Of a stretch of DNA of 58,454 bases, positions 1 to 58,454 are shown in pieces. The notes under the pieces were generated by a model that saw nothing but the letters and a program-made list of their open reading frames with translations, had not been told where the DNA came from and searched no databases. The stretch's first letter is position 1; the number at the start of each line of letters is the position of its first letter. Source of the stretch: Streptomyces sp. NRRL F-5123 (lineage in GTDB: Bacteria; Actinomycetota; Actinomycetes; Streptomycetales; Streptomycetaceae); NCBI RefSeq assembly GCF_000721495.1, contig NZ_JOHY01000046.1, positions 1 to 58,454 on the forward strand, written 5' to 3'. A program made the position numbers and the translations under genes.

Positions 1-60
1 GAAGACGGCATACGAGATTTCTGCCTGTCTCGTGGGCTCGGAGATGTGTATAAGAGACAG
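1..60 (+). other. Illumina Nextera i7 adapter (not genomic)
   Basis: Bases 1-18 are the 3' part of the P7 flow-cell oligo, 19-26 (TTCTGCCT) are an 8-base i7 index, and 27-60 are the complete Nextera read-2/transposon end finishing in AGATGTGTATAAGAGACAG. The match to the known library oligo is exact over all 60 bases. Conceptual translation gives the familiar artefact peptides MCIRDR and MYKRQ. The true contig end is base 61 and no gene call should enter this stretch. Confidence 0.98.
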
Positions 61-436
61 GGTGGTGGGTGGGCGGGCAGCTGGACGTGCTGGGCTGCGG
101 CCACCCCGTGTCCGGCTGACTCGGGTGATCCGTCGTGGGCTGCTGGCTGGGCCACCCCGTGTCCGGCTGACTCGGGTGGTCCGTCGTGGGCTGCTGGGTG
201 GGCCCGTGCGTGTCGGGGGGGCCGGGCCAGTCGTCGGTGGGCTGCGTGGGGCCGTGACTGGCGGACGGCAACCCGTCGCCCGTCGGGTCCCCGCCTGAGG
301 CGGAAGCGGAGGCGGGGAGCAGCAGGCCGGCCGCGGCGATGACTCCCGCGACGACGACAGCCGAGGAGGCCGCGACCGCGCGGAACGTCCTACGCCGGCG
401 CGGCTCGGCGGGAGGATGCGTCTGCTGGTGATCCAT
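61..436 (-). CDS. Secreted Pro/Thr-rich protein, N-terminal part only
   Basis: A reading frame opens at ATG 436 and runs leftwards without a stop to the adapter junction, so the gene is cut by the contig end (about 125 residues seen). It starts with a charged stretch (MDHQQTHPPAEPRRRRTF), then a hydrophobic Ala/Val/Leu segment at about residues 19-42 ending in an ASASA-like signal peptidase site. The rest is a Pro/Thr/Ser/Asp/Gly linker holding two 17-residue repeats. This is the layout of a secreted actinobacterial protein whose functional domain would lie in the missing part. No enzyme domain is visible, so no function is assigned. The upstream Shine-Dalgarno sequence is weak. Confidence 0.6.
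101..202. repeat. 51-bp tandem repeat, two copies, in the truncated secreted gene
   Basis: Units at 101-151 and 152-202 differ at only a few bases (for example TGATCC versus TGGTCC). 51 bp is 17 codons, so the repeat stays in frame and gives two copies of a PTTDHPSQPDTGW-type linker. Confidence 0.85.
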
Positions 437-720
437 GACCGCAGAAAACATCAAATAGGAAAAATACGGAGGTAAGGCACGAGTAAGGACGCCACAGATT
501 CGCACGGATGGCGCTCAGACCCCATCCCGGGCCCCACCCCGGCTCCCGTTCCAGGCCCTGCACGGACCGTCACTCCCCCGCCCTCACCCCCCGCGCCGAC
601 CCCCGCTCACCGCCCCTCACCCCCTCCCCGTCCGCGGGGTGACCGCGGACACCCTGTCGTTGCGCCCGTCCGGCGTACAATTTTTCGTTCGCCCCATCCC
701 GGCAGCCCGGAGGTACCCGC
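437..720. promoter_or_regulatory. Intergenic region with divergent promoters; candidate XPB promoter and RBS
   Basis: Both neighbours are transcribed away from this gap. Near 447-485 it holds an AT-rich stretch that may serve the leftward gene. For the rightward helicase gene the best candidate -10 is TACAAT at 676-681. No good -35 lies 17 bases upstream (CCTGTC at 653-658). A strong Shine-Dalgarno GGAGG lies about 9 bases before the GTG at 721. The middle (about 520-640) is C-rich and shows nothing recognisable. Confidence 0.45.
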
Positions 721-2373
721 GTGTCCTGCCTGATCGTCCAGAGCGACAAGACCCTCCTGCTGGAGGTCGACCACGAGCTGGCCGACGCCTGCCGGCGGGC
801 CATCGCCCCCTTCGCCGAGCTGGAGCGAGCGCCCGAGCACATCCACACCTACCGGCTCACCCCGCTCGGCCTGTGGAACGCCCGGGCCGCCGGGCACGAC
901 GCCGAGCAGGTGGTGGACGCGCTGGTCGAGTACAGCCGCTACCCCGTGCCGCACGCCCTGCTCGTCGATGTCGCCGAGACGATGGACCGCTACGGGCGGC
1001 TGCGGCTCAGCAAGCACCCCGCGCACGGGCTCGTGCTGACCACCACCGACCGCCCCGTCCTGGAGGAGATCCTCCGGTCCAAGCGCGTCCAGCCGCTCGT
1101 CGGCGCGCGGATCGACGAGGACACCGTGCTCGTCCACCCCTCCGAGCGCGGCCAGATCAAGCAGGTGCTGCTCAAGCTGGGCTGGCCGGCCGAGGACTTC
1201 GCCGGATACGTGGACGGCGAGGCGCACCCGATCCACCTCGACGAGGAGGGCTGGGGGCTGCGGCCCTACCAGAAGCAGGCCGTGGAGGGCTTCTGGCACG
1301 GCGGCTCGGGCGTGGTCGTGCTGCCGTGCGGCGCGGGCAAGACGCTGGTCGGCGCGGGCGCGATGGCCGAGGCGAAGGCGACCACCCTGATTCTGGTCAC
1401 CAACACCGTGTCGGCGCGGCAGTGGAAACACGAGCTGATCCGGCGCACCTCGCTCACCGAGGACGAGATCGGCGAGTACAGCGGTACGCGCAAGGAGATC
1501 CGGCCCGTCACCATCGCGACCTACCAGGTCCTGACGACCAAGCGGAAGGGCATCTACCCGCACCTGGAGCTCTTCGACTCCCGGGACTGGGGTCTGATCA
1601 TCTACGACGAGGTCCATCTCCTTCCTGCTCCGGTCTTCAAGTTCACCGCCGACCTCCAGGCGCGCCGCCGCCTCGGGCTGACCGCGACACTCGTCCGGGA
1701 GGACGGCCGCGAGTCTGACGTCTTCTCGCTCATCGGCCCCAAGCGCTTCGACGCCCCCTGGAAGGAGATCGAGGCGCAGGGCTACATCGCGCCCGCCGAC
1801 TGTGTCGAGGTGCGGGTCAACCTCACCGATGCGGAACGGCTGGCCTATGCCACCGCCGAGGCCGAGGAGAAATACCGCTACTGCGCGACGACGGCGACCA
1901 AGCGCAAGGTCACCGAGGCGCTGGTGCGCAAGCACGCCGGCCAGCAGACCCTGGTCATCGGGCAGTACATCGACCAGCTCGACGAACTGGGCGAGCACCT
2001 GGGCGCCCCGGTGATCAAGGGTGAGACGTCGAACGCGCAGCGCGAGAAGCTCTTCGAGGCCTTCCGGCAGGGCGAGCTGTCGGTGCTGGTCGTGTCGAAG
2101 GTGGCCAACTTCTCCATCGACCTGCCCGAGGCGACGGTCGCCATCCAGGTCTCCGGTACCTTCGGCTCCCGCCAGGAGGAGGCGCAGCGGCTGGGACGGG
2201 TGCTGCGGCCCAAGGCGGACGGTCACGAGGCCCGCTTCTACTCGGTCGTGGCGCGGGACACCATCGACCAGGACTTCGCGGCCCACCGCCAGCGCTTCCT
2301 GGCCGAGCAGGGCTACGCCTACCGGATCGTCGACGCGGACGACCTGCTCACGGGCGCGGGCGAGGACGTCTGA
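721..2373 (+). CDS. DNA repair helicase XPB (SF2)
   Basis: 550 residues, the usual size of actinobacterial XPB. A helicase-associated N-terminal region (about 1-170) precedes the RecA-like domain 1, with Walker A PCGAGKT near residues 202-208 and a DEVH box (IIYDEVHLL) near 295-298. Domain 2 spans about 380-530 and carries motif VI (QEEAQRLGRVLRP). The family is a 3'-5' DNA translocase related to eukaryotic TFIIH XPB. Its bacterial role is presumed to be DNA repair but is poorly defined. Start is GTG 721, behind GGAGG. It is monocistronic and convergent with the small gene at 2396. Confidence 0.93.
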   Translation: MSCLIVQSDKTLLLEVDHELADACRRAIAPFAELERAPEHIHTYRLTPLGLWNARAAGHDAEQVVDALVEYSRYPVPHALLVDVAETMDRYGRLRLSKHPAHGLVLTTTDRPVLEEILRSKRVQPLVGARIDEDTVLVHPSERGQIKQVLLKLGWPAEDFAGYVDGEAHPIHLDEEGWGLRPYQKQAVEGFWHGGSGVVVLPCGAGKTLVGAGAMAEAKATTLILVTNTVSARQWKHELIRRTSLTEDEIGEYSGTRKEIRPVTIATYQVLTTKRKGIYPHLELFDSRDWGLIIYDEVHLLPAPVFKFTADLQARRRLGLTATLVREDGRESDVFSLIGPKRFDAPWKEIEAQGYIAPADCVEVRVNLTDAERLAYATAEAEEKYRYCATTATKRKVTEALVRKHAGQQTLVIGQYIDQLDELGEHLGAPVIKGETSNAQREKLFEAFRQGELSVLVVSKVANFSIDLPEATVAIQVSGTFGSRQEEAQRLGRVLRPKADGHEARFYSVVARDTIDQDFAAHRQRFLAEQGYAYRIVDADDLLTGAGEDV

Positions 2374-2395
2374 GAGCGTCCAGGGCCTGCGGGGC

Positions 2396-2572
2396 TCAGC
2401 GCTTGCCGCCGGTGCCGAGCACCACCACCTCCACCGCCGCGACGGCGTACACGCGTATCGCGCGCAGGGCGTCGCCCAGGCGGTGGCGGGGGTGGTCGGG
2501 GCGGGAGTCGGGCATGGTCGCACCGTGCGCGAGCTGCGGCGCGGGGGCTGGGGTGAGCGTCGAGGAGGCCAT
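2396..2572 (-). CDS. Small conserved hypothetical protein (58 aa)
   Basis: The frame from ATG 2572 gives a short protein: polar N-terminus, then HPRHRLGDALRAIRVYAV, a hydrophobic segment and a basic end (GTGGKR). I recognise the type as a short protein found near XPB in Streptomyces, but no function is known to me. A longer frame would start at 2644. I prefer 2572 because similarity to actinobacterial small proteins begins with MASSTLTPA and the region upstream is atypical. It converges on the XPB gene with a 22-bp gap. Confidence 0.6.
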   Translation of the reverse strand: MASSTLTPAPAPQLAHGATMPDSRPDHPRHRLGDALRAIRVYAVAAVEVVVLGTGGKR

Positions 2573-2690
2573 GTCCCCACGGTACGAAATCCGGCATTCG
2601 CCCCACGTCGGGCTGGGGATGTAATTCTCTCGCCCGGTGATCATCCCCCGGGTGGACCCGCACCCCCTACCCGGATATCAGGGTCACCCC

Positions 2691-2726
2691 GAGACCGTCC
2701 GCCCCCGGTCGGAGGCGGACGGTCTC
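2691..2726 (-). terminator. Hairpin terminator after the kinase gene
   Basis: Perfect 13-bp arms, GAGACCGTCCGCC at 2691-2703 and its complement at 2714-2726, with a 10-base loop. It overlaps the kinase stop codon at 2725-2727. There is no clear T tract, as is common in streptomycetes. Confidence 0.75.
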
Positions 2727-5088
2727 AGTCGAGCTTCCACAGCGCCAGGCAGTAGTCCAGCGGCTCCGCCAGGTAGTCGGCGCGCGGGCTGAAGGACACG
2801 CTGTCGGGAGCCGTGGAGTCGGTCATCGCGGCGCTCAGCGTGTCGGTCGCCCCGTCCGTCGTGCTGTCGAAGGCGTGGACGAGGCTCCAGTCCGCCGTCG
2901 CGAGCACCTGCGCCGAGCCGCCGATCTGCGCGACGGCCAGGTACTTGCCGTCGCGGCTGAAAGCGACGCTGCTGACCCAGTACGGATCGCACGGCACGGT
3001 TTCCAGCGCCTTGCGGGTGTCGGGGCGCCACAGCCGTACCTCGCCGTACGCGCCCACCGCCAGGATCTTGCCGTTCGGGCTCACCGCCAGGTCCGACAGG
3101 CCCTCGCGCGGGCCGCGTACGGTGGCGGCGATCCGCTGCCCGCGCAGGTCGCAGAAGTGCAGCTTGCCGACCGACGTGGACGCCACGACCGTCCGGCCGT
3201 CCGCCGTGAAGGCCATGCCCTGGAGATCGCTCTCCGCCTCGTACTCCGCCTCGCTGTCCTGCGGCCACGCCACCTTGGCGGTCCTGCGCCGGGAGGCGAC
3301 GTCCCACACCGTGATCGTGCGGGTGGCGCCCAGCGCCAGGGATTTGCCGTCCCGGCTGAAGACCAGGGCGTACGTGGACGCCGCCCGCCGCTGGCCCGGG
3401 TCGCCGTGCAGTGTGGCGACACTCTTGCGGGACGCGACATCCCACAGGGTGACCGCCGCGTTCTCGTTGACGCTCGCGAGCAGCTTGCCGTCGGGGCTGA
3501 ACGCGACGTCGCCGGTGCTGTTGAAGACCGAGCCGTCGACCGGCTGCGCGAGGACCGTATCGATCTGCAGGCTGGGCACCCGGCGCAGCACCACGCCGCC
3601 GTCCATGTCCCCCACCGCGACGAGCCTGCCGTCCCGGCTGATCTCGGCGGCGGTCAGCATCGACGTCTTCTCGGACAGGACGTACGCCGCCGTCTCCTCC
3701 CCCGCCGGCAGCGGGGACGGCGGCGCGGTCGGCGTCGGGCTCGCCGCCGTCGAGGGCGGCGCGGTCGACGGAGACGGTGACGGGGGCCGGGACGCGGTCC
3801 GGGTCGGCGGTGCGCCGGAGGCCTTGCCGTCGCCGCCGCCGGAACCGCCGTTCAGCGCGAGCGGGACGCCCACGGCGGCGCCGATGCCGGCGACACCCAG
3901 GGCGCCGAGCACGAGCGCCCGCCGGCTCGGGCCCCGCCCGGCGGCTCCGTCCGCCGGTGCGTTTGCGGCTCCGTCAGCCGGTACGTCCTCCGCTGCGTCC
4001 GCCGGTACCTCGGCGGGCGGTCCTTCGGCGGGCGGTACGGACCCGGGCACGGATGCGGATGCGGATGCGGCAGGCGGTACGGGCGGCTCCGGCGGTACGC
4101 GCGGCGGTACGGCCGGGGCGGCGGTCTGCGTCGGCAGGCCCGCCACGTCGGGGGCCGGTACTCCCCCCGCCTCCCCCGCCGGGCCCGGCTCCGTACCGCC
4201 GAGCGCCCGCTCGATCTCCGCCTCCTGCGCGCCGATCAGCTCGTGCACGGCCGCCGGCCAGGGGCGGGTGGCGGGCGGGACGTGGCCGACGCGGGCCAGG
4301 ATCTCCGCCGGGGCGGGCCTGGCGGCCGGGTCCTTGGCGAGGCAGTCCCGCACCAGGCCGCGCAACTCCTCCGGCAGTCCGCTGAGTTCGGGCTCGCCGT
4401 GCACCACGTCGTAGAGCGTGAGCAGCGCGGACGTACCCGTGAACGGGCTGCGCCCCGTGCAGGCGTACGCCACGACCGAGCCGAGTGAGAAGACGTCGGC
4501 TGCCGGGGTGAGGGCGCGTCCCTCGGCCTGCTCCGGCGACATGAAGGCGGGCGAGCCGACCACCATGCCGGTGCGGGTGATCTCGGTGCCGCCCTCGCTG
4601 TCCGTCGCCCGCGCGATGCCGAAGTCGATGACGCGCGGGCCGTCCGCGGCCAGCAGCACGTTGGACGGTTTCAGGTCGCGGTGGATCAGCCCCGCCCGGT
4701 GGACCTCGCCGAGCGCCGCCGCGAGGCCCGCCGCCAGCCGTACGGCCGCGGGCGGCGGCAGCGGGCCCGCGCGCTCGACGACCTCCCGCAGCGCGGGGCC
4801 CGGCACGAAAACGGAGGCAAGCCACGGGGTGGGGGCGTCGGCGTCCGCGTCCAGGACGGCGGCGGTGTACGCGCCCGACACCCGGCGGGACGCGGTCACC
4901 TCGCGGCGGAAGCGGTCGCGGAAGCCGGGCTCGTGCACGAGTTGCTCGTGCACGAGCTTGACCGCGACCAGGCGGCCGTCCGGCGAGACGGCGAGCAGGA
5001 CGCGGCCCATGCCGCCTTGGCCGATGGCGGCGACCGGCCGGTACGGACCCGTTTGCGCGGGTCGGCCCGGCTCCCCCAGGAACTCCAT
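2725..5088 (-). CDS. Membrane Ser/Thr protein kinase with C-terminal WD40 propeller
   Basis: 787 residues. The kinase domain (about 15-270) has the glycine loop GQGGMGRV (23-30), the ATP lysine K44, the catalytic loop HRDLKPSN (136-143) and DFG (155-157). A long Pro/Ala/Val linker follows, then one membrane segment (LVLGALGVAGIGAAVGVPL) near 385-407 and a Ser/Pro/Thr-rich stalk. From about 450 to the end come WD40-type repeats with recurring SxDGK and VTLWDVASRK motifs. Topology puts the kinase inside and the propeller outside, as in PkwA-like kinases, so the propeller may sense a wall or extracellular ligand. Downstream targets cannot be told from the neighbours. Confidence 0.9.
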   Translation of the reverse strand: MEFLGEPGRPAQTGPYRPVAAIGQGGMGRVLLAVSPDGRLVAVKLVHEQLVHEPGFRDRFRREVTASRRVSGAYTAAVLDADADAPTPWLASVFVPGPALREVVERAGPLPPPAAVRLAAGLAAALGEVHRAGLIHRDLKPSNVLLAADGPRVIDFGIARATDSEGGTEITRTGMVVGSPAFMSPEQAEGRALTPAADVFSLGSVVAYACTGRSPFTGTSALLTLYDVVHGEPELSGLPEELRGLVRDCLAKDPAARPAPAEILARVGHVPPATRPWPAAVHELIGAQEAEIERALGGTEPGPAGEAGGVPAPDVAGLPTQTAAPAVPPRVPPEPPVPPAASASASVPGSVPPAEGPPAEVPADAAEDVPADGAANAPADGAAGRGPSRRALVLGALGVAGIGAAVGVPLALNGGSGGGDGKASGAPPTRTASRPPSPSPSTAPPSTAASPTPTAPPSPLPAGEETAAYVLSEKTSMLTAAEISRDGRLVAVGDMDGGVVLRRVPSLQIDTVLAQPVDGSVFNSTGDVAFSPDGKLLASVNENAAVTLWDVASRKSVATLHGDPGQRRAASTYALVFSRDGKSLALGATRTITVWDVASRRRTAKVAWPQDSEAEYEAESDLQGMAFTADGRTVVASTSVGKLHFCDLRGQRIAATVRGPREGLSDLAVSPNGKILAVGAYGEVRLWRPDTRKALETVPCDPYWVSSVAFSRDGKYLAVAQIGGSAQVLATADWSLVHAFDSTTDGATDTLSAAMTDSTAPDSVSFSPRADYLAEPLDYCLALWKLD

Positions 5089-5455
5089 GCGGACCTTTCC
5101 GGTTCGGGGCGCGTTCGGCGATCAGTTGATCGCGGGAGGCGCGGTGCGTGCAAGCTCTTCACGAAGTCCCCCGCACCCCGCGTGCGGCTGCCGTTGCGCG
5201 ACGGGCCGGGGCTCGCGCCGTCACGCGCGATCTTCCGCCGGTGCGAGCCCGTCACGCGGTACTCCCCCGAGCTCCCCCCGGGAAGTGCCCGCGCGCGCTC
5301 CTTCGTGCTCCGGGCCGCCCCTTGCGGTGGGTACCGCGGCTGTCCCACTGTCGTGGTGGCTCGCGCAGTTCTCCCGCTCCTCCGGGCGTTGCCCCTCGGC
5401 GCCACGGGGGACCCGGGGGTCGCGTGGGGCGGGGGCATGTGGCAACCTTGGTCAT
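5089..5455. repeat. Kinase-cutC intergenic gap with degenerate copy of the multicopy intergenic repeat
   Basis: The part from about 5310 to 5430 resembles the first third of the repeat family seen intact near 36.0 and 58.3 kb: CCTTGCGGTGG..., then TGGCTCGCGCAGTTCTCCC, then a C-rich hairpin-like stretch. The remainder (5089-5300) must hold the kinase promoter on the minus strand, but no clear -35/-10 pair is visible. No convincing gene lies here. Confidence 0.5.
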
Positions 5456-6166
5456 ATGTCTAGACCAATCTTCGAGGTAATCGCCCTCGGACCCGATGAC
5501 GCCGTTTCGGCACAGGCCGGCGGCGCCGACCGGCTCGAACTGGTCACGGACATGGCCGCCGACGGCCTGACCCCGTCACGGGAGACGTTCGGGGCGATTC
5601 GCGCCGCCGTCGACATCCCGCTGCGGGTGATGCTGCGGCTCACGGACGGGTTCAGCGCGGGCGGGACCCGGCAGCTGGACGAGCTGTGCGAAGCGGCGCA
5701 GGGGCTGCGGGCGGAGGGCGCCGAGGAGTTCGTGCTCGGCTTCCTCGACGGGAGCGGGGCCGCGGACCTGGAGGCCGTGCACGCGCTGGTCGACGTGCTC
5801 GACGGGTGCCGCTGGACCTTCCACCGGGCGATCGACCGGGCCGCCGACCGCGACGCCGTACGGCTGCAGCTCGCGGGGCTGCCCGGCCTCGACACGTACC
5901 TGACGGCCGGGTCCGCGAAGGGCGTCGGCGACGGGATGGACGTGCTGTGCGCCGAGGCCGCGCGCGGCGGCGAGCCCGGCTACGAGCCGCGGCTCCTGGT
6001 GGGCGGCGGGCTGCTGCTGGAGCACGTCCCCGAACTGCGCGCGGCGGGCCTCGACGGCTTCCACGTCGGCGGTGCGGTACGGGCCGGCGGGTGGTCCGGC
6101 GCGGTCGACCCGTCCGCCGTCCGGACCTGGCGCGAGGTGCTGGACGCCCCCGTCGCCGTGGGCTGA
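5456..6166 (+). CDS. cutC: CutC-family copper homeostasis protein
   Basis: 236 residues from ATG 5456. The TIM-barrel signature is clear: FEVIALGPDDAVSAQAGGAD and RLELVTDMAADGLTPS at the start, VMLRLTDGFSAGG, FVLGFLDGSG, TFHRAIDRAADRDA and the C-terminal LLVGGGLLLEHVPEL/FHVGGAVR. Family members are linked to copper tolerance, but the biochemical role is unsettled. Length is normal (about 240). Frames open further upstream (to 4418), but homology begins at 5456. Monocistronic; a short tandem repeat follows it. Confidence 0.9.
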   Translation: MSRPIFEVIALGPDDAVSAQAGGADRLELVTDMAADGLTPSRETFGAIRAAVDIPLRVMLRLTDGFSAGGTRQLDELCEAAQGLRAEGAEEFVLGFLDGSGAADLEAVHALVDVLDGCRWTFHRAIDRAADRDAVRLQLAGLPGLDTYLTAGSAKGVGDGMDVLCAEAARGGEPGYEPRLLVGGGLLLEHVPELRAAGLDGFHVGGAVRAGGWSGAVDPSAVRTWREVLDAPVAVG

Positions 6167-6275
6167 AGCGCCCGCCGCGCGGGCTGAACCGGCCCGCCGC
6201 CGCCGGCCGAACCACCCGCCGCGCGGGCCGAACCACCCGTCGGCGCCGGCCGAACCACCCGCCGCCGCACCCGCG
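6167..6275. repeat. Degenerate ~22-bp tandem repeats after cutC
   Basis: About four to five units of 21-23 bp, each a G/C run such as CCGCCGCGCGGGC closed by CGAACC or TGAACC, lie between the convergent cutC and helicase genes. Each unit contains a small G/C palindrome (CCGCGCGG, GCGCCGGC), so the array could act as a transcription stop. Confidence 0.65.
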
Positions 6276-6276
6276 T

Positions 6277-8376
6277 TCAGGACGCCAGCGCCGCCGGCAG
6301 GGGCTCCGCGTGGAGGACCGTGAGACCGGACACCGCGCGGGTCAGCGCCACGTACAGGCGGCGCAGGCCGGTGCGCGGGTCGGGCTCGGCGGCGACGACG
6401 GCGGCAGGTTCGGCGAGGACGACGTAGTCGTATTCGAGGCCCTTCGCGAGGGACGCCGGGACGAGGGTGAGGCGGGCGTCCGCCGAGGTCTCGTCCCCCG
6501 GGGCGAGGAAGGGCAGTCCGGCCGCGGTGAGCGCGGCGGCGAGGGCCGGGATGCCGGGGTCCGCGGCGATCAGGCCGACGGAGCCCTCGTGCTCCAGCGC
6601 CGTCCCGCACGCGGCGAGCACCGCCGTCTCCAACTCCCCCTCCGCCACCGCCCGTACGGCGAAGTCGCCGCCCGCCTCGCGGACGGACGTCGCCGGGGCG
6701 AGGTCCGGCGCGATCTGCGGCAGCAGCCGGGACGCGTAGCCGATGACCTCGCGCGGCACGCGGAAGCCGCGCGTCAACTCCTCGATCCTGGCCTCGGGTT
6801 TGCCGAAGTGCCGCAGCGCCTCCGCCCAACTGGCCGTCGCCCAGGGGGTGGTGCCCTGCGCGATGTCGCCGAGCACGGTCGCGGAGCCGGTCGAGCAGCG
6901 CCGGCCCACCGCGCGGTACTGCATCGGTGAGAGATCCTGCGCCTCGTCCAGCACCACGTGCCCGAGCGACGGCGTGCGCTGCACCAGGTCCCGCGCCTCG
7001 TCGACGAGCACGGCGTCGGCCGCCGACCACTTCGCCGACGCGAGCCCGCGCGCGGGCTTGGCCCACAGGACGGTCCGCTGCTCCTCCGGGTCGAGGATGC
7101 CGTCGGCCGCCCGGGCGAGGAACTCCGCGTCGGACAGCAGCCGCAGCACCAGCTTCGCCGGGTCCACCGGCGGCCAGCACTCCTTGACGGCCGCCTTGAC
7201 CGCGGAGTTGCGGGCCACCGCGTCCTGCACGCGGTCGTCGGGGGCCTCCCCGGCACGCTCCATCTGGACGAGCACGGCGTGCGCGATGCGCTGCGGCAGC
7301 GCGTCGTGCGCGGCTCCGTAGCGGATGTCGCGCCCGGCCAGCTCGCGGACGATCTCCTCCAGTTCGTACACGGGCACGCGCCAGCGGCGGGAGCCGCGGA
7401 CGACCACGACCGGCTCCCGCGGCATCCGGATCCCCGAACGCACCGCGCGCCGCAGCACCTCCGCCATCCGGGCGTCCCCCTTGAGGCGGGCGGCCTCCGC
7501 CGAGTCCGCGCCGCGCACCGGCACATGGGCGACCAGCGAGTCCACCGTGGCCTGCTTGACGTGGAGTTCGCCCAGCGCCGGGAGCACCTGCTCGATGTAG
7601 CGCAGGAAGGACGCGTTCGGGCCGATCACCAGCGTGCCCGCGCGGGCGAGGCGCTCCCGGTGCGCGTAGAGCAGGTACGCGACGCGGTGCAGGCCCACGG
7701 CCGTCTTGCCGGTACCCGGCGCCCCCTGCACGCACACCGTGCCGGTGACCCCGGCGCGCACGATCTCGTCCTGCTCCGGCTGGATCGTCGCGACGATGTC
7801 GCGCATCGGGCCGACACGCGGCCGCTCGATCTCGGTCTGGAGCAGCTTGCTCGCGGTGTCCGCCTCGCCGGGGTCGGTGAGGTGCTCGTCCTCGTACGCG
7901 GTCAGCTCCCCGCCGGTGTAACCGAACCGGCGGCGCAGCCGGACGTCCATCGGCTCGGCGCGCGAGGCGCGGTAGAAGGGCTGGGAGACCGGTGCGCGCC
8001 AGTCGATCACCATCGGGTCGCCGACCGCGTCGTGGACGTGCCGCCGCCCGATGTAGAAGCTCTCGCCCTCCGCGCCCTCGGCCGCTTCCGCGCCCGGCGC
8101 GTGGCCGTAGTCGAGCCGGCCGAAGAAGAGGGGGGTGTCGGCGAGGTCGGCGAGCGCGACGATGCGGGCCGCGTGCGCGGCGGCCAGCACCTTGGCGTCC
8201 ACCCAGTTGCCGCTGACGTCGCTGATGTCCATCGCCTCGACGTCCGCGCGCATCGCCCGCAGCGCGGCGCGCGAGTCGGCGAGGTGGTCGCGCTCACGGC
8301 GCAGCGGGTCGCTTCCCGCGGGGGCGCCGGCGGGGGTGGGGCTGCTGTGGTCCTGGCTCTGGGCGTGCGAGGGCAC
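6277..8376 (-). CDS. helR: HelD/HelR-type RNA polymerase recycling ATPase
   Basis: 699 residues from GTG 8376, behind GGAGG. It is a UvrD-like SF1 protein with an N-terminal antiparallel helical arm (LRRERDHLADSRAALRAM), an insertion before the ATPase core (RRHVHDAVGDPMVIDWRAP), Walker A GAPGTGKTAVG near residue 220 and motif II VVLDEAQDLSPMQ. The C-terminal motifs (LTRGFRVPREVIGYASRLL, GLEYDYVVLAEP, LYVALTRAV) follow. HelD/HelR proteins pry RNA polymerase off DNA, and HelR types displace rifamycins. I favour HelR over HelD on overall resemblance, but the discriminating loop cannot be judged by eye. No rifamycin-associated element is seen upstream. Confidence 0.8.
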   Translation of the reverse strand: MPSHAQSQDHSSPTPAGAPAGSDPLRRERDHLADSRAALRAMRADVEAMDISDVSGNWVDAKVLAAAHAARIVALADLADTPLFFGRLDYGHAPGAEAAEGAEGESFYIGRRHVHDAVGDPMVIDWRAPVSQPFYRASRAEPMDVRLRRRFGYTGGELTAYEDEHLTDPGEADTASKLLQTEIERPRVGPMRDIVATIQPEQDEIVRAGVTGTVCVQGAPGTGKTAVGLHRVAYLLYAHRERLARAGTLVIGPNASFLRYIEQVLPALGELHVKQATVDSLVAHVPVRGADSAEAARLKGDARMAEVLRRAVRSGIRMPREPVVVVRGSRRWRVPVYELEEIVRELAGRDIRYGAAHDALPQRIAHAVLVQMERAGEAPDDRVQDAVARNSAVKAAVKECWPPVDPAKLVLRLLSDAEFLARAADGILDPEEQRTVLWAKPARGLASAKWSAADAVLVDEARDLVQRTPSLGHVVLDEAQDLSPMQYRAVGRRCSTGSATVLGDIAQGTTPWATASWAEALRHFGKPEARIEELTRGFRVPREVIGYASRLLPQIAPDLAPATSVREAGGDFAVRAVAEGELETAVLAACGTALEHEGSVGLIAADPGIPALAAALTAAGLPFLAPGDETSADARLTLVPASLAKGLEYDYVVLAEPAAVVAAEPDPRTGLRRLYVALTRAVSGLTVLHAEPLPAALAS

Positions 8377-8653
8377 GGGTGCCTCCGGCGGTCGGGGCGG
8401 GTACGTGAGGAGGCCGGCCGGTTTCCGTCCGGGCGGCGGCGCTCCCGTCCGGGAGGCGGCAAGACCGGCGATCCTACGCCTCCGGCGCGGGGGAGGCGAA
8501 TACGTTTTTGCCCCGGAGCCGACTCGCGTCCGCCGGGGTGCCTCTTGCGGTCCGTGGCGGGACCTTCTCGCCGTCGAGGCCGGTCACGCTGTTCTCCCCC
8601 GGGCCCCGACGGGAGGTGCCCCACGCACCCCTGGCTGTCCCCGGCGGGGCGGA
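8377..8653. repeat. Intergenic region with degenerate copy of the multicopy repeat
   Basis: From about 8537 to 8653 the order GTGCCTCTTGCGGT, TTCTCCCCC, GGGAGGTGCCCCACGC, CCCCTGG and CCCCGGCGGGGC follows the intact copy at 58.27 kb with many substitutions. The helicase RBS and promoter must lie at its left end (8377-8480). Confidence 0.5.
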
Positions 8654-8947
8654 CTTCCCGGAATTGCCTTCGGGTCCCCGGGGCCGAACGGGGCCGGGAA
8701 GCCGACGGCGATGCGCATGATCGCCGCCGTCTCCCCGGTGTCGGGCGGCACGCTGCGCGTGCCGGGGAGGACCCGGAGGTGGAAGGTCTGCGATCCGCGC
8801 ACGGCCCGGGTCCGTACCGCGGGACGGCACGCTGGACACACCGCGCCGGCCGCCCGGGAGAACCTGCTGGTCCACGGGCGCTGCTCCGGGCTGCCCCGCG
8901 CCGGGACACGGGCCCGCACCGCCCGGCCGCGGCCCTCTTTCCGGTGA
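8654..8947 (+). pseudogene. Relic of an ABC transporter ATP-binding protein
   Basis: In one forward frame the translation passes through FGSPGPNGAGKPTAMRMI, close to the FLGPNGAGKSTTMRMI Walker A region of drug-resistance-type ABC ATPases. The usual SGGTLRVPG and ENLLVHGRCSGLPR (compare ENL...GRLYGLPR) follow at the expected places. The Walker Ser is Pro, the stretch between is unrecognisable, and no Q-loop, signature or Walker B follows before the stop. There is no start codon with an RBS. The adjoining repeat remnant marks a decayed accessory segment. Confidence 0.65.
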
Positions 8948-9092
8948 TCTTCCGCGCCGCCGCGCCGGCCCTGGCGGTGCGCGGCTGGGGCGCGGGCCGA
9001 CACCGTGAGCGCCCGGCGGGGCGGGCGTCCGCGACAGCGCGGACCGCGGTGCGGCGGACCCGCGACCACCCCGCGCGTGTGCTTCCGCCACA

Positions 9093-9788
9093 ATGGCCCG
9101 CATGCCTCACACCAGCTCCGTTGCCCACCCGCGGTACGACGCCCTGCTCGCCGAGTGGAACCAGCTGCTGCGCCGCTGCCAGGAGAGCGAGCACGGCGGG
9201 GCGGGCGAGCAGGCGCCCGACCCCGGGCCGTACGGGCAGGAGCTGCTGGACCGCTGGGGCGAGCCGCAGCGCCGCTACCACACGGTCGACCACCTCGCGG
9301 AGGTGCTCGCGCGGGCGACCGAGCTGACCGGTTACGCGGAGGACCCGGACACCGTGGCGCTGGCCGCGTGGTTCCACGACGCCGTCTACCGTCCCGACCG
9401 CAGCGAGAACGAGGAGCGCAGCGCCGATCTCGCGCGCCGCGCGCTCACCGAGGCAGGGGTCGGCGCGGAGCGCGTCGCGCAGGTCGTACGGCTCGTGCGG
9501 CTGACCGTGACGCACGACCCCGCGCCCGGCGACGCCGACGGCGAGGTGCTCTGCGACGCCGACCTGGCCGTCCTCGCGGGCCAACCGGCCGCGTACGCCG
9601 CCTACGCCGCCGCCGTCCGCGCCGAGTACGGCTTCGTGCCCGACCCGGACTTCCGCGCCGGGCGGGCCGACGTCCTGCGCCAACTCCTCGGCCTGCCGCA
9701 CCTGTTCCGCACCCCGTACGGCCGCGAGCACTGGGAGCGCACGGCGCGCCGCAACCTCACGACCGAGCTGGAACTCCTGGAGTCCTGA
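9093..9788 (+). CDS. HD-superfamily metal-dependent hydrolase
   Basis: 231 residues. RYHTVDHL (61-68) and the HD pair in AAWFHDAVY (95-96), followed by a downstream ...TVTHDP and CDADLAVL, are the metal ligands of the COG4339-type HD phosphohydrolases. Substrate unknown. Two starts are possible, ATG 9093 and ATG 9102; neither has a strong RBS, and the short CG-rich leader gives no help. It is convergent with the methyltransferase at 9808 (19-bp gap). Confidence 0.8.
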   Translation: MARMPHTSSVAHPRYDALLAEWNQLLRRCQESEHGGAGEQAPDPGPYGQELLDRWGEPQRRYHTVDHLAEVLARATELTGYAEDPDTVALAAWFHDAVYRPDRSENEERSADLARRALTEAGVGAERVAQVVRLVRLTVTHDPAPGDADGEVLCDADLAVLAGQPAAYAAYAAAVRAEYGFVPDPDFRAGRADVLRQLLGLPHLFRTPYGREHWERTARRNLTTELELLES

Positions 9789-9807
9789 GACCTCGGCCCG
9801 GGGCGCT

Positions 9808-10482
9808 TCAACTCCGCGCGCGCACCGCACGGATGAGGGTCGTGGCGACGGGCGGCCGGCGGTCGCCGCCGCCCGGGTCGCGCAGCACCTCGGTGGTGAT
9901 GTCGGTGAAGCCCGCGTCCACCAGCAGCTTCTCCCACACGGCGGCCTCCAGCACCCAGCGCCGCTTGGTCGACAGGCTGCCGCTGGAGGAGCGCACCGAC
10001 ACCTCGGAGGGCCGCAGTTCGGACGCGGGCGGCGCGCCGTCCTCGTGGTGCGCGAGCGTCGCGAGGACGAACGTGCCGCCGGGCCGCAGCCCGCTCGCGG
10101 CGGCGGGCAGCAGGTGCACCGGGTCGGAGAAGTCGGCGGCACCGAAGCAGGAGTAGGCCACGTCGATGCTGCCCGCGGCGGCGGCCAGATAGGTGGCCGC
10201 GTCGCCGTGCACGAAGTCCAACTCCGCTACGTGGCCGTACCGTTCGCGCCCGAGGGTGACGCGGGTGGCCGAGGTGTCGATCGCGGCGACCTGGTCCGCG
10301 CCCAGCACGGCGGCGACGTACGCGGCACGCTCGCCCGTCCCGGCCCCGAGGTCGGCGACGGTGGCCCCGCGGACATCGCCGAGCACCTCGGCACCGGGCC
10401 CGAGCCGCTGGTACCAGTCCCAGTACAGCCGCTCCCCGTCGAGCGGCCCCGGATCGGTGAGGGAGGAGGTCAGGGAAATCAC
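9808..10482 (-). CDS. Class I SAM-dependent methyltransferase
   Basis: 224 residues. Motif I VADLGAGTGERA lies at 42-53, motif II (VAAIDTSATRV) follows, and the acidic-aromatic motif is YSCFGAADFSDPVHLL. The fold is the Methyltransf_25/UbiE-like Rossmann type. No substrate can be inferred. The C-terminal third (SSGSLSTKRRWVLEAAVWEKLL) is variable. It sits 104 bp downstream of the SDR gene on the same strand, so the two may be co-transcribed. Confidence 0.8.
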   Translation of the reverse strand: MISLTSSLTDPGPLDGERLYWDWYQRLGPGAEVLGDVRGATVADLGAGTGERAAYVAAVLGADQVAAIDTSATRVTLGRERYGHVAELDFVHGDAATYLAAAAGSIDVAYSCFGAADFSDPVHLLPAAASGLRPGGTFVLATLAHHEDGAPPASELRPSEVSVRSSSGSLSTKRRWVLEAAVWEKLLVDAGFTDITTEVLRDPGGGDRRPPVATTLIRAVRARS

Positions 10483-10586
10483 CCGGACATCCTGGCGGAA
10501 GTCCCGCGTTCAGGTCCCGTACTCCACGATTTCCCCCTCGCCCGTGCACCAGTGCGCTCCCCCGCGCACCCGCCGCCGCGCGCGTC

Positions 10587-11321
10587 TCAGATCATGCCGC
10601 CCGCGGCGTGCAGCGTCTGGGCGGTGACCCAGCGGCCCGCGTCCGAGACCAGGAAGCCGACGACGCCCGCGATGTCGTCCGGCTCGCCGAGCCGCCCGAG
10701 CGGCGTGCGGCGCACCGCGTCCTCGACGACCGGCGGCGGCACGGTGGCCAGTACGTCCGTACGGGTCAGGCCGGGGAGGACGCTGTTGACCGTCACCGCC
10801 CGCGGGCCCAGCTCCCACGCCAGCGTGCGCCCCAGCTGGTCGCCCGCCGCCTTGGCCGCCGCCAGCAGCGCCGCGCCGGGCAGCGGCGCGACGGCCAGCG
10901 CCGACGACACCAGCACGATCCGCCCGCCGTCGCGTATCCGGCGCGCGGCCTCCCGCAGGGCGGTGAAGGTCCCGTACGCGGCGGCGGTGAAATACCGCGC
11001 GAAGTCGTCGTCGGTGGCGTGCGCGAGCGGGCCCACGGTCGCCGGTGCCGCGTTGTTCACCCACACGTCGACCCTCCCGTACGCCGCCTCCGCCTCGTCG
11101 AACAGCCGTGCCGCCGCGCCGGGTTCGGTGACGTCGGCGGGTACGGCGAGGGCCTGCCCGCCGCTCTCCGCGATCCGTGCGACCGCCTTCTCCGCGTCCG
11201 CCGCGCCGCGCGAGCCGATGACGACCCGGAGGCCGTCGCGGGCCAGCCGCCCGGCGACGGCCCGCCCGATGCCGCGTGACCCGCCGGTCACGATCGCGAC
11301 CCGCTCCTCGTGTGTGGCCAT
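10587..11321 (-). CDS. SDR-family protein lacking the catalytic tyrosine
   Basis: 244 residues with a clean Rossmann dinucleotide site, TGGSRGIG (12-19), NNA (89-91) and the serine segment IVLVSSALA (about 135-143). The YxxxK catalytic pair reads LAAAK: K157 is present, but the tyrosine position is Leu153, confirmed in the bases (CTG). It may bind NAD(P) without normal oxidoreductase chemistry, act as a regulator, or use another acid. It is divergent from the MarR gene, and the shared 111-bp promoter region carries a 21-bp direct repeat, so it is the likely MarR target. Confidence 0.85.
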   Translation of the reverse strand: MATHEERVAIVTGGSRGIGRAVAGRLARDGLRVVIGSRGAADAEKAVARIAESGGQALAVPADVTEPGAAARLFDEAEAAYGRVDVWVNNAAPATVGPLAHATDDDFARYFTAAAYGTFTALREAARRIRDGGRIVLVSSALAVAPLPGAALLAAAKAAGDQLGRTLAWELGPRAVTVNSVLPGLTRTDVLATVPPPVVEDAVRRTPLGRLGEPDDIAGVVGFLVSDAGRWVTAQTLHAAGGMI

Positions 11322-11373
11322 GTGCGCTCTCCCCGTCGTCGGCCGTGAGCCGGATATGCATGATGATCTGGAC

Positions 11374-11415
11374 AGTCGAGAGCATCAACCATTTAGTCGA
11401 GGGTGTCAACCATTC
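11374..11415. promoter_or_regulatory. Tandem 21-bp direct repeat, likely MarR operator
   Basis: Units AGTCGAGAGCATCAACCATT(T) at 11374-11394 and AGTCGAGGGTGTCAACCATT(C) at 11395-11415 match at 17 of 21 positions and are exactly two helical turns apart. They end 17 bp before the MarR start codon and lie between the divergent SDR and MarR genes, the typical place for an autorepressor site. Confidence 0.65.
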
Positions 11416-11432
11416 ACCGGTACGCTGTCCGC

Positions 11433-11879
11433 ATGGCTCACGACGCACAACCGACGCCACCGCCGGAGGGCGACGGCCTCACCGACTCCCTGATCGGGCT
11501 CTTCCGCGAGATCGACGCCCTCTTCAGCGCCGCCAGCCGCAGCCAGGGCCTGACCCCGCAGCAGGCCCAACTCCTGTGCTTCGCCCAGCACATGCAGCCC
11601 TCCTTCGGCGAACTCGCGCGGCTGCTGCACTGCGACAAGACCAACGTCACGGGCCTGGCCGACCGCCTCGAACGCCGCGGCCTGATCACCCGCGAGCCCG
11701 ACCCGCACGACCGGCGCCTCAGCCGCGTGCATCTCACGGCCGACGGCGCGGCGCTGACCGCCGCCTTCCAGCAGGTCGTCGACTCCTCGCTGGCCGGACG
11801 CTTCACCGGCTGGACCGCCGAGCAGCGCGCGAGTCTGCTGCCGCTCCTGCGGGCCGCGACCACGACGCTGCGGGGCTGA
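11433..11879 (+). CDS. MarR-family transcriptional regulator
   Basis: 148 residues from ATG 11433; a frame from 11403 is open but would run through the operator repeats. The winged helix is typical: FGELARLLHCDKTNVTGLADRLERRGLITREPDPHDRRLSRVHLT, with the DxRxxR-like wing (DPHDRRLSRV). The N-terminal and C-terminal helices give the dimer interface. It probably controls the divergent SDR gene and itself through the 21-bp repeats. Its ligand is unknown. Confidence 0.88.
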   Translation: MAHDAQPTPPPEGDGLTDSLIGLFREIDALFSAASRSQGLTPQQAQLLCFAQHMQPSFGELARLLHCDKTNVTGLADRLERRGLITREPDPHDRRLSRVHLTADGAALTAAFQQVVDSSLAGRFTGWTAEQRASLLPLLRAATTTLRG

Positions 11880-11981
11880 GACCCGCACCGCCGCGTCCCC
11901 CGTCCCGCCTGTCAACCACCGGCCCGGCCCCTACAGTTGACGCACCGCAAGCAGCGGTGACCGGAAGGCGGGGGCAGGCGC

Positions 11982-12323
11982 ATGACGGACGTCGAAGCGG
12001 TGGGCGGCAAGGAAGCGGCGGCGGGGGACGGCGCGACGCTGCCGTTCTGGGTGGACGCCGAGGACGGCGAGGACACCATGGGGCTGCTCGGCGGCAACCC
12101 CGAACTGCGGGCCGTGCCGCTCGGGCCGCTGCGGCGCAACCTCGCCGCCACCGTGGACGCGCTCCAGCAGGTCTTCGCCGACATCACCGCCCAGGGCGGC
12201 ACCCTGCCGCTCGCCGAGGCGCAGCTCTCCTTCCAGGTCACGGCGAGCGGCGGGGTGCAGCTCATCGGAACGGGCCAGGTGGGCGGCAGTCGCGCCCTCA
12301 CCCTGACCTTCCGGCGCCCGTGA
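11982..12323 (+). CDS. Small effector-associated protein (Pepco/Trypco-like) of a conflict system
   Basis: 113 residues. The N-terminal 30 residues are acidic (WVDAEDGEDTMGLL). A helix (LRRNLAATVDALQQVFADI) follows, then a beta-rich end (LAEAQLSFQVTASGGVQLIG, SRALTLTFRR). Such small helix-plus-strand proteins are the constant partners of peptidase effectors in the actinobacterial NTP-dependent conflict systems defined by comparative genomics; the C-terminal pattern looks most like the peptidase-co-occurring (Pepco) domain, less like Trypco2. The next gene starts 13 bp later on the same strand, and that product is a caspase-type peptidase, which supports the call. Start ATG 11982 follows a G-rich RBS (GGCGGGGGCAGG). 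Confidence 0.6.
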   Translation: MTDVEAVGGKEAAAGDGATLPFWVDAEDGEDTMGLLGGNPELRAVPLGPLRRNLAATVDALQQVFADITAQGGTLPLAEAQLSFQVTASGGVQLIGTGQVGGSRALTLTFRRP

Positions 12324-12336
12324 CGCGGCGGCGGGC

Positions 12337-15300
12337 GTGGCGTACCGTGCGCTGCTGATCGGGGCGAGCAGTTACGACGACCCGGCGATCGGCGATCTCC
12401 CCTTCGTGCCGGAGGACCTGCGGCAGCTTCACGCCGCCCTGATCGCACGGGGTTTCGCGTCCGTGGAGGTCCTGGAGGCGCCGCGCGGCATCATCCGCAC
12501 GACGGTGAACGCCCGCGTCGGCGGCTTCCTGCGCGAGGCGCGGCGCGACGACGTGCTGCTCGTCGTGCTCAGCGGCCACGGGCAGCGCTTCGAGGGCACC
12601 GACTACCTCATCCCGGAGGACGCCAGCTTCGCGATCCGGCCATTCGCCGAATGCTGCGTGGCGATCGACTGGCAGCGGGAGCTGGAGGATTCGGCGGCCG
12701 CGCAGGTCCTCTTCCTCGTCGACGCCTGCCGCGAGGGCTTCGCGCGCGACGCCATGAGCCCCGCGGGCGTCCAGGGGTGGGGCAGGCAGCGGATCGCGGC
12801 GGCCCTGCGCCGCAAGGTCGGCTACGTGTACGCGTGCTCGCCCGCGCAGGTCGCGCTCTTCGTCACCCCGAACGAGCGGGCGGCGGACGGCTCTTCGCCC
12901 GGCGAGTCCTTCAGCCTCTTCTCCCGCGCGGTCGCCGGGGTCGTCGCCGAGCTGCCGCACGCCGTGGACCTCGGCGAATTCCACCAGCAGGTGCAGGAGC
13001 GGGTGTCGGCGCTGCACCGCGCGTACGCGAAGCCCGGCAGCCCGCAGGTCGTCCGGCTCGCCACCGACCTGGACGGCGCGGACTTCACCGTGCTGCCGGG
13101 ACCGCCCAAGGACGAAGGTGTGCACCCGTGGGTGCGGTCGGTCACCGGCCACGCGGCCTGGGAGCGTACGGCGGCGGGGCCCGCGCGGGACGCGGTCCAG
13201 GAGGCCGCGCAGACGCTCGCGGCCCGACTCGTCCGCGACTACGCGGAGTCGGGCGCCCGTCTCGCCGACGACCCGTGGCACGACGCCGAACTGGCGACCC
13301 GCACGCAGGAACGCGCGAACTTCCTCGTCCGCGGCCTCGACCCCGCCACCGTCTTCTCCCCCACCGAGGCCGCACTCCTCGTGCTGCTGCCGCTCGTCAC
13401 GCAGGCGTACTGGGCGCGGCAGGCCGCGAGCCGGGCCGGGGTGCTGGACGGCACCGCACCTCGCCCCGAACAGGACCGCTTCCAGGCCTTCACACGCAGC
13501 CACCCCCGTCTGGTGCGCAGACTCGCCGCCCTGGACCAGGCCGCCGACCCGCACGGCGACGCGGCCCGCATCCGCTGGTGGCTGCACCACCGCTGGCTGC
13601 TGCACCAGCCCGAGCTCTACACCGGCGGCGCGCTCACCGCCCTGCTCGCGCTGCCCGACCGCCCGCCGCGCCCCGCGTGGTGCTCCGCCGCGCTCGGCAC
13701 CGCGCGCTTCGCGCACTTCCTCCAGGACCAGCGGCAGGCGCCGTTCGCCCACCCGCAGGGCCCCGCGCTCCCCGACACCGTGGCCGCGTCCACCGGCCAC
13801 GAGCACCTGGTCCGGCAGGACGTCGTCGGCGCCCTCGCCAAGACCGCGCACGCGCTCGCCGTCGACCCCGTCGACCTCTCCGAGATCGTCGCCGAGCACC
13901 TCGGCGTGTCCGACGCCGTCGACACCGGCGGTCTGCTGGCCACCCTGCGCGGCTCCGACTGGCGCGGCGCGGGCGCCGGGCGCTCCCTCAACGCCGAGTG
14001 CGGGCACCCCGCCGTACAGATCGCCTTGCGTGAACACGCCACGCGCACCGACGCGTTGCTGCGCGACATCAGCCGCAGCGCCGGGGGCGGGCCGCTGCAC
14101 GCGCTGCCCGCGTACGCCGACGCCGACCGCGTCCGGCTCACCGGCGGCGCCGCCCACCACCTCACCGAGGGCATCCGCTTCCAGCTCGCCGAGGACCGCG
14201 TCCAGGAACTGCTGATGGGCGAATCCCTCTACGGCGACCGCGACCTCGCCGTCCGCGAGCTGTACCAGAACGCCCTGGACGCGCTGCGCCACCGCGACGC
14301 CCGCACCCAGTACCTGGCCCGCACCGGCACCGGCCGCCGCATGCCCGCGTGGACCGGCACGGTCACCTTCCGCCAGGGGATCGCCCCCGACGGCCGCGGC
14401 TACCTCGAATGCCACGACAACGGCGTCGGCATGGGCGTCACCGAACTCGCCCGCGCCTTCGCCCAGGGCGGCGCCCGCTTCGTCGACCTCCCCGAATACG
14501 CGGAGGAGCAGGCGCAGTGGTCCCAACTCGACCCGCCCGTCCAGCTCTTCCCCAACAGCCGCTTCGGCATCGGCGTCCTGAGCTACTTCATGCTCGCCGA
14601 CGAGATCGAGGTCCGCACCTGCCGCCTCGGCCGCGACGGCCGCCCCGGGCGTCAGCTGAGGGTGACGATCGCGGGCCCCGGCAACCTCTTCCGCGTCGAG
14701 GACCTGGGGGAGGGTGACGAACCCGGCACGGTGGTACGGCTGCTGCTCTCGCGCGGGCGCGCGCCGGTGTCGGTGGTGGACGTGCTGGAGCGGGTGCTGT
14801 GGGTGGCGCAGTACCGGACGGTGGCCGAGCAGGGGGCTCGGCGGGCGGTGTGGGAGCCGGGCGTGCTCAGGCCTCCGGCGGACGTGGCGCGGGAGCCCCG
14901 GCCGGTCGCGTCCGGACATCCGGACCTGTGGTGGACGAGGGGGAAGGGCCTGTTCCTGGCCGACGGCCTCGCGGTGACGATCCCCGACCGGTCGCCCCGG
15001 CCCCGCCTGGGCCAGACGCTCGTGTCGAGCGCCCCTCCCCCGGGTCCCTTGCCGTACGGCGTGCTCGTCAACTTCCACGGACCGCATCAGCTGAAGCTGA
15101 CCGTCGACAGGGCCCATGCCGTCGATGTCCCGCTGTCCCACGTCATCCGCCTCGCGCGGGACGCCGTCGGACGGGACGAGGGCGCCGCCGCGGCCATGGC
15201 GGAATGGGTGTGGCTGGCGGAGATGAGCGCCTTCGCCCCGTCCCTCGCGGACGCCGTCGCCGCGGCAGCCGAGCGTGCCGGCCGGCTCTGGGAACTGGGG

Positions 15301-17040
15301 GGTACGACGATGCCCTTCGGCGCCACGGGCTTTCTGCCCGTCGACCGGCTGCTGCTTCCGCTGATCCGGACGGACGCCGCCGCCTCCCCGAGACGCCTGC
15401 GCGTCGCCGCCCTGCTGCGCGGCATGCCGCCCTTCCTGCTGCGCTGGCGCCTGCCGACCCTCCACCGGGCCCTGGGGGCGGACGGTTTCGAGGGCCCGGG
15501 GCCGCACGCCTCGGGGTTCGCGCGGCCGAGTGACTTCCTGCTGCTGCACCGCGAGGGGAAACCGCAGCTCTGGCTGGACCAATTGGACACGTCGGGGGTG
15601 AACCTCACGGAGACCGCCACACAGAGTCTCGTCCACAAGGTGGCCGGTCTCTGGGCGCGGACCCTGCGTTTCCTCTGCGACTGGCGGCCGTCGTCAGCCG
15701 AGGTCGGCACCGGCGAGGTGCTGAGCGTGGTCGCGAACAGCGGACTGAGCCCGGAGGCCGTCGCCGACCGCTTCCGGGAGCTGGGCTACCGCGTCGCGCC
15801 CCTGGCGGGTCTCGCCGCGGCGGGGCCCGCTGACCTGCCGTTGCTCAGGCCGTTGGGAGGAAGGCAGGAGTGGCTGCCGTCCGAGGGCGAACTCCCTTCG
15901 GCGCAGGTGTCGTTCAGCGCCGTACTGGCCGGGGTGCCGGTCGCCCGGGCGGCCGCCCGGCTGCGCGAACTCGGCTACACCGTGCCGACGCCGCCCGCAG
16001 CCGCGGTGCCCGCGTTCGCCGAACCGAGGGCCTTGTTCAGGACGTTGTGGTCGTGCCTGCGGGAGCTTCCGGCCTTCACCGACGCCGTCCACGTGAGCGC
16101 CGCCCAGCTGACGCTGACGGCCGCGGCGTGCGGGCGCTCCGTCGCCGACACCGCCGCCGCCCTGCGCGGCCTCGGCTTCGTCACGCCTGCGCCGGAGCGG
16201 CTCCCCGAGCTGGCCGAGGACGACCGGCTGCTGCTGGAATACGGCCAGTTCTCGCCCTGGGCCGACCGCCCTGTGCACCCTCTGCACCTCCTTGCCGTGG
16301 CCGCCCGGGACGGGCGCCCCACGGACGTCGTCATCAGCCGGCTGCGCGACCTCGGCTTCGACGTCCCCGGTATCCCGGCCGACGTGCACGACCGGCTCCG
16401 CGCGGCAACGGACGCCGTCGTCGCCGCGGGCCACTACGAACGCGCGGCGATGGAGCTGACCGCCGCGCTGCGGGGCAGGCAGCAGCTGCTGTTCTCGACC
16501 CGGACGTCCCCGGAGGCCGACACGGTGATGGAGCGGTTCCGCGAAGCCCCCTGGCCCCCGCCTGCGCCAGGGGAAGGTCCGCACGGCCGGGCGCGTGCGC
16601 GGGTCGCCTCGGCTGCCCAGCGCTACGCGCTCGCGGTGTGGCTGGGCATCCGCCCGCCGGGGTCCCGGGCCGACTTCGAGGTGCTGGGCTTCGAACTCCC
16701 GCCGGAGGACGCCGAATTCGACCGCGATGTACGGACCGAACTCCGTCTCGAGGCCTTCCTCCGACGCCCTGACCACCCGCTCCTCCCCGGGCCGCCCGGG
16801 GACACGCTCTCCCTGCCGGGGTTGTGTGCCGTCGCGCTCCGCAACGGCCGGACGCTGCGCGAAGTGGCTCTGGCGGCCTCCGGGCTCGGGATACGCCACG
16901 AGGCGGAGACGTGGTTCGGGCCCGTCGTGGCCGCCGCACCGGCCGAGGCGCCGTCGGGCGCGGCTGCGGACGCCGGGGCCGGGAAACGCGCCGAAGGGCC
17001 CGCCGCCCCGGCGGAGGAGGCAGCCGCCCCGGAGCCGTGA
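12337..17040 (+). CDS. Caspase / HSP90-like ATPase / winged-helix-repeat conflict protein
   Basis: 1567 residues from GTG 12337. Residues 1-250 are a caspase (peptidase C14) domain: strand YRALLIGASSYDD, catalytic His81 in VLSGHGQ, Cys131 in FLVDACREG. Residues 250-600 are a helical region I do not recognise. From about 630 to 1000 comes a GHKL/HSP90-type ATPase: N-box RELYQNALDAL (about 640-650), G1 box CHDNGVGMG (about 690), and SRFGIGVLSYF (about 742). From about 1125 to 1520 there are some six repeats built on LxxVA..G(R/V)...RLRELG(F/Y).VP, matching the winged-helix modules reported with such HSP90s. The tail is Ala/Pro/Glu-rich. Inferred role: the ATPase senses or transmits a signal that activates the protease, causing cell suicide on infection. 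No substrate is visible. It forms an operon with the small gene before it. Confidence 0.85.
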   Translation: MAYRALLIGASSYDDPAIGDLPFVPEDLRQLHAALIARGFASVEVLEAPRGIIRTTVNARVGGFLREARRDDVLLVVLSGHGQRFEGTDYLIPEDASFAIRPFAECCVAIDWQRELEDSAAAQVLFLVDACREGFARDAMSPAGVQGWGRQRIAAALRRKVGYVYACSPAQVALFVTPNERAADGSSPGESFSLFSRAVAGVVAELPHAVDLGEFHQQVQERVSALHRAYAKPGSPQVVRLATDLDGADFTVLPGPPKDEGVHPWVRSVTGHAAWERTAAGPARDAVQEAAQTLAARLVRDYAESGARLADDPWHDAELATRTQERANFLVRGLDPATVFSPTEAALLVLLPLVTQAYWARQAASRAGVLDGTAPRPEQDRFQAFTRSHPRLVRRLAALDQAADPHGDAARIRWWLHHRWLLHQPELYTGGALTALLALPDRPPRPAWCSAALGTARFAHFLQDQRQAPFAHPQGPALPDTVAASTGHEHLVRQDVVGALAKTAHALAVDPVDLSEIVAEHLGVSDAVDTGGLLATLRGSDWRGAGAGRSLNAECGHPAVQIALREHATRTDALLRDISRSAGGGPLHALPAYADADRVRLTGGAAHHLTEGIRFQLAEDRVQELLMGESLYGDRDLAVRELYQNALDALRHRDARTQYLARTGTGRRMPAWTGTVTFRQGIAPDGRGYLECHDNGVGMGVTELARAFAQGGARFVDLPEYAEEQAQWSQLDPPVQLFPNSRFGIGVLSYFMLADEIEVRTCRLGRDGRPGRQLRVTIAGPGNLFRVEDLGEGDEPGTVVRLLLSRGRAPVSVVDVLERVLWVAQYRTVAEQGARRAVWEPGVLRPPADVAREPRPVASGHPDLWWTRGKGLFLADGLAVTIPDRSPRPRLGQTLVSSAPPPGPLPYGVLVNFHGPHQLKLTVDRAHAVDVPLSHVIRLARDAVGRDEGAAAAMAEWVWLAEMSAFAPSLADAVAAAAERAGRLWELGGTTMPFGATGFLPVDRLLLPLIRTDAAASPRRLRVAALLRGMPPFLLRWRLPTLHRALGADGFEGPGPHASGFARPSDFLLLHREGKPQLWLDQLDTSGVNLTETATQSLVHKVAGLWARTLRFLCDWRPSSAEVGTGEVLSVVANSGLSPEAVADRFRELGYRVAPLAGLAAAGPADLPLLRPLGGRQEWLPSEGELPSAQVSFSAVLAGVPVARAAARLRELGYTVPTPPAAAVPAFAEPRALFRTLWSCLRELPAFTDAVHVSAAQLTLTAAACGRSVADTAAALRGLGFVTPAPERLPELAEDDRLLLEYGQFSPWADRPVHPLHLLAVAARDGRPTDVVISRLRDLGFDVPGIPADVHDRLRAATDAVVAAGHYERAAMELTAALRGRQQLLFSTRTSPEADTVMERFREAPWPPPAPGEGPHGRARARVASAAQRYALAVWLGIRPPGSRADFEVLGFELPPEDAEFDRDVRTELRLEAFLRRPDHPLLPGPPGDTLSLPGLCAVALRNGRTLREVALAASGLGIRHEAETWFGPVVAAAPAEAPSGAAADAGAGKRAEGPAAPAEEAAAPEP

Positions 17041-17107
17041 CGTGCGGTCGGCGGCGCCGCCCGCCCGCGCCCGGCGGGCCGTCCGCCGCACCGGCCGCGA
17101 GCGCGCC

Positions 17108-17389
17108 TCAGGCGCCGCCCCCGCGCCGCGGGTCGTACTTGCGGCGGCGCAGCCCCGCCTGCGTGAGGCGGCGGACCAGTTCCTTGCTGCCGATCTCCAC
17201 CGCGCCCAGCGTCACCGCGTCCGGGTAGCGCTCGGCGGGGATGTCGTAGTGGTCCCGCTCGAACGCGCGCGGCGGGGCGCCGAGCCGGGCCGCGAAGGCG
17301 TGCAGTTCGTCGTACGAGACGTCGCTCACCAGGTGGGACCACATCCGGCCGTGGCCCGGCCACGTCGGAGGGTCGAGGTACACGGTCAC
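17108..17389 (-). CDS. DUF4031 domain protein
   Basis: 93 residues from GTG 17389. The DUF4031 signature is present: VYLDPPTWPGHGRMWSHLVSD at the start (given here in two pieces: VYLDPPTWPG, HGRMWSHLVSD), then ELHAFAARLG and FERDHYDIP with a basic C-terminus (RRRKYDPRR). Function unknown. Its GTG overlaps the TGA of the upstream gene as GTGA (17386-17389), so the two are translationally coupled. Confidence 0.8.
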   Translation of the reverse strand: MTVYLDPPTWPGHGRMWSHLVSDVSYDELHAFAARLGAPPRAFERDHYDIPAERYPDAVTLGAVEIGSKELVRRLTQAGLRRRKYDPRRGGGA

Positions 17390-17754
17390 GGCTGCGGCCC
17401 CGCCGCACGCGGCCCCAGCTCGCCGACCGGCGCGATCGCCTCGCGGCGCACCTCGCACACCCAGACCGGGTCGGGGCCGAGCTCCGGCTCGACCGCGAGC
17501 GCGTGCGGGTCGTCGCAGTACGGGCACAGCGGCCAGCGGCCGTACGACTCCAGCAGCGCGTCCTGCACGTCCTGGGCGACCAGGCCCGGGACGAAGTCGG
17601 CGCCGTCCGGCCACTTGCCCACCCACCAGCGGCGCTCGGCGACCGCCTCCTCCACGAGCGAGACGATCGCGGGACCGGTCACCTCCCGCGCCCCCAGATC
17701 CGCGAGGACGCGGGCGCGAGCCTCGTGCAACGCCGCTTCCGCCGGGTCTTCCAT
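17386..17754 (-). CDS. Hypothetical protein coupled to DUF4031
   Basis: 122 residues from ATG 17754; another ATG three codons upstream (17763) is equally possible. It has an N-terminal helix (PAEAALHEARARVLADL), a tryptophan motif RRWWVGKWPDGADFVPGL, and near the end CPYCDDPHALAVEPE with a later WVCEV. The three cysteines could form a small zinc site. I do not recognise the family beyond actinobacterial conservation. Its four-base overlap with DUF4031 suggests joint function. Confidence 0.65.
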   Translation of the reverse strand: MEDPAEAALHEARARVLADLGAREVTGPAIVSLVEEAVAERRWWVGKWPDGADFVPGLVAQDVQDALLESYGRWPLCPYCDDPHALAVEPELGPDPVWVCEVRREAIAPVGELGPRAAGPQP

Positions 17755-17859
17755 GAGCCCCATTATCCCTTGCCGGTGAGGACCCCGCGGCCCTGGCCGG
17801 CCCGGCGGCGCGGCCGCCCCCCGGCGAAAACGGATGGCCCCCGGCAGCGGGAGCTTCCT

Positions 17860-18435
17860 ATGCTCGCGGACATGGACACCCCCCATCTCCTCAACGTCGT
17901 CGACGTCGAGGCGACGTGCTGGGAGGGGCAGCCGCCCGCCGGGCAGGTCAGCGAGATCATCGAGATCGGCCTCACCGTGGTGGACCTGCGCACCCGCACC
18001 CGGCGGGCGAAGCACCGGCTGCTGGTGCGGCCGGACCGCTCGCGCGTGAGCGCCTTCTGCACGGAGCTGACGGGGCTGACGCAGGACGAGGTGGACGGCG
18101 GCACCGGCTTCGCCGAGGCCTGCCGCGTGCTCGCGGCCGAGCACCGCGCGGCCGTGCTGCCCTGGGCGAGCTGGGGGGATTACGACCGCAACCAGTTCAC
18201 GCGGCAGTGCCGCCGCACCGGCACGCCGTATCCCTTCGGGAGCGCGCACACCAACGCGAAGACCGCCTTCACCGCTGCGTACGGGCTGCGGCGCAGGCCG
18301 GGGATGGCGCAGGCGCTGGAGGTCGCGGGGCTGCCGCTGGAGGGGCGGCACCACCGGGGGGACGACGACGCCTGGAACATCGCCGCACTCGTGCTGGACC
18401 TGGCCGCCCGCGGGGACTGGCCCGCCCCCGGGTGA
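17860..18435 (+). CDS. DEDDh 3'-5' exonuclease (RNase T/KapD-like)
   Basis: 191 residues from ATG 17860, which has GGGAG about 7 bases upstream; ATG 17872 is an alternative. ExoI/II/III motifs are complete: VVDVEATCW (Asp and Glu), the WASWGDYDRNQF segment, and HHRGDDDAWNIAAL, giving the DEDDh acidic residues and catalytic His. The short single-domain form resembles KapD/ERI-1-type exonucleases acting on RNA or DNA ends. The true substrate is unknown. It is divergent from the DUF4031 pair. Confidence 0.85.
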   Translation: MLADMDTPHLLNVVDVEATCWEGQPPAGQVSEIIEIGLTVVDLRTRTRRAKHRLLVRPDRSRVSAFCTELTGLTQDEVDGGTGFAEACRVLAAEHRAAVLPWASWGDYDRNQFTRQCRRTGTPYPFGSAHTNAKTAFTAAYGLRRRPGMAQALEVAGLPLEGRHHRGDDDAWNIAALVLDLAARGDWPAPG

Positions 18436-18455
18436 GCCGCGGCGCCGGCCACGGC

Positions 18456-18487
18456 TTGACGGCCCGATGGCGTGAAAATACCTTTCA
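18456..18487 (+). promoter_or_regulatory. Promoter and probable RpiR/MurR operator
   Basis: -35 TTGACG at 18456-18461, a 17-base spacer, and -10 TACCTT at 18479-18484. The inverted repeat TGAAAATACCTTTCA (arms TGAAA and TTTCA, 18473-18487) covers the -10 box, a position that fits autorepression by the regulator encoded directly downstream. Confidence 0.6.
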
Positions 18488-18491
18488 TAGA

Positions 18492-19460
18492 GTGACCCAC
18501 AGCGTGAAGGAAAATTTCCCGCCGGGTGTCCGCCCGCTGCGCGGCAGCCCGGACGCGCCCGTCATACCCGTCACGCCCCCCGACCCGGGGGCGCTCGCCG
18601 CCAAGGTCCGTACGCTCGCCCCGTCCATGACGCGCTCCATGCAGCGCGTCGCGGAGGCCGTCGCGGGCGATCCGGCCGGCTGCGCCCAGCAGACCGTCAC
18701 CGCCCTCGCGATCCGCACGGGCACCAGCGAGGCCACCGTCGTCCGCACCGCCCGGCTGCTCGGCTACCCGGGCTACCGGGATCTGCGGCTCGCCCTGGCC
18801 GCGCTCGCCGCCCAGCAGGCGGCCGGGGTGCCGCCGGCCGTGACGGCGGACATCGCGGTGGACGACCCGCTGCCCGACGTCGTCGCCAAACTCGCCCTGG
18901 AGGAGCAGCAGACCCTCGCCGACACCGCCGCCCAGCTGGACATGGCCCAACTGGAGGCCGCCGTCGCCGCGTTGGCGGGAGCCCGGCGGATCGACGTGTA
19001 CGGCACGGCCGCCTCCGGGCTGGTCGGGCAGGACCTGGCGCAGAAGCTGCTGCGCATCGGGCTGATCGCGCAGGCGCACACCGACCCCCATCTGGCGGTC
19101 ACCAACGCCGTCCAACTCCGGCCGGGCGACGTCGCCGTGGCCATCACCCACTCCGGCAGCACGCACGACGTGATCGATCCGCTGCGGGCCGCCTTCGACC
19201 GCGGCGCGACGACGATCGCGGTGTCGGGCCGTCCGGACGGTCCGGTCACGCAGTGGGCGGACGTCGTGCTGACCACGTCCTGCTCCCGCGAGAGCGAGCT
19301 GCGGCCCGCCGCGATGTCCAGCCGGACGAGCCAACTCCTCGTCGTCGACTGCCTGTTCGTGGGCGTCGCACAGCGGACGTACGAGACCGCGGCCCCCGCG
19401 CTCGCCGCCTCCTACGAGGCCCTCGCCCACCGCCACCGACCCCGACCGAGCCGCGGCTGA
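18492..19460 (+). CDS. RpiR/MurR-family sugar-phosphate-sensing regulator
   Basis: 322 residues from GTG 18492. The N-terminal HTH domain (about 30-110) shows MQRVAEAVAGDP, TVTALAIRTGTSEATVVRTARLLGYPGYRDLRLAL. The C-terminal SIS domain (about 150-300) has RIDVYGTAASGLVGQDL and GDVAVAITHSGSTHDVID, the sugar-phosphate binding loop. The murQ gene lies downstream on the same strand, so the ligand is probably MurNAc-6-phosphate or a related sugar phosphate. A GTG four codons later (18504) is an alternative start. The operator-like repeat just upstream suggests autoregulation. Confidence 0.87.
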   Translation: MTHSVKENFPPGVRPLRGSPDAPVIPVTPPDPGALAAKVRTLAPSMTRSMQRVAEAVAGDPAGCAQQTVTALAIRTGTSEATVVRTARLLGYPGYRDLRLALAALAAQQAAGVPPAVTADIAVDDPLPDVVAKLALEEQQTLADTAAQLDMAQLEAAVAALAGARRIDVYGTAASGLVGQDLAQKLLRIGLIAQAHTDPHLAVTNAVQLRPGDVAVAITHSGSTHDVIDPLRAAFDRGATTIAVSGRPDGPVTQWADVVLTTSCSRESELRPAAMSSRTSQLLVVDCLFVGVAQRTYETAAPALAASYEALAHRHRPRPSRG

Positions 19461-19685
19461 CCCCGACCGGCCCGAACCCCCGCACGCGGCCGGTCAGGCC
19501 GCGAACCGCCGGGCCCCGCACGGGACATGCGGGCGCCCGGACAGTCCCCGCACGCCCCCACCAGCCTCCGCCGGGCCCGCGCCGGGACGGGCGGACCGCC
19601 CGACGCCATAACCGGTCATTGCCTGACATACTGCACCAAGCCCCCTTCTGCGGCCCCACCCGCCGAGCCGACCCCTGCGAGAAGG

Positions 19686-20633
19686 ATGAACGAGCCGCAT
19701 ATGCCCCAGTACACCGAGCTGCGTCGCGAACTGGACACGCTGACCACCGAGGCCTTCCGGCCGGAGCTCGCCGAGATCGACCGCATGACGACGCTGGAGA
19801 TCGCCCGCACGATGAACGGTGAGGACGCCACCGTTCCGGCCGCCGTCGCCGCCCAGCTGCCCGCCGTCGCCGCCGCGATCGACGGCATCGCCGCCCGGAT
19901 GTCGCGCGGCGGCCGGCTCGTCTACGCGGGCGCCGGGACCGCCGGGCGGCTCGGCGTGCTGGACGCCAGCGAGTGCCCGCCGACCTTCAACACCACGCCC
20001 GGCGGGGAGGTGGTGGGGCTCATCGCGGGCGGGCCGTCCGCGATGGTCACCTCGGTCGAGGGCGCCGAGGACAGCAAGGAGCTGGCCGCGCGCGACCTGG
20101 ACGCGCTCGGGCTGACCGCCGCCGACTCCGTCGTGGGGGTCTCGGCCTCCGGGCGCACCCCGTACGCGCTGGGCGCGGTCGAGCACGCCCGGGCGCTCGG
20201 GGCGCTCACGGTGGGCCTCGCGTGCAACGCGGGGTCGCCGCTCGCGGCCGCCGCCGAGCACGGCATCGAGGTCGTCGTCGGACCCGAACTCCTCACCGGC
20301 TCCACCCGGTTGAAGTCCGGCACCGCGCAGAAGCTGGTCCTCAACATGCTCTCGACGATCACCATGATCCGGCTGGGCAAGACGTACGGGAATCTGATGG
20401 TGGACGTCCGCGCGTCCAACGAGAAGCTGCGCGCGCGCTCGCGCCGTATCGTCTCGCTCGCCACCGGCGCGGACGACGCGGCGATCGAGGACGCCCTCAC
20501 CGCGACCGACGGCGAGGTCAAGCCCGCCATCCTGACCCTGCTCGCCCGCGTGGACGCCCCGACCGCGGACCGGCTGCTGCGGGAGTCCGACGGCCATCTG
20601 CGCGAGGCCCTGGAGTCGGCCCGGCCCGTGTAA
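19686..20633 (+). CDS. murQ: N-acetylmuramic acid 6-phosphate etherase
   Basis: 315 residues. MurQ cleaves the lactyl ether of MurNAc-6-P to GlcNAc-6-P, feeding wall sugars to NagA. Seen: the SIS domain GGRLVYAGAGTAGRLGVLDA, ECPPTFNTTP and the catalytic glutamate in SVEGAEDSKELAARDL, then SGRTPYALGAVEHA and MLSTITMIRLGKTYGNLMVDV. ATG 19686 directly abuts GAGAAGG, leaving almost no spacing; ATG 19701 five codons later would have a better, longer spacing, so the start is uncertain. The 225-bp gap after the RpiR gene may hold its own promoter. Downstream is a shared hairpin terminator. Confidence 0.93.
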   Translation: MNEPHMPQYTELRRELDTLTTEAFRPELAEIDRMTTLEIARTMNGEDATVPAAVAAQLPAVAAAIDGIAARMSRGGRLVYAGAGTAGRLGVLDASECPPTFNTTPGGEVVGLIAGGPSAMVTSVEGAEDSKELAARDLDALGLTAADSVVGVSASGRTPYALGAVEHARALGALTVGLACNAGSPLAAAAEHGIEVVVGPELLTGSTRLKSGTAQKLVLNMLSTITMIRLGKTYGNLMVDVRASNEKLRARSRRIVSLATGADDAAIEDALTATDGEVKPAILTLLARVDAPTADRLLRESDGHLREALESARPV

Positions 20634-20665
20634 CGGCCCGCGACGGAGCGCCCGCCCGCAGAACG

Positions 20666-20710
20666 GAAGCGGCGCCCGCCCCCGAGCGATCGGGGAGCGG
20701 GCGCCGCTTC
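20666..20710. terminator. Bidirectional terminator between murQ and groL
   Basis: 14-bp perfect arms GAAGCGGCGCCCGC (20666-20679) and its complement (20697-20710), with a second inner G/C pairing in the loop. It lies between convergent genes. Confidence 0.85.
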
Positions 20711-20741
20711 GTGCGTGCAGGACGGATGATCCCTGAGGGGA

Positions 20742-22487
<1,746 letters not shown>

Positions 22488-22504
22488 TCACCGACCCGGT
22501 CCAA

Positions 22505-22531
22505 GTGGCACTCTCACGCGCAGAGTGCTAA
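22505..22531 (-). promoter_or_regulatory. CIRCE element 1 (HrcA operator)
   Basis: Plus strand: GTGGCACTC, nine bases, GAGTGCTAA. It differs from the CIRCE consensus TTAGCACTC-N9-GAGTGCTAA at two bases of one arm. It lies 141 bp upstream of the groL start. Confidence 0.9.
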
Positions 22532-22540
22532 CGCCAATGA

Positions 22541-22567
22541 TTAGCACTCTCCCCTGCCGAGTGCAAG
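22541..22567 (-). promoter_or_regulatory. CIRCE element 2 (HrcA operator)
   Basis: Plus strand: TTAGCACTC, nine bases, GAGTGCAAG. One arm is perfect. It is separated from element 1 by nine bases, so the two 27-bp operators repeat every 36 bp. Confidence 0.88.
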
Positions 22568-22610
22568 CGCCCCCACGGACGGGGCACCCCTGCGAGGGGC
22601 CTCAACGGCG

Positions 22611-22641
22611 AAAGGGCCACCCCGTGCGGGGGTGGCCCTTC
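22611..22641 (-). terminator. Terminator of the cold-shock gene
   Basis: Hairpin with arms AAGGGCCACCCC and GGGGTGGCCCTT around a short G/C loop, followed on the minus strand by CCCTTTCG. It separates csp from the groL promoter region. Confidence 0.8.
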
Positions 22642-22678
22642 CTGGCGTCGCGTCGGTGGCCGAACGCGCCCGTGCCGA

Positions 22679-22882
22679 TCAGGCGGCCACGCGGACCATG
22701 TCCGCCTGCGGCCCCTTCTGACCCTGCGAGATCTCGAACTCGACTCGCTGGCCTTCTTCGAGGGTGCGGTAGCCGTCCATCTGTATCGCGCTGTAGTGGA
22801 CGAAGACATCCGCACCACCGTCGACCGCGATGAAGCCGTAGCCCTTCTCCGCGTTGAACCACTTGACGGTGCCCTGAGCCAT
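22679..22882 (-). CDS. Cold-shock protein, CspA family
   Basis: 67 residues, a single cold-shock domain. [20 protein letters not shown] contains RNP1 (KGYGFIAV, 13-20) and VFVHYSAI gives RNP2. It binds single-stranded RNA/DNA and serves as an RNA chaperone. RBS GGGGAGTTAGGA precedes the ATG. The leader region upstream is long and AT-rich for this genome, as is usual for strongly expressed csp genes. It is monocistronic, between its own terminator and the metO end. Confidence 0.95.
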
Positions 22883-23314
22883 TCCTAACTCCCCTATTAC
22901 TGGCCCTATCGCGGCCCCGCGCTCCGCGGGTCCGGGTCAGACCTCACCCCCGTGGGGGTGTGCGCCGGAACGCGTCGACCGCGGCTGAATGTATCTGCAC
23001 GGATGCCGTCCGCAACAGGTCAATTGGACGAGAATTCTTGGCGCGACGCATCCGAAATACCCCAGGAAGAAACGATAATGTGGGGCAATACGGACCGGAC
23101 ACAGCGGACATAGCACGCTTATCTCTTGTGAATTTGCCGATAAATCGGCGCTACGACTTCGCGCCGCACATGAGGGCGCCCCACCCGGGGCGAAAGCAGT
23201 TCCCGGATGGGGCGGGGTTTAAACGTCGAAGCTTCTGCGTATTCTCGTCAGTTCCGTGACGCTACCGGATCAAGCTCTCGCTCACGCTCGGTATCCGGCG
23301 CCGGGTATCCGCTA
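22883..23314. promoter_or_regulatory. csp upstream region, AT-rich
   Basis: A 432-bp gap, clearly lower in GC than its surroundings between about 22990 and 23280. It contains the perfect palindrome GCCGAT-AA-ATCGGC at 23136-23149. It must hold the csp promoter on the minus strand. A 99-codon forward frame at 22960-23259 has no RBS, unusual composition and no recognisable motif, so I do not call a gene. Confidence 0.4.
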
Positions 23315-23590
23315 TCAGCCGCCGGCGACCGCGGGAATGATCGACACGCTGGCGCCGTCCGGCACCGCGGTGGCGAGTCCGTCGGAAAACCGTACATCGT
23401 CGTCGTTGACATAGACGTTCACGAAACGCCGGAGCTTTCCGGTGTCGTCGAGAACCCGGGCGGAAATACCCGCATGATTCTTTTCCAGCGACTCGATGAC
23501 CTCGCCGAGCGTCGCGCCCTCGGCGGGCACCTCGGCCTGGCCCCCGGTGTACGTGCGGAGGATCGTGGGGATGCGGACGGAAGCACTCAT
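23315..23590 (-). CDS. metO: MoaD/ThiS-like sulfur carrier (MetO-type)
   Basis: 91 residues with a ubiquitin-like fold: SVRIPTILRTYTGGQAEVP, LGEVIESLEKNH, RFVNVYVNDDDVRF and the C-terminal di-glycine in SIIPAVAGG that is adenylated and thiocarboxylated. Its ATG overlaps the stop of the upstream PLP-enzyme gene (ATGA, 23587-23590), so the two are made together. As I recall, recent work in Streptomyces described exactly such a pair (MetM, MetO), in which the carrier donates sulfur to make homocysteine from O-phosphohomoserine. The name rests on that and on the riboswitch; CysO is the alternative. Confidence 0.75.
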   Translation of the reverse strand: MSASVRIPTILRTYTGGQAEVPAEGATLGEVIESLEKNHAGISARVLDDTGKLRRFVNVYVNDDDVRFSDGLATAVPDGASVSIIPAVAGG

Positions 23591-24885
23591 GCGAGTCCAG
23601 CCTCTCGGAAGGCGGCAAGGGAGGGGGCGATGGTCGCGGTCGGCCCGGTGGTCGGGGAGACGGCGTCCAGGGTCTTCAGGCCGTCGCCGGTGTTCAGCAC
23701 GACGGTCTCGGCGGCCGGGTCGAGCTGCCCGGTCTCGATCAGCTTCTTCAGCACGCCGACGGTCACCCCGCCCGCCGTCTCGGCGAAGATGCCCTCGGTG
23801 CGGGAGAGCAGCTTGATGGCGTCCACGATCTGCTCGTCGTCGACGTCCTCGATCGCGCCGCCGGTGCGCCGGGCGATGTCCAGGACGTACGGGCCGTCCG
23901 CGGGGTTGCCGATCGCCAGCGACTTGGCGATGGTGTCGGGCTTGACCGGGCGCACGACGTCGTGGCCGGCCTTGAAGGCCGCCGAGACCGGCGAGCAGCC
24001 CTCGGCCTGGGCGCCGAAGATCTTGTAGGGCTTGTCCTCGACCAGGCCGAGCGCGATGAGCTCCTTGAGGCCCTTGTCGATCTTGGTGAGCTGCGAGCCC
24101 GAGGCGATCGGGATGACCAGGTTGTCCGGCAGCCGCCAGCCGAGCTGCTCGGCGATCTCGTACGCCAGCGTCTTGGAGCCCTCGCCGTAGTACGGGCGCA
24201 GGTTGACGTTGACGAAGCCCCAGCCCTCGCCGGCCGGGTCGCCGATCAGCTCCGAGCAGAAGCGGTTCACGTCGTCGTACGTGCCCTTGATCGCGACCAG
24301 GTCGCCGCCGTAGACCGCGGCCATCACGACCTTGCCCTGCTCCAGGTCGTCCGGGATGAAGACGCAGGAGCGGAAGCCGGCCCGCGCCGCGGCCGCGCCG
24401 ACCGCGCCCGCCAGGTTGCCGGTCGAGGAGCAGGACAGCGTCGTGAGGCCGAAGGTGCGGGCCGCCTCCAGCGCGATGGCGACGACCCGGTCCTTGAACG
24501 AGTGCGTCGGGTTGCCGGAGTCGTCCTTGACGTACAGGCCGCCGGTGACGCCCAGCTCGCGGGCCAGGTTGTCGGCCTTGACGAGCTTGGTCCAGCCGGG
24601 GTTCAGGTTCTGCTTCGCAGTCACGTCCGCCGGGACGGGCAGCAGCGGGGCGTAGCGCCAGATGTTCGCGGGGCCGGCCTCGATCTGCTTGCGCAGCCGC
24701 TCCGGATCGCCGGCCGGCAGCTCGTAGGCCACCTCCAGCGGCCCGAAACACTCCAGGCACGCGAAGACCGGGGTCAGGGGGTAGCGGGTGCCGCACTCCC
24801 GGCACGACAGCGCCACGGCGGGGCCGAAGGCGGCGTCCTGCGAGGCGTCCTGGGGGGTGGTGGTGGCGGTGTTCTGCACAGCCAT
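23587..24885 (-). CDS. metM: Threonine-synthase-fold PLP enzyme, probably homocysteine synthase MetM
   Basis: 432 residues from ATG 24885. An N-terminal zinc ribbon (C28, C31, C43, C46) is followed by a fold-type II PLP domain with the lysine K131 in DSGNPTHSFKDR, the substrate loop SCSSTGNLAGA and a Gly-rich ASGSQLTKIDKG segment. By similarity alone this is threonine synthase (ThrC). Two facts argue for methionine instead: a SAM-I riboswitch precedes it, and a sulfur-carrier gene overlaps its end. Both enzymes act on O-phosphohomoserine, so a switch of nucleophile from water to a thiocarboxylate is plausible. Residues that separate the two functions cannot be judged here. Confidence 0.8.
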   Translation of the reverse strand: MAVQNTATTTPQDASQDAAFGPAVALSCRECGTRYPLTPVFACLECFGPLEVAYELPAGDPERLRKQIEAGPANIWRYAPLLPVPADVTAKQNLNPGWTKLVKADNLARELGVTGGLYVKDDSGNPTHSFKDRVVAIALEAARTFGLTTLSCSSTGNLAGAVGAAAARAGFRSCVFIPDDLEQGKVVMAAVYGGDLVAIKGTYDDVNRFCSELIGDPAGEGWGFVNVNLRPYYGEGSKTLAYEIAEQLGWRLPDNLVIPIASGSQLTKIDKGLKELIALGLVEDKPYKIFGAQAEGCSPVSAAFKAGHDVVRPVKPDTIAKSLAIGNPADGPYVLDIARRTGGAIEDVDDEQIVDAIKLLSRTEGIFAETAGGVTVGVLKKLIETGQLDPAAETVVLNTGDGLKTLDAVSPTTGPTATIAPSLAAFREAGLA

Positions 24886-24904
24886 GGTGGCGAGGCCCTT
24901 TCTC

Positions 24905-25027
24905 CTCATCTTCCCCACGGCGTACGTCGCCGCGAGCCGGAATTGGCACCGTCCCCACCTGACCTCGCGGTCGGCGGGAGGGTTGCCGGGGCTTCAACGG
25001 GCCGTTCCCTCTGCCCCTCTGGATGAG
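24905..25027 (-). promoter_or_regulatory. SAM-I (S-box) riboswitch
   Basis: On the minus strand it opens with CTCATCCAGAGGGGCAGAGG, continues with CCCGTTGAAGCCCCGGCAACC, later has GACGGTGCCAATTCCGGC and closes with GAAGATGAG. These are the conserved S-box cores in order. The P1 arms are CTCATC (25022-25027) and GATGAG (24905-24910). The 3' P1 arm runs directly into the Shine-Dalgarno GAGGAGAAAGG of the gene starting at 24885, so ligand binding should block translation. Confidence 0.95.
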
Positions 25028-25196
25028 CGGTATGGCACCGGACGGCTGAGCCGGTCCGGGCGTTTGTGACACCGGTCGGCCCCGGCATGCGGGGCGGACG
25101 GGCGTTGTTCAAGACTGTATCCGACACCGGACACCGGTGAGATAGCCGTCCGTACCGCGAGATGCGTCACACACGGGACACACGGGAGCGCTGAAC

Positions 25197-26162
25197 GTGC
25201 TGGAAGAGGTCGAGCGCTGGCTCGCCACACGGTCCTGGTCCGCCGGCGAGCGGCCGCTCGACCTGCTGCTCGCCGCCAAACGGGCGGCGGGGCCGGCCGG
25301 CAGCGTGAGCGTGGTGCTGCCCGCGCGGGACGAGGAGGGCACGGTGGGCGCGATCGTCGCCGCCATCCGCCGCGACCTCATGGCGCCGGGGGCCGCGCTC
25401 GTGGACGAGCTGGTCGTCGTCGACTCCGGCTCCCGCGACCGTACGGCCGAGGCCGCGGCGGCGGCCGGGGCGACCGTCATCGCCCGCGACGACATCCTGC
25501 CGCGGCTGCCGGCGCTCCCCGGCAAGGGCGAGGTGCTGTGGCGCTCACTGCTCGTGACCAGCGGCGAGATCGTCTGCTTCGTCGACGCGGACCTGCGGGA
25601 GTTCGACTCCCGCTTCGTCAGCGGCATCGTCGGCCCGCTCCTCACCGAGCCCGGCGTCGACCTCGTCAAGGCGATGTACGACCGCCCGCTGGAGACCGGC
25701 GGCACGGTCGTCCCCGCGGGCGGCGGCCGCGTCACCGAACTCGTCGCCCGCCCGCTGCTCAACCTGCACTGGCCGCACCTGGCGGGCTTCGTCCAGCCCC
25801 TCGGCGGCGAGTACGCGGCACGGCGCTCGCTGCTGGAACGGCTCCCCTTCCCCGTCGGCTACGGGGTCGAGCTGGGCATGCTCGTCGACGCTCTCGCCCT
25901 GGTGGGGCTGGACGCGCTCGGGCAGGTGGACGTGGGCGTCCGGCACCACCGCCACCAGGACGGTGCGGCGCTGGGCCGCATGGCCGCGGCGATCTACCGC
26001 ACGGCGCACGTGCGGCTGGCCCGCGGGCCCCTCGTGCGGCCGCGCCTCACGCAGTACGACCGCGCGGCGTCCGGCTTCGTCCCCTCGACCCACGCGGTCG
26101 ACACGGAGGAGCGCCCCCCGATGCTCGCCGTCCCGGAGTACCGGCACCACCGCGCCGCGTAG
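25197..26162 (+). CDS. gpgS: Glucosyl-3-phosphoglycerate synthase
   Basis: 321 residues from GTG 25197. A GT-A fold transferase of family GT81: SVSVVLPARDEEGTVGAIV, ELVVVDSGSRDRTAEAA, CFVDADLREFD (DxD-like metal site) and FVQPLGGEYAARRS, GYGVELGMLVD. It makes glucosyl-3-phosphoglycerate, the precursor of glucosylglycerate and of methylglucose lipopolysaccharide in actinobacteria. The otsA and otsB genes follow, which suggests an osmolyte or glucoside block. It is divergent from metM. Confidence 0.9.
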   Translation: MLEEVERWLATRSWSAGERPLDLLLAAKRAAGPAGSVSVVLPARDEEGTVGAIVAAIRRDLMAPGAALVDELVVVDSGSRDRTAEAAAAAGATVIARDDILPRLPALPGKGEVLWRSLLVTSGEIVCFVDADLREFDSRFVSGIVGPLLTEPGVDLVKAMYDRPLETGGTVVPAGGGRVTELVARPLLNLHWPHLAGFVQPLGGEYAARRSLLERLPFPVGYGVELGMLVDALALVGLDALGQVDVGVRHHRHQDGAALGRMAAAIYRTAHVRLARGPLVRPRLTQYDRAASGFVPSTHAVDTEERPPMLAVPEYRHHRAA

Positions 26163-26302
26163 CCCCTGCGGGGCAGCGTCAGGGCGTGGGGAGGTTGCGC
26201 TTCCCGCGCGGGGTGCGCGTTTTTCAGGGGCGACGCTCACCCGGCGCGGTAGCGCCAAGCCCCTGATGTTTGAGGCGGTAGCCGTACGGCAAGGTACGCA
26301 GC

Positions 26303-27736
26303 GTGGATGGACTCGCACGTGTGCTCGTCGCATCGAACCGCGGCCCGGTCGCGTACAGCCTCTCCGACGGCGCGCTGCAAGCGAGGCGCGGTGGCGGCGG
26401 AGTCGTCTCCGGGCTGAGCGCGATCGAGTCGGACAGCGACTCGCTGTGGGTGTGCGCGGCCCTGAGCGAAGGTGACAGGGAAGCGGTGCGGCGCGGGGTC
26501 GGCGAGCCGGGCTCGCGGATGCTCGCGATCGACCCGGACGTCTTCCATGCCGCGTACAACGACATCGCGAACTCCGTGCTGTGGTTCGTGCACCACATGC
26601 TCTACCAGACGCCGCTGGAGCCCGTCTTCGACGAGGAGTTCCGCGGCCGGTGGGCGTCCTACGAGGCGTACAACGCGGCCTTCGCGGACGCGCTCGCGGA
26701 GGCGGCCGCGCCCGGGGCGGCGGTGCTGGTGCAGGACTACCACCTGGTGCTGGTCCCCGCGATGCTCCGGGAGCGGCGCCCCGACCTGCGGATCGGGCAC
26801 TTCTCGCACACCCCGTGGGCGCCGCCGGACTACTTCCGGCTGCTGCCGGACGACATCGCGGCGGCCGTGCTGGAGGGCATACTCGGCGCGGACCGCGCGG
26901 CCTTCCTGACCCGGCGGTGGGCGGACTCGTTCGCGGCGTGCTGCGTGGACGTGCTGGGCGCGGAGCTGTCGGCGGACGGGCAGGCGGTGACGCACCGGGG
27001 GCGGACGACCCGGCTGGGCGTGCACGGCCTGGGGGCCGACGCGGACTTCCTGCGCGAGCGCGCGGGGCGCGACGACGTCGTGGAGCGGATGGCGGCGCTG
27101 CGGGCCGAGACGGGCCCGGGGCGCAAGCTCGTGGTGCGGGTGGACCGCACGGAGCTGTCCAAGAACATCGTGCGCGGCCTGCTGGCGTACCGCAGGCTGC
27201 TGGAGGAGCGGCCCGGCTGGCGCAGCCGGGTGGTGCACGTCGCCTTCGCGTACCCCTCGCGGCAGGATCTCGCGGTCTACCGCGACTACACCGCGGAGGT
27301 CTCGCGGGTGGCGGCGGAGATCAACGAGGAGTTCGGGACGCCCGACTGGCAGCCGGTGCTGCTGAAGGTCGACGACGACTTCGCGCGCTCGCTCGCGGCG
27401 TACCGGCTGGCGGACGTGGCGCTGGTCAACCCCATCAGGGACGGGATGAACCTGGTGGCCAAGGAGATGCCGGTGGTCTCCGACAACGGGGTCGCGCTGG
27501 TCCTCTCCCGCGAGGCGGGCGCCTACGCGGAGCTGGGCGACGACGCGATCGTGGTCAACCCGTACGACGTGAGCGCGACGGCGGAGGCGCTGAACGCCGC
27601 CCTGACGCTGCCGGACGCGGAGCGCGCCGACCGTACGAAGCGGCTCGCCGCCGCGGCGACCGCGCTGCCGCCCACGCGGTGGTTCCTCGACCAGCTCGCG
27701 GCGCTGGAGGCGGGCGGGTCAGCCTCCGCCGACTGA
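26303..27736 (+). CDS. otsA: Trehalose-6-phosphate synthase
   Basis: 477 residues from GTG 26303, family GT20. Seen: VLVASNRGPVAYS with the sugar-nucleotide loop, WFVHHMLYQTP, VLVQDYHLVLVPAML, GHFSHTPWAPPDYFRLLP, the VRVDRTELSKNI loop, and the C-terminal ALVNPIRDGMNLVAKE and VLVLSRE-like acid motif (ALVLSREAGAYAELG). It transfers glucose from UDP- or GDP-glucose to Glc-6-P. The phosphatase gene otsB is next but convergent, so the pair is not an operon. The 140-bp gap before it has G/C-rich inverted repeats and no clear promoter. Confidence 0.93.
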   Translation: MDGLARVLVASNRGPVAYSLSDGALQARRGGGGVVSGLSAIESDSDSLWVCAALSEGDREAVRRGVGEPGSRMLAIDPDVFHAAYNDIANSVLWFVHHMLYQTPLEPVFDEEFRGRWASYEAYNAAFADALAEAAAPGAAVLVQDYHLVLVPAMLRERRPDLRIGHFSHTPWAPPDYFRLLPDDIAAAVLEGILGADRAAFLTRRWADSFAACCVDVLGAELSADGQAVTHRGRTTRLGVHGLGADADFLRERAGRDDVVERMAALRAETGPGRKLVVRVDRTELSKNIVRGLLAYRRLLEERPGWRSRVVHVAFAYPSRQDLAVYRDYTAEVSRVAAEINEEFGTPDWQPVLLKVDDDFARSLAAYRLADVALVNPIRDGMNLVAKEMPVVSDNGVALVLSREAGAYAELGDDAIVVNPYDVSATAEALNAALTLPDAERADRTKRLAAAATALPPTRWFLDQLAALEAGGSASAD

Positions 27737-27802
27737 CCCGCCCGGCTCTCGTCCGCCGCTTCGCGACCTGCTGCCGGGATCGGCGGCGGGACGGCGGGGA
27801 GG

Positions 27803-28648
27803 TCAGGCTCCGATGGCGTCCGCCAGGGCGTTCAGCAGCGCGACGACGCCCTCCGGGCCGGGGACGACCAGGTCGGCCTGGCCCGTCAGCTCCTGCGGGG
27901 CCTCCGTGTCGGCCGCGGCGGCGACCAGCAGGCCGGGCAGGCCCTGCTTGCGCAGTTCGCGGACGGCGGCGTAGGCGGCGAGGTCACCGAGGTCGTCGCC
28001 GCCGTAGAGGACGCTGCCGGCGTCCACCTCGCGGAGGTACGCGGCGAGCGCGACGCCCTTGTCCATGCCCGGCGGGCGCAGCTCCAGGACGTAGCGGCCC
28101 GGCTCCACGACCAGGTCGTGGACGGCGGCCAGCTCGGTCAGGGGCGCGCGCAGCGCGTCGAACGCGGCGTCCGGGTCCTGTGCGCGACGGGTGTGGACGG
28201 CGACCGCGCGGCCGCCCTTGTCCTCGATCCAGGTGCCCTGCCAGGCGCCGTTGCGGTCCAGGAAGCCGGGCAGCTCCGCGCGGACGGCGGTCACCCCGGG
28301 GTGGGCGCCCACACTGTGCACCGCGGAGCTGTGCGCGTCCCAGCGCTCGGCCCCGTAGTGGCCGAGCACCACCAGGTGCTCCAGGGCGGGGACGCCCGCG
28401 AAGCCGCCGTAGCGTACGGCGACGCCGGCCGGGCGGCCGGTCACGACCGCCACGGAGGCGATGTGCGGGGCGAGCCGGGCCAGCGCCGGGACCGCTCCCG
28501 GATGCGCTCTGGCCTGCTCGGGGTCGGGGACGATGGGGGAGAGGGTGCCGTCGAAATCCAGTGCGACGACCGCACGGTGCGGTTCGGCTAGGAGGGCGGC
28601 GAGGGCTTCTTGGCCCTCACCCGTTCCGGGCGTCGGAATCTCGGCCAT
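27803..28648 (-). CDS. otsB: Trehalose-6-phosphate phosphatase
   Basis: 281 residues. A HAD phosphatase with the nucleophile motif VALDFDGTLSPIV, VAVVTGRPAGVAV, RYVLELRPPGMDKGVAL and YGGDDLGDLAAYAAV (the acidic motif IV). It removes phosphate from trehalose-6-P made by OtsA. It converges with otsA and is followed, on the same strand upstream, by a small hairpin and DUF3263. Confidence 0.93.
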   Translation of the reverse strand: MAEIPTPGTGEGQEALAALLAEPHRAVVALDFDGTLSPIVPDPEQARAHPGAVPALARLAPHIASVAVVTGRPAGVAVRYGGFAGVPALEHLVVLGHYGAERWDAHSSAVHSVGAHPGVTAVRAELPGFLDRNGAWQGTWIEDKGGRAVAVHTRRAQDPDAAFDALRAPLTELAAVHDLVVEPGRYVLELRPPGMDKGVALAAYLREVDAGSVLYGGDDLGDLAAYAAVRELRKQGLPGLLVAAAADTEAPQELTGQADLVVPGPEGVVALLNALADAIGA

Positions 28649-28677
28649 GCGCCTAACCTACCCGCGGCGTGCGCACC

Positions 28678-28699
28678 GGACTGCCTCTTGCGGCAGTCC
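28678..28699 (-). terminator. Hairpin between DUF3263 and otsB
   Basis: 8-bp perfect arms GGACTGCC (28678-28685) and GGCAGTCC (28692-28699) around a 6-base loop, placed just after the stop of DUF3263 on the minus strand. Confidence 0.65.
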
Positions 28700-28707
28700 G
28701 CGCGACC

Positions 28708-28947
28708 TCACCGCCTCCCGCGGCGCTCGGCCCGGGCGTCGCGCAGGCGGCGGACGGTCGCCGGGGCGTACGCCGCGGCGCGCGGGTCGTCGAGGAGGGC
28801 GTTGAGGCGCTGGAGGTAGAGCGTCGGCGACAGCCCGAGGCGCTCGCGGACCGCGCGGTCGCGGGCGCCTGGACCGGGCCAGGAGCGGGACGCGAGGTCC
28901 AGCACCGCCCGGTCCCTGGCCGGAAGCTCGTCCGCGTGCTCGCTCAT
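28708..28947 (-). CDS. DUF3263 protein
   Basis: 79 residues. The family pattern is clear: LPARDRAVLDLASRSWPGPG, ARDRAVRERLGLSPTLYLQR, LNALLDDPRAAAYAP, VRRLRD. The helix-turn-helix-like spacing (VRERLGLSPTLYLQRLNAL) has been taken to suggest a small DNA-binding protein, but its role is unknown. It lies 6 bp downstream of the solute-binding protein gene, so it may be co-transcribed with it. Confidence 0.88.
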   Translation of the reverse strand: MSEHADELPARDRAVLDLASRSWPGPGARDRAVRERLGLSPTLYLQRLNALLDDPRAAAYAPATVRRLRDARAERRGRR

Positions 28948-28953
28948 ACGGGG

Positions 28954-30246
28954 CTACTTCCCGCCCTGCGAGGACGCGAACCGCTGCAGCGCCCCGAGCA
29001 CCTGCCAGGGATCCGCCTCCACCGCCTGGCCGATGCTCTTCTTGACCTCGTCAGAGACCGCGCCCCAGGACGTCTTGTTCATGGGGTAGAAGACGGCCGT
29101 CGGCAGCACGTCGATGAACTGCTTCATGTCCGCCTCCTTCGGGTCGGCCGCCATCGCCTGCGAGACGGAGGTGGTCACCGGCAGGAAGCCGTACTCGTCG
29201 AGGAACTTGCGCGAGTTCGCGGGCTGGTAGACGTACTGGAGGAAGGCCGCGTCGGCCTGGAGGTGGTCGTCGCCCTTCCTCTTGAACGCCATCATCCAGT
29301 CGGCGACGCCGAGCGTGTCGCGCGCGGGGGCGTCGAGGCCGGGCAGGGCGGCGAGGCCGACGTCGATGTGCGCGGCCTCGGCCTGCGCGAGCAGGGTGGG
29401 GTGGCCGTTGAGCATGCCGACGTCGCCGGCGAGGAAGCCGGCGAAGACGTCGCGGCGGTTGGTCTTGGCGGGGCTGCCCGGGCCGGTGAGGCCCTTGCTG
29501 ACGAGGTTCTCCTTGAGCCAGCGGAAGGCCGTGACGTTGCCGGAGTAGTCCAGGCTGTAGGCGCCGGCGCTGCTGGTGTAGCCGCCGGCGTCGCCGAGCA
29601 TCCACATGAGGGCCTCGGCCTGCGCCTCCTCGGTGCCGAGCGGCAGCCCGTACGGCACCTTCACGCCCTTCGCCTTGAGCTTGCGGGCGTCCTTGGCGAC
29701 CTCGTCCCAGGTCCTGGGCGCCTTCTTGATGCCGGCCTGCGCGAAGAGGGTCTTGTTGTAGAAGAACAGCCGCGAGCTGGACACCCAGGGCAGCCCGTAC
29801 TGCACCCGGTTGACGGAGCCGATGGTCGCCAGGGAGGGGATGAAGTCGGCCTGCTCGCTGATGCTGAAGAGCTTGTCGGCGCTGTACAGCCGGCCCTTGG
29901 CGGCGTAGCCGGCGTAGGAGCCGATCTGCGCGATGTCGGGGGCCTTGCCGGACTTGACCATCGTGTCGACCTTGTCGTCGACGTGGTCCCAGTCGACGAC
30001 CTGGACGTCGACCTTGATGTGCGGGTGCTGCTTCTCGAAGCCGTCGACGACGGTCTTCCAGTAACCGGTGGAGCTGTTGCCCGTCTTGGGGTCCCCGTAG
30101 TCGGCGGCGACCATGTGCAACGTGACGTCCTTGCTCAGCGGGGACTGCCCGCTGCACCCGCTCACCGCGGTCACGGTCAGGGCCGTGCTCAGGCCGAGCG
30201 CCCCCGTGCCGAGGAGCCGCCGCACCCTTCGCCGCTGGACGCGCAT
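28954..30246 (-). CDS. Sugar ABC transporter substrate-binding lipoprotein
   Basis: 430 residues. A twin-arginine-rich N-terminus (RRRVRRLLGTGALGLSTAL) leads to the lipobox VSGC, so it is an anchored lipoprotein. The mature part is an SBP family 1 protein: VTLHMVAADYGDPKTGNSST, WKTVVDGFEKQHPHIKV, IAQIGSYAGYAAKGRL, VSSSRLFFYNKTLF, TWDEVAKDARKLKAKG. No permease or ATPase genes are adjacent. It shares a regulatory region with nagK/nagA carrying DasR-like sites, so GlcNAc or chitobiose is a fair guess for the ligand. Confidence 0.9.
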   Translation of the reverse strand: MRVQRRRVRRLLGTGALGLSTALTVTAVSGCSGQSPLSKDVTLHMVAADYGDPKTGNSSTGYWKTVVDGFEKQHPHIKVDVQVVDWDHVDDKVDTMVKSGKAPDIAQIGSYAGYAAKGRLYSADKLFSISEQADFIPSLATIGSVNRVQYGLPWVSSSRLFFYNKTLFAQAGIKKAPRTWDEVAKDARKLKAKGVKVPYGLPLGTEEAQAEALMWMLGDAGGYTSSAGAYSLDYSGNVTAFRWLKENLVSKGLTGPGSPAKTNRRDVFAGFLAGDVGMLNGHPTLLAQAEAAHIDVGLAALPGLDAPARDTLGVADWMMAFKRKGDDHLQADAAFLQYVYQPANSRKFLDEYGFLPVTTSVSQAMAADPKEADMKQFIDVLPTAVFYPMNKTSWGAVSDEVKKSIGQAVEADPWQVLGALQRFASSQGGK

Positions 30247-30311
30247 GCCGGTTTACCGCCTTCGAGGAGGGATTGTCTGCGGAAGCGCAGAGTCTTCCCC
30301 ATGGGTTCACC

Positions 30312-30327
30312 CAAGGTCTACACCACT
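30312..30327. promoter_or_regulatory. DasR-like dre site 1
   Basis: CAAGGTCTACACCACT matches the dre consensus ACTGGTCTAGACCACT at 12 of 16 positions. It overlaps by two bases the palindrome at 30326-30346 and faces the lipoprotein gene. Confidence 0.6.
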
Positions 30328-30346
30328 TACGAAACTGTTTCGTAAG
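30326..30346. promoter_or_regulatory. 21-bp perfect palindrome, operator of an unknown regulator
   Basis: Arms CTTACGAAAC (30326-30335) and GTTTCGTAAG (30337-30346) around one central T. Perfect symmetry in an AT-richer context upstream of the lipoprotein gene, 80 bp before its start, suggests a second repressor beside DasR. Confidence 0.65.
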
Positions 30347-30408
30347 CGAGGCCGTCCAGCAATCAGCCCACCGCGCTGACCTGCGCATACGCCGACCCGT
30401 ACGCGCCA

Positions 30409-30424
30409 AGAGGTCTACGCCACA
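30409..30424. promoter_or_regulatory. DasR-like dre site 2
   Basis: AGAGGTCTACGCCACA matches the dre consensus at 11 of 16 positions, with the GGTCTA and CCAC cores intact. Confidence 0.5.
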
Positions 30425-30472
30425 GCAGTCTCAGCGCGTCACGACCCGCAGTTCCGCGGATCTTCCTCGACG

Positions 30473-30488
30473 AGTGGACTAGACCTTT
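30473..30488. promoter_or_regulatory. DasR-like dre site 3 before nagK
   Basis: AGTGGACTAGACCTTT matches the consensus AGTGGTCTAGACCACT at 13 of 16 positions, with the CTAGACC core intact. It ends 28 bp upstream of the nagK GTG, the usual place for GlcNAc-responsive control. Confidence 0.75.
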
Positions 30489-30516
30489 TTGGGGGTTACC
30501 CGGGAGACTGTCCCCC

Positions 30517-31449
30517 GTGAGACATGTCATCGCCCTTGATGTCGGCGGCACCGGGATGAAAGCCGCCCTGGTCGCAGCGGACGGAACGCTGCTGCACGAG
30601 GACCGCAGGCCGACGGGCCGGGGGCGCGGACCGGACGCGGTCGTGGCGGCGATCCTGGACTTCGCCGCGGACCTGCGCGACCACGGCGTGCGCGCGTACG
30701 GCGAGCCCGCGGCCGCCGCCGGGGTCGCCGTCCCCGGCATCGTCGACGAGGTGCGCGGCATCGCCGCCTACGCCGCCAACCTCGGCTGGCGCGACGTCCC
30801 GCTGCGCGACCTGCTCTCCGCCCGCCTCGACGGCGTCCCCGTCGCGCTCGGCCACGACGTCCGCAGCGGCGGGCTCGCCGAAGGCCGCATCGGCGCCGGG
30901 CAGGGCACCGACCGCTTCCTCTTCCTCGCCCTGGGCACCGGTATCGCGGGCGCGATCGGCATCGACGGCCGGATCGAGGCGGGCGCCCACGGCTACGCCG
31001 GCGAGATCGGCCACGTCGTCGTACGCACCGACGGCCCCGAGTGCGGCTGCGGGCAACGCGGCTGCCTGGAGGCCCTCGCCTCGGCCGGCTCGGTCTCCCG
31101 CGCCTGGGCCGCGGCCGGCGGCGGGCCCGACGCGAACGCCGCGGACTGCGCCCGCGCCGTCGAGGCCGGCGACCCGCGCGCGATCGAGGTGTGGCGGAAC
31201 GCGGTCGACGCGCTCGCCGCCGGCCTCGTCACCGGCTTCACCCTGCTCGACCCGCGGATGCTCATCATCGGCGGCGGCCTCGCCGAGGCCGGGGACACCC
31301 TCTTCGGCCCGCTGCGCAGCGCCGTCGAGTCCCGCATCACCTTCCAGAAACTCCCCCTCATCGTCCCCGCCGCCCTGGGGGACACCGCCGGATGCCTGGG
31401 CGCGGGCCTGCTCGCCTGGGATCTACTCTCCGTGGAGGTAACCGCCTGA
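30517..31449 (+). CDS. nagK: N-acetylglucosamine kinase, ROK family
   Basis: 310 residues from GTG 30517. ROK features: VIALDVGGTGMKAALV (phosphate loop), VAVPGIVDEVRG, ALGTGIAGAIGIDGRIEAGAH, the His of GYAGEIGHVVV and the zinc loop CGCGQRGCLEALAS. It phosphorylates GlcNAc at the 6-position, feeding NagA. Its TGA overlaps the nagA ATG by one base (TGATG at 31447-31451). There is no N-terminal HTH, so it is a kinase rather than a ROK repressor. The dre site just upstream implies DasR control. Confidence 0.88.
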   Translation: MRHVIALDVGGTGMKAALVAADGTLLHEDRRPTGRGRGPDAVVAAILDFAADLRDHGVRAYGEPAAAAGVAVPGIVDEVRGIAAYAANLGWRDVPLRDLLSARLDGVPVALGHDVRSGGLAEGRIGAGQGTDRFLFLALGTGIAGAIGIDGRIEAGAHGYAGEIGHVVVRTDGPECGCGQRGCLEALASAGSVSRAWAAAGGGPDANAADCARAVEAGDPRAIEVWRNAVDALAAGLVTGFTLLDPRMLIIGGGLAEAGDTLFGPLRSAVESRITFQKLPLIVPAALGDTAGCLGAGLLAWDLLSVEVTA

Positions 31450-32642
31450 TGGCTCCCGTAACGACAACGCAGCGCACGGTGCTGGCGGGTGCCCGTGTGG
31501 TCCTGCCCTCGGGTGTGGTGGACGGCGGCCGGATCACGATCGAGGGCACGCGGATCGCCTCCGCCGGCCCGGCGGACACGGCGTCCGGGAACGGTTCCGG
31601 GCCCGCGCCCGACGCCGGCGCCGTCCTCGACCTGCCCGCGGACCACCTCGTCGTCCCCGGCTTCGTCGACATCCACAACCACGGCGGCGGCGGCGCGTCC
31701 TTCACCTCCGGCACCGCCGAGGAGGTCCTCACCGGGGTGCGCACGCACCGCGAGCACGGCACGACCACGCTCGTCGTCTCCACCGTCACCGAGTCCATGG
31801 ACTTCCTCGCCCGCCGCTCCGGGATGCTCTCCGAACTCGTCGAGCAGGGCGACATCGCCGGCATCCACTTCGAGGGCCCCTTCATCAACCCGTGCCGCAA
31901 GGGCGCGCACGACGAGACGCTGCTGCGCGACCCCGACCCCGCCGACGTCCGCAAGCTCGTGGACGCCGCGCGTGGCGCAGCGAAGATGTTCACGCTCGCA
32001 TCGGAGCTCCCCGGCGGCATCGACTCGGTGCGGCTGCTCGCCGAACTCGGCGTCATCGCCGCGATCGGCCACACCGACGCGACGTACGAGCAGACCGTCG
32101 AGGCGATCGACGCGGGCGCCACCGTCGCGACCCACCTCTTCAACGCGATGCCGCCGCTGGCCCACCGCTCCCCCGGCCCCATCGCGGCGCTGCTGGAGGA
32201 CGAGCGCATCACCGTCGAGCTCATCAACGACGGCACCCATCTGCACCCCGCCGTCCTCGAACTCGCCTTCGGCTCCGCCGGGGCGGGCCGCGTCGCCTTC
32301 ATCACCGACGCGATGGACGCCGCCGGCTTCGGCGACGGGACGTACGACCTCGGCCCGCTCAAGGTCGAGGTCCGCGACGGCGTCGCACGGCTCGCCGAGG
32401 GCGGCTCCATCGCCGGTTCCACGCTCACCCTCGACACGGCGTTCAAGCGGGCCGTCACACTCGACGGGCTCTCCGTCACCGACACGGTGGCCGCGATCTC
32501 GACGAACCCGGCGCGGCTGATCGGGCTCGCCGACCGCGTCGGCACGCTGGAGGCGGGGAAGGACGCGGATCTCGTCGTCCTCGACGCGGATTACGCCGTG
32601 GCCGGCGTGATGCGACGGGGCGAGTGGGTCGTCCGCCCCTGA
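31449..32642 (+). CDS. nagA: N-acetylglucosamine-6-phosphate deacetylase
   Basis: 397 residues from ATG 31449. An amidohydrolase TIM barrel with metal ligands in FVDIHNHGGGGASF (H76, H78), GIHFEGPFINP, AAIGHTDATYEQ, VATHLFNAMPPLAHR and the catalytic Asp in AFITDAMDAAG. It converts GlcNAc-6-P to glucosamine-6-P, the step shared by the NagK and MurQ routes present in this window. Translationally coupled to nagK. Directly followed by a 63-bp tandem repeat. Confidence 0.95.
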   Translation: MAPVTTTQRTVLAGARVVLPSGVVDGGRITIEGTRIASAGPADTASGNGSGPAPDAGAVLDLPADHLVVPGFVDIHNHGGGGASFTSGTAEEVLTGVRTHREHGTTTLVVSTVTESMDFLARRSGMLSELVEQGDIAGIHFEGPFINPCRKGAHDETLLRDPDPADVRKLVDAARGAAKMFTLASELPGGIDSVRLLAELGVIAAIGHTDATYEQTVEAIDAGATVATHLFNAMPPLAHRSPGPIAALLEDERITVELINDGTHLHPAVLELAFGSAGAGRVAFITDAMDAAGFGDGTYDLGPLKVEVRDGVARLAEGGSIAGSTLTLDTAFKRAVTLDGLSVTDTVAAISTNPARLIGLADRVGTLEAGKDADLVVLDADYAVAGVMRRGEWVVRP

Positions 32643-32681
32643 CCCCATGGGCTCCCCCTTGCGCAGGGCGGCCGTTCCAGG

Positions 32682-32909
32682 GCCGCGCCTGCGGCGCGGG
32701 GCGAGCGTTTTCGGGCCGCGCCGCGCCGCCGGGCACGCGTTCAGGCCGCGCCTGCGGCTCGAGGCGAGCGTATTCGGACCGCGCCGCGCCGCCGGGCACG
32801 CGTTCAAGCCGCGCCTGCGGCTCGAGGCGAGCGTATTCGGACCGCGCCGCGCCGCCGGGCACGCGTTCAAGCCGCGCCTGCGGCGCGGGGCGAGCGTTTT
32901 CGGGGGCGC
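32682..32909. repeat. 63-bp tandem repeat, 3.6 copies
   Basis: Units start at 32682, 32745, 32808 and 32871 (partial). Each contains GCCGCGCCTGCGGC, GAGCGT(A/T)TTCGG and CCGCCGGGCACGCGTTCA. Units 2 and 3 are nearly identical, and units 1 and 4 share variants (GCGGCGCGGGGCG, GTTTTCGG). 63 bp is 21 codons, so long open frames exist on both strands, but with no RBS or protein character. Confidence 0.9.
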
Positions 32910-33037
32910 GTGGGGGGACCTCCCAGGCGCCCCTGAAAAGCAGTTCCCCACGCCCCTGAAAAACGAGTGCCCCGCGGCGCAGACGCAAGCCCACCCCCGG
33001 GGTGGGCCGGGAGCGGCAGGTGCGGGATTATCGACGG
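32910..33037. repeat. Intergenic end of the nagA-kinase gap
   Basis: Contains two near repeats of CGCCCCTGAAAA with a G/C hairpin context (GGCGCCCCTGAAAAGC, ACGCCCCTGAAAAACG), a short motif common at streptomycete gene ends, then the kinase leader. The RBS candidate is GGGAG at about 33009. Confidence 0.4.
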
Positions 33038-33808
33038 GTGATCGTCGTCACGACGGAGGCCGCCCCCACGCCGCCCGGCAAGGGCGTACGCGTGGCCCGC
33101 GCGCTGAGTGCGCTCGGGCACGACGTCGCGCTCACCGGCTTCGCGCCCGCCCCGGCGGAGCCGATCGCGCGGGTCACGGACGCGGTGGTGGGGAGCCCAG
33201 CGGAGGCCGTGACCGAGTGGGCGCGGCTGCTCGCCGTCTACCGCGGGCTGCTGGCCCGCGGGGCGGAGGCGGTCGCGCTGTGCGGGGGCCTGCCCCCGGG
33301 CGTACCGGTCGGCGGGTACGCGGAGCTGATACGCGAGGCCCGCGCGGCGGGCGTCTACGTCGTGCTGGACGCGTACGGGCCCGCGCTGCGCCGCGGTCTG
33401 GGCGCCCGGCCCGACCTCGTCGTGCAGGACGCCGCCGGGCTCGCGGGCCTGACCGGATTCAACGAGCCGGTACGGGCGGCGCGGGACGCGTGGCAGCGCG
33501 GGGCGCGGGCGGTGGCCGCGTCGCTGGGCCCTGGCGGCGCCGGGATGCTGGTGCTCACCGAGGAGGGCGGCTGGCGCGCCGCACCGCCCCCCGGGCACGG
33601 GCCCGACGCCCGGGCAGGCGCTGCCGACCGCGCGCTCGCCGGGCTGCTGTCGGGCGCGGCGGCGGGCCTGCCCTGGCCGGAGCGGCTGGCCCGCGCGGTC
33701 GCGCTGGCGGAGGCGCCCGGCCCCGACCCGGCCGCCGGGGACCACGACCCGGCCGCGTACGGCGAGCTGCTGCCGCGCGTCGAGGTCGTGCCCCTCGCTA
33801 CTTCTTGA
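33038..33808 (+). CDS. PfkB-like sugar kinase, N-terminally short and degenerate
   Basis: 256 residues from GTG 33038. The PfkB core is readable: PGKGVRVARALSALGHDVALTGF, LCGGLPPGVPVGGYAELI, GVYVVLDAYGPALRRGL, VAASLGPGGAGML. Compared with 1-phosphofructokinase types, the first 35-40 residues that build the substrate lid are absent. The GAGD anion-hole motif reads GAAD (Asp kept) and the second signature is weak. It may bind a sugar phosphate with altered or no catalysis. It follows nagA in the same direction, as in related genomes. Its last 11 bp overlap the convergent gene at 33798. Confidence 0.7.
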   Translation: MIVVTTEAAPTPPGKGVRVARALSALGHDVALTGFAPAPAEPIARVTDAVVGSPAEAVTEWARLLAVYRGLLARGAEAVALCGGLPPGVPVGGYAELIREARAAGVYVVLDAYGPALRRGLGARPDLVVQDAAGLAGLTGFNEPVRAARDAWQRGARAVAASLGPGGAGMLVLTEEGGWRAAPPPGHGPDARAGAADRALAGLLSGAAAGLPWPERLARAVALAEAPGPDPAAGDHDPAAYGELLPRVEVVPLATS

Positions 33809-34808
33809 CCTGGCCCTGCTTGAGCCACAGCTGGTCGAGGTTGACGCCGCCGGTGTCGGTGGGCTGGTAGGAGAGCTGGAGCGTGTTCTCGCCCTCCTTG
33901 AGGGCGACGTAGGCGTAGGTGGTGTTGTTCCACGCCTTGTCCCACGCGGTGTACTGCCCGTAGTTCCTGAGGTTGACGGGCGTGGCGCGCATCTTGCCGT
34001 TCACGGTGAGCGACAGTGTCGCGTCGTCGCCCGCGTTGCCGTAGTTGATGAAGAAGGTGTACGTGTCGTCCGCCGGGACGGTCACCTTCCACGTCACGCT
34101 GGCGCCGGCCTCGTTCATGTGGTCGACGTACGCGCCGCCCGCGGCGTTCGCGCCCTTCCACTGCGTGCTCACGGCGGCGGGGCTGCCCAGGACGAGGGTG
34201 GCCGCGTCGACCTTGTCCGACGCGAACTGCGTCGGGGTCGCGGACGGCGTCGGCTCCGTCGTGGGCGCGCTGCTGGCGGTGGCCGCCGGGGTGGTGTCCT
34301 TGGCGTCGGGCTTCTTGTCGCCCGGGCTGTTCGTCATGGCGACGGCGATGACGATCGCGACGACGACCACGACCGCGCCGGCCGCGATGAGCAGGCCCCG
34401 GCGGTTGCCGCCGCCCTCGTCGCCGCTGCCGCCGCGGTGGCCCCCGTCGTCCGGGCCGCCCGGGGCGTACTGCGGCTGCTGCCGCGTGTACTGCGGCGGG
34501 CCGCCCGCCTGCGGGCCGCCCGGACCCGGGCCGTAGCCCTGCTGCTGGGGCGGGTAGCCGTAACCACCCTGCTGCCGGCCGCCCTGCTGGGGCGGGTAGC
34601 CGTAGCCGCCCTGCTGCTGACCGGCCTGCTGCGGCGGGTAGCCGCCCTGCTGCTGGCCCTGCGGCTGCGTCGGGCGCCGCTCACCGACCCGCTGCACCTG
34701 GTTGTACGAGGTGCGGGGCGCCGCCGGCTGCTCACTGCCGTCCTCGGCCCGGTAGAGATACCCGAACGGGTCGTCGTTCTCCGGCGTGCCGTCTTGTCCG
34801 GCCGTCAT
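33798..34808 (-). CDS. Membrane-anchored carbohydrate-binding (CBM6/35-like) protein
   Basis: 336 residues. Residues 1-130 are a cytoplasmic Gln/Gly/Tyr/Pro-rich region with repeats of the type [11 protein letters not shown]. One membrane segment ([20 protein letters not shown]) lies near 138-157, followed by a Thr/Pro/Ala stalk and, from about 205, a beta-sandwich: [69 protein letters not shown]. The C-terminal pattern is that of CBM6/35 modules, so it probably binds glycans outside the cell. Convergent overlap of 11 bp with the PfkB-like gene. Confidence 0.8.
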
Positions 34809-34959
34809 CCCTGTCCACTCCCTCGTACTGCCTTACCGCACATCTGCCGCCACCTGCACGCTGGCGCTCGCGGCGCTGTGGTATGCCGGAACCCTACCGG
34901 CCCCGGGCGGCCCCGTGCCCAGCCCTACGACGCATCACCAGGCCAGGAAGGTTCCCGCT

Positions 34960-35973
34960 GTGACCAGCCCCACCCCGCGGTGGCTCCCCTGGCGGCAGGC
35001 GATGGCCCGGGCCCTGTACGGCCCGGACGGCTTTTTCGTCCGCGAACGCCCCGCCGCGCACTTCCGCACGTCCGTGCACGTCTCGCCGCTCTACGCGCGG
35101 GCCGTCGCGGAACTCCTGTGCCGGGTGGACGCGGCCCTCGGCCGCCCCGCGGAACTGACCTTCACGGACATGGCGGCGGGTGGGGGCGAGCTGTGCGAAG
35201 GCGTCCTCGGGGCCTTGCCGCCCGAGGTAGCCGGGCGTGTGCGGGCGTACGCGGTCGAGCTGGCCCCGCGCCCCGCCGGGCTCTCCCCCCGGGTGACCTG
35301 GACCGCGGAGCCGCCACGGGGCGGGCGGGGGCTGCTCTTCGCGAACGAGTGGCTCGACAACGTGCCGCTGGACGTCGCGGAGGTGGACGAGTCGGGCGCC
35401 GTCCGCTACGTCGAGGTCCGCGTCACGGACGGGGCCGAGCGCCTGGGCGCGGAGGTGGGCGGTGCCGATGCGGAGTGGCTGCGCCGCTGGTGGCCTTCCT
35501 GCGCGCCGGGCGCGCGGGCCGAGATCGGGGTACCGCGGGACGGGGCGTGGGCGGCGGCCGCCGGGAGCCTTTCCGCCGGGCTCGCCGTCGCGGTGGACTA
35601 CGCCCACATGCGCGACGCCCGCCCGCCGTACGGGACCCTCACCGGCTACCGGGCCGGCCGCCAGGTCCCGCCCGTCCCCGACGCCTCGTGCGACCTCACC
35701 GCGCACGTCGCCGCGGACTCCCTGCCGGGTGCGGTGCACGCCCCGCAGCGGGTGGCCCTCGCCGCTCTCGGCGTGACGGGGGCGCGTCCGCCGCTCTCCC
35801 TCGCCTCGACCGACCCCGCGGCCTACGTCCGCGCGCTCGCCGCCGCGGGCGAGGCGTCGTCCCTCACGTCCCCGGAGGGGCTCGGGGCTTTCACGTGGTC
35901 CGTGACGCCCCTGACCGCCGCGTGCGAAGAGCTGGCGGCGGGGTTGGGCGCGGCGCCCTGCGGCTTGGGGTGA
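34960..35973 (+). CDS. MidA/NDUFAF7-like SAM-dependent methyltransferase
   Basis: 337 residues from GTG 34960. Signature of the MidA/NDUFAF7 (DUF185) family: [39 protein letters not shown], the SAM loop [14 protein letters not shown], and [18 protein letters not shown], with AVDYAHM and [12 protein letters not shown] later. The mitochondrial homologue dimethylates an arginine of NDUFS2, the NuoD counterpart. An orphan NuoD-like gene follows 2 kb downstream on the same strand, so the same chemistry is a real possibility here. Confidence 0.8.
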
Positions 35974-36454
35974 TCCGCGCGATCTCCTCTTGGTGGGTGG
36001 TTGCTCGCGCCCGCGCGGCGCCAGCCGCACATCGGATGCAGCCCCGCGCCCCTGTTGTTGCCCGGCGGGGCATCGCGCTGTCCGTGCGGTGTGGGGTCGG
36101 GTGCCACTCCGGGGGTACCTCCTCGGAATGCGCGTTCACCCTCATCCGTATGCGGTAGGGGCTGGGAAGCGCATTCCTGCGGGGGCACCCCCGGATCGTC
36201 CCCCTCCCGACGTCTCGTCGGCGGCCACCTGCCGGTGGGGGTGAGCGTGCGAGGGACTGCGGTTCGCCCCCGACCGCGAATGCGCCCCGCAGGGGGACAG
36301 AAAGCCGACGTCCCACCCGCACGGGTGGTGGGGGGTGGGAAACACCCGCGCCGCAGGCGCGGGCCCCCCGCCGACGGAAGGCGACTGCCTCCGTTGAGGC
36401 AGCTCTCAGCGAAATGAAGGGGTGGGCCCGCAAGGGAGGGGGAGGGTGGGGGGC
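35974..36454. repeat. Intact copy A of the ~400-bp intergenic repeat (forward)
   Basis: The element covers about 35993-36372. Order: GTTGCTCGCGCC, a G/C stretch, GCCCGGCGGGGCATCGCG, CCACTCCGGGGGTACCTCC, a hairpin (arms 36108-36133 and 36169-36195, loop 36134-36168), GATCGTCCCCCTCCCGACG, CTGCGGTTCGCCCCCGACCG, GGGGGACAGAAAGCCGACGT and finally CGCCGCAGGCGCGGG. Copies B and C are the same in reverse orientation and D is forward. The leader of the epimerase gene (GGAGGGTGGGGGGC) closes the gap. Confidence 0.88.
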
Positions 36455-37438
36455 ATGGCGAAGAGGACGATGTTGATGTTGGGCGGGACGGGGTTCGTCG
36501 GGCGGGCTATGGCCGAGGAGGCGATTGCGCGGGGGTGGGAGGTGACTCTGTTCAACCGGGGGAAGCGGGCCGTGCCGGAAGGGGTGGCGCGGGTGGTGGC
36601 CGGGGAGCGGGAAGGGGACCTCGCCGGGATCACGGGCGGGGAGTGGGACGTGGTGGTGGACACGTGGTCCGGGGCGCCCGGAGTGGTGGGCCGGTCCGCG
36701 GAAGCGCTCAAGGGGAGGGTGGGGCGGTACGCGTACGTGTCGAGCCGCTCCGTCTACGCGTACCCGCCGCCGGAGGGTGGCACGGAGGAGGCCCCGCTCG
36801 TGGAGGGCGGGGACGGTGACTACGCCCAGGTCAAGCGGGGGGCCGAGATGGCGCTGGAGGAGGTCTTCGGGGACGCGGCCCTGCTCCTCCGGGCGGGGCT
36901 GATCCTCGGGCCGTACGAGGACATCGGCCGGCTCCCGTGGTGGCTGAACCGCGTCGCGCGCGGCGGCCGCGTCCTGGCTCCGGGGCCGCGCGACCTGCCG
37001 CTCCAGTACGTGGACGTACGCGATCTCGCCGCCTGGACGCTGGACGCCCTCGCCGCCGGGCTCGGCGGACCGTACGACGTCGTGAGCGAGCCCGGCCACA
37101 CCACGACGGGCTCCTTCCTCGCCGCGTGCGCCGCGGCGACGGGCGGCGCCGCCGAATTCGTCTGGGCCGACCCCGACGCCATCCTGGCCGCGGGCATCCA
37201 GCCCTGGACGGACCTCCCCCTCTGGCTCCCGCCGGGCCCCGAGCACGCCGGCATGCACGGCGCCAACCCCGCCAAGGCCCTCCGGGCCGGGTTGCGCTGC
37301 CGTGACGTCACGGCGACCGTCGCCGACACCTGGTCCTGGCTCCAGTCCATCGGCGGCAAGGCCCCCCACCGCCCCGACCGCCCCCCGGTCGGCCTCCCCC
37401 CGCAAACCGAGGCCCGCCTCCTCCTCACCCTCCCCTGA
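36455..37438 (+). CDS. NAD-dependent epimerase/dehydratase (extended SDR-like)
   Basis: 327 residues from ATG 36455, behind a G-rich RBS. N-terminal dinucleotide motif MLMLGGTGFVGRAMAEEA, then VVVDTWSGAPGVV and YAYVSSRSVYAYPPPEGG with the serine and tyrosine region; the lysine follows in DYAQVKRGAEMALE (YxxxK as YAQVK). A substrate-side region LPWWLNRVARGGRVLAPG and LQYVDVRDLAAW is typical of the NAD-binding reductase-type SDRs. Substrate unknown. It is flanked on both sides by copies of the intergenic repeat in opposite orientation. Confidence 0.85.
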   Translation: MAKRTMLMLGGTGFVGRAMAEEAIARGWEVTLFNRGKRAVPEGVARVVAGEREGDLAGITGGEWDVVVDTWSGAPGVVGRSAEALKGRVGRYAYVSSRSVYAYPPPEGGTEEAPLVEGGDGDYAQVKRGAEMALEEVFGDAALLLRAGLILGPYEDIGRLPWWLNRVARGGRVLAPGPRDLPLQYVDVRDLAAWTLDALAAGLGGPYDVVSEPGHTTTGSFLAACAAATGGAAEFVWADPDAILAAGIQPWTDLPLWLPPGPEHAGMHGANPAKALRAGLRCRDVTATVADTWSWLQSIGGKAPHRPDRPPVGLPPQTEARLLLTLP

Positions 37439-37910
37439 CCACCCCCACCACCCGTGCGAGTGGGACGTTGGCTGACGGCCACCTGTGGGGGGTGACGCGC
37501 CATCGGGGGCGAACCGCTATCGGGGTGTCCGCGCCTGGCGGCGCGGGGGCGGGTGGGACGTCGGCTTTCTGTCCACCTGCGGGGCGCATTCGCCGCCGGG
37601 GGCGAACCGCAGTCCCTCGCACACTCACCCCCACCGGCGGGCAGCCGCCAACGCAACGTCGGGAGGGGGACGATCCGGGGGTGCCCCCGCAGGAATGCGC
37701 ACCGACTCCCCGCCACGCTCGGGGAGAGGCCAGACGCGCATTCCGAGGAGGTACCCCCGGAGTGGCCCCCGACCCCACCCACCGCACGGACAGCGCGATG
37801 CCCCGCCGGGCAACAACAGGGGCGCGGGGCTGCATCTGATGTGCGGCTGGCGCCGCGCGGGCGCGAGCAACCATCCACCGACGGCAAGGTCGCGAAAACC
37901 ACCGCAAGCC
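37439..37910. repeat. Copy B of the ~400-bp intergenic repeat (reverse)
   Basis: From about 37441 to 37910 the element of copy A runs in reverse. The hairpin loop is different: between GCGCATTCC arms it reads ACCGACTCCCCGCCACGCTC and onward. The left part is partly duplicated: the segment TGGGACGT(C/T)GGCT ... GGGGGCGAACCGC occurs twice about 100 bp apart. Open frames through it are spurious. Confidence 0.85.
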
Positions 37911-38000
37911 CCGCCCCGGTGCGGGGACCCGCGGCCCGACCATCCCGCCCCGGTGCGGGGACCCGCGGCCCGACCACTCCGCGCCTGAGAGGATGGCCTC
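37911..38000. repeat. 34-bp direct repeat, two copies, before the NuoD-like gene
   Basis: CGGTGCGGGGACCCGCGG begins at 37917 and again at 37951, each followed by CCCGACCA. Each unit holds a G/C palindrome (CGCGGG...CCCGCG type), and the array ends 17 bp before the start codon, so it must lie in the leader. Confidence 0.75.
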
Positions 38001-39143
38001 ATGACGGAGACCACCATCGGCATCGGCGGCGCAGCCGAAAGCACGGACATGGTGCTGAACATCGGCCCCCAGCACCCCTCCACCCACGGAGTGCTCCGTC
38101 TGCGGCTCGCCCTCGACGGCGAGCGGATCCGTTCCGCCGAGCCGATCATCGGCTACATGCACCGCGGCGCGGAAAAGCTGTTCGAGGCCCGGGACTACCG
38201 GCAGATCATCATGCTGGCCAACCGCCACGACTGGCTGTCCGCGTTCTCGAACGAGCTGGGCGTCGTGCTCGCGGTGGAGCGGATGCTCGGCATGGAAGTG
38301 CCGGAGCGCGCGGTCTGGACGCGCACCCTGCTCGCGGAGCTGAACCGCGTGCTGAACCACCTGATGTTCCTCGGGTCGTATCCGCTGGAGCTGGGCGGGA
38401 TCACGCCGATCTTCTACGCGTTCACGGAGCGCGAGGAGTTGCAGCACGTGATGGAGGAGGTCTCCGGGGGGCGGATGCACTACATGTTCAACCGGGTCGG
38501 CGGGCTGAAGGAGGACCTGCCGAACGGCTGGACGGGGCGGGCGCGGGCGGCGGTCGCGGGGGTGCGGTCGCGGATGGGGCGGATCGACGACCTGGTGCTC
38601 GGCAACGAGATCTTCCGCGGGCGGACCCGCGGGATCGGCGTGCTGTCCCCGCAGGACGTGCACGGCTTCGGGGTGAGCGGGCCGATCGCGCGGGCGAGCG
38701 GCGTGGACTTCGACCTGCGGCGCGACGAACCGTACCTGGCGTACGGGGAGCTGGCGGACACCCTGCGCGTCGTGACGCGCGAGGAGGGCGACTGCCTGGC
38801 GCGTTTCGAGGTGCTGCTGGAGCAGACGCACGTGGCGCTGGACCTGGCGGACGCGTGCCTGGACCGGCTGGCGGAGCTGCCGCCGGGGCCGGTGAACCAG
38901 CGGCTGCCGAAGGTGCTGAAGGCCCCGGAGGGCCACACGTACGCCTGGACGGAGAATCCGCTCGGGCTCAACGGCTACTACCTGGTGTCGAAGGGCGAGA
39001 AGACGCCGCACCGGCTGAAGCTGCGCTCGGCGTCGTTCAACAACATCCAGGCGCTGACCGTGCTGCTGCCCGGCACGCTGGTGGCCGACATGGTCGCGAT
39101 CCTCGGCTCGATGTTCTTCGTGGTCGGCGACATCGACAAGTAG
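38001..39143 (+). CDS. Orphan NADH-quinone oxidoreductase subunit D-like protein
   Basis: 380 residues, about 60 shorter than typical operon-encoded NuoD. Core motifs: [18 protein letters not shown] (quinone site), [28 protein letters not shown], and the C-terminal [21 protein letters not shown] with FNNIQAL. The end reads [14 protein letters not shown] where standard NuoD has a GSLDPVLGEVDR-like motif, so the conserved Asp is lost. No other nuo gene is adjacent. It may replace NuoD in an alternative complex or be a regulatory or assembly paralogue. The HRG arginine targeted by NDUFAF7 in mitochondria is present. Confidence 0.85.
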
Positions 39144-39211
39144 TCCGCCGTCCTGTCACATCCGCCGCCCGCCGGGAGTCAGAGCGGCAGGGTAAGCGAC
39201 GGAGGAACGTG

Positions 39212-40051
39212 ATGGGCGACGAACTGCTGGCCGAGCGCTTCGAGGCGCACCGGGGGCATCTGCGCGCGGTGGCCTACCGCATGCTGGGCTCCACCGCGGA
39301 GGCGGAGGACGCGGTGCAGGAGGCGTGGCTGCGGCTGAGCCGCGCCGGTGACGCGGGGGTGGGCAACCTCGGCGGGTGGCTCACGACGGTCGTGGGGCGG
39401 GTGTGCCTGGACATGCTGCGGTCCCGGCGGCGGCGCGGGGAGGAGCCGCTGAGCGAGGTCGAGCAGGCGCCGGGTGCCCCCGACCCGGAGCAGGACGCGC
39501 TGCTCGCCGACTCCGTCGGGCTCGCGCTGCTGGTCGTGCTGGAGACGCTGGAGCCGGCGGAGCGGCTGGCGTTCGTGCTGCACGACATGTTCGCGGTGCC
39601 GTTCGACGAGATCGCGCCGATCGTGGACCGTACGCCGGCGGCCGCCCGCCAGCTGGCCTCGCGCGCCCGGCGGCGCGTCCAGGGCGCCCCGCTGTCCCCG
39701 CCCGAGCCCGATCTCACACTCCAGCGGCAGGTCGTGGGGGCCTTCCTCGCGGCGGCCCGGCTGGGCGACTTCGAGGCCCTGGTCGCCGTCCTGGACCCGG
39801 ACGTCGTCTCCCGCTCCGACATCCCCGGCGTCCCCGTCCGCCACGGAGCCCACGAGGTCGCCCGCGGCGCCCGGCTCTCCGCGACACTGACCGGCGAGTC
39901 CGCGCTCGCCCTGGTCGACGGCAGGGTCGCCATCGTCTACGGCCGGGGCACCCCCGACTACCGCGTACTCACCTTCAAGGTGGCGGGCACCCGTATCCGC
40001 GAGATCGACGTCCACCTGTCCCCGACGATGGAGGTCCACCCGCTCCCGTAG
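39212..40051 (+). CDS. ECF-type sigma factor with C-terminal SnoaL-like domain
   Basis: 279 residues from ATG 39212, with GGAGG six bases upstream. Region 2 (FEAHRGHLRAVAYRMLGSTA, EAEDAVQEAWLRLSR, WLTTVVGRVCLDMLRSRRRR) and region 4 (ERLAFVLHDMFAVPFDEIAPIVDRTPAAARQLASRARRRV, quoted in parts: FVLHDMFAVPFDEIAPIV and TPAAARQLASRARR) are clear. From about 170 an NTF2/SnoaL-like domain (QRQVVGAFLAAARLGDFEAL) replaces an anti-sigma, as in ECF41/SigJ-type factors, where it tunes activity. No anti-sigma gene is adjacent. Target promoters unknown. Confidence 0.88.
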   Translation: MGDELLAERFEAHRGHLRAVAYRMLGSTAEAEDAVQEAWLRLSRAGDAGVGNLGGWLTTVVGRVCLDMLRSRRRRGEEPLSEVEQAPGAPDPEQDALLADSVGLALLVVLETLEPAERLAFVLHDMFAVPFDEIAPIVDRTPAAARQLASRARRRVQGAPLSPPEPDLTLQRQVVGAFLAAARLGDFEALVAVLDPDVVSRSDIPGVPVRHGAHEVARGARLSATLTGESALALVDGRVAIVYGRGTPDYRVLTFKVAGTRIREIDVHLSPTMEVHPLP

Positions 40052-40055
40052 CGGC

Positions 40056-41000
40056 TTACGCCTGGGCCCGCAGGCCCGACATGTCGAGCTGCTCGGTGTC
40101 GTCGTGGGCCGTGAGGTCGATGACCTCGGACGCCTCCGCGGCCTGCACGTGCTCGGCGGCGGCGGGCGGGGCGGCGGCGGGCGGCAGCGCGGGGCCCGCG
40201 GCGGGCGCGGCCGGAAGCTCCTTCTGGGTGCCGAAGAAGTCGAAGCCCCCGACGGCCCGCCCGGCGGGATACGTGCCGGACTGCGCGTAGGGGAGCACCG
40301 CGGCCGCCGCGGGGACGAGGCGGGTCTCCCGGGGGGCGAGGCCCGCGCGGGCGTGGGCCTCGGCGGTGTGGCGGCCCTCGGGCTCCTCGGGGGCGGCGGC
40401 CTCGCGGCGGCGGGCCGCGTCGACGGTGGCCTGGGCCTGCTGGCGGGCGGCGTTGCGGGACAGCTCCCGCAGGGCCTGCTCGGCCTTGAGGAAGGCCGCG
40501 GGGCCGACGGGCGAGCCGCCCGGCAGGGCGAGCTGCTGCTGTGGGACGTCGCCGACCCGCAGCTCGCGGATCTTCTCCAGCGTTCGCGCCCGCTCGGCCT
40601 CGGCGGTGGCGTACCGCCGCAGCAGGTCGGCGTGCTCGGTGCGGAGCCTGGCCAGTTCGCCGCGCTTGCCGCGGAGCTTCTTCTCCAGGCGGGCGCGGAT
40701 GTCCCGCGACTCCTCCAGGTCCGACTCCAGCTCGGCGACCCGCTCCTCGGTCCGCCACTCCTCGCGGACGCGGCCGGCTTCGAGGTCGGCGACCTTGCGC
40801 CCGGCGGCGCGGTCCCACGTGCGGGCGAGCGCAGCTCCCGCTATGGCGGTGAGCGCGGTCGCGGCGGTGATGACCCGTATCACGCCGGAATCCGCGACGA
40901 CGAACGACGCGGCGGTGAGGACGGCCGCCGTGCCGCCGACGGTGAGCGGCGGCAGCATGCGGTGCAGGGGCTGGGAATGGCGGTGACGTCCACGGGGCAT
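40056..41000 (-). CDS. Membrane protein with long coiled coil, hypothetical
   Basis: 314 residues from ATG 41000. Basic N-terminus (MPRGRHRHSQPLHRM), two closely spaced hydrophobic segments (about 15-34 and 37-57), then a long charged helix from 65 to 165 with heptad character (VAELESDLEESRDIRARLEK, KLRGKRGELARLRTEHADLL). The C-terminal part is Ala/Pro-rich and ends VIDLTAHDDTEQLDMSGL. No known domain. It is conserved in type in streptomycetes. No Shine-Dalgarno sequence is evident before ATG 41000, and longer frames (from 41099) look non-coding. It is convergent with the sigma factor (4-bp gap). Confidence 0.7.
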   Translation of the reverse strand: MPRGRHRHSQPLHRMLPPLTVGGTAAVLTAASFVVADSGVIRVITAATALTAIAGAALARTWDRAAGRKVADLEAGRVREEWRTEERVAELESDLEESRDIRARLEKKLRGKRGELARLRTEHADLLRRYATAEAERARTLEKIRELRVGDVPQQQLALPGGSPVGPAAFLKAEQALRELSRNAARQQAQATVDAARRREAAAPEEPEGRHTAEAHARAGLAPRETRLVPAAAAVLPYAQSGTYPAGRAVGGFDFFGTQKELPAAPAAGPALPPAAAPPAAAEHVQAAEASEVIDLTAHDDTEQLDMSGLRAQA

Positions 41001-41185
41001 GGCCAGAAATTTAGCGTGCGCGGGCGGCCCGTGGGGCAGCGGGTCACACTTTTTCTGTGCGATTGCGGGATGGAATTGCCGTGCGAATACGACGGGCATT
41101 CACCGTGGTCCGTTTCATCCCTTTTGCGGCATGACCGGTGTCATGGTGAATGCCCGTCCGCACCTCACAACCCCTTCACCTCGAC
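41001..41185. repeat. AT-richer gap with a 14-bp perfect inverted repeat
   Basis: GACGGGCATTCACC (41091-41104) and its complement (41145-41158) enclose 40 bases. The region also has a TTTTT run (about 41050-41054). It lies between the upstream end of the membrane protein gene and the truncated 3' end of the betaine-binding relic. Confidence 0.7.
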
Positions 41186-41700
41186 CTACTGATCGGCCAC
41201 TTCCCCGGTCTTGTGCCGCCGGGCGTCCTTCAGCCCGGGTACGCAGTAGGGGCGGTCGGGGCATTCGTCGCCCGCCGCCAATCCGATCTTGAGCTTGGCG
41301 GCACCAAGATCGGAAAGGGTCTTGAGGTGGTGCTGCCCGGCGAACTCCCGGCTGACGGCAAAGGCATTCCGGTCGACCGCCTTGCCGGCCGACAGCACCT
41401 TCAGGCCGCGCGGTTCGGCGATCTCGCCGAGCGCCGTCACGGTGGCGGTGACGTCACTGGAGGCGACCGGTCCGGCGTGCTGCCCATTGACCTTGGTGTT
41501 GAGGAACTCCGCGAGTGTCGCGGCATATTCCGGGACGACGTCGATCTGGCCCTTCTCCAGGGCCGGTTCGTACAGCTCGCGGTCGGCGAGGGTCTTCACC
41601 GGGGTGTGGAATCCGGCATTGGACATCGCTTTGGCGTACAACTCGGCGAGGATCGCGCTCTCGGTGGAGCCCGCCGAGCCGATCATCAGGCCGGTGCTCG
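41186..41700 (-). pseudogene. Truncated glycine-betaine/choline ABC substrate-binding protein
   Basis: The frame reads TGLMIGSAGSTESAILAEL, VKTLADRELYEPALEKGQID, VVPEYAATLAEFLNTKVNG and CPDRPYCVPGLKDARRH: the OpuCC/ProX type protein. Its first codons with a signal peptide and lipobox are missing; upstream the frame runs into antisense sequence of the ATPase relic. It stops right after the CPxRPYC.PGL motif, where intact relatives continue for about 100 residues. So both ends are lost. No start codon with an RBS can be placed. Confidence 0.75.
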
Positions 41701-41769
41701 CGGCGCCGGCGGCAGCCGGGGTCGCGGACCACACCCGCGGCATGCGCGCCCAGGTCCCGCTCGGCGCGC

Positions 41770-41910
41770 CCCTCAAGCAGGCGCCGAGCACGTACTCCAG
41801 CACGACGCCGACTGGGTCGCCGTAGTCGACGGCGACCACTTCACGGGTGTCCTCACCCCCACCGGCCTCCACGAGGCCCTGCACCGCTCCGTCCGCGAGG
41901 GCGCCCGATG
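41770..41910 (+). pseudogene. Relic of the betaine ABC transporter ATPase (CBS domain)
   Basis: The forward translation HVLQHDADWVAVVDGDHFTG and VLTPTGLHEALHRSVREGA matches the C-terminal CBS domain of OpuCA-type ATPases. No ABC core precedes it. Placed back to back with the binding-protein relic, it fits a deletion that removed the 5' ends of two divergent genes. Confidence 0.6.
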
Positions 41911-41923
41911 GAGTCGGCGAACT

Positions 41924-41950
41924 GACCGTCAGCACAGCTGACGGTCAGGC
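41924..41950. repeat. Twin hairpin, copy 1
   Basis: Arms CTGACCGTCAG (41924-41934) and CTGACGGTCAG (41940-41950), loop CACAG. The second copy with identical arms is at 42018-42044. Confidence 0.85.
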
Positions 41951-42008
41951 CCCACCGCTCAGTCAGCCCGACCGCCAGGCGGCCCGGACCGCTCAACCGG
42001 CCCGACCG

Positions 42009-42464
42009 TCAAGCAGGCTGACCGTCAGGCGGGCTGACGGTCAGGTCCGCCACCGACGGCGACGGCCGGGTCGGCGTGCCGTCCGGGGGCGCCACCGGCA
42101 GACCCGCCGCGCGCCAGGCCTGGAAACCACCGGTCAGGTCCGTCACCGCCGCCAGGCCCAGGCCGCGCAGCGACGCCACCGCGAGGGTCGAGGCGTAGCC
42201 CTCGTTGCAGATCACCACCACCGGCAGCTCGTGCGACACGATCTCCGGCAGCCGGTGCGATCCCTCCGGGTCCAGGCGCCACTCCAGCTCGTTGCGCTCC
42301 ACGATCGCCGCGCCCGGGATCGTGCCGTCCCGGTCCCGCAGCGCCCCGTAACGGATGTCGACGAGCAGCGCGCCGCCCTCCGCCGCAGCCGCCGCCTCCG
42401 CCGGGCCCAGTCGGCGGTACGTCGCCCGCAGCGCGTCCAGGTGCGCGTCCAGCGAGGGCGCCAT
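42009..42464 (-). CDS. Rhodanese-like sulfurtransferase
   Basis: 151 residues from ATG 42464. Single rhodanese domain with active-site C86 in VVVICNEGYASTLA, plus LLVDIRYGALRDRDGTIPGA and LTGGFQAWRAAGLPV. Its ATG overlaps the stop of the cysteine dioxygenase gene (TGATG), so both are co-translated; sulfane sulfur from cysteine breakdown is the likely substrate. The last dozen residues (ADLTVSPPDGQPA) are encoded by hairpin copy 2 and do not look like the native end. Confidence 0.88.
   Translation of the reverse strand: MAPSLDAHLDALRATYRRLGPAEAAAAAEGGALLVDIRYGALRDRDGTIPGAAIVERNELEWRLDPEGSHRLPEIVSHELPVVVICNEGYASTLAVASLRGLGLAAVTDLTGGFQAWRAAGLPVAPPDGTPTRPSPSVADLTVSPPDGQPA
42018..42044. repeat. 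Twin hairpin, copy 2 (inside the rhodanese 3' end)
   Basis: Arms CTGACCGTCAG (42018-42028) and CTGACGGTCAG (42034-42044), loop GCGGG. Arms are identical to copy 1, 84 bp upstream; a degenerate related stretch (CAGCCCGACCGCCAGGC) lies between. Confidence 0.85.
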
Positions 42465-42979
42465 CACCACTCCTCGGGGCGCTCGACCAGCTCCAGCCGC
42501 AGGGTGCCGCCCTTGCGGCTGAAGCGGCGCATGAGCGGCAGCGGCGGGTAGTAGGCGTGCACGGACACCGCGTGCGTCCGCGGGGAGCGGTTCTCGACCT
42601 GGTGCACATGGTGCCGCCCGAACGCCCGCCCCTTGCCCTCCGGCAGGACGCGGCTGCGGTCGACTCCGTCGGCGAGTTCCAGCGCCCGCCAGCCCTCCGC
42701 GGGCAGCGGCACCGCGAGCGACAGCTCCGTCAGCTCGCCCGCCGCCGTGACGAAGGCGCCGTACGACCCGCCGTGGTCGTGCCAGCCGGTCTCGGCGCCC
42801 GGGGGCCACCCGATGAGCCAGGCCTCGGAGCCGGCCGGGCCTTCCAGACGCGCCCAGGTGCGGCCGTCCGGGTCGAGGGGGAGATCGCGTACGAGCGCGG
42901 TGTCGGCGGCCGTGCGCCGCGCGAAGTCCAGCAGTTCCGCGGCGGTGGGCGCGGTTGCCTTACGGCGTGAGGTGAGCAT
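42464..42979 (-). CDS. Cysteine dioxygenase, type I
   Basis: 171 residues, a cupin. Iron ligands lie in WHDHGGSYGAF (H67, H69) and HHVHQVEN (about H123-H126). WLIGWPPGAETG and VHAYYPPLPLMRRF are typical of bacterial CDO. It oxidises cysteine to cysteine sulfinate. It forms an operon with the rhodanese gene and is preceded by a leader peptide with two cysteines, consistent with control by cysteine supply. Confidence 0.9.
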   Translation of the reverse strand: MLTSRRKATAPTAAELLDFARRTAADTALVRDLPLDPDGRTWARLEGPAGSEAWLIGWPPGAETGWHDHGGSYGAFVTAAGELTELSLAVPLPAEGWRALELADGVDRSRVLPEGKGRAFGRHHVHQVENRSPRTHAVSVHAYYPPLPLMRRFSRKGGTLRLELVERPEEW

Positions 42980-43036
42980 GGGTATCCACCCGGGGGATGT
43001 GAAGGTTGACGGCGGGCCCGGAGGCGCGCTGAGCGC
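42980..43036 (-). promoter_or_regulatory. Hairpin between leader peptide and cysteine dioxygenase
   Basis: The palindromic GCGCGCTGAGCGCTCAGCGC run (about 43025-43044) covers the leader stop codon and lies about 50 bp before the CDO start. A ribosome held at the leader's Cys codons could change its folding. Confidence 0.5.
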
Positions 43037-43123
43037 TCAGCGCGCGGCCGTACACACGCAGCCCGCGTACCGGAGGAGGTCCAGATGGACCCTCCGGGTC
43101 AGCTTGGGCGTACGTACCTTCAC
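43037..43123 (-). CDS. Cysteine-containing leader peptide (28 aa)
   Basis: From GTG 43123, with GGGAAG upstream, the peptide reads MKVRTPKLTRRVH, LDLLRYAGCVCTAAR and stops at 43037. The pattern basic start, LTRR.H.DLLR, then Cys near the end is that of the short leader peptides seen before actinobacterial sulfur genes. Its CVC close to the stop codon fits attenuation by cysteinyl-tRNA supply. Start choice is uncertain. Confidence 0.6.
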   Translation of the reverse strand: MKVRTPKLTRRVHLDLLRYAGCVCTAAR

Positions 43124-43640
43124 GCCCCGAACTTCCCACGCACCCCCCTCCGGGGTCAACCCGCCACCGCGAGGTGGGCTTCCGGCTTCCCGCCGTGCGG
43201 GTTCCCGCGCCTGCGGCGCGGGGCGTTTTCCCACCCCCACCACCCGTGCAGGTGGTGGCGACAGCTTCTGTCCACCTGTGGGGGTGCACCACCGTCGGGG
43301 GCGAACCGCAGTCCCTCGCACATTCACCCCCACCGGCGGGCAGCCGCCGACGAGACCCCGGGAGGGGGACGATCCGGGGGTGCCCCCGCAGGAATGCGCT
43401 TCCCAGCCCGTCACCGAATACGTAAGAGGGCGAACGCGCATTCCGAGGAGGTACCCCCGGAGTGGCCCCCGACCCACCCACCGAAGCAGAAGCGCGATAC
43501 CCCGCCGGGCACACCCAGCGGCGCGAGCCGGCACCCGATGTGCGGCCGCCGCCGCGCGGGCGCGAGCAACCCCCACCCACGGAAGGTCGCGGGCCACCGC
43601 AACAGGCACCCCGCGGCGAACCCCCACCCCCCGCAAGCCC
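43124..43640. repeat. Copy C of the ~400-bp intergenic repeat (reverse)
   Basis: The element spans about 43198-43617 in reverse orientation. The hairpin loop (TTCCCAGCCCGTCACCGAAT and onward) resembles that of copy A in reverse but not that of copy B. The left end starts with GCGCCTGCGGCGCGGGGCG, the same G/C palindrome as in the 63-bp repeat at 32.7 kb. The first 75 bases belong to the leader-peptide promoter. Confidence 0.85.
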
Positions 43641-44132
43641 TCAGCGGCGCGAAGGCTGCGCTCCCGGCGGACCGTCCTGGTCCTCCGGGAGTTTGCAGAC
43701 GCGCTCAAGGAAGATCGCCGCCGCCACCACGGCGACACCGGCGAGGAAGGCCAGGCCCGCGTAGACGGCCTGCTGGCGGCGCGGGTCCATGTCGAGCTTG
43801 TACATGATGAGGTAGACGCACGTGCCCCCGTACATCCCCGCCACCAGCGCAGCCACCAGCGCGCTGGCCTGCGCGAAGACCAGCGCGCGGGCGGCCGCGA
43901 GCGGATCGACCCCCTTCGCACCGGGACGCCGCTCCCGCTGCGCCCGCAGCCGCGACCGCAGCGAGAGGCCGGTGGCGAGGAGCGCCGCGGCTATCACCGC
44001 CAGGACGATGGGCGCGGCCACGGGCACGCCGGGCAGCGTGCCCAGCGTGTCCCACAGCCGCGCCGCGGACCACGCCACGACCAGGGCGGCCGCGAAGAGC
44101 CCTGCCAGCGTCCTGATTCGCAGTGTGGTCAC
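43641..44132 (-). CDS. DUF3180 membrane protein
   Basis: 163 residues with four membrane segments: about 7-27, 36-57, 84-105 and 121-142. The DUF3180 pattern (RIRTLAGLFAAALVVAWSAAR, ...PVAAPIVLAVIAAALL, RALVFAQASALVAALVAG) is clear. It closes the folate cluster at its downstream side, as in other streptomycetes, but has no known function. Confidence 0.87.
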   Translation of the reverse strand: MTTLRIRTLAGLFAAALVVAWSAARLWDTLGTLPGVPVAAPIVLAVIAAALLATGLSLRSRLRAQRERRPGAKGVDPLAAARALVFAQASALVAALVAGMYGGTCVYLIMYKLDMDPRRQQAVYAGLAFLAGVAVVAAAIFLERVCKLPEDQDGPPGAQPSRR

Positions 44133-44204
44133 CGAGCGCCCGCCTCCATGTCGAACATGCCCCTACAAGCTTCCGGCCGCCGGTCACGGCCATTGACGCA
44201 ACGT

Positions 44205-44816
44205 CTACTCGGGCAGCCGGAGTTCCACGTCGTCGCGGCGCTGGACGCCCTGCCGGTCGACCGTGGGGATCAGATCGGCGACGGAGCCGCGGCCGGGGAC
44301 CTCGGCGGCCGGGTCGACGTCGTACCACGGTACGAGGACGAAGGCGCGCTCGTGGGCGCGGGGGTGGGGCAGTGTGAGGACGGGGTCGTCGGAGCGGACG
44401 CCCTGGTAGGCGACGATGTCGACGTCGAGGGTGCGCGGGCCCCAGTGCGCGGCGCGGACCCGGGAGTGGGCCTCCTCGATCGCGTGGGCGCGCTCCAGCA
44501 GGGAGCCGGGCGGCAGGGTGGTGCGGATGAGGACGACGGCGTTGAAGTAGCCGGGCTGGCTGCCCGCGGGCACGCCCCACGGCTCGGTCTCGTAGACCGG
44601 GGAGACGGCCTTGACGCGCACCCCGGGGGTGTCCTCCAGCGCGTCGACGGCTCCCTGCAGGTTCTCCAGCCGGTTGCCGAGGTTGCCGCCCAGGGAGATG
44701 ACGGCGGTCTGCGGGTTCTGCAGGGTGCTGTCGGCGGCGTCGACCGCTGCGACGACCGCCGCCGGAACGGGCTGGACGGTGGGGTCTGCGGACTGCTCCG
44801 GCCATTCGGCGGTCAC
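44205..44816 (-). CDS. folK: HPPK, 6-hydroxymethyl-7,8-dihydropterin pyrophosphokinase
   Basis: 203 residues. After a variable first 35, AVISLGGNLGNRLENLQGAV and VSPVYETEPWG carry substrate and ATP contacts; AHWGPRTLDVDIVAY is the signature. It activates hydroxymethyldihydropterin for FolP. ATG 44816 overlaps the folB stop (44813-44816), coupling the two. Confidence 0.95.
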   Translation of the reverse strand: MTAEWPEQSADPTVQPVPAAVVAAVDAADSTLQNPQTAVISLGGNLGNRLENLQGAVDALEDTPGVRVKAVSPVYETEPWGVPAGSQPGYFNAVVLIRTTLPPGSLLERAHAIEEAHSRVRAAHWGPRTLDVDIVAYQGVRSDDPVLTLPHPRAHERAFVLVPWYDVDPAAEVPGRGSVADLIPTVDRQGVQRRDDVELRLPE

Positions 44817-45172
44817 GGGCGCCTCCGGGTGATGGTCACGGTCACGTCGTCGAAGGGCACGGCGATGGGCGCGTCGGGCTTGTGTACGGTCACCTCGACC
44901 TCCTGCACGGCCTCGTGCCCCAGGCAGGTGTCGGCGATGCGCTGGGCAAGAGTCTCGATGAGGTCGACGGGCTCGCCGGAGACGACGGCCGCGACCTCCT
45001 CGGCGACCACACCGTAGTGCACGGTCCTGGCGAGGTCGTCACCGGCTGCCGCGGGAGCGGTGTCCAGCCGCATGACCAGGTCGATCACGAAGATCTGGCC
45101 CTCTTCCCGCTCGTGCTCGAAGACCCCGTGGTGTCCGAGCACCTTCAGGCCGTGCAGCGCGACCGTGTCCAT
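44813..45172 (-). CDS. folB: Dihydroneopterin aldolase
   Basis: 119 residues from ATG 45172; a start five codons upstream (45187) is also in frame. Signature: HGLKVLGHHGVFEHEREEGQ, FVIDLVMRLD, VHYGVVAEEV, LIETLAQRIADTCL and EVTVHKPDAPI. Produces the pterin precursor used by FolK. Member of the ATGA-linked fol operon. Confidence 0.94.
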   Translation of the reverse strand: MDTVALHGLKVLGHHGVFEHEREEGQIFVIDLVMRLDTAPAAAGDDLARTVHYGVVAEEVAAVVSGEPVDLIETLAQRIADTCLGHEAVQEVEVTVHKPDAPIAVPFDDVTVTITRRRP

Positions 45173-45188
45173 GGCACTCACCGGCACC

Positions 45189-45659
45189 TCACTCCTCGTT
45201 CTCCGCCGCTTCGGTCTCGTCGTCCTGCTCGGCGAGCACCGGGGAGCCGTGGTGGACCCACAGCTGCCAGCCGTCGGCGGTGCGCCGGAAGACGTTGGTG
45301 GCCACGACGAGTCCGCCGACGAGCGACGAGCCGGCCGGGTCGTCCTCCTCGGCGGGACCGCCGGTGAGGATGTTCTCGGTGCAGGTGACCACGGCGGCGT
45401 CGCCGTCCACGCCGATCTCGACGTCGGTGAGGAAGAACTGGATGTAGTCGGTGTTGGCCATGATGAGCGCGAAGGACCGCATGACCTCGCGGCGTCCGCG
45501 CAGCACCGGCCAGCCGGGGTGGACGACGGCGACGGTCTCGGCGAGCGGGCCGTCGAGGACGACCCCCTCCAGGGCGTCGAGGTCGGAGTTCTCCACCGCG
45601 TCGTAGAAGGCCTGGTTGGCCCGCTCGACCGCGCGCGCCTCCGCCGTCTTCGCCGTCAT
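45189..45659 (-). CDS. NTF2/SnoaL-like protein in the folate operon
   Basis: 156 residues: ANQAFYDAVENSDLDALEGV, HPGWPVLRGRREVMRSF, VVTCTENILTGG, FRRTADGWQLWVHHGSPV. An NTF2-like fold often used for small-molecule binding. It sits between folP and folB with overlapping ends, so a folate-linked or maintenance role is possible, but none is established. Confidence 0.85.
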   Translation of the reverse strand: MTAKTAEARAVERANQAFYDAVENSDLDALEGVVLDGPLAETVAVVHPGWPVLRGRREVMRSFALIMANTDYIQFFLTDVEIGVDGDAAVVTCTENILTGGPAEEDDPAGSSLVGGLVVATNVFRRTADGWQLWVHHGSPVLAEQDDETEAAENEE

Positions 45660-46555
45660 GCGCCCGCCTCCGTGCCGCCGGTCCCGGTGGTCCCCGCCGC
45701 CGCGGAGATGGCCCGCGCGACGCGTACGGCGTCGGCGCTCGCGTGCACCTCGTGCACCCGCACCGCCCAGGCGCCCTCGCGGGCGGCGATCGCGGTGACG
45801 GCCGCGGTGGCGGCGTCGCGTTCACGGGCGGGCGGTGGCGGGGCGGAGGTGTCGCCGGCCAGGACGCGGCCGAGGAAGCGCTTGCGGGAGGCGGCCACCA
45901 GCAGCGGCCGGCCGAGCGCGCGCAGCTCGCCGAGGTGGGCGAGCAGCGCCAGGTCGTGCGGGGTCTCCTTGGCGAAGCCGAGGCCGGGGTCGAGGACGAT
46001 GCGCCCGGGGTCGACGCCGCCGGCGACCGCGCGGTCCAGGGCGGCGCGCAGCTCGTCGAGGACCTCGCGGAGCACGTCGGCGTAGACGGCCCGGTTGTTC
46101 ATGTCGATGCTCTGGCCGCGCCAGTGCATGACGACGAAGGGTGCGCCGGCGGCCGCGACGACCGGGATCATCGCGGGGTCGGCCTGGCCGCCGCTCACGT
46201 CGTTGACCAGCGACGCGCCCGCGGCGAGCGCCTGCTCGGCGACGGTCGCGCGCATCGTGTCGACGCTCACGAGCACCCCCGCGGCGGCCAGCTCGCGCAC
46301 CACCGGGAGCACCCGGCGCAGCTCCTCGGCCTCGTCGACCCGCGCGGCGCCCGGCCGGGTGGACTCGCCGCCCACGTCGACCAGGTCGGCGCCCTGCGCG
46401 ACGAGGTCGAGGCCGTGCTTGACGGCCAGCTCGGCGTCGAACCACCGCCCGCCGTCGGAGAACGAGTCCGGCGTGACGTTGACCACGCCCATGACCGCGC
46501 AGCGGTCCCACTGCGGCAGTCCTACGGGTCCGGCGGGACCCTGCTGGGTACTCAT
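45656..46555 (-). CDS. folP: Dihydropteroate synthase
   Basis: 299 residues. MGVVNVTPDSFSDGGRWFD and DLVDVGGESTRPGA are the pterin-side loops; VSVDTMRATVAEQAL, VNDVSGGQAD and GRIVLDPGLGFAKETPHDLALL follow. It condenses pterin pyrophosphate with p-aminobenzoate and is the sulfonamide target. First gene of the folP-NTF2-folB-folK run, each linked to the next by an ATGA or close overlap. Confidence 0.95.
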   Translation of the reverse strand: MSTQQGPAGPVGLPQWDRCAVMGVVNVTPDSFSDGGRWFDAELAVKHGLDLVAQGADLVDVGGESTRPGAARVDEAEELRRVLPVVRELAAAGVLVSVDTMRATVAEQALAAGASLVNDVSGGQADPAMIPVVAAAGAPFVVMHWRGQSIDMNNRAVYADVLREVLDELRAALDRAVAGGVDPGRIVLDPGLGFAKETPHDLALLAHLGELRALGRPLLVAASRKRFLGRVLAGDTSAPPPPARERDAATAAVTAIAAREGAWAVRVHEVHASADAVRVARAISAAAGTTGTGGTEAGA

Positions 46556-46578
46556 GCGACCAGCGTAGGCGGTACGGG

Positions 46579-48486
46579 TCAGGCGACCGCACTCCGCTTG
46601 TCCGCGCCCTCGCCGCCCTCGCCGCCCTCACCCTCCGCGCACGCCCCCCGCGCCACGCCGGCTGCGGCGTGGTCGAGCGGGGCGGCGTACCCGGACCGCT
46701 GCCGGTGCGGGCGCCGGGCGCGGCCGGGCAGGAAGCGCTGGACGGCGTCGGGCAGCGGCAGCGACAGGGTCACGAAGCCTTCGGCCTGCATGGTCGCGAA
46801 GCCGATACGGGGCAGGTCGCGCGAGTTGGGGAAGACCAGGAAGCGGGGCACCCACTCGGGCTGGAATTTCGCGTTGAACTTGTACAGCGACTCGATCTGG
46901 AACCAGCGCGACAGGAAGACCAGCAGCCCGCGCCAGCCGCGCAGCACCGGTCCCGCGCCGATCCGCTCGCCGCGGGCCAGCGCGGAGCGGAACATCGCGA
47001 AGTTCAGCGACACGCGCGCCACGCCGAGGCCCGGGGCCTGCTGGAGGGCGGCGACGATCAGCAGCTCGTTCAGGCCCGGGTCGGCGGCGCGGTCGCGGCG
47101 CATCATCTCCAGCGACATCCCGTCCCGGCCCCACGGCACGAAGTGCAGCACGGCCCGCAGGTCGCCCAGCTCGGGGTGGGCGGCGCCCGGGTCGGGCTCC
47201 TTGTGGGCGGTGACCACGACGCAGTCGCCGTCCACGTCCTCCCCGAAGCGGCCCAGCGCCATGGAGAAGCCGCGCTCGGTGTCGGTGCCGCGCCAGGCGT
47301 CGGCGGCCAGCCTGACCTGCTGCTTCTCGTCCTCTCCGAGCTCGCGTACGCGGCGCACCCGGGTGACGTACCCGGCGCGCTCGATGCGCTTGACCATCTG
47401 CCGCACGTTCCGCATGGCGCGGCCTTCGAGGGTGAAGCGGTCGGTGTCGACGATGGCCTCGTCGCCCAGCTCCAGGGCGTCCAGGCCGGTCTCGCGGGTC
47501 CACACCTCGGCGCCGGTCTCGCTGCACCCGACGATCGCGGGCAGCCACGCGTGGGCGCGGGCGAGGTCGACGAAGGACTCGATCGCACCGGGCCACGCCT
47601 CGACGTCGCCGATCGGGTCGCCGCCGGCCAGGGCCACGCCGGACACCACCCGGTAGCAGACGGCCGCCTTGCCGCTGGGCGAGAAGACCACGGACTTGTC
47701 GCGGCGCAGCGCGAAGTGCCCGAGCGAGTCGCGGCCGCCGTGCCGGGCCAGGAGCGCGCGCAGCCGGGCCTCGTCGGCCTCGCTCAGCTCGGCGACCGGG
47801 CGGGCCGGGCGCAGCGCGAGGTAGGCGGTGGAGGCGGCGATCAGCAGGCCGAGGCCGCCGAGCGAGTAGCCGACGAGGTCGCCGACCCGGTCGCTGGTGT
47901 AGCCGACGGGCCCCTCGACGCCGAAGAGGCCGAGCATGACGTGCTGGCAGCGGTCGAGCAGCCCGGGGTTGCCGCGCTCGGAGGCGGGGTGGGCGCTGGT
48001 GATGACCAGGCCGAGGGCGAAGGCGGTGGCGCTCAGCGTCACGAAGTTCAGCAGCGCCCGCCAGCGGGTGCGCGGGTCGGACAGCGCGGTGAACTCGCGC
48101 CGGTTGCGCACCAGCACCGCGAGCAGCACGAGGGACACGCACGCGCCGAAGTACGAGTGCCGGTAGATCAGCTGGGTGGCGGCGCCGACCGGCAGCAGGG
48201 CGACGGTCGCCCACCACGCGCGGACCTTTCCGCGCTTGAGGGCGTGCGCGAGCATCAGCAGCAGGATGCCGGTGACGATCGAGGTCGCACCGGCCAGGGT
48301 GCTGACGGTGCCGGGGAAGACCGCGGCCATGTGGTGCATCCGCCCGTTGCGGAAGGCCGGGAAGACCGCCGAGATCACGTCCAGCAGGCCGATCACGGCC
48401 GTCGCGGTGCCGATGATCCTGGGTACGGCTCGCGACGGCACCGGCCAGCGGTGCCGGCGCTCTGGGGACTGCCGGTCAGCCGACAT
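46579..48486 (-). CDS. MprF/LysX-like membrane protein with phosphatidylglycerol lysyltransferase domain
   Basis: 635 residues from ATG 48486; GTG one codon before is possible. Residues 20-240 hold about six membrane segments (IIGTATAVIGLLDVISAVF, TLAGATSIVTGILLLMLAHA, VSLVLLAVLVRN and others). Residues 260-580 are a DUF2156/LPG-synthase domain (DSLGHFALRRDKSVVFSPSG, VSGVALAGGDPIGDVEAWPG, FALEGRAMRNVRQMVKRIERAG-like). Family members transfer amino acids from tRNA to lipids and raise resistance to cationic peptides. Lysine or another amino acid cannot be told. The acidic tail (AEGEGGEGGEGA) is low complexity. Confidence 0.85.
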   Translation of the reverse strand: MSADRQSPERRHRWPVPSRAVPRIIGTATAVIGLLDVISAVFPAFRNGRMHHMAAVFPGTVSTLAGATSIVTGILLLMLAHALKRGKVRAWWATVALLPVGAATQLIYRHSYFGACVSLVLLAVLVRNRREFTALSDPRTRWRALLNFVTLSATAFALGLVITSAHPASERGNPGLLDRCQHVMLGLFGVEGPVGYTSDRVGDLVGYSLGGLGLLIAASTAYLALRPARPVAELSEADEARLRALLARHGGRDSLGHFALRRDKSVVFSPSGKAAVCYRVVSGVALAGGDPIGDVEAWPGAIESFVDLARAHAWLPAIVGCSETGAEVWTRETGLDALELGDEAIVDTDRFTLEGRAMRNVRQMVKRIERAGYVTRVRRVRELGEDEKQQVRLAADAWRGTDTERGFSMALGRFGEDVDGDCVVVTAHKEPDPGAAHPELGDLRAVLHFVPWGRDGMSLEMMRRDRAADPGLNELLIVAALQQAPGLGVARVSLNFAMFRSALARGERIGAGPVLRGWRGLLVFLSRWFQIESLYKFNAKFQPEWVPRFLVFPNSRDLPRIGFATMQAEGFVTLSLPLPDAVQRFLPGRARRPHRQRSGYAAPLDHAAAGVARGACAEGEGGEGGEGADKRSAVA

Positions 48487-48697
48487 CACACACCGCCCGC
48501 GGAACCCGTACCGGGCTTTCGCCCTCTAGCACTACAGACATGAGCCACCAAACCACAGCATCACCGGGAAATCACGGGCACATCCCGCAATCTGCTCCAG
48601 TACGAATTTTTGCGCCCTCTAGGACGGAAACCTGGCTGCCCGGGTTGCGTCCCGGACCGTACCAGTGGACGCCGACGCAGAAAGCACTCCAGCCGAC

Positions 48698-49816
48698 ATG
48701 GGTCTCACGAGCAAGAAAGTGCTGCTGGCAGCCGTGCTGCTGGCGCTCACGCTGTTCATTCTCACCGTGTGGCTGTGGCCGCGGCTCTCCCGCCGCGGCC
48801 TGCTGCCGATACTGGGCCGGGTGGGGGTCCTGCTGGGTACCCAGCTGTCCCTGATCGCGGCGATCGGCCTGGCCCTCAACACCTCCTTCGGCTTCTACGC
48901 CTCCTGGGCCGACCTCTTCGGCCGCGAGACCACGCCGGGGGTCGTCGTCGACCACGGGCTCGGCTCGCCGCAGAACGGCGGGATGCGGGTGCTCGGCACG
49001 GTGCGCCAGGGGGCGCCCGCCGGTTCGGTGCGGCGCGCCGGGCTGATCCAGCAGGTGGCGCTCGCGGGCGGGGTGTCCGGCATCACCGGCAAGGCGTACG
49101 TCTACCTGCCGCCCGAGTACTTCCGCGAGCCCACCGCCCGCTTCCCGGCGCTGCTGGTCCTCACCGGCTACCCGGGCACCGCCGAGGCCCTCTACAAGAA
49201 GCTGCGGTATCCGGCGGTCAACGCCGGCCAGGTGCGGGCGGGCCGCTCCCGGCCCCTGGTGATGGTCATGATGCGGCCGACCGTCGCCCCGCCGCGCGAC
49301 ACCGAGTGCACGGACGTGCCGGGCGGCCCGCAGACGGAGACGTACTTCGCCAAGGACGTGCCGACCCAGATCACCGCCCGCTACCGGGTTGCCGCGGGCC
49401 CGCGGAACTGGGCGGTGATCGGCGACTCCACCGGCGGCTACTGCGCCCTCAAGCTGGCCCTGCGCGACCCGGGCAGCTTCTCGGTGGCCGTCGGGCTGTC
49501 CGCGGACTACGGCGCCCCGCAGGACGCGACGACCGGCGACCTCTACGGCGGCAGCCCCCAGCGGCGCCGCGAGAACGACCTGCTGTGGCGGCTGCGCCAT
49601 CTCCCGCACCCGCCGGTGAGCCTGCTGGTGACCAGCAGCCGCAAGGGCGAGCACAACTACAAGGACACCCGGCTCTTCATCGCCGCGGCCGGCGCCCCGA
49701 CCCACGTCTCGTCGATCATCCTCCCGAGCGGCGGCCACAACTTCACCACGTGGAACCGCGAGATCCCGGCGGCACTGGAGTGGATCAGCGCGCGGCTGGG
49801 AGGGGCGACGCCCTAG
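48698..49816 (+). CDS. Membrane-anchored alpha/beta-hydrolase, esterase (antigen 85-like)
   Basis: 372 residues from ATG 48698; an in-frame GTG at 48665 is also open, but the ATG is followed at once by a membrane segment (KKVLLAAVLLALTLFILTVWLW) and a second one near 45-65. The hydrolase part has YLPPEYFREPTARFPALLVL, the nucleophile GDSTGGY, and HNFTTW near the end for the His. This is the bacterial esterase D/Fbp85-like type, acting outside the membrane. Substrate unknown. Divergent from the MprF-like gene. Confidence 0.82.
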   Translation: MGLTSKKVLLAAVLLALTLFILTVWLWPRLSRRGLLPILGRVGVLLGTQLSLIAAIGLALNTSFGFYASWADLFGRETTPGVVVDHGLGSPQNGGMRVLGTVRQGAPAGSVRRAGLIQQVALAGGVSGITGKAYVYLPPEYFREPTARFPALLVLTGYPGTAEALYKKLRYPAVNAGQVRAGRSRPLVMVMMRPTVAPPRDTECTDVPGGPQTETYFAKDVPTQITARYRVAAGPRNWAVIGDSTGGYCALKLALRDPGSFSVAVGLSADYGAPQDATTGDLYGGSPQRRRENDLLWRLRHLPHPPVSLLVTSSRKGEHNYKDTRLFIAAAGAPTHVSSIILPSGGHNFTTWNREIPAALEWISARLGGATP

Positions 49817-49888
49817 GCGTGCCGCCGCGCGTGTCCCTGCGTGTGCCCCGGGGCGCCCGGGTGTCTCCCCAGCCGCCTGGGTGTGTCC

Positions 49889-50497
49889 CTAGCCGCGCCC
49901 GATGATGAGGCTCATCGCCTCCGACCGCGTGGCCGGGTCGCGCAGCTGCCCCCGCACCGCGGAGGTGATCGTCTTCGCGCCGGGCTTGCGCACCCCGCGC
50001 ATCGTCATGCACATGTGCTCGCACTCGACGACGACGATCACGCCGCGCGGCTCCAGGATGCGCATGAGGGCGTCGGCGATCTGGGTGGTCAGCCGCTCCT
50101 GGACCTGGGGGCGGCGGGCGTAGACGTCGACGAGGCGGGCCAGCTTGGACAGGCCGGTGATCTTGCCGGACGACGAGGGGATGTAGCCGACGTGGGCGAC
50201 GCCCACGAAGGGCACCAGGTGGTGCTCGCACGAGGACATCACCTCGATGTCCTTGACCAGCACCATCTCGTCGTGCCCGAGGTCGAAGGTCGTCGTCAGG
50301 ACGTCCTCCGGCTCCTGCCACAGGCCGGCGAATATCTCGCGGTAGGCCCGCGCGACGCGTTCCGGCGTCTCCCGCAGGCCCTCGCGGTCCGGGTCCTCGC
50401 CGACGGCGATGAGGAGCTCGCGCACGGCGGCCGCGGCGCGCTTCTCGTCGAACTCGCCGATGGTCCCCTCGCCGTCGAGCGTCACGGGGTCCGTCAT
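49889..50497 (-). CDS. folE: GTP cyclohydrolase I
   Basis: 202 residues. [19 protein letters not shown], the zinc site [20 protein letters not shown] and [20 protein letters not shown], then [13 protein letters not shown] are diagnostic. It forms dihydroneopterin triphosphate, the first folate step. It is apart from the other fol genes but in the same direction, downstream of ftsH and its terminator, and upstream of a gap of ~70 bp next to the convergent esterase. Confidence 0.96.
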
Positions 50498-50576
50498 GGG
50501 TGCCTCGTTCCTGCGGTGCTGACAATGCCGTGAGCGGTGCGGCCCCAGCCGGCTGGGAAACAGCTCGGAAACCGCG

Positions 50577-50619
50577 AAAAAGGGCCGCGGTCCCAGGGTA
50601 AAACCCCGAGACCGCGGCC
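50577..50619 (-). terminator. Rho-independent terminator after ftsH
   Basis: Arms GGCCGCGGTC (50583-50592) and GACCGCGGCC (50610-50619) with an inner CCAGGG/CCC loop, followed on the minus strand by CCCTTTTTCG. The T tract makes it a textbook stop. Confidence 0.92.
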
Positions 50620-50681
50620 TTCATTCCGGGCTGCCCCCGGACCTGCGGCTTCGCACCGCGGGCGCCGGGTCAGGCGATCGC

Positions 50682-52745
50682 TCAGGCGTCGCTCTGGCCG
50701 TCCTCCGGCGGGGCCGTCGGCTCGGCGGAAGGCTCGGCCGGCGGCTTGGCGGTGCTGATCGCCGCCGGGCCGCTGCCGTTGGCGGGCTGGCTGCCGTTGG
50801 TGAGCGCCAGCTCCTTCGGCGAGAGCACCGGGGGCCGGGTGGACGGCGTACGGCGGGCGGAGCCCGTCCAGGCCGGACGCGGCGGGCGCTTCACGATCGG
50901 GGCGAAGATCTCGGCGATCTCCTCCTTGTTCAGCGTCTCCCGCTCCAGCAGGGCGAGCACCAGGTTGTCGAGCACGTCGCGGTTCTCGACCAGGATCTCC
51001 CAGGCCTCGTTGTGCGCGGTCTCGATCAGCTTCTTGACCTCCTCGTCGACCAGCCCGGCGACCTCTTCGGAGTAGTCGCGCTGGTGACCCATCTCACGGC
51101 CGAGGAACGGCTCGGAGTCGGAGGAGCCGAACTTGATCGCGCCGAGGCGCTCGGTCATGCCGTACTGCGTGACCATCGCGCGGGCCGTGGCGGTGGCCTT
51201 CTCGATGTCGTTGGACGCGCCCGTGGTCGGGTCGTGGAAGACGAGCTCCTCCGCGGCCCGGCCGCCCATCATGTAGGCGAGCTGGTCGAGCATCTCGTTG
51301 CGCGTGGTCGAGTACTTGTCCTCGTCGGGCAGCACCATCGTGTAGCCGAGGGCGCGGCCGCGGGAGAGGATCGTGACCTTGTGCACCGGGTCGGAGCTGG
51401 GAGAGGCCGCCGCGACCAGGGCGTGACCGCCCTCGTGGTAGGCGGTGATCTTCTTCTCCTTGTCCGACATGATGCGGGTGCGCTTCTGCGGACCGGCCAC
51501 GACGCGGTCGATGGCCTCGTCGAGGACGAAGTTGTCGATCAGCTTCTTGTCGCTGCGGGCGGTCAGCAGCGCGGCCTCGTTGAGCACGTTGCTCAGGTCG
51601 GCGCCGGTGAAGCCGGGGGTGCGGCGGGCGACGGCCATCATGTCGACGTCCGGCGCGATGGGCTTGCCCTTCTGGTGCACCTTGAGGATCTCCAGGCGGC
51701 CCATCAGGTCCGGCGGGTCGACCGCGATCTGCCGGTCGAAGCGGCCCGGGCGCAGCAGCGCCGGGTCGAGGATGTCGGGCCGGTTGGTCGCGGCGATGAG
51801 GATCACACCGCCCTTGACGTCGAAGCCGTCCATCTCGACCAGCAGCTGGTTGAGGGTCTGCTCGCGCTCGTCGTGGCCGCCGCCGAGGCCCGCACCGCGG
51901 TGCCGGCCGACGGCGTCGATCTCGTCGACGAAGACGATCGCCGGCGCGTTGGCCTTGGCCTGCTCGAACAGGTCCCGCACCCGGCTGGCGCCGACACCGA
52001 CGAACATCTCGACGAAGTCGGAACCGGAGATCGAGTAGAAGGGGACGCCCGCCTCGCCGGCGACGGCCCGGGCGAGCAGCGTCTTGCCGGTACCGGGCCG
52101 GCCGTAGAGCAGCACGCCCTTGGGGATCTTGGCTCCGACGGCCTGGAACTTGGCCGGTTCCTGGAGGAACTCCTTGATCTCCTGGAGCTCCTCGACGGCC
52201 TCGTCGCAACCCGCGACGTCGGAGAACGTCGTCTTGGGGGTGTCCTTGGTGATCAGCTTGGCCTTGGACTTCCCGAACTGCATGACGCGCGAGCCGCCGC
52301 CCTGCATCTGGTTCATCAGGAAGAGGAAGACCACCACGATCAGCACGAAGGGCAGCAGCGACAGCAGGATGCCGACGAAGGCGTTCTGCTTGGACTGCGA
52401 GACGGTGTACTTGTCCGGGAGCTGGACCCCCGGGACCTTGCCGTCGACGATCTTCTGCAGGTCCTGCGCGATGGCCGCGCCCTGGTCGCCGATGTAGCTG
52501 GCGCGGACCTTGGAGCTGCCCTCGATCTTGACGCCGTTCTTCAGCTGGACCTTGATCGAGTTGTCGTCCCCGGTCGTCAGCTCGGCGGACTTGGCCTGAT
52601 TGGTGTCGATCGCGTGCAGGACCGCGCCGGTGTCAACCGTCTTGTAGCCGCCGCCGGACGAGACGACCTGCATCAACACGACCACGGCGAGGACAACCAG
52701 CACGATCCACATGACTGGCCCACGGAAATAGCGCTTCACGTCCAT
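50682..52745 (-). CDS. ftsH: ATP-dependent zinc metalloprotease FtsH
   Basis: 687 residues from ATG 52745. Two membrane segments ([17 protein letters not shown] near 12-28 and [20 protein letters not shown] near 115-135) flank an external loop. The AAA domain has Walker A GRPGTGKT near 218 (usual form GPPGTGKT; here Arg replaces one Pro), [17 protein letters not shown] and the [21 protein letters not shown]. The protease site is HEGGH near 438. It degrades damaged membrane proteins. A structured leader (see 52746-52776) supports this start rather than the ATG at 52796. Confidence 0.96.
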
Positions 52746-52776
52746 CCATGCGGGGCGAAACCGCCCCGTCCCTCCT
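52746..52776 (-). promoter_or_regulatory. ftsH leader: hairpin between Shine-Dalgarno and start
   Basis: AGGAGGGA (52769-52776) is followed by a perfect 7-bp hairpin (arms CGGGGCG and CGCCCCG, 52751-52768) and then five bases to the ATG. Only if the hairpin forms is the spacing right (5 bases rather than 23). Confidence 0.7.
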
Positions 52777-52992
52777 GCCACAGTGAGGCACCTCACCGCC
52801 TGTCAGGCGGCCTGTGCATCCGGTGTTGTAATGACCCGACCTTCGGACGGTACCCCAGCATTGTCACCCGAGGGCGCCGCCGACTGTTAACCAACCCGCT
52901 TTCCTGCTCCAACGCCGGGATATCGGCGCAGGTTCCCCGGGGCCTCCCGGGGGCATCCGGGCGGCTCGCGGCCGGCCGGCGGGCGGGGCCGG

Positions 52993-53547
52993 TCAGCCGC
53001 CGTAGACGTGCGGCGCGAGGGTGCCGACGAAGGGCAGATTCCGGTACTTCTCGGCGTAGTCCAGGCCGTATCCCACGACGAATTCATTGGGAATCTCGAA
53101 GCCCGTGTACTTGACGTCGATCTCCACCTTGGCCGCCTCGGGCTTGCGCAGCAGCGTGCAGACCTCCAGCGAGGCCGGGCCGCGCGAGCCCAGGTTGCTG
53201 ATGAGCCAGGAGAGCGTCAGGCCGGAGTCGATGATGTCCTCGACGATCAGCACATGGCGGCCGGCGATGTCGGTGTCCAGGTCCTTGAGGATGCGGACGA
53301 CGCCGGAGGACTTGGTGCCCGCCCCGTAGGAGGACACCGCCATCCAGTCCATCGTGACAGGGCTGGACAGGGCGCGGGCCAGGTCCGCCATGACCATGAC
53401 CGCGCCCTTGAGGACGCCCACGATCAGCAGCTCCCGGCCCGCGTAGTCCCGGTCGACCTGTGCGGCCAGCTCGGAGAGCTTCGCGTCGATCTCGGCCTTG
53501 GAGATGAGCACTTTCTCCAGGTCCGTGCCCATGTCGATCTCGTTCAC
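52993..53547 (-). CDS. hpt: Hypoxanthine phosphoribosyltransferase
   Basis: 184 residues from GTG 53547; ATG 53532 is an alternative. LLIVGVLKGAVMVMADLARA, SSYGAGTKSSGVVRILKDLD and the PRPP motif VLIVEDIIDSGLTL are diagnostic, with YVVGYGLDYAEKYRNLP near the end (VVGYGLDYAEKY). It salvages hypoxanthine and guanine. Gene order tilS-hpt-ftsH-folE is common to actinobacteria. The 59-bp gap to tilS favours one transcript. Confidence 0.95.
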   Translation of the reverse strand: MNEIDMGTDLEKVLISKAEIDAKLSELAAQVDRDYAGRELLIVGVLKGAVMVMADLARALSSPVTMDWMAVSSYGAGTKSSGVVRILKDLDTDIAGRHVLIVEDIIDSGLTLSWLISNLGSRGPASLEVCTLLRKPEAAKVEIDVKYTGFEIPNEFVVGYGLDYAEKYRNLPFVGTLAPHVYGG

Positions 53548-53605
53548 TGCCTGGTACGTCCTCAGCTGCTCGGGTCCACGTCGGCGCACGTCGGCCCACC
53601 CTTGG

Positions 53606-54601
53606 CTACGACGGCGAGAAGAACAGTCTGCCATTGGCCCGCCGGACGGCGACGCCGCCCGGCAGGTTGAGCGCCTTCTGCCCGCGCCAGCCGGTGACCA
53701 GGCGGTCCACCTCCTCGATGTGCCGGGCGAAGAGGAAGCCGGGCGGCGAGCCCGCGGCGATGGCGCTGCGGCGCAGCACCCGGCGGCGCACCGCGGCGGG
53801 CAGCGTGGACAGCCGCCGCACGTCGAGGCTGCCGTCGTCGCCCGCCGCGTCGGCCTGCGCGTCGGCGGCCCACTGGTCGAGCGCGTCGGCGTCGTCCCGG
53901 GACAGCTGGGCGGTACGGGCCAGGGCCTCGACGACGCCTTTGCCGAGCGACTTCTCCAGCACCGGCAGCGCCTCGTGGCGGACCCGCGAGCGGGTGTAGG
54001 CGGGGTCGTGGTTGTGCGGGTCCTCCCACACGGTGATGCCCTGGGCCAGGCAGCCCTGGCGTACGGTGTCGCGGTCGAGCAGCAGGAAGGGGCGGCGGTA
54101 GCGGCCGCCCACGCCGGACACCGCGGCCATGCCGGACAGCGACCGGATCCCGGAGCCGCGGGCGAGCCCGAGCAGCACCGTTTCTGCCTGGTCGTCGCGG
54201 GTATGGCCGAGGAGGACGGCCGCGGCGCCGAAGCGTTCGGCGGCCGCGTCGAGGGCGGCGTAGCGGGCGTCGCGGGCGGCGGCCTCGGGGCCGCCCTGGC
54301 GGCCGACGGTCACGCCGACGGCGTCGACCGGGTCGAGGCCGAGGGCGCGCAGCCGCCCGGCCACTTCCTGCGCGCGCACGGCGGAGCCGTCCTGCAGGCC
54401 GTGGTCGACGGTGACCGCGCCGGAGCGCACGCCGAGACGGGGGCCCTCGAAGGCGAGGGCGGCGGCGAGCGCCATGGAGTCGGCGCCGCCGCTGCAGGCG
54501 GCGAGCACCAGCGGGTGCGGGTCGGCGGACGAGCCGAGGACGTCGTGCAGGACGCGGCGGACCGCCAGGCGTATCGCCGCGACCGTGGGGTGGGGTCCCA
54601 T
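53606..54601 (-). CDS. tilS: tRNA(Ile)-lysidine synthase
   Basis: 331 residues from ATG 54601, with GGAGGG 8 bases upstream. ATP loop SGGADSM (37-43), [54 protein letters not shown] and [17 protein letters not shown]. It makes lysidine at the wobble position of tRNA(Ile) CAU, which is essential. The C-terminal domain is shortened, as usual in actinobacteria. Confidence 0.95.
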
Positions 54602-54891
54602 GTCCGGTTCCCTCCTGAGGAGGCTGGGTGCGGGAACCTCGGTGAGCACGGGGGGCTCGCGAAGTTCGGGAGTTGATGACGCAGGGTATTCAGATGGTGA
54701 CAGAAGCCCGGGCATTACCCGAGCATCGCACGCCCTACCCTGCGCTTACGGTCCCTCGGACGGGTGAACCGGGGGCGCGTGTCCCCTCCCGGGGGCGCGG
54801 GCGGAGGGCGCCGCGCCGACCCCCCGCGGCTCGCCGGTGACGGGGCGGCCGGTCCTCGGCGGCGGGGCGGGCGTTCCCGGCGGCGGGGCGG

Positions 54892-56076
54892 TCAGTCCTC
54901 GGCGGCGGGGCGGGCGTGGACGCGGGTGACCCAGTCCGCGGGCTTGGCGATCTCGGCCTTCGTCGGCAGCGTGTTCGGCGACGTCCAGACCTTGTTGAAG
55001 CCGTCCATGCCGACCTCGTCCACGACCGCGCGCACGAAGCGCTCGCCGTCGCGGTACTGCCGCAGCTTCGCGTCCAGGCCCAGCAGCCGGCGCAGCGCCT
55101 GGTCCAGGCGCCCGGCGCCGCTGGCCCGGCGGCGGCTGAACTTCTCCCGGATCTCGGCGACCGACGGCACGACCTCGGGCCCGACGCCGTCCATCACGTA
55201 GTCCGCGTGGCCCTCCAGAAGCGACATCACGCCGGTCAGCCGGGCCAGGATCTCCCGCTGCGAGGCCGTCTGCACCAGGTCGACGAGGCTCCGCCCGCCG
55301 TCTGCCTCGTCCTCGTGGGCCTCGGCCTGCTCCTGCTCCCTGGCCCCGTTCTGCCCGCTGAAGGACTGCACGGCCTGCCGGATCCGCTCCACCACGGTCG
55401 AGGCGTCCAGCTCGGTCTCGCCGAGGAAGGACTGGATCTCGGACTCGATGTGGTCGCGCAGCCACGGCACCGCCGAGAACTGCGTGCGGTGCGTCTCCTC
55501 GTGCAGGCACACCCACAGCCGGAAGTCGTGCGGGTCGACGTCCAGCTCCCGCTCGACGTGCACGATGTTCGGCGCGACGAGCAGCAGCCGCCCGGCCCGC
55601 GACTGCCCCGGCGCGGGCTTGACCGGCCCGGCGGGCATGTCGCGGCTGGGCGGCGCGAACGTCTCGTACTGCCCCAGCACGCGCGAGGACAGGAAGCTCA
55701 GCAGCATCCCGACCTCGACGCCCGTCACCTTGCCGCCGACCGTGCCGAGCACCGCCCCACCGGGGCCGCCCGGCCGCCGCGCCTGCATCTTGACCAGCAG
55801 CGGCTTGAGCACCTCGCGGAAGCCCGCGACGTTGGCCTTCACCCACCCGGCGCGGTCCACGACGAGGACCGGCGTGCCGTGCGGCGGCGCGTCGTCGCCG
55901 TACATCCGGGTGAAGCCGCGGACGTGCGCCTCCGAGGCCAGCGCGTGCCCGCGCAGCTCGGCCACGATCGCGCGGGCCTCGTCCCGGCTCACCTCCGGAC
56001 CCGGCCGGGTGAGCCGCTGCGCCGTGGCCACGGCGAGGTTCCAGTCGACCATCTCGCTTCCACCGATGCTCGTCAT
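54892..56076 (-). CDS. DUF2342 zinc-dependent metalloprotease-like protein
   Basis: 394 residues from ATG 56076. Sequence matches the family annotated as zinc-dependent metalloprotease or F420-biosynthesis-associated: MVDWNLAVATAQRLTRPGPE, FTRMYGDDAPP-like region, LLSFLSSRVLGQYE, LLLVAPNIVHVERELDVD, the HEETH zinc motif (CLHEETHRTQF, about 191-196) and LEGHADYVMDGVG with a third ligand. True substrate unknown. The last 130 bp downstream (54720-54891) hold only G/C-rich repeats of the form GGCGGGGCGG. Confidence 0.88.
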   Translation of the reverse strand: MTSIGGSEMVDWNLAVATAQRLTRPGPEVSRDEARAIVAELRGHALASEAHVRGFTRMYGDDAPPHGTPVLVVDRAGWVKANVAGFREVLKPLLVKMQARRPGGPGGAVLGTVGGKVTGVEVGMLLSFLSSRVLGQYETFAPPSRDMPAGPVKPAPGQSRAGRLLLVAPNIVHVERELDVDPHDFRLWVCLHEETHRTQFSAVPWLRDHIESEIQSFLGETELDASTVVERIRQAVQSFSGQNGAREQEQAEAHEDEADGGRSLVDLVQTASQREILARLTGVMSLLEGHADYVMDGVGPEVVPSVAEIREKFSRRRASGAGRLDQALRRLLGLDAKLRQYRDGERFVRAVVDEVGMDGFNKVWTSPNTLPTKAEIAKPADWVTRVHARPAAED

Positions 56077-56158
56077 GCCTTCACGGTACGTTGCCGGTCC
56101 GTGCTTTGGGGCGCCCGCAGCCGGGCGGGGAACCCGGAAAGAACCCGGAGACGCGCAA

Positions 56159-56194
56159 GGGCGGGCCGTACGGGGTCTCCCCCGCGGCCCGCCC
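56159..56194 (-). terminator. Hairpin after ppa
   Basis: 10-bp arms GGGCGGGCCG (56159-56168) and CGGCCCGCCC (56185-56194), 29 bp after the ppa stop on the minus strand. The T tract is weak. Confidence 0.65.
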
Positions 56195-56222
56195 CGCTGC
56201 GAAGGCGATGCGGCGAACGCGC

Positions 56223-56717
56223 TCAGTGGCCCGGCCCGTGCTCCTTCAGGCGGCGGAAGGAGTCCTCGATCTCGGCCTCGGCCTCGGCGCGGCCGACCCA
56301 GTCGGCGCCCTCGACGGACTTGCCGGGCTCCAGGTCCTTGTAGACCTCGAAGAAGTGCTGGATCTCCAGCCGGTCGAACTCGCTCACGTGGTGGATGTCC
56401 CGCAGGTGCTCCACGCGCGGGTCGGACGCCGGCACGCACAGCACCTTGTCGTCGCCGCCGGCCTCGTCGGTCATGCGGAACATGCCGATGGCGCGGCAGG
56501 TGATCAGGCAGCCGGGGAAGGTCGGGTCGTCCAGCAGGACGAGGGCGTCCAGCGGGTCGCCGTCCTGGCCGAGGCTGTTCTCGATGAAGCCGTAGTCGGC
56601 GGGGTAGCTGGTCGAGGTGAAGAGCCTGCGGTCCAGGCGGATACGACCGGTCTCGTGGTCCACCTCGTACTTGTTCCGCGAACCCTTCGGGATCTCGATC
56701 GTGACGTCGAACTCCAA
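56223..56717 (-). CDS. ppa: Inorganic pyrophosphatase (family I)
   Basis: 164 residues. [40 protein letters not shown] and [19 protein letters not shown] carry the metal- and PPi-binding acidic residues (EYDPDxP-like set DGDPLDALV). It pulls biosynthetic reactions by removing PPi. Divergent from dacB with an 87-bp intergenic region. Confidence 0.96.
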
Positions 56718-56804
56718 GGCCGTACTCCTCCATGATCAGCGCATAGTGCGGGTGGTTAAGTGTCTCCCACGTAAGTGGGTGGTCGCGAAAGGGGCTGGTC
56801 GGGG

Positions 56805-58250
56805 GTGCCGCTCAACAGAACGGTGCAGGTCGTGGGGATTTCCGCGGTAGTGGGTGCGGTGCTCGCCGCGGTCGCGGTGGCCGCGGCGGGACCGTGGGAC
56901 GCGGGCCAGCGTACGGCGGAACGGTCCTACGCGGCGTCCCACTCCGCCGCATCGCGCTCGGCGGGGGCGAAGCACGCGGCGCCGCACGCCGCGTCCGGCA
57001 CGCCGTGCGGCGCCACGGCGCCGGGCGGGTCCGCCGGGTGCGGGGGCGTCGACATCGTCGGGGCCCACGCGCCCGCCGCCGGGCCCGTGTTCGCCGCCGC
57101 CGGGAGCGGGCGGGCGCCCGCCTCGCTCGCCCCGGACCTCGCGGCGCGGCTGGGGCCGCTCATGGCCGCGCCCGGCCTCGGGACGGTACGCACCGGGTCC
57201 GTGCTCGACGTCGCGAGCGGGCAGGTGCTGTACGACCGCGGGTCCCGCACCGCCATGACGCCCGCGTCCACCACCAAGCTCGCGACCGCGGTCGCCGCGC
57301 TCGGCACCCTCGGCGACGCGTACACCCTCACGACCACCGCGGTCGCCACGGCGGACGACCGGGTCGTGCTCGTCGGCGGCGGCGACCCCACCCTCACGCT
57401 CGACCGGCTCGCCGCCGACACCGCCGCCGCGCTGCACGCCCGCGGGACGGACTCCGTCCACCTGGGGTACGACACCTCGTACTACTCCGGCCCCACGCTC
57501 CACCCCATCGGCGTCAACGAGAACCTCGCGCCCGTCACCGCGCTCATGGCCTCCGAGGGCCGCCTCGACCCGGGCAGCACCGGGCCCGCGACCCGCTCCC
57601 TCGACCCGGCCCGCTCCGCCGCCCAGCAGTTCGCCCACCTCCTGGAGTCGCACGGCGTCACCGTGACCGGCACCCCGAAGAAGGCGAGCGGCGCGGGCGG
57701 GGCTCGGCTCGCCGTCCACCACTCGGCGCCGCTGGACCAGCTCGTCGAGCGGATGCTCACGGACTCCGACAACGACATCGCCGAGGCGCTCGCCCGGCAG
57801 GTCGCCCGGGCGTCCGGGCAGCCGCTCAGCTTCGACGGTGTCGCGCAGGCGCTTCCGCGGGTGCTGCGGACGTACGGGGTCCCGCTCGGGAAGACCGTCT
57901 TCACCGACGGCAGCGGCCTCAACCGCGCGGACGCGCTCTCGCCCGCGGCGCTCACCCGGTTGCTGGCGCTGGCTGCCTCGCCGGCCCACCCGGAGCTGCG
58001 TCCCGTCCTCGACGGGCTCCCCATAGCCGCCTTCAGCGGCACGCTCACGTCCCGGTTCTCCGCTGCCGCGGGGGCGGGGGTGGTCCGCGCGAAGACCGGC
58101 ACGCTGACGGGGGTCAACACGATCGCCGGGGTGACGGTCACCCCGGCGGGGCGGGTGCTGGCCTTCGCCTTCATGACCGCGGGGTCGACGTCCGCGTCGG
58201 TGGCGGAATCCGGCCTTGACGCTCTCGCGTCGGAGGTGGCCGGCGTCTAG
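56805..58250 (+). CDS. dacB: D-alanyl-D-alanine carboxypeptidase/endopeptidase (S13)
   Basis: 481 residues from GTG 56805; an in-frame GTG at 56775 is possible but lacks an RBS. An N-terminal membrane/signal segment (VQVVGISAVVGAVLAAVAVAA) is followed by an Ala/Ser-rich linker. The PBP4-type domain has the SxxK nucleophile in TPASTTKLAT (S155, K158), SDND (about 321-324) and KTGT (about 429). It trims cell-wall peptides outside the membrane. The linker (about 40-110) is unusually rich in Ala/His/Ser. The gene ends 10 bp before the last repeat copy. Confidence 0.93.
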   Translation: MPLNRTVQVVGISAVVGAVLAAVAVAAAGPWDAGQRTAERSYAASHSAASRSAGAKHAAPHAASGTPCGATAPGGSAGCGGVDIVGAHAPAAGPVFAAAGSGRAPASLAPDLAARLGPLMAAPGLGTVRTGSVLDVASGQVLYDRGSRTAMTPASTTKLATAVAALGTLGDAYTLTTTAVATADDRVVLVGGGDPTLTLDRLAADTAAALHARGTDSVHLGYDTSYYSGPTLHPIGVNENLAPVTALMASEGRLDPGSTGPATRSLDPARSAAQQFAHLLESHGVTVTGTPKKASGAGGARLAVHHSAPLDQLVERMLTDSDNDIAEALARQVARASGQPLSFDGVAQALPRVLRTYGVPLGKTVFTDGSGLNRADALSPAALTRLLALAASPAHPELRPVLDGLPIAAFSGTLTSRFSAAAGAGVVRAKTGTLTGVNTIAGVTVTPAGRVLAFAFMTAGSTSASVAESGLDALASEVAGV

Positions 58251-58259
58251 CCCGCCGGG

Positions 58260-58454
58260 CGGCGAGGTCCCGTCGCAACGGGGTGCCTCTTGCGGTGGTG
58301 CCCGCGACCCTCTGTGGGTGGGGGTTGCTCGCGCCGTTCTCCCCCAGAGCTTCGTCTGGGAGGTACCCCCACGCGCCCCTGGTGTTGCCCGGCGGGGCAT
58401 CGCGCTTCTGCTTCGGTGGGTGGGGTCGGGGGCCACTCCGGGGGTACCTCCTCG
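58260..58454. repeat. Copy D of the intergenic repeat (forward, cut by the window end)
   Basis: From about 58280: GTGCCTCTTGCGGTGG, GTTGCTCGCGCCGTTCTCCC, a hairpin CCCCCAGAGC...GGGAGGTACCCCC, GCCCGGCGGGGCATCGCG and CCACTCCGGGGGTACCTCCTC at the window end. It differs from A in the second module but joins the same core. Confidence 0.85.

Follow-up and report, generated by a model that had tools for sequence, protein, structure and literature searches.

The locus described here is probably a conflict system of two genes that serves immunity or abortive infection, a reading held with modest confidence, in which a small gene precedes a large receptor protein with four working parts. It lies in a stretch of 58,454 nucleotides of Streptomyces sp. 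NRRL F-5123 (contig NZ_JOHY01000046.1), referred to below as the window, and its features are collected in Table 1. The list of parts is nothing new: the architecture is already named in Pfam. Within this known architecture, the part worth following is a pattern of divergence by which the C-terminal half of the receptor seems to have been swapped among related bacteria, with little change in the protease half.

The receptor is read from a GTG start over 1567 codons. The first-pass annotation had placed a caspase, a GHKL/HSP90-like ATPase and winged helices in this one chain, and matches in Pfam, NCBIfam and the PDB bear this out. Conservation of residues was followed in 117 aligned proteins, comprising the window protein and 116 homologues of at least 1400 residues from the best 120 of 375; where these best 120 are named, they are mostly named Streptomyces. 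Clustering of this set at 90% identity favours pairs that differ somewhere. The mean column entropy is lowest in residues 601–800, the stretch holding most of the ATPase N-domain, and highest in most blocks from 851 to about 1500.

Table 1 Features of the two-gene system and its flanks (positions are those of the window)
Feature	Position	Strand	Basis
Caspase – iHD-CE – HSP90 N/M – winged-helix array protein, 1567 aa	12337..17040	+	
Caspase domain, residues 1–250; His81, Cys131; presumed S1-pocket acids Asp27, Asp129	12337..13086	+	
iHD-CE domain, residues 265–600, HD doublet apparently absent	13129..14136	+	PF24401 and comparison with one intact HD-CE protein
HSP90-type ATPase N-domain, residues 605–815; Glu641, Asn645, Asp694	14149..14781	+	
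HSP90 large middle domain, residues 816–947, invariant Arg925	14782..15177	+	
Six winged-helix-like repeats, residues 1125–1518	15709..16890	+	PF24410; six helix pairs in model md5163e099291
Exchanged-cassette-like block in relatives, about residues 840–1500	14854..16836	+	Codon dS scans, identity breaks
Pepco gene, 113 aa, small partner	11982..12323	+	PF24393, E 1.2e-17
Upstream flank gene, 231 aa, weak HD match	9093..9788	+	Orthologue 5' of Pepco in 10/10 loci
Downstream flank: DUF4031 (-), 125-aa gene (-), 191-aa gene (+), RpiR (+), MurQ (+)	17108..20633		

The N-terminal domain is by sequence and fold a member of peptidase family C14, with a His/Cys dyad and a caspase fold, and proteolysis is predicted. 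Pfam matches Peptidase_C14 at residues 4–237 (E 1.4e-11), and the dyad is complete, as had been claimed: Cys131 is kept in 117/117 proteins and His81 in 116, the exception (P0080) being without the domain start in the alignment. The fold match is MALT1. Asp27 (115/117) and Asp129 (117/117) align with MALT1 residues that, by our own numbering, are Asp365 and Asp462. The portion consulted of a review (PMC4357240) ties these two residues to specificity for, or binding of, a P1 arginine. On the basis of these MALT1-like acidic S1 residues, cleavage after Arg or Lys is predicted. The likeness consists of the caspase fold and the acidic residues; the identity is 19%, and the window domain is part of a bacterial multidomain protein. 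The acids placed on the window protein are the two named; a third in MALT1 is Glu500. In PADLOC-DB v2, the sole match of the receptor is a weak one to a generic 'caspase' entry (PDLC02987, E 1.9e-4, 18.7 bits), and Pepco has no match there.

The following module had been described as unknown and helical. It is indeed present, but it is a named family, iHD-CE (Pfam PF24401 at residues 265–600, E 9.3e-80, 268.9 bits against a cut-off of 27); the Pfam HD-CE model also matches, at 311–576 (E 3.1e-23). The HD metal-binding doublet appears to be missing, as judged by placing the sequence by hand against a single intact comparator, L089. When both are aligned ungapped from a shared, hand-placed S/T-P-T-E-A anchor, the HD of L089 falls on residues 355–356, where the automatic alignment is gapped. 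Residue 356 is Gln in 112/117 proteins and residue 355 is variable, and residue 319, opposite another His of L089, is Leu in 114/117. An HD pair does exist at 315–316 (His in 99/117, Asp in 116/117), but its counterpart in L089 is a different HD pair. The comparator itself (G337:C40:98663-99457) has an HD-CE domain that retains the doublet and, further along the chain, a region with HSP90-like ATPase motifs; it may be a counterpart whose effector is the HD domain.

Profile searches for C14, GHKL and winged-helix domains, proposed with the first-pass annotation, found the first and the last; the GHKL model HATPase_c matches weakly (E 0.2, 12.6 bits against a cut-off of 26.4), and HSP90/HtpG models and HtpG of the PDB support the ATPase instead. 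The NCBIfam HSP90/HtpG models match residues 626–809 (E 4.3e-11 and 3.8e-9), with scores against the HSP90-family equivalog models far below the cut-offs (35.6 and 42 bits, for cut-offs of 371 and 455). E. coli HtpG matches residues 622–807, with E 2.1e-5 for the single sequence and 8.4e-12 for a 12-sequence profile. The nucleotide boxes are all present, as first read, since Glu641, Asn645, Asp694, Gly696, Gly698, Gly744, Gly746 and Thr798 are each kept in 117/117 proteins, and ATPase activity is predicted. The fold match is TRAP1/HSP90 and covers the N-domain and the large middle domain, the aligned range ending at TRAP1 residue 425. Counting back from where that range ends places Arg925, also found in 117/117, at about TRAP1 residue 403, which is presumably near the middle-domain catalytic Arg of HSP90; Arg925 may be the equivalent of this residue. 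The likeness to the HtpG, TRAP1 and Hsp90 chaperones thus covers the fold of both domains, the ATPase motifs and Arg925, whereas the chaperone C-terminal part is replaced by the winged-helix array.

This array matches Pfam wHTH-HSP90_Na-assoc (PF24410; E 1.9e-13, 50.9 bits against a cut-off of 23). The estimate of some six winged helices agrees with the model, in which our own reading of the secondary structure finds six helix-turn-helix pairs, but not with Pfam, which counts four stretches at E <= 1 and three at E <= 0.001. A related receptor (L023:7109-12259) has eight winged-helix stretches and matches PF24410 far more strongly than the window protein (1.2e-105).

With iHD-CE and winged-helix matches above their cut-offs, and an HSP90-type ATPase between them identified by both the HtpG sequence match and the TRAP1 fold match, the protein belongs with the iHD-CE/HSP90/wHTH conflict proteins (PF24401, PF24391, PF24410, PF24393), which unite these named domains in a single chain with Pepco adjacent. 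The earlier assignment to a conflict or immunity class is supported by the Pfam family names, and the iHD-CE/HSP90/wHTH/Pepco architecture was reportedly described as conflict systems by Nicastro, Burroughs, Iyer and Aravind in NAR in 2023. The conflict reading is supported by the catalytic residues of both enzymes, which are intact in 116–117 of the 117 proteins. Against a role in defence counts the position of the locus, a shared chromosomal site amid ordinary genes, unlike that of many phage-defence genes.

The small preceding partner is confirmed as Pepco (PF24393, 64.8 bits against a cut-off of 27), and 13 nt separate its end from the receptor gene, so the two-gene arrangement stands. In a survey of the family, 37 core proteins (window included) have a readable architecture, and 19 of them are fused to a caspase while 18 are not. 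This count leaves out G120, a weak second match of G191 and fragments in G024 and G001, and it includes L066, a shortened protein of 814 aa. The caspase of L025 was assigned from its 84% identity to L023; our own caspase profile, built from window-type proteins, missed the caspase that Pfam detects in L023 and may miss others. Pepco adjoins 7/19 of the caspase-fused proteins (window included; L064 is without upstream sequence) and 0/18 of the caspase-less ones. As only seven of the caspase-fused proteins have it, Pepco is not essential to the class. Viewed from the other side, 13 of the 19 Pepco genes in the 200 genomes have an adjacent caspase reading frame, one of these being a remnant, and six do not. 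Some of the adjacent caspases bear other C-terminal modules, in one case a DnaG-type primase.

In two relatives Pepco persists at the same locus. One has lost the receptor (L028:6419-6724), and in the other the receptor is a 231-aa remnant, 85% identical to window residues 1–186 (L029:9851-10868). Because Pepco accompanies caspases, and persists in these two relatives where the receptor is gone or shortened, it could be a caspase-linked regulator, perhaps a restraining partner, although of all the parts its role is the least certain.

The primase fusion deserves a separate description. At L038:8957-11725 (G031) a caspase is fused to a whole DnaG-type primase, with Pepco as the reading frame just upstream. 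Over two thirds of the query, the primase part shows about 62% identity to DnaG proteins of chromosomes, and its Toprim motif FDGD reads FNGD. This substitution suggests an inactive mimic of the host primase that might serve as bait. In the literature searched, no paper was found that combines most of these features. Two further Pepco-linked proteins of about 1500 aa (L074:8535-13037 and L076:8684-13138) have a caspase match by our own profile, and Pfam assigns no family to the L074 protein at E <= 0.01.

Divergence along the receptor is not even. The window protein and its best-scoring homologue, P0001, are nearly identical up to about residue 845 and diverge after it: they share 89–97 of each hundred residues up to residue 800, then 59/82 and 43/83, and P0001 ends at 966 residues. 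P0015 and P0016 are 97% identical in residues 1–800, 47% in 840–1500 and 84% in 1500–1530. Among pairs with an N-half identity of at least 95%, 12/46 have a C-half identity below 60%; these come from the 90%-clustered set and are not population frequencies.

Synonymous divergence was compared in 13 pairs, the closest of 35 that exceed 55% identity in a set of 47 core proteins. In all 13, dS is higher after the ATPase N-domain than before it, by 2.2–5.5 fold in eight pairs and by 1.1–1.7 fold in five. The block-permutation p is at most 0.0012 in ten pairs and 0.0062, 0.0322 and 0.2763 in the others. Six of the pairs come from L015, L017, L018 and L056, so that the pairs are not independent, and they form six groups. 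Strong steps are found in three of these: the L015 group (2.2–5.5 fold in five pairs, 1.3 in L018–L056), L016–L019 (3.3 fold) and L048–L053 (5.3 fold), the last being without Pepco. The step is 1.5–2.2 fold in the caspase-less L049/L051/L052, where the dS of the N-half is itself above the flanks' median, slight (1.4 fold) in L023–L025 and effectively absent (1.1) in L050–L054, where again the N-half dS exceeds the flanks' median. Near its 3' end the L017 gene is split into two overlapping frames, of which the 1414-aa piece entered the comparison; its values for the tail are meaningless. The course of dS is illustrated by S. lomondensis (L015) and S. olindensis (L018), with values of 0.02–0.23 in columns 1–840, 0.33–1.11 in 841–1500 and 0.17 in the last block, while the flanking genes have 0.09–0.35.

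A rival reading is a C-terminal half that is merely relaxed and fast-evolving, with neither exchange nor a role in recognition; in its favour, dN/dS is higher in the linker and the repeats. Alignment error can moreover inflate dS at low identity, and the identities of the two halves correlate across pairs (Spearman 0.91), which counts against exchange. We nevertheless regard this explanation as quite unlikely, since dS jumps too within the block and is low again in the tail and the flanks (L015–L018 and L016–L019). L018–L056 is instructive: the C-half identity is 72%, with little step in dS (0.30 vs 0.23; flanks' median 0.30). Fast protein change thus need not raise dS, and alignment error is unlikely to be the sole cause of the steps.

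Nearest-neighbour comparisons give mixed indications. For blocks of like size, the nearest neighbour agrees across the boundary (470–800 vs 840–1170) for 44/117 proteins, compared with 57/117 and 74/117 within either side of it. For whole halves the agreement is 56/117, no lower than the 55/117 between two parts of the N-half, which counts against exchange. No second copy of the C-terminal half is found in the window's own genome, and donors would therefore be in other genomes.

The chromosomal position is shared. The window-type systems (window, L015–L020, L022, L056 and L087) all sit downstream of orthologues of cutC and the 231-aa gene (10/10 loci with visible flanks; the contig of L084 is too short to judge), with 0 to 3 called genes between the 231-aa gene and Pepco. 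RpiR and MurQ follow in 8/10. The other Pepco-linked receptors, L055, L063, L069 and L070, have none of these neighbours among the surrounding genes examined. Eleven other genomes of the genus were compared at the murQ locus: two retain Pepco but have no intact receptor, as described above, and nine have neither gene there; one of the nine, G022, has its own system about 32 kb from this locus. Overall, iHD-CE was found in 7/35 genomes of the genus (two as fragments), 35/200 of the family and 25/199 relatives of G169.

Two side observations concern related genes. The window's own genome has a second iHD-CE/HSP90/wHTH protein (L021:7053-10991, G000 contig C27), of 1312 aa and without caspase or Pepco, which adjoins a RamC/LanC-like protein and an ABC transporter. 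Beside a caspase-less iHD-CE/HSP90 protein, and on the strand opposite to it, lies a separate gene of 1025 aa (L044:4314-7391) that matches the caspase profile in part.

A chromosomal locus with neighbours conserved in Streptomyces and in the window's genus, together with the HSP90 fold, would suit an internal switch for stress or development, in which the HSP90 half responds to proteotoxic stress or to a signal of development, with the caspase carrying out programmed cell death of the mycelium. The sparse occurrence within the genus and the nine empty murQ loci make this unlikely, as does a C-terminal half that seems to be exchanged block-wise and changes fast, which is unexpected for a housekeeping sensor. 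That proteins at one shared locus combine very similar N-halves with diverged C-halves also recalls allorecognition or kin discrimination: the exchanged half would label strains, and a meeting of unlike hyphae would lead to caspase-driven death, as with fungal het genes. The hosts are filamentous, and two S. luteogriseus proteins (P0023 and P0046, one species by their source names) are 93% identical in the caspase and 55% in the C-half; presence across species is, however, patchy in the family survey, and we consider allorecognition unlikely.

Under the preferred reading, as a conflict system, the parts may work as follows. The C-terminal half, comprising the HSP90 middle domain and the six winged helices, would bind a ligand derived from an invader or from damage, a role suggested by its being variable and apparently exchanged. 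The HSP90-type ATPase would be an ATP-gated switch that sets the threshold, as suggested by its invariant ATPase residues and the fold match over N- and middle domains. The apparently inactive HD domain would be a spacer or docking module. The caspase would be the output: on activation it might be freed, or paired with a second copy, and cut after Arg or Lys, with Pepco perhaps restraining it. The first-pass annotation had suggested a chaperone-like sensor that frees the protease. HSP90 as a regulator is plausible, its ATPase residues being intact throughout the alignment, but by the block divergence the sensor-like part is the middle domain with the winged helices, and it is the ATPase N-domain that varies least.

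Similar organisations are known elsewhere. In the portion consulted of the account of EACC1-caspase systems (Kaur et al., eLife 2020, PMC7159879), actinobacteria likewise have a small gene upstream of a protein that begins with a caspase and varies in its C-terminal modules. The partner in the window is Pepco, the term HSP90 is absent from that text, and the window protein scores 58 bits with the NCBIfam EACC1-type caspase model, below its cut-off of 140. GHKL-Shedu VcSduA, in the part consulted of its description (PMC12137116), combines an effector with a GHKL ATPase that is proposed to control it, and was tested in phage defence; the effector is a nuclease, and no caspase, iHD-CE or winged-helix array is described there. 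For the class itself, no trigger, target or experimental study was found in the literature searched, most subscription papers being outside its scope. Exchange of the C-half and the shared locus were likewise not found in that literature, with Nicastro et al. 2023 outside the comparison.

The block-wise divergence points to the half that should be tested for recognition, and natural pairs such as P0015/P0016 differ almost only there. The MALT1-like S1 residues predict cleavage after Arg or Lys, which is readily assayed. If HSP90 serves here as a receptor switch and not as a general chaperone, more kinds of ATPase would be known to gate immune proteases. It is conceivable, at a little short of an even chance, that the system is a bacterial counterpart of NLR and het proteins, with a constant caspase–HSP90 engine at a shared chromosomal site and a recognition half (about residues 840–1500) of swapped, diverse alleles. 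If so, specificity would shift by recombination between strains and species, while the gene itself stays put.
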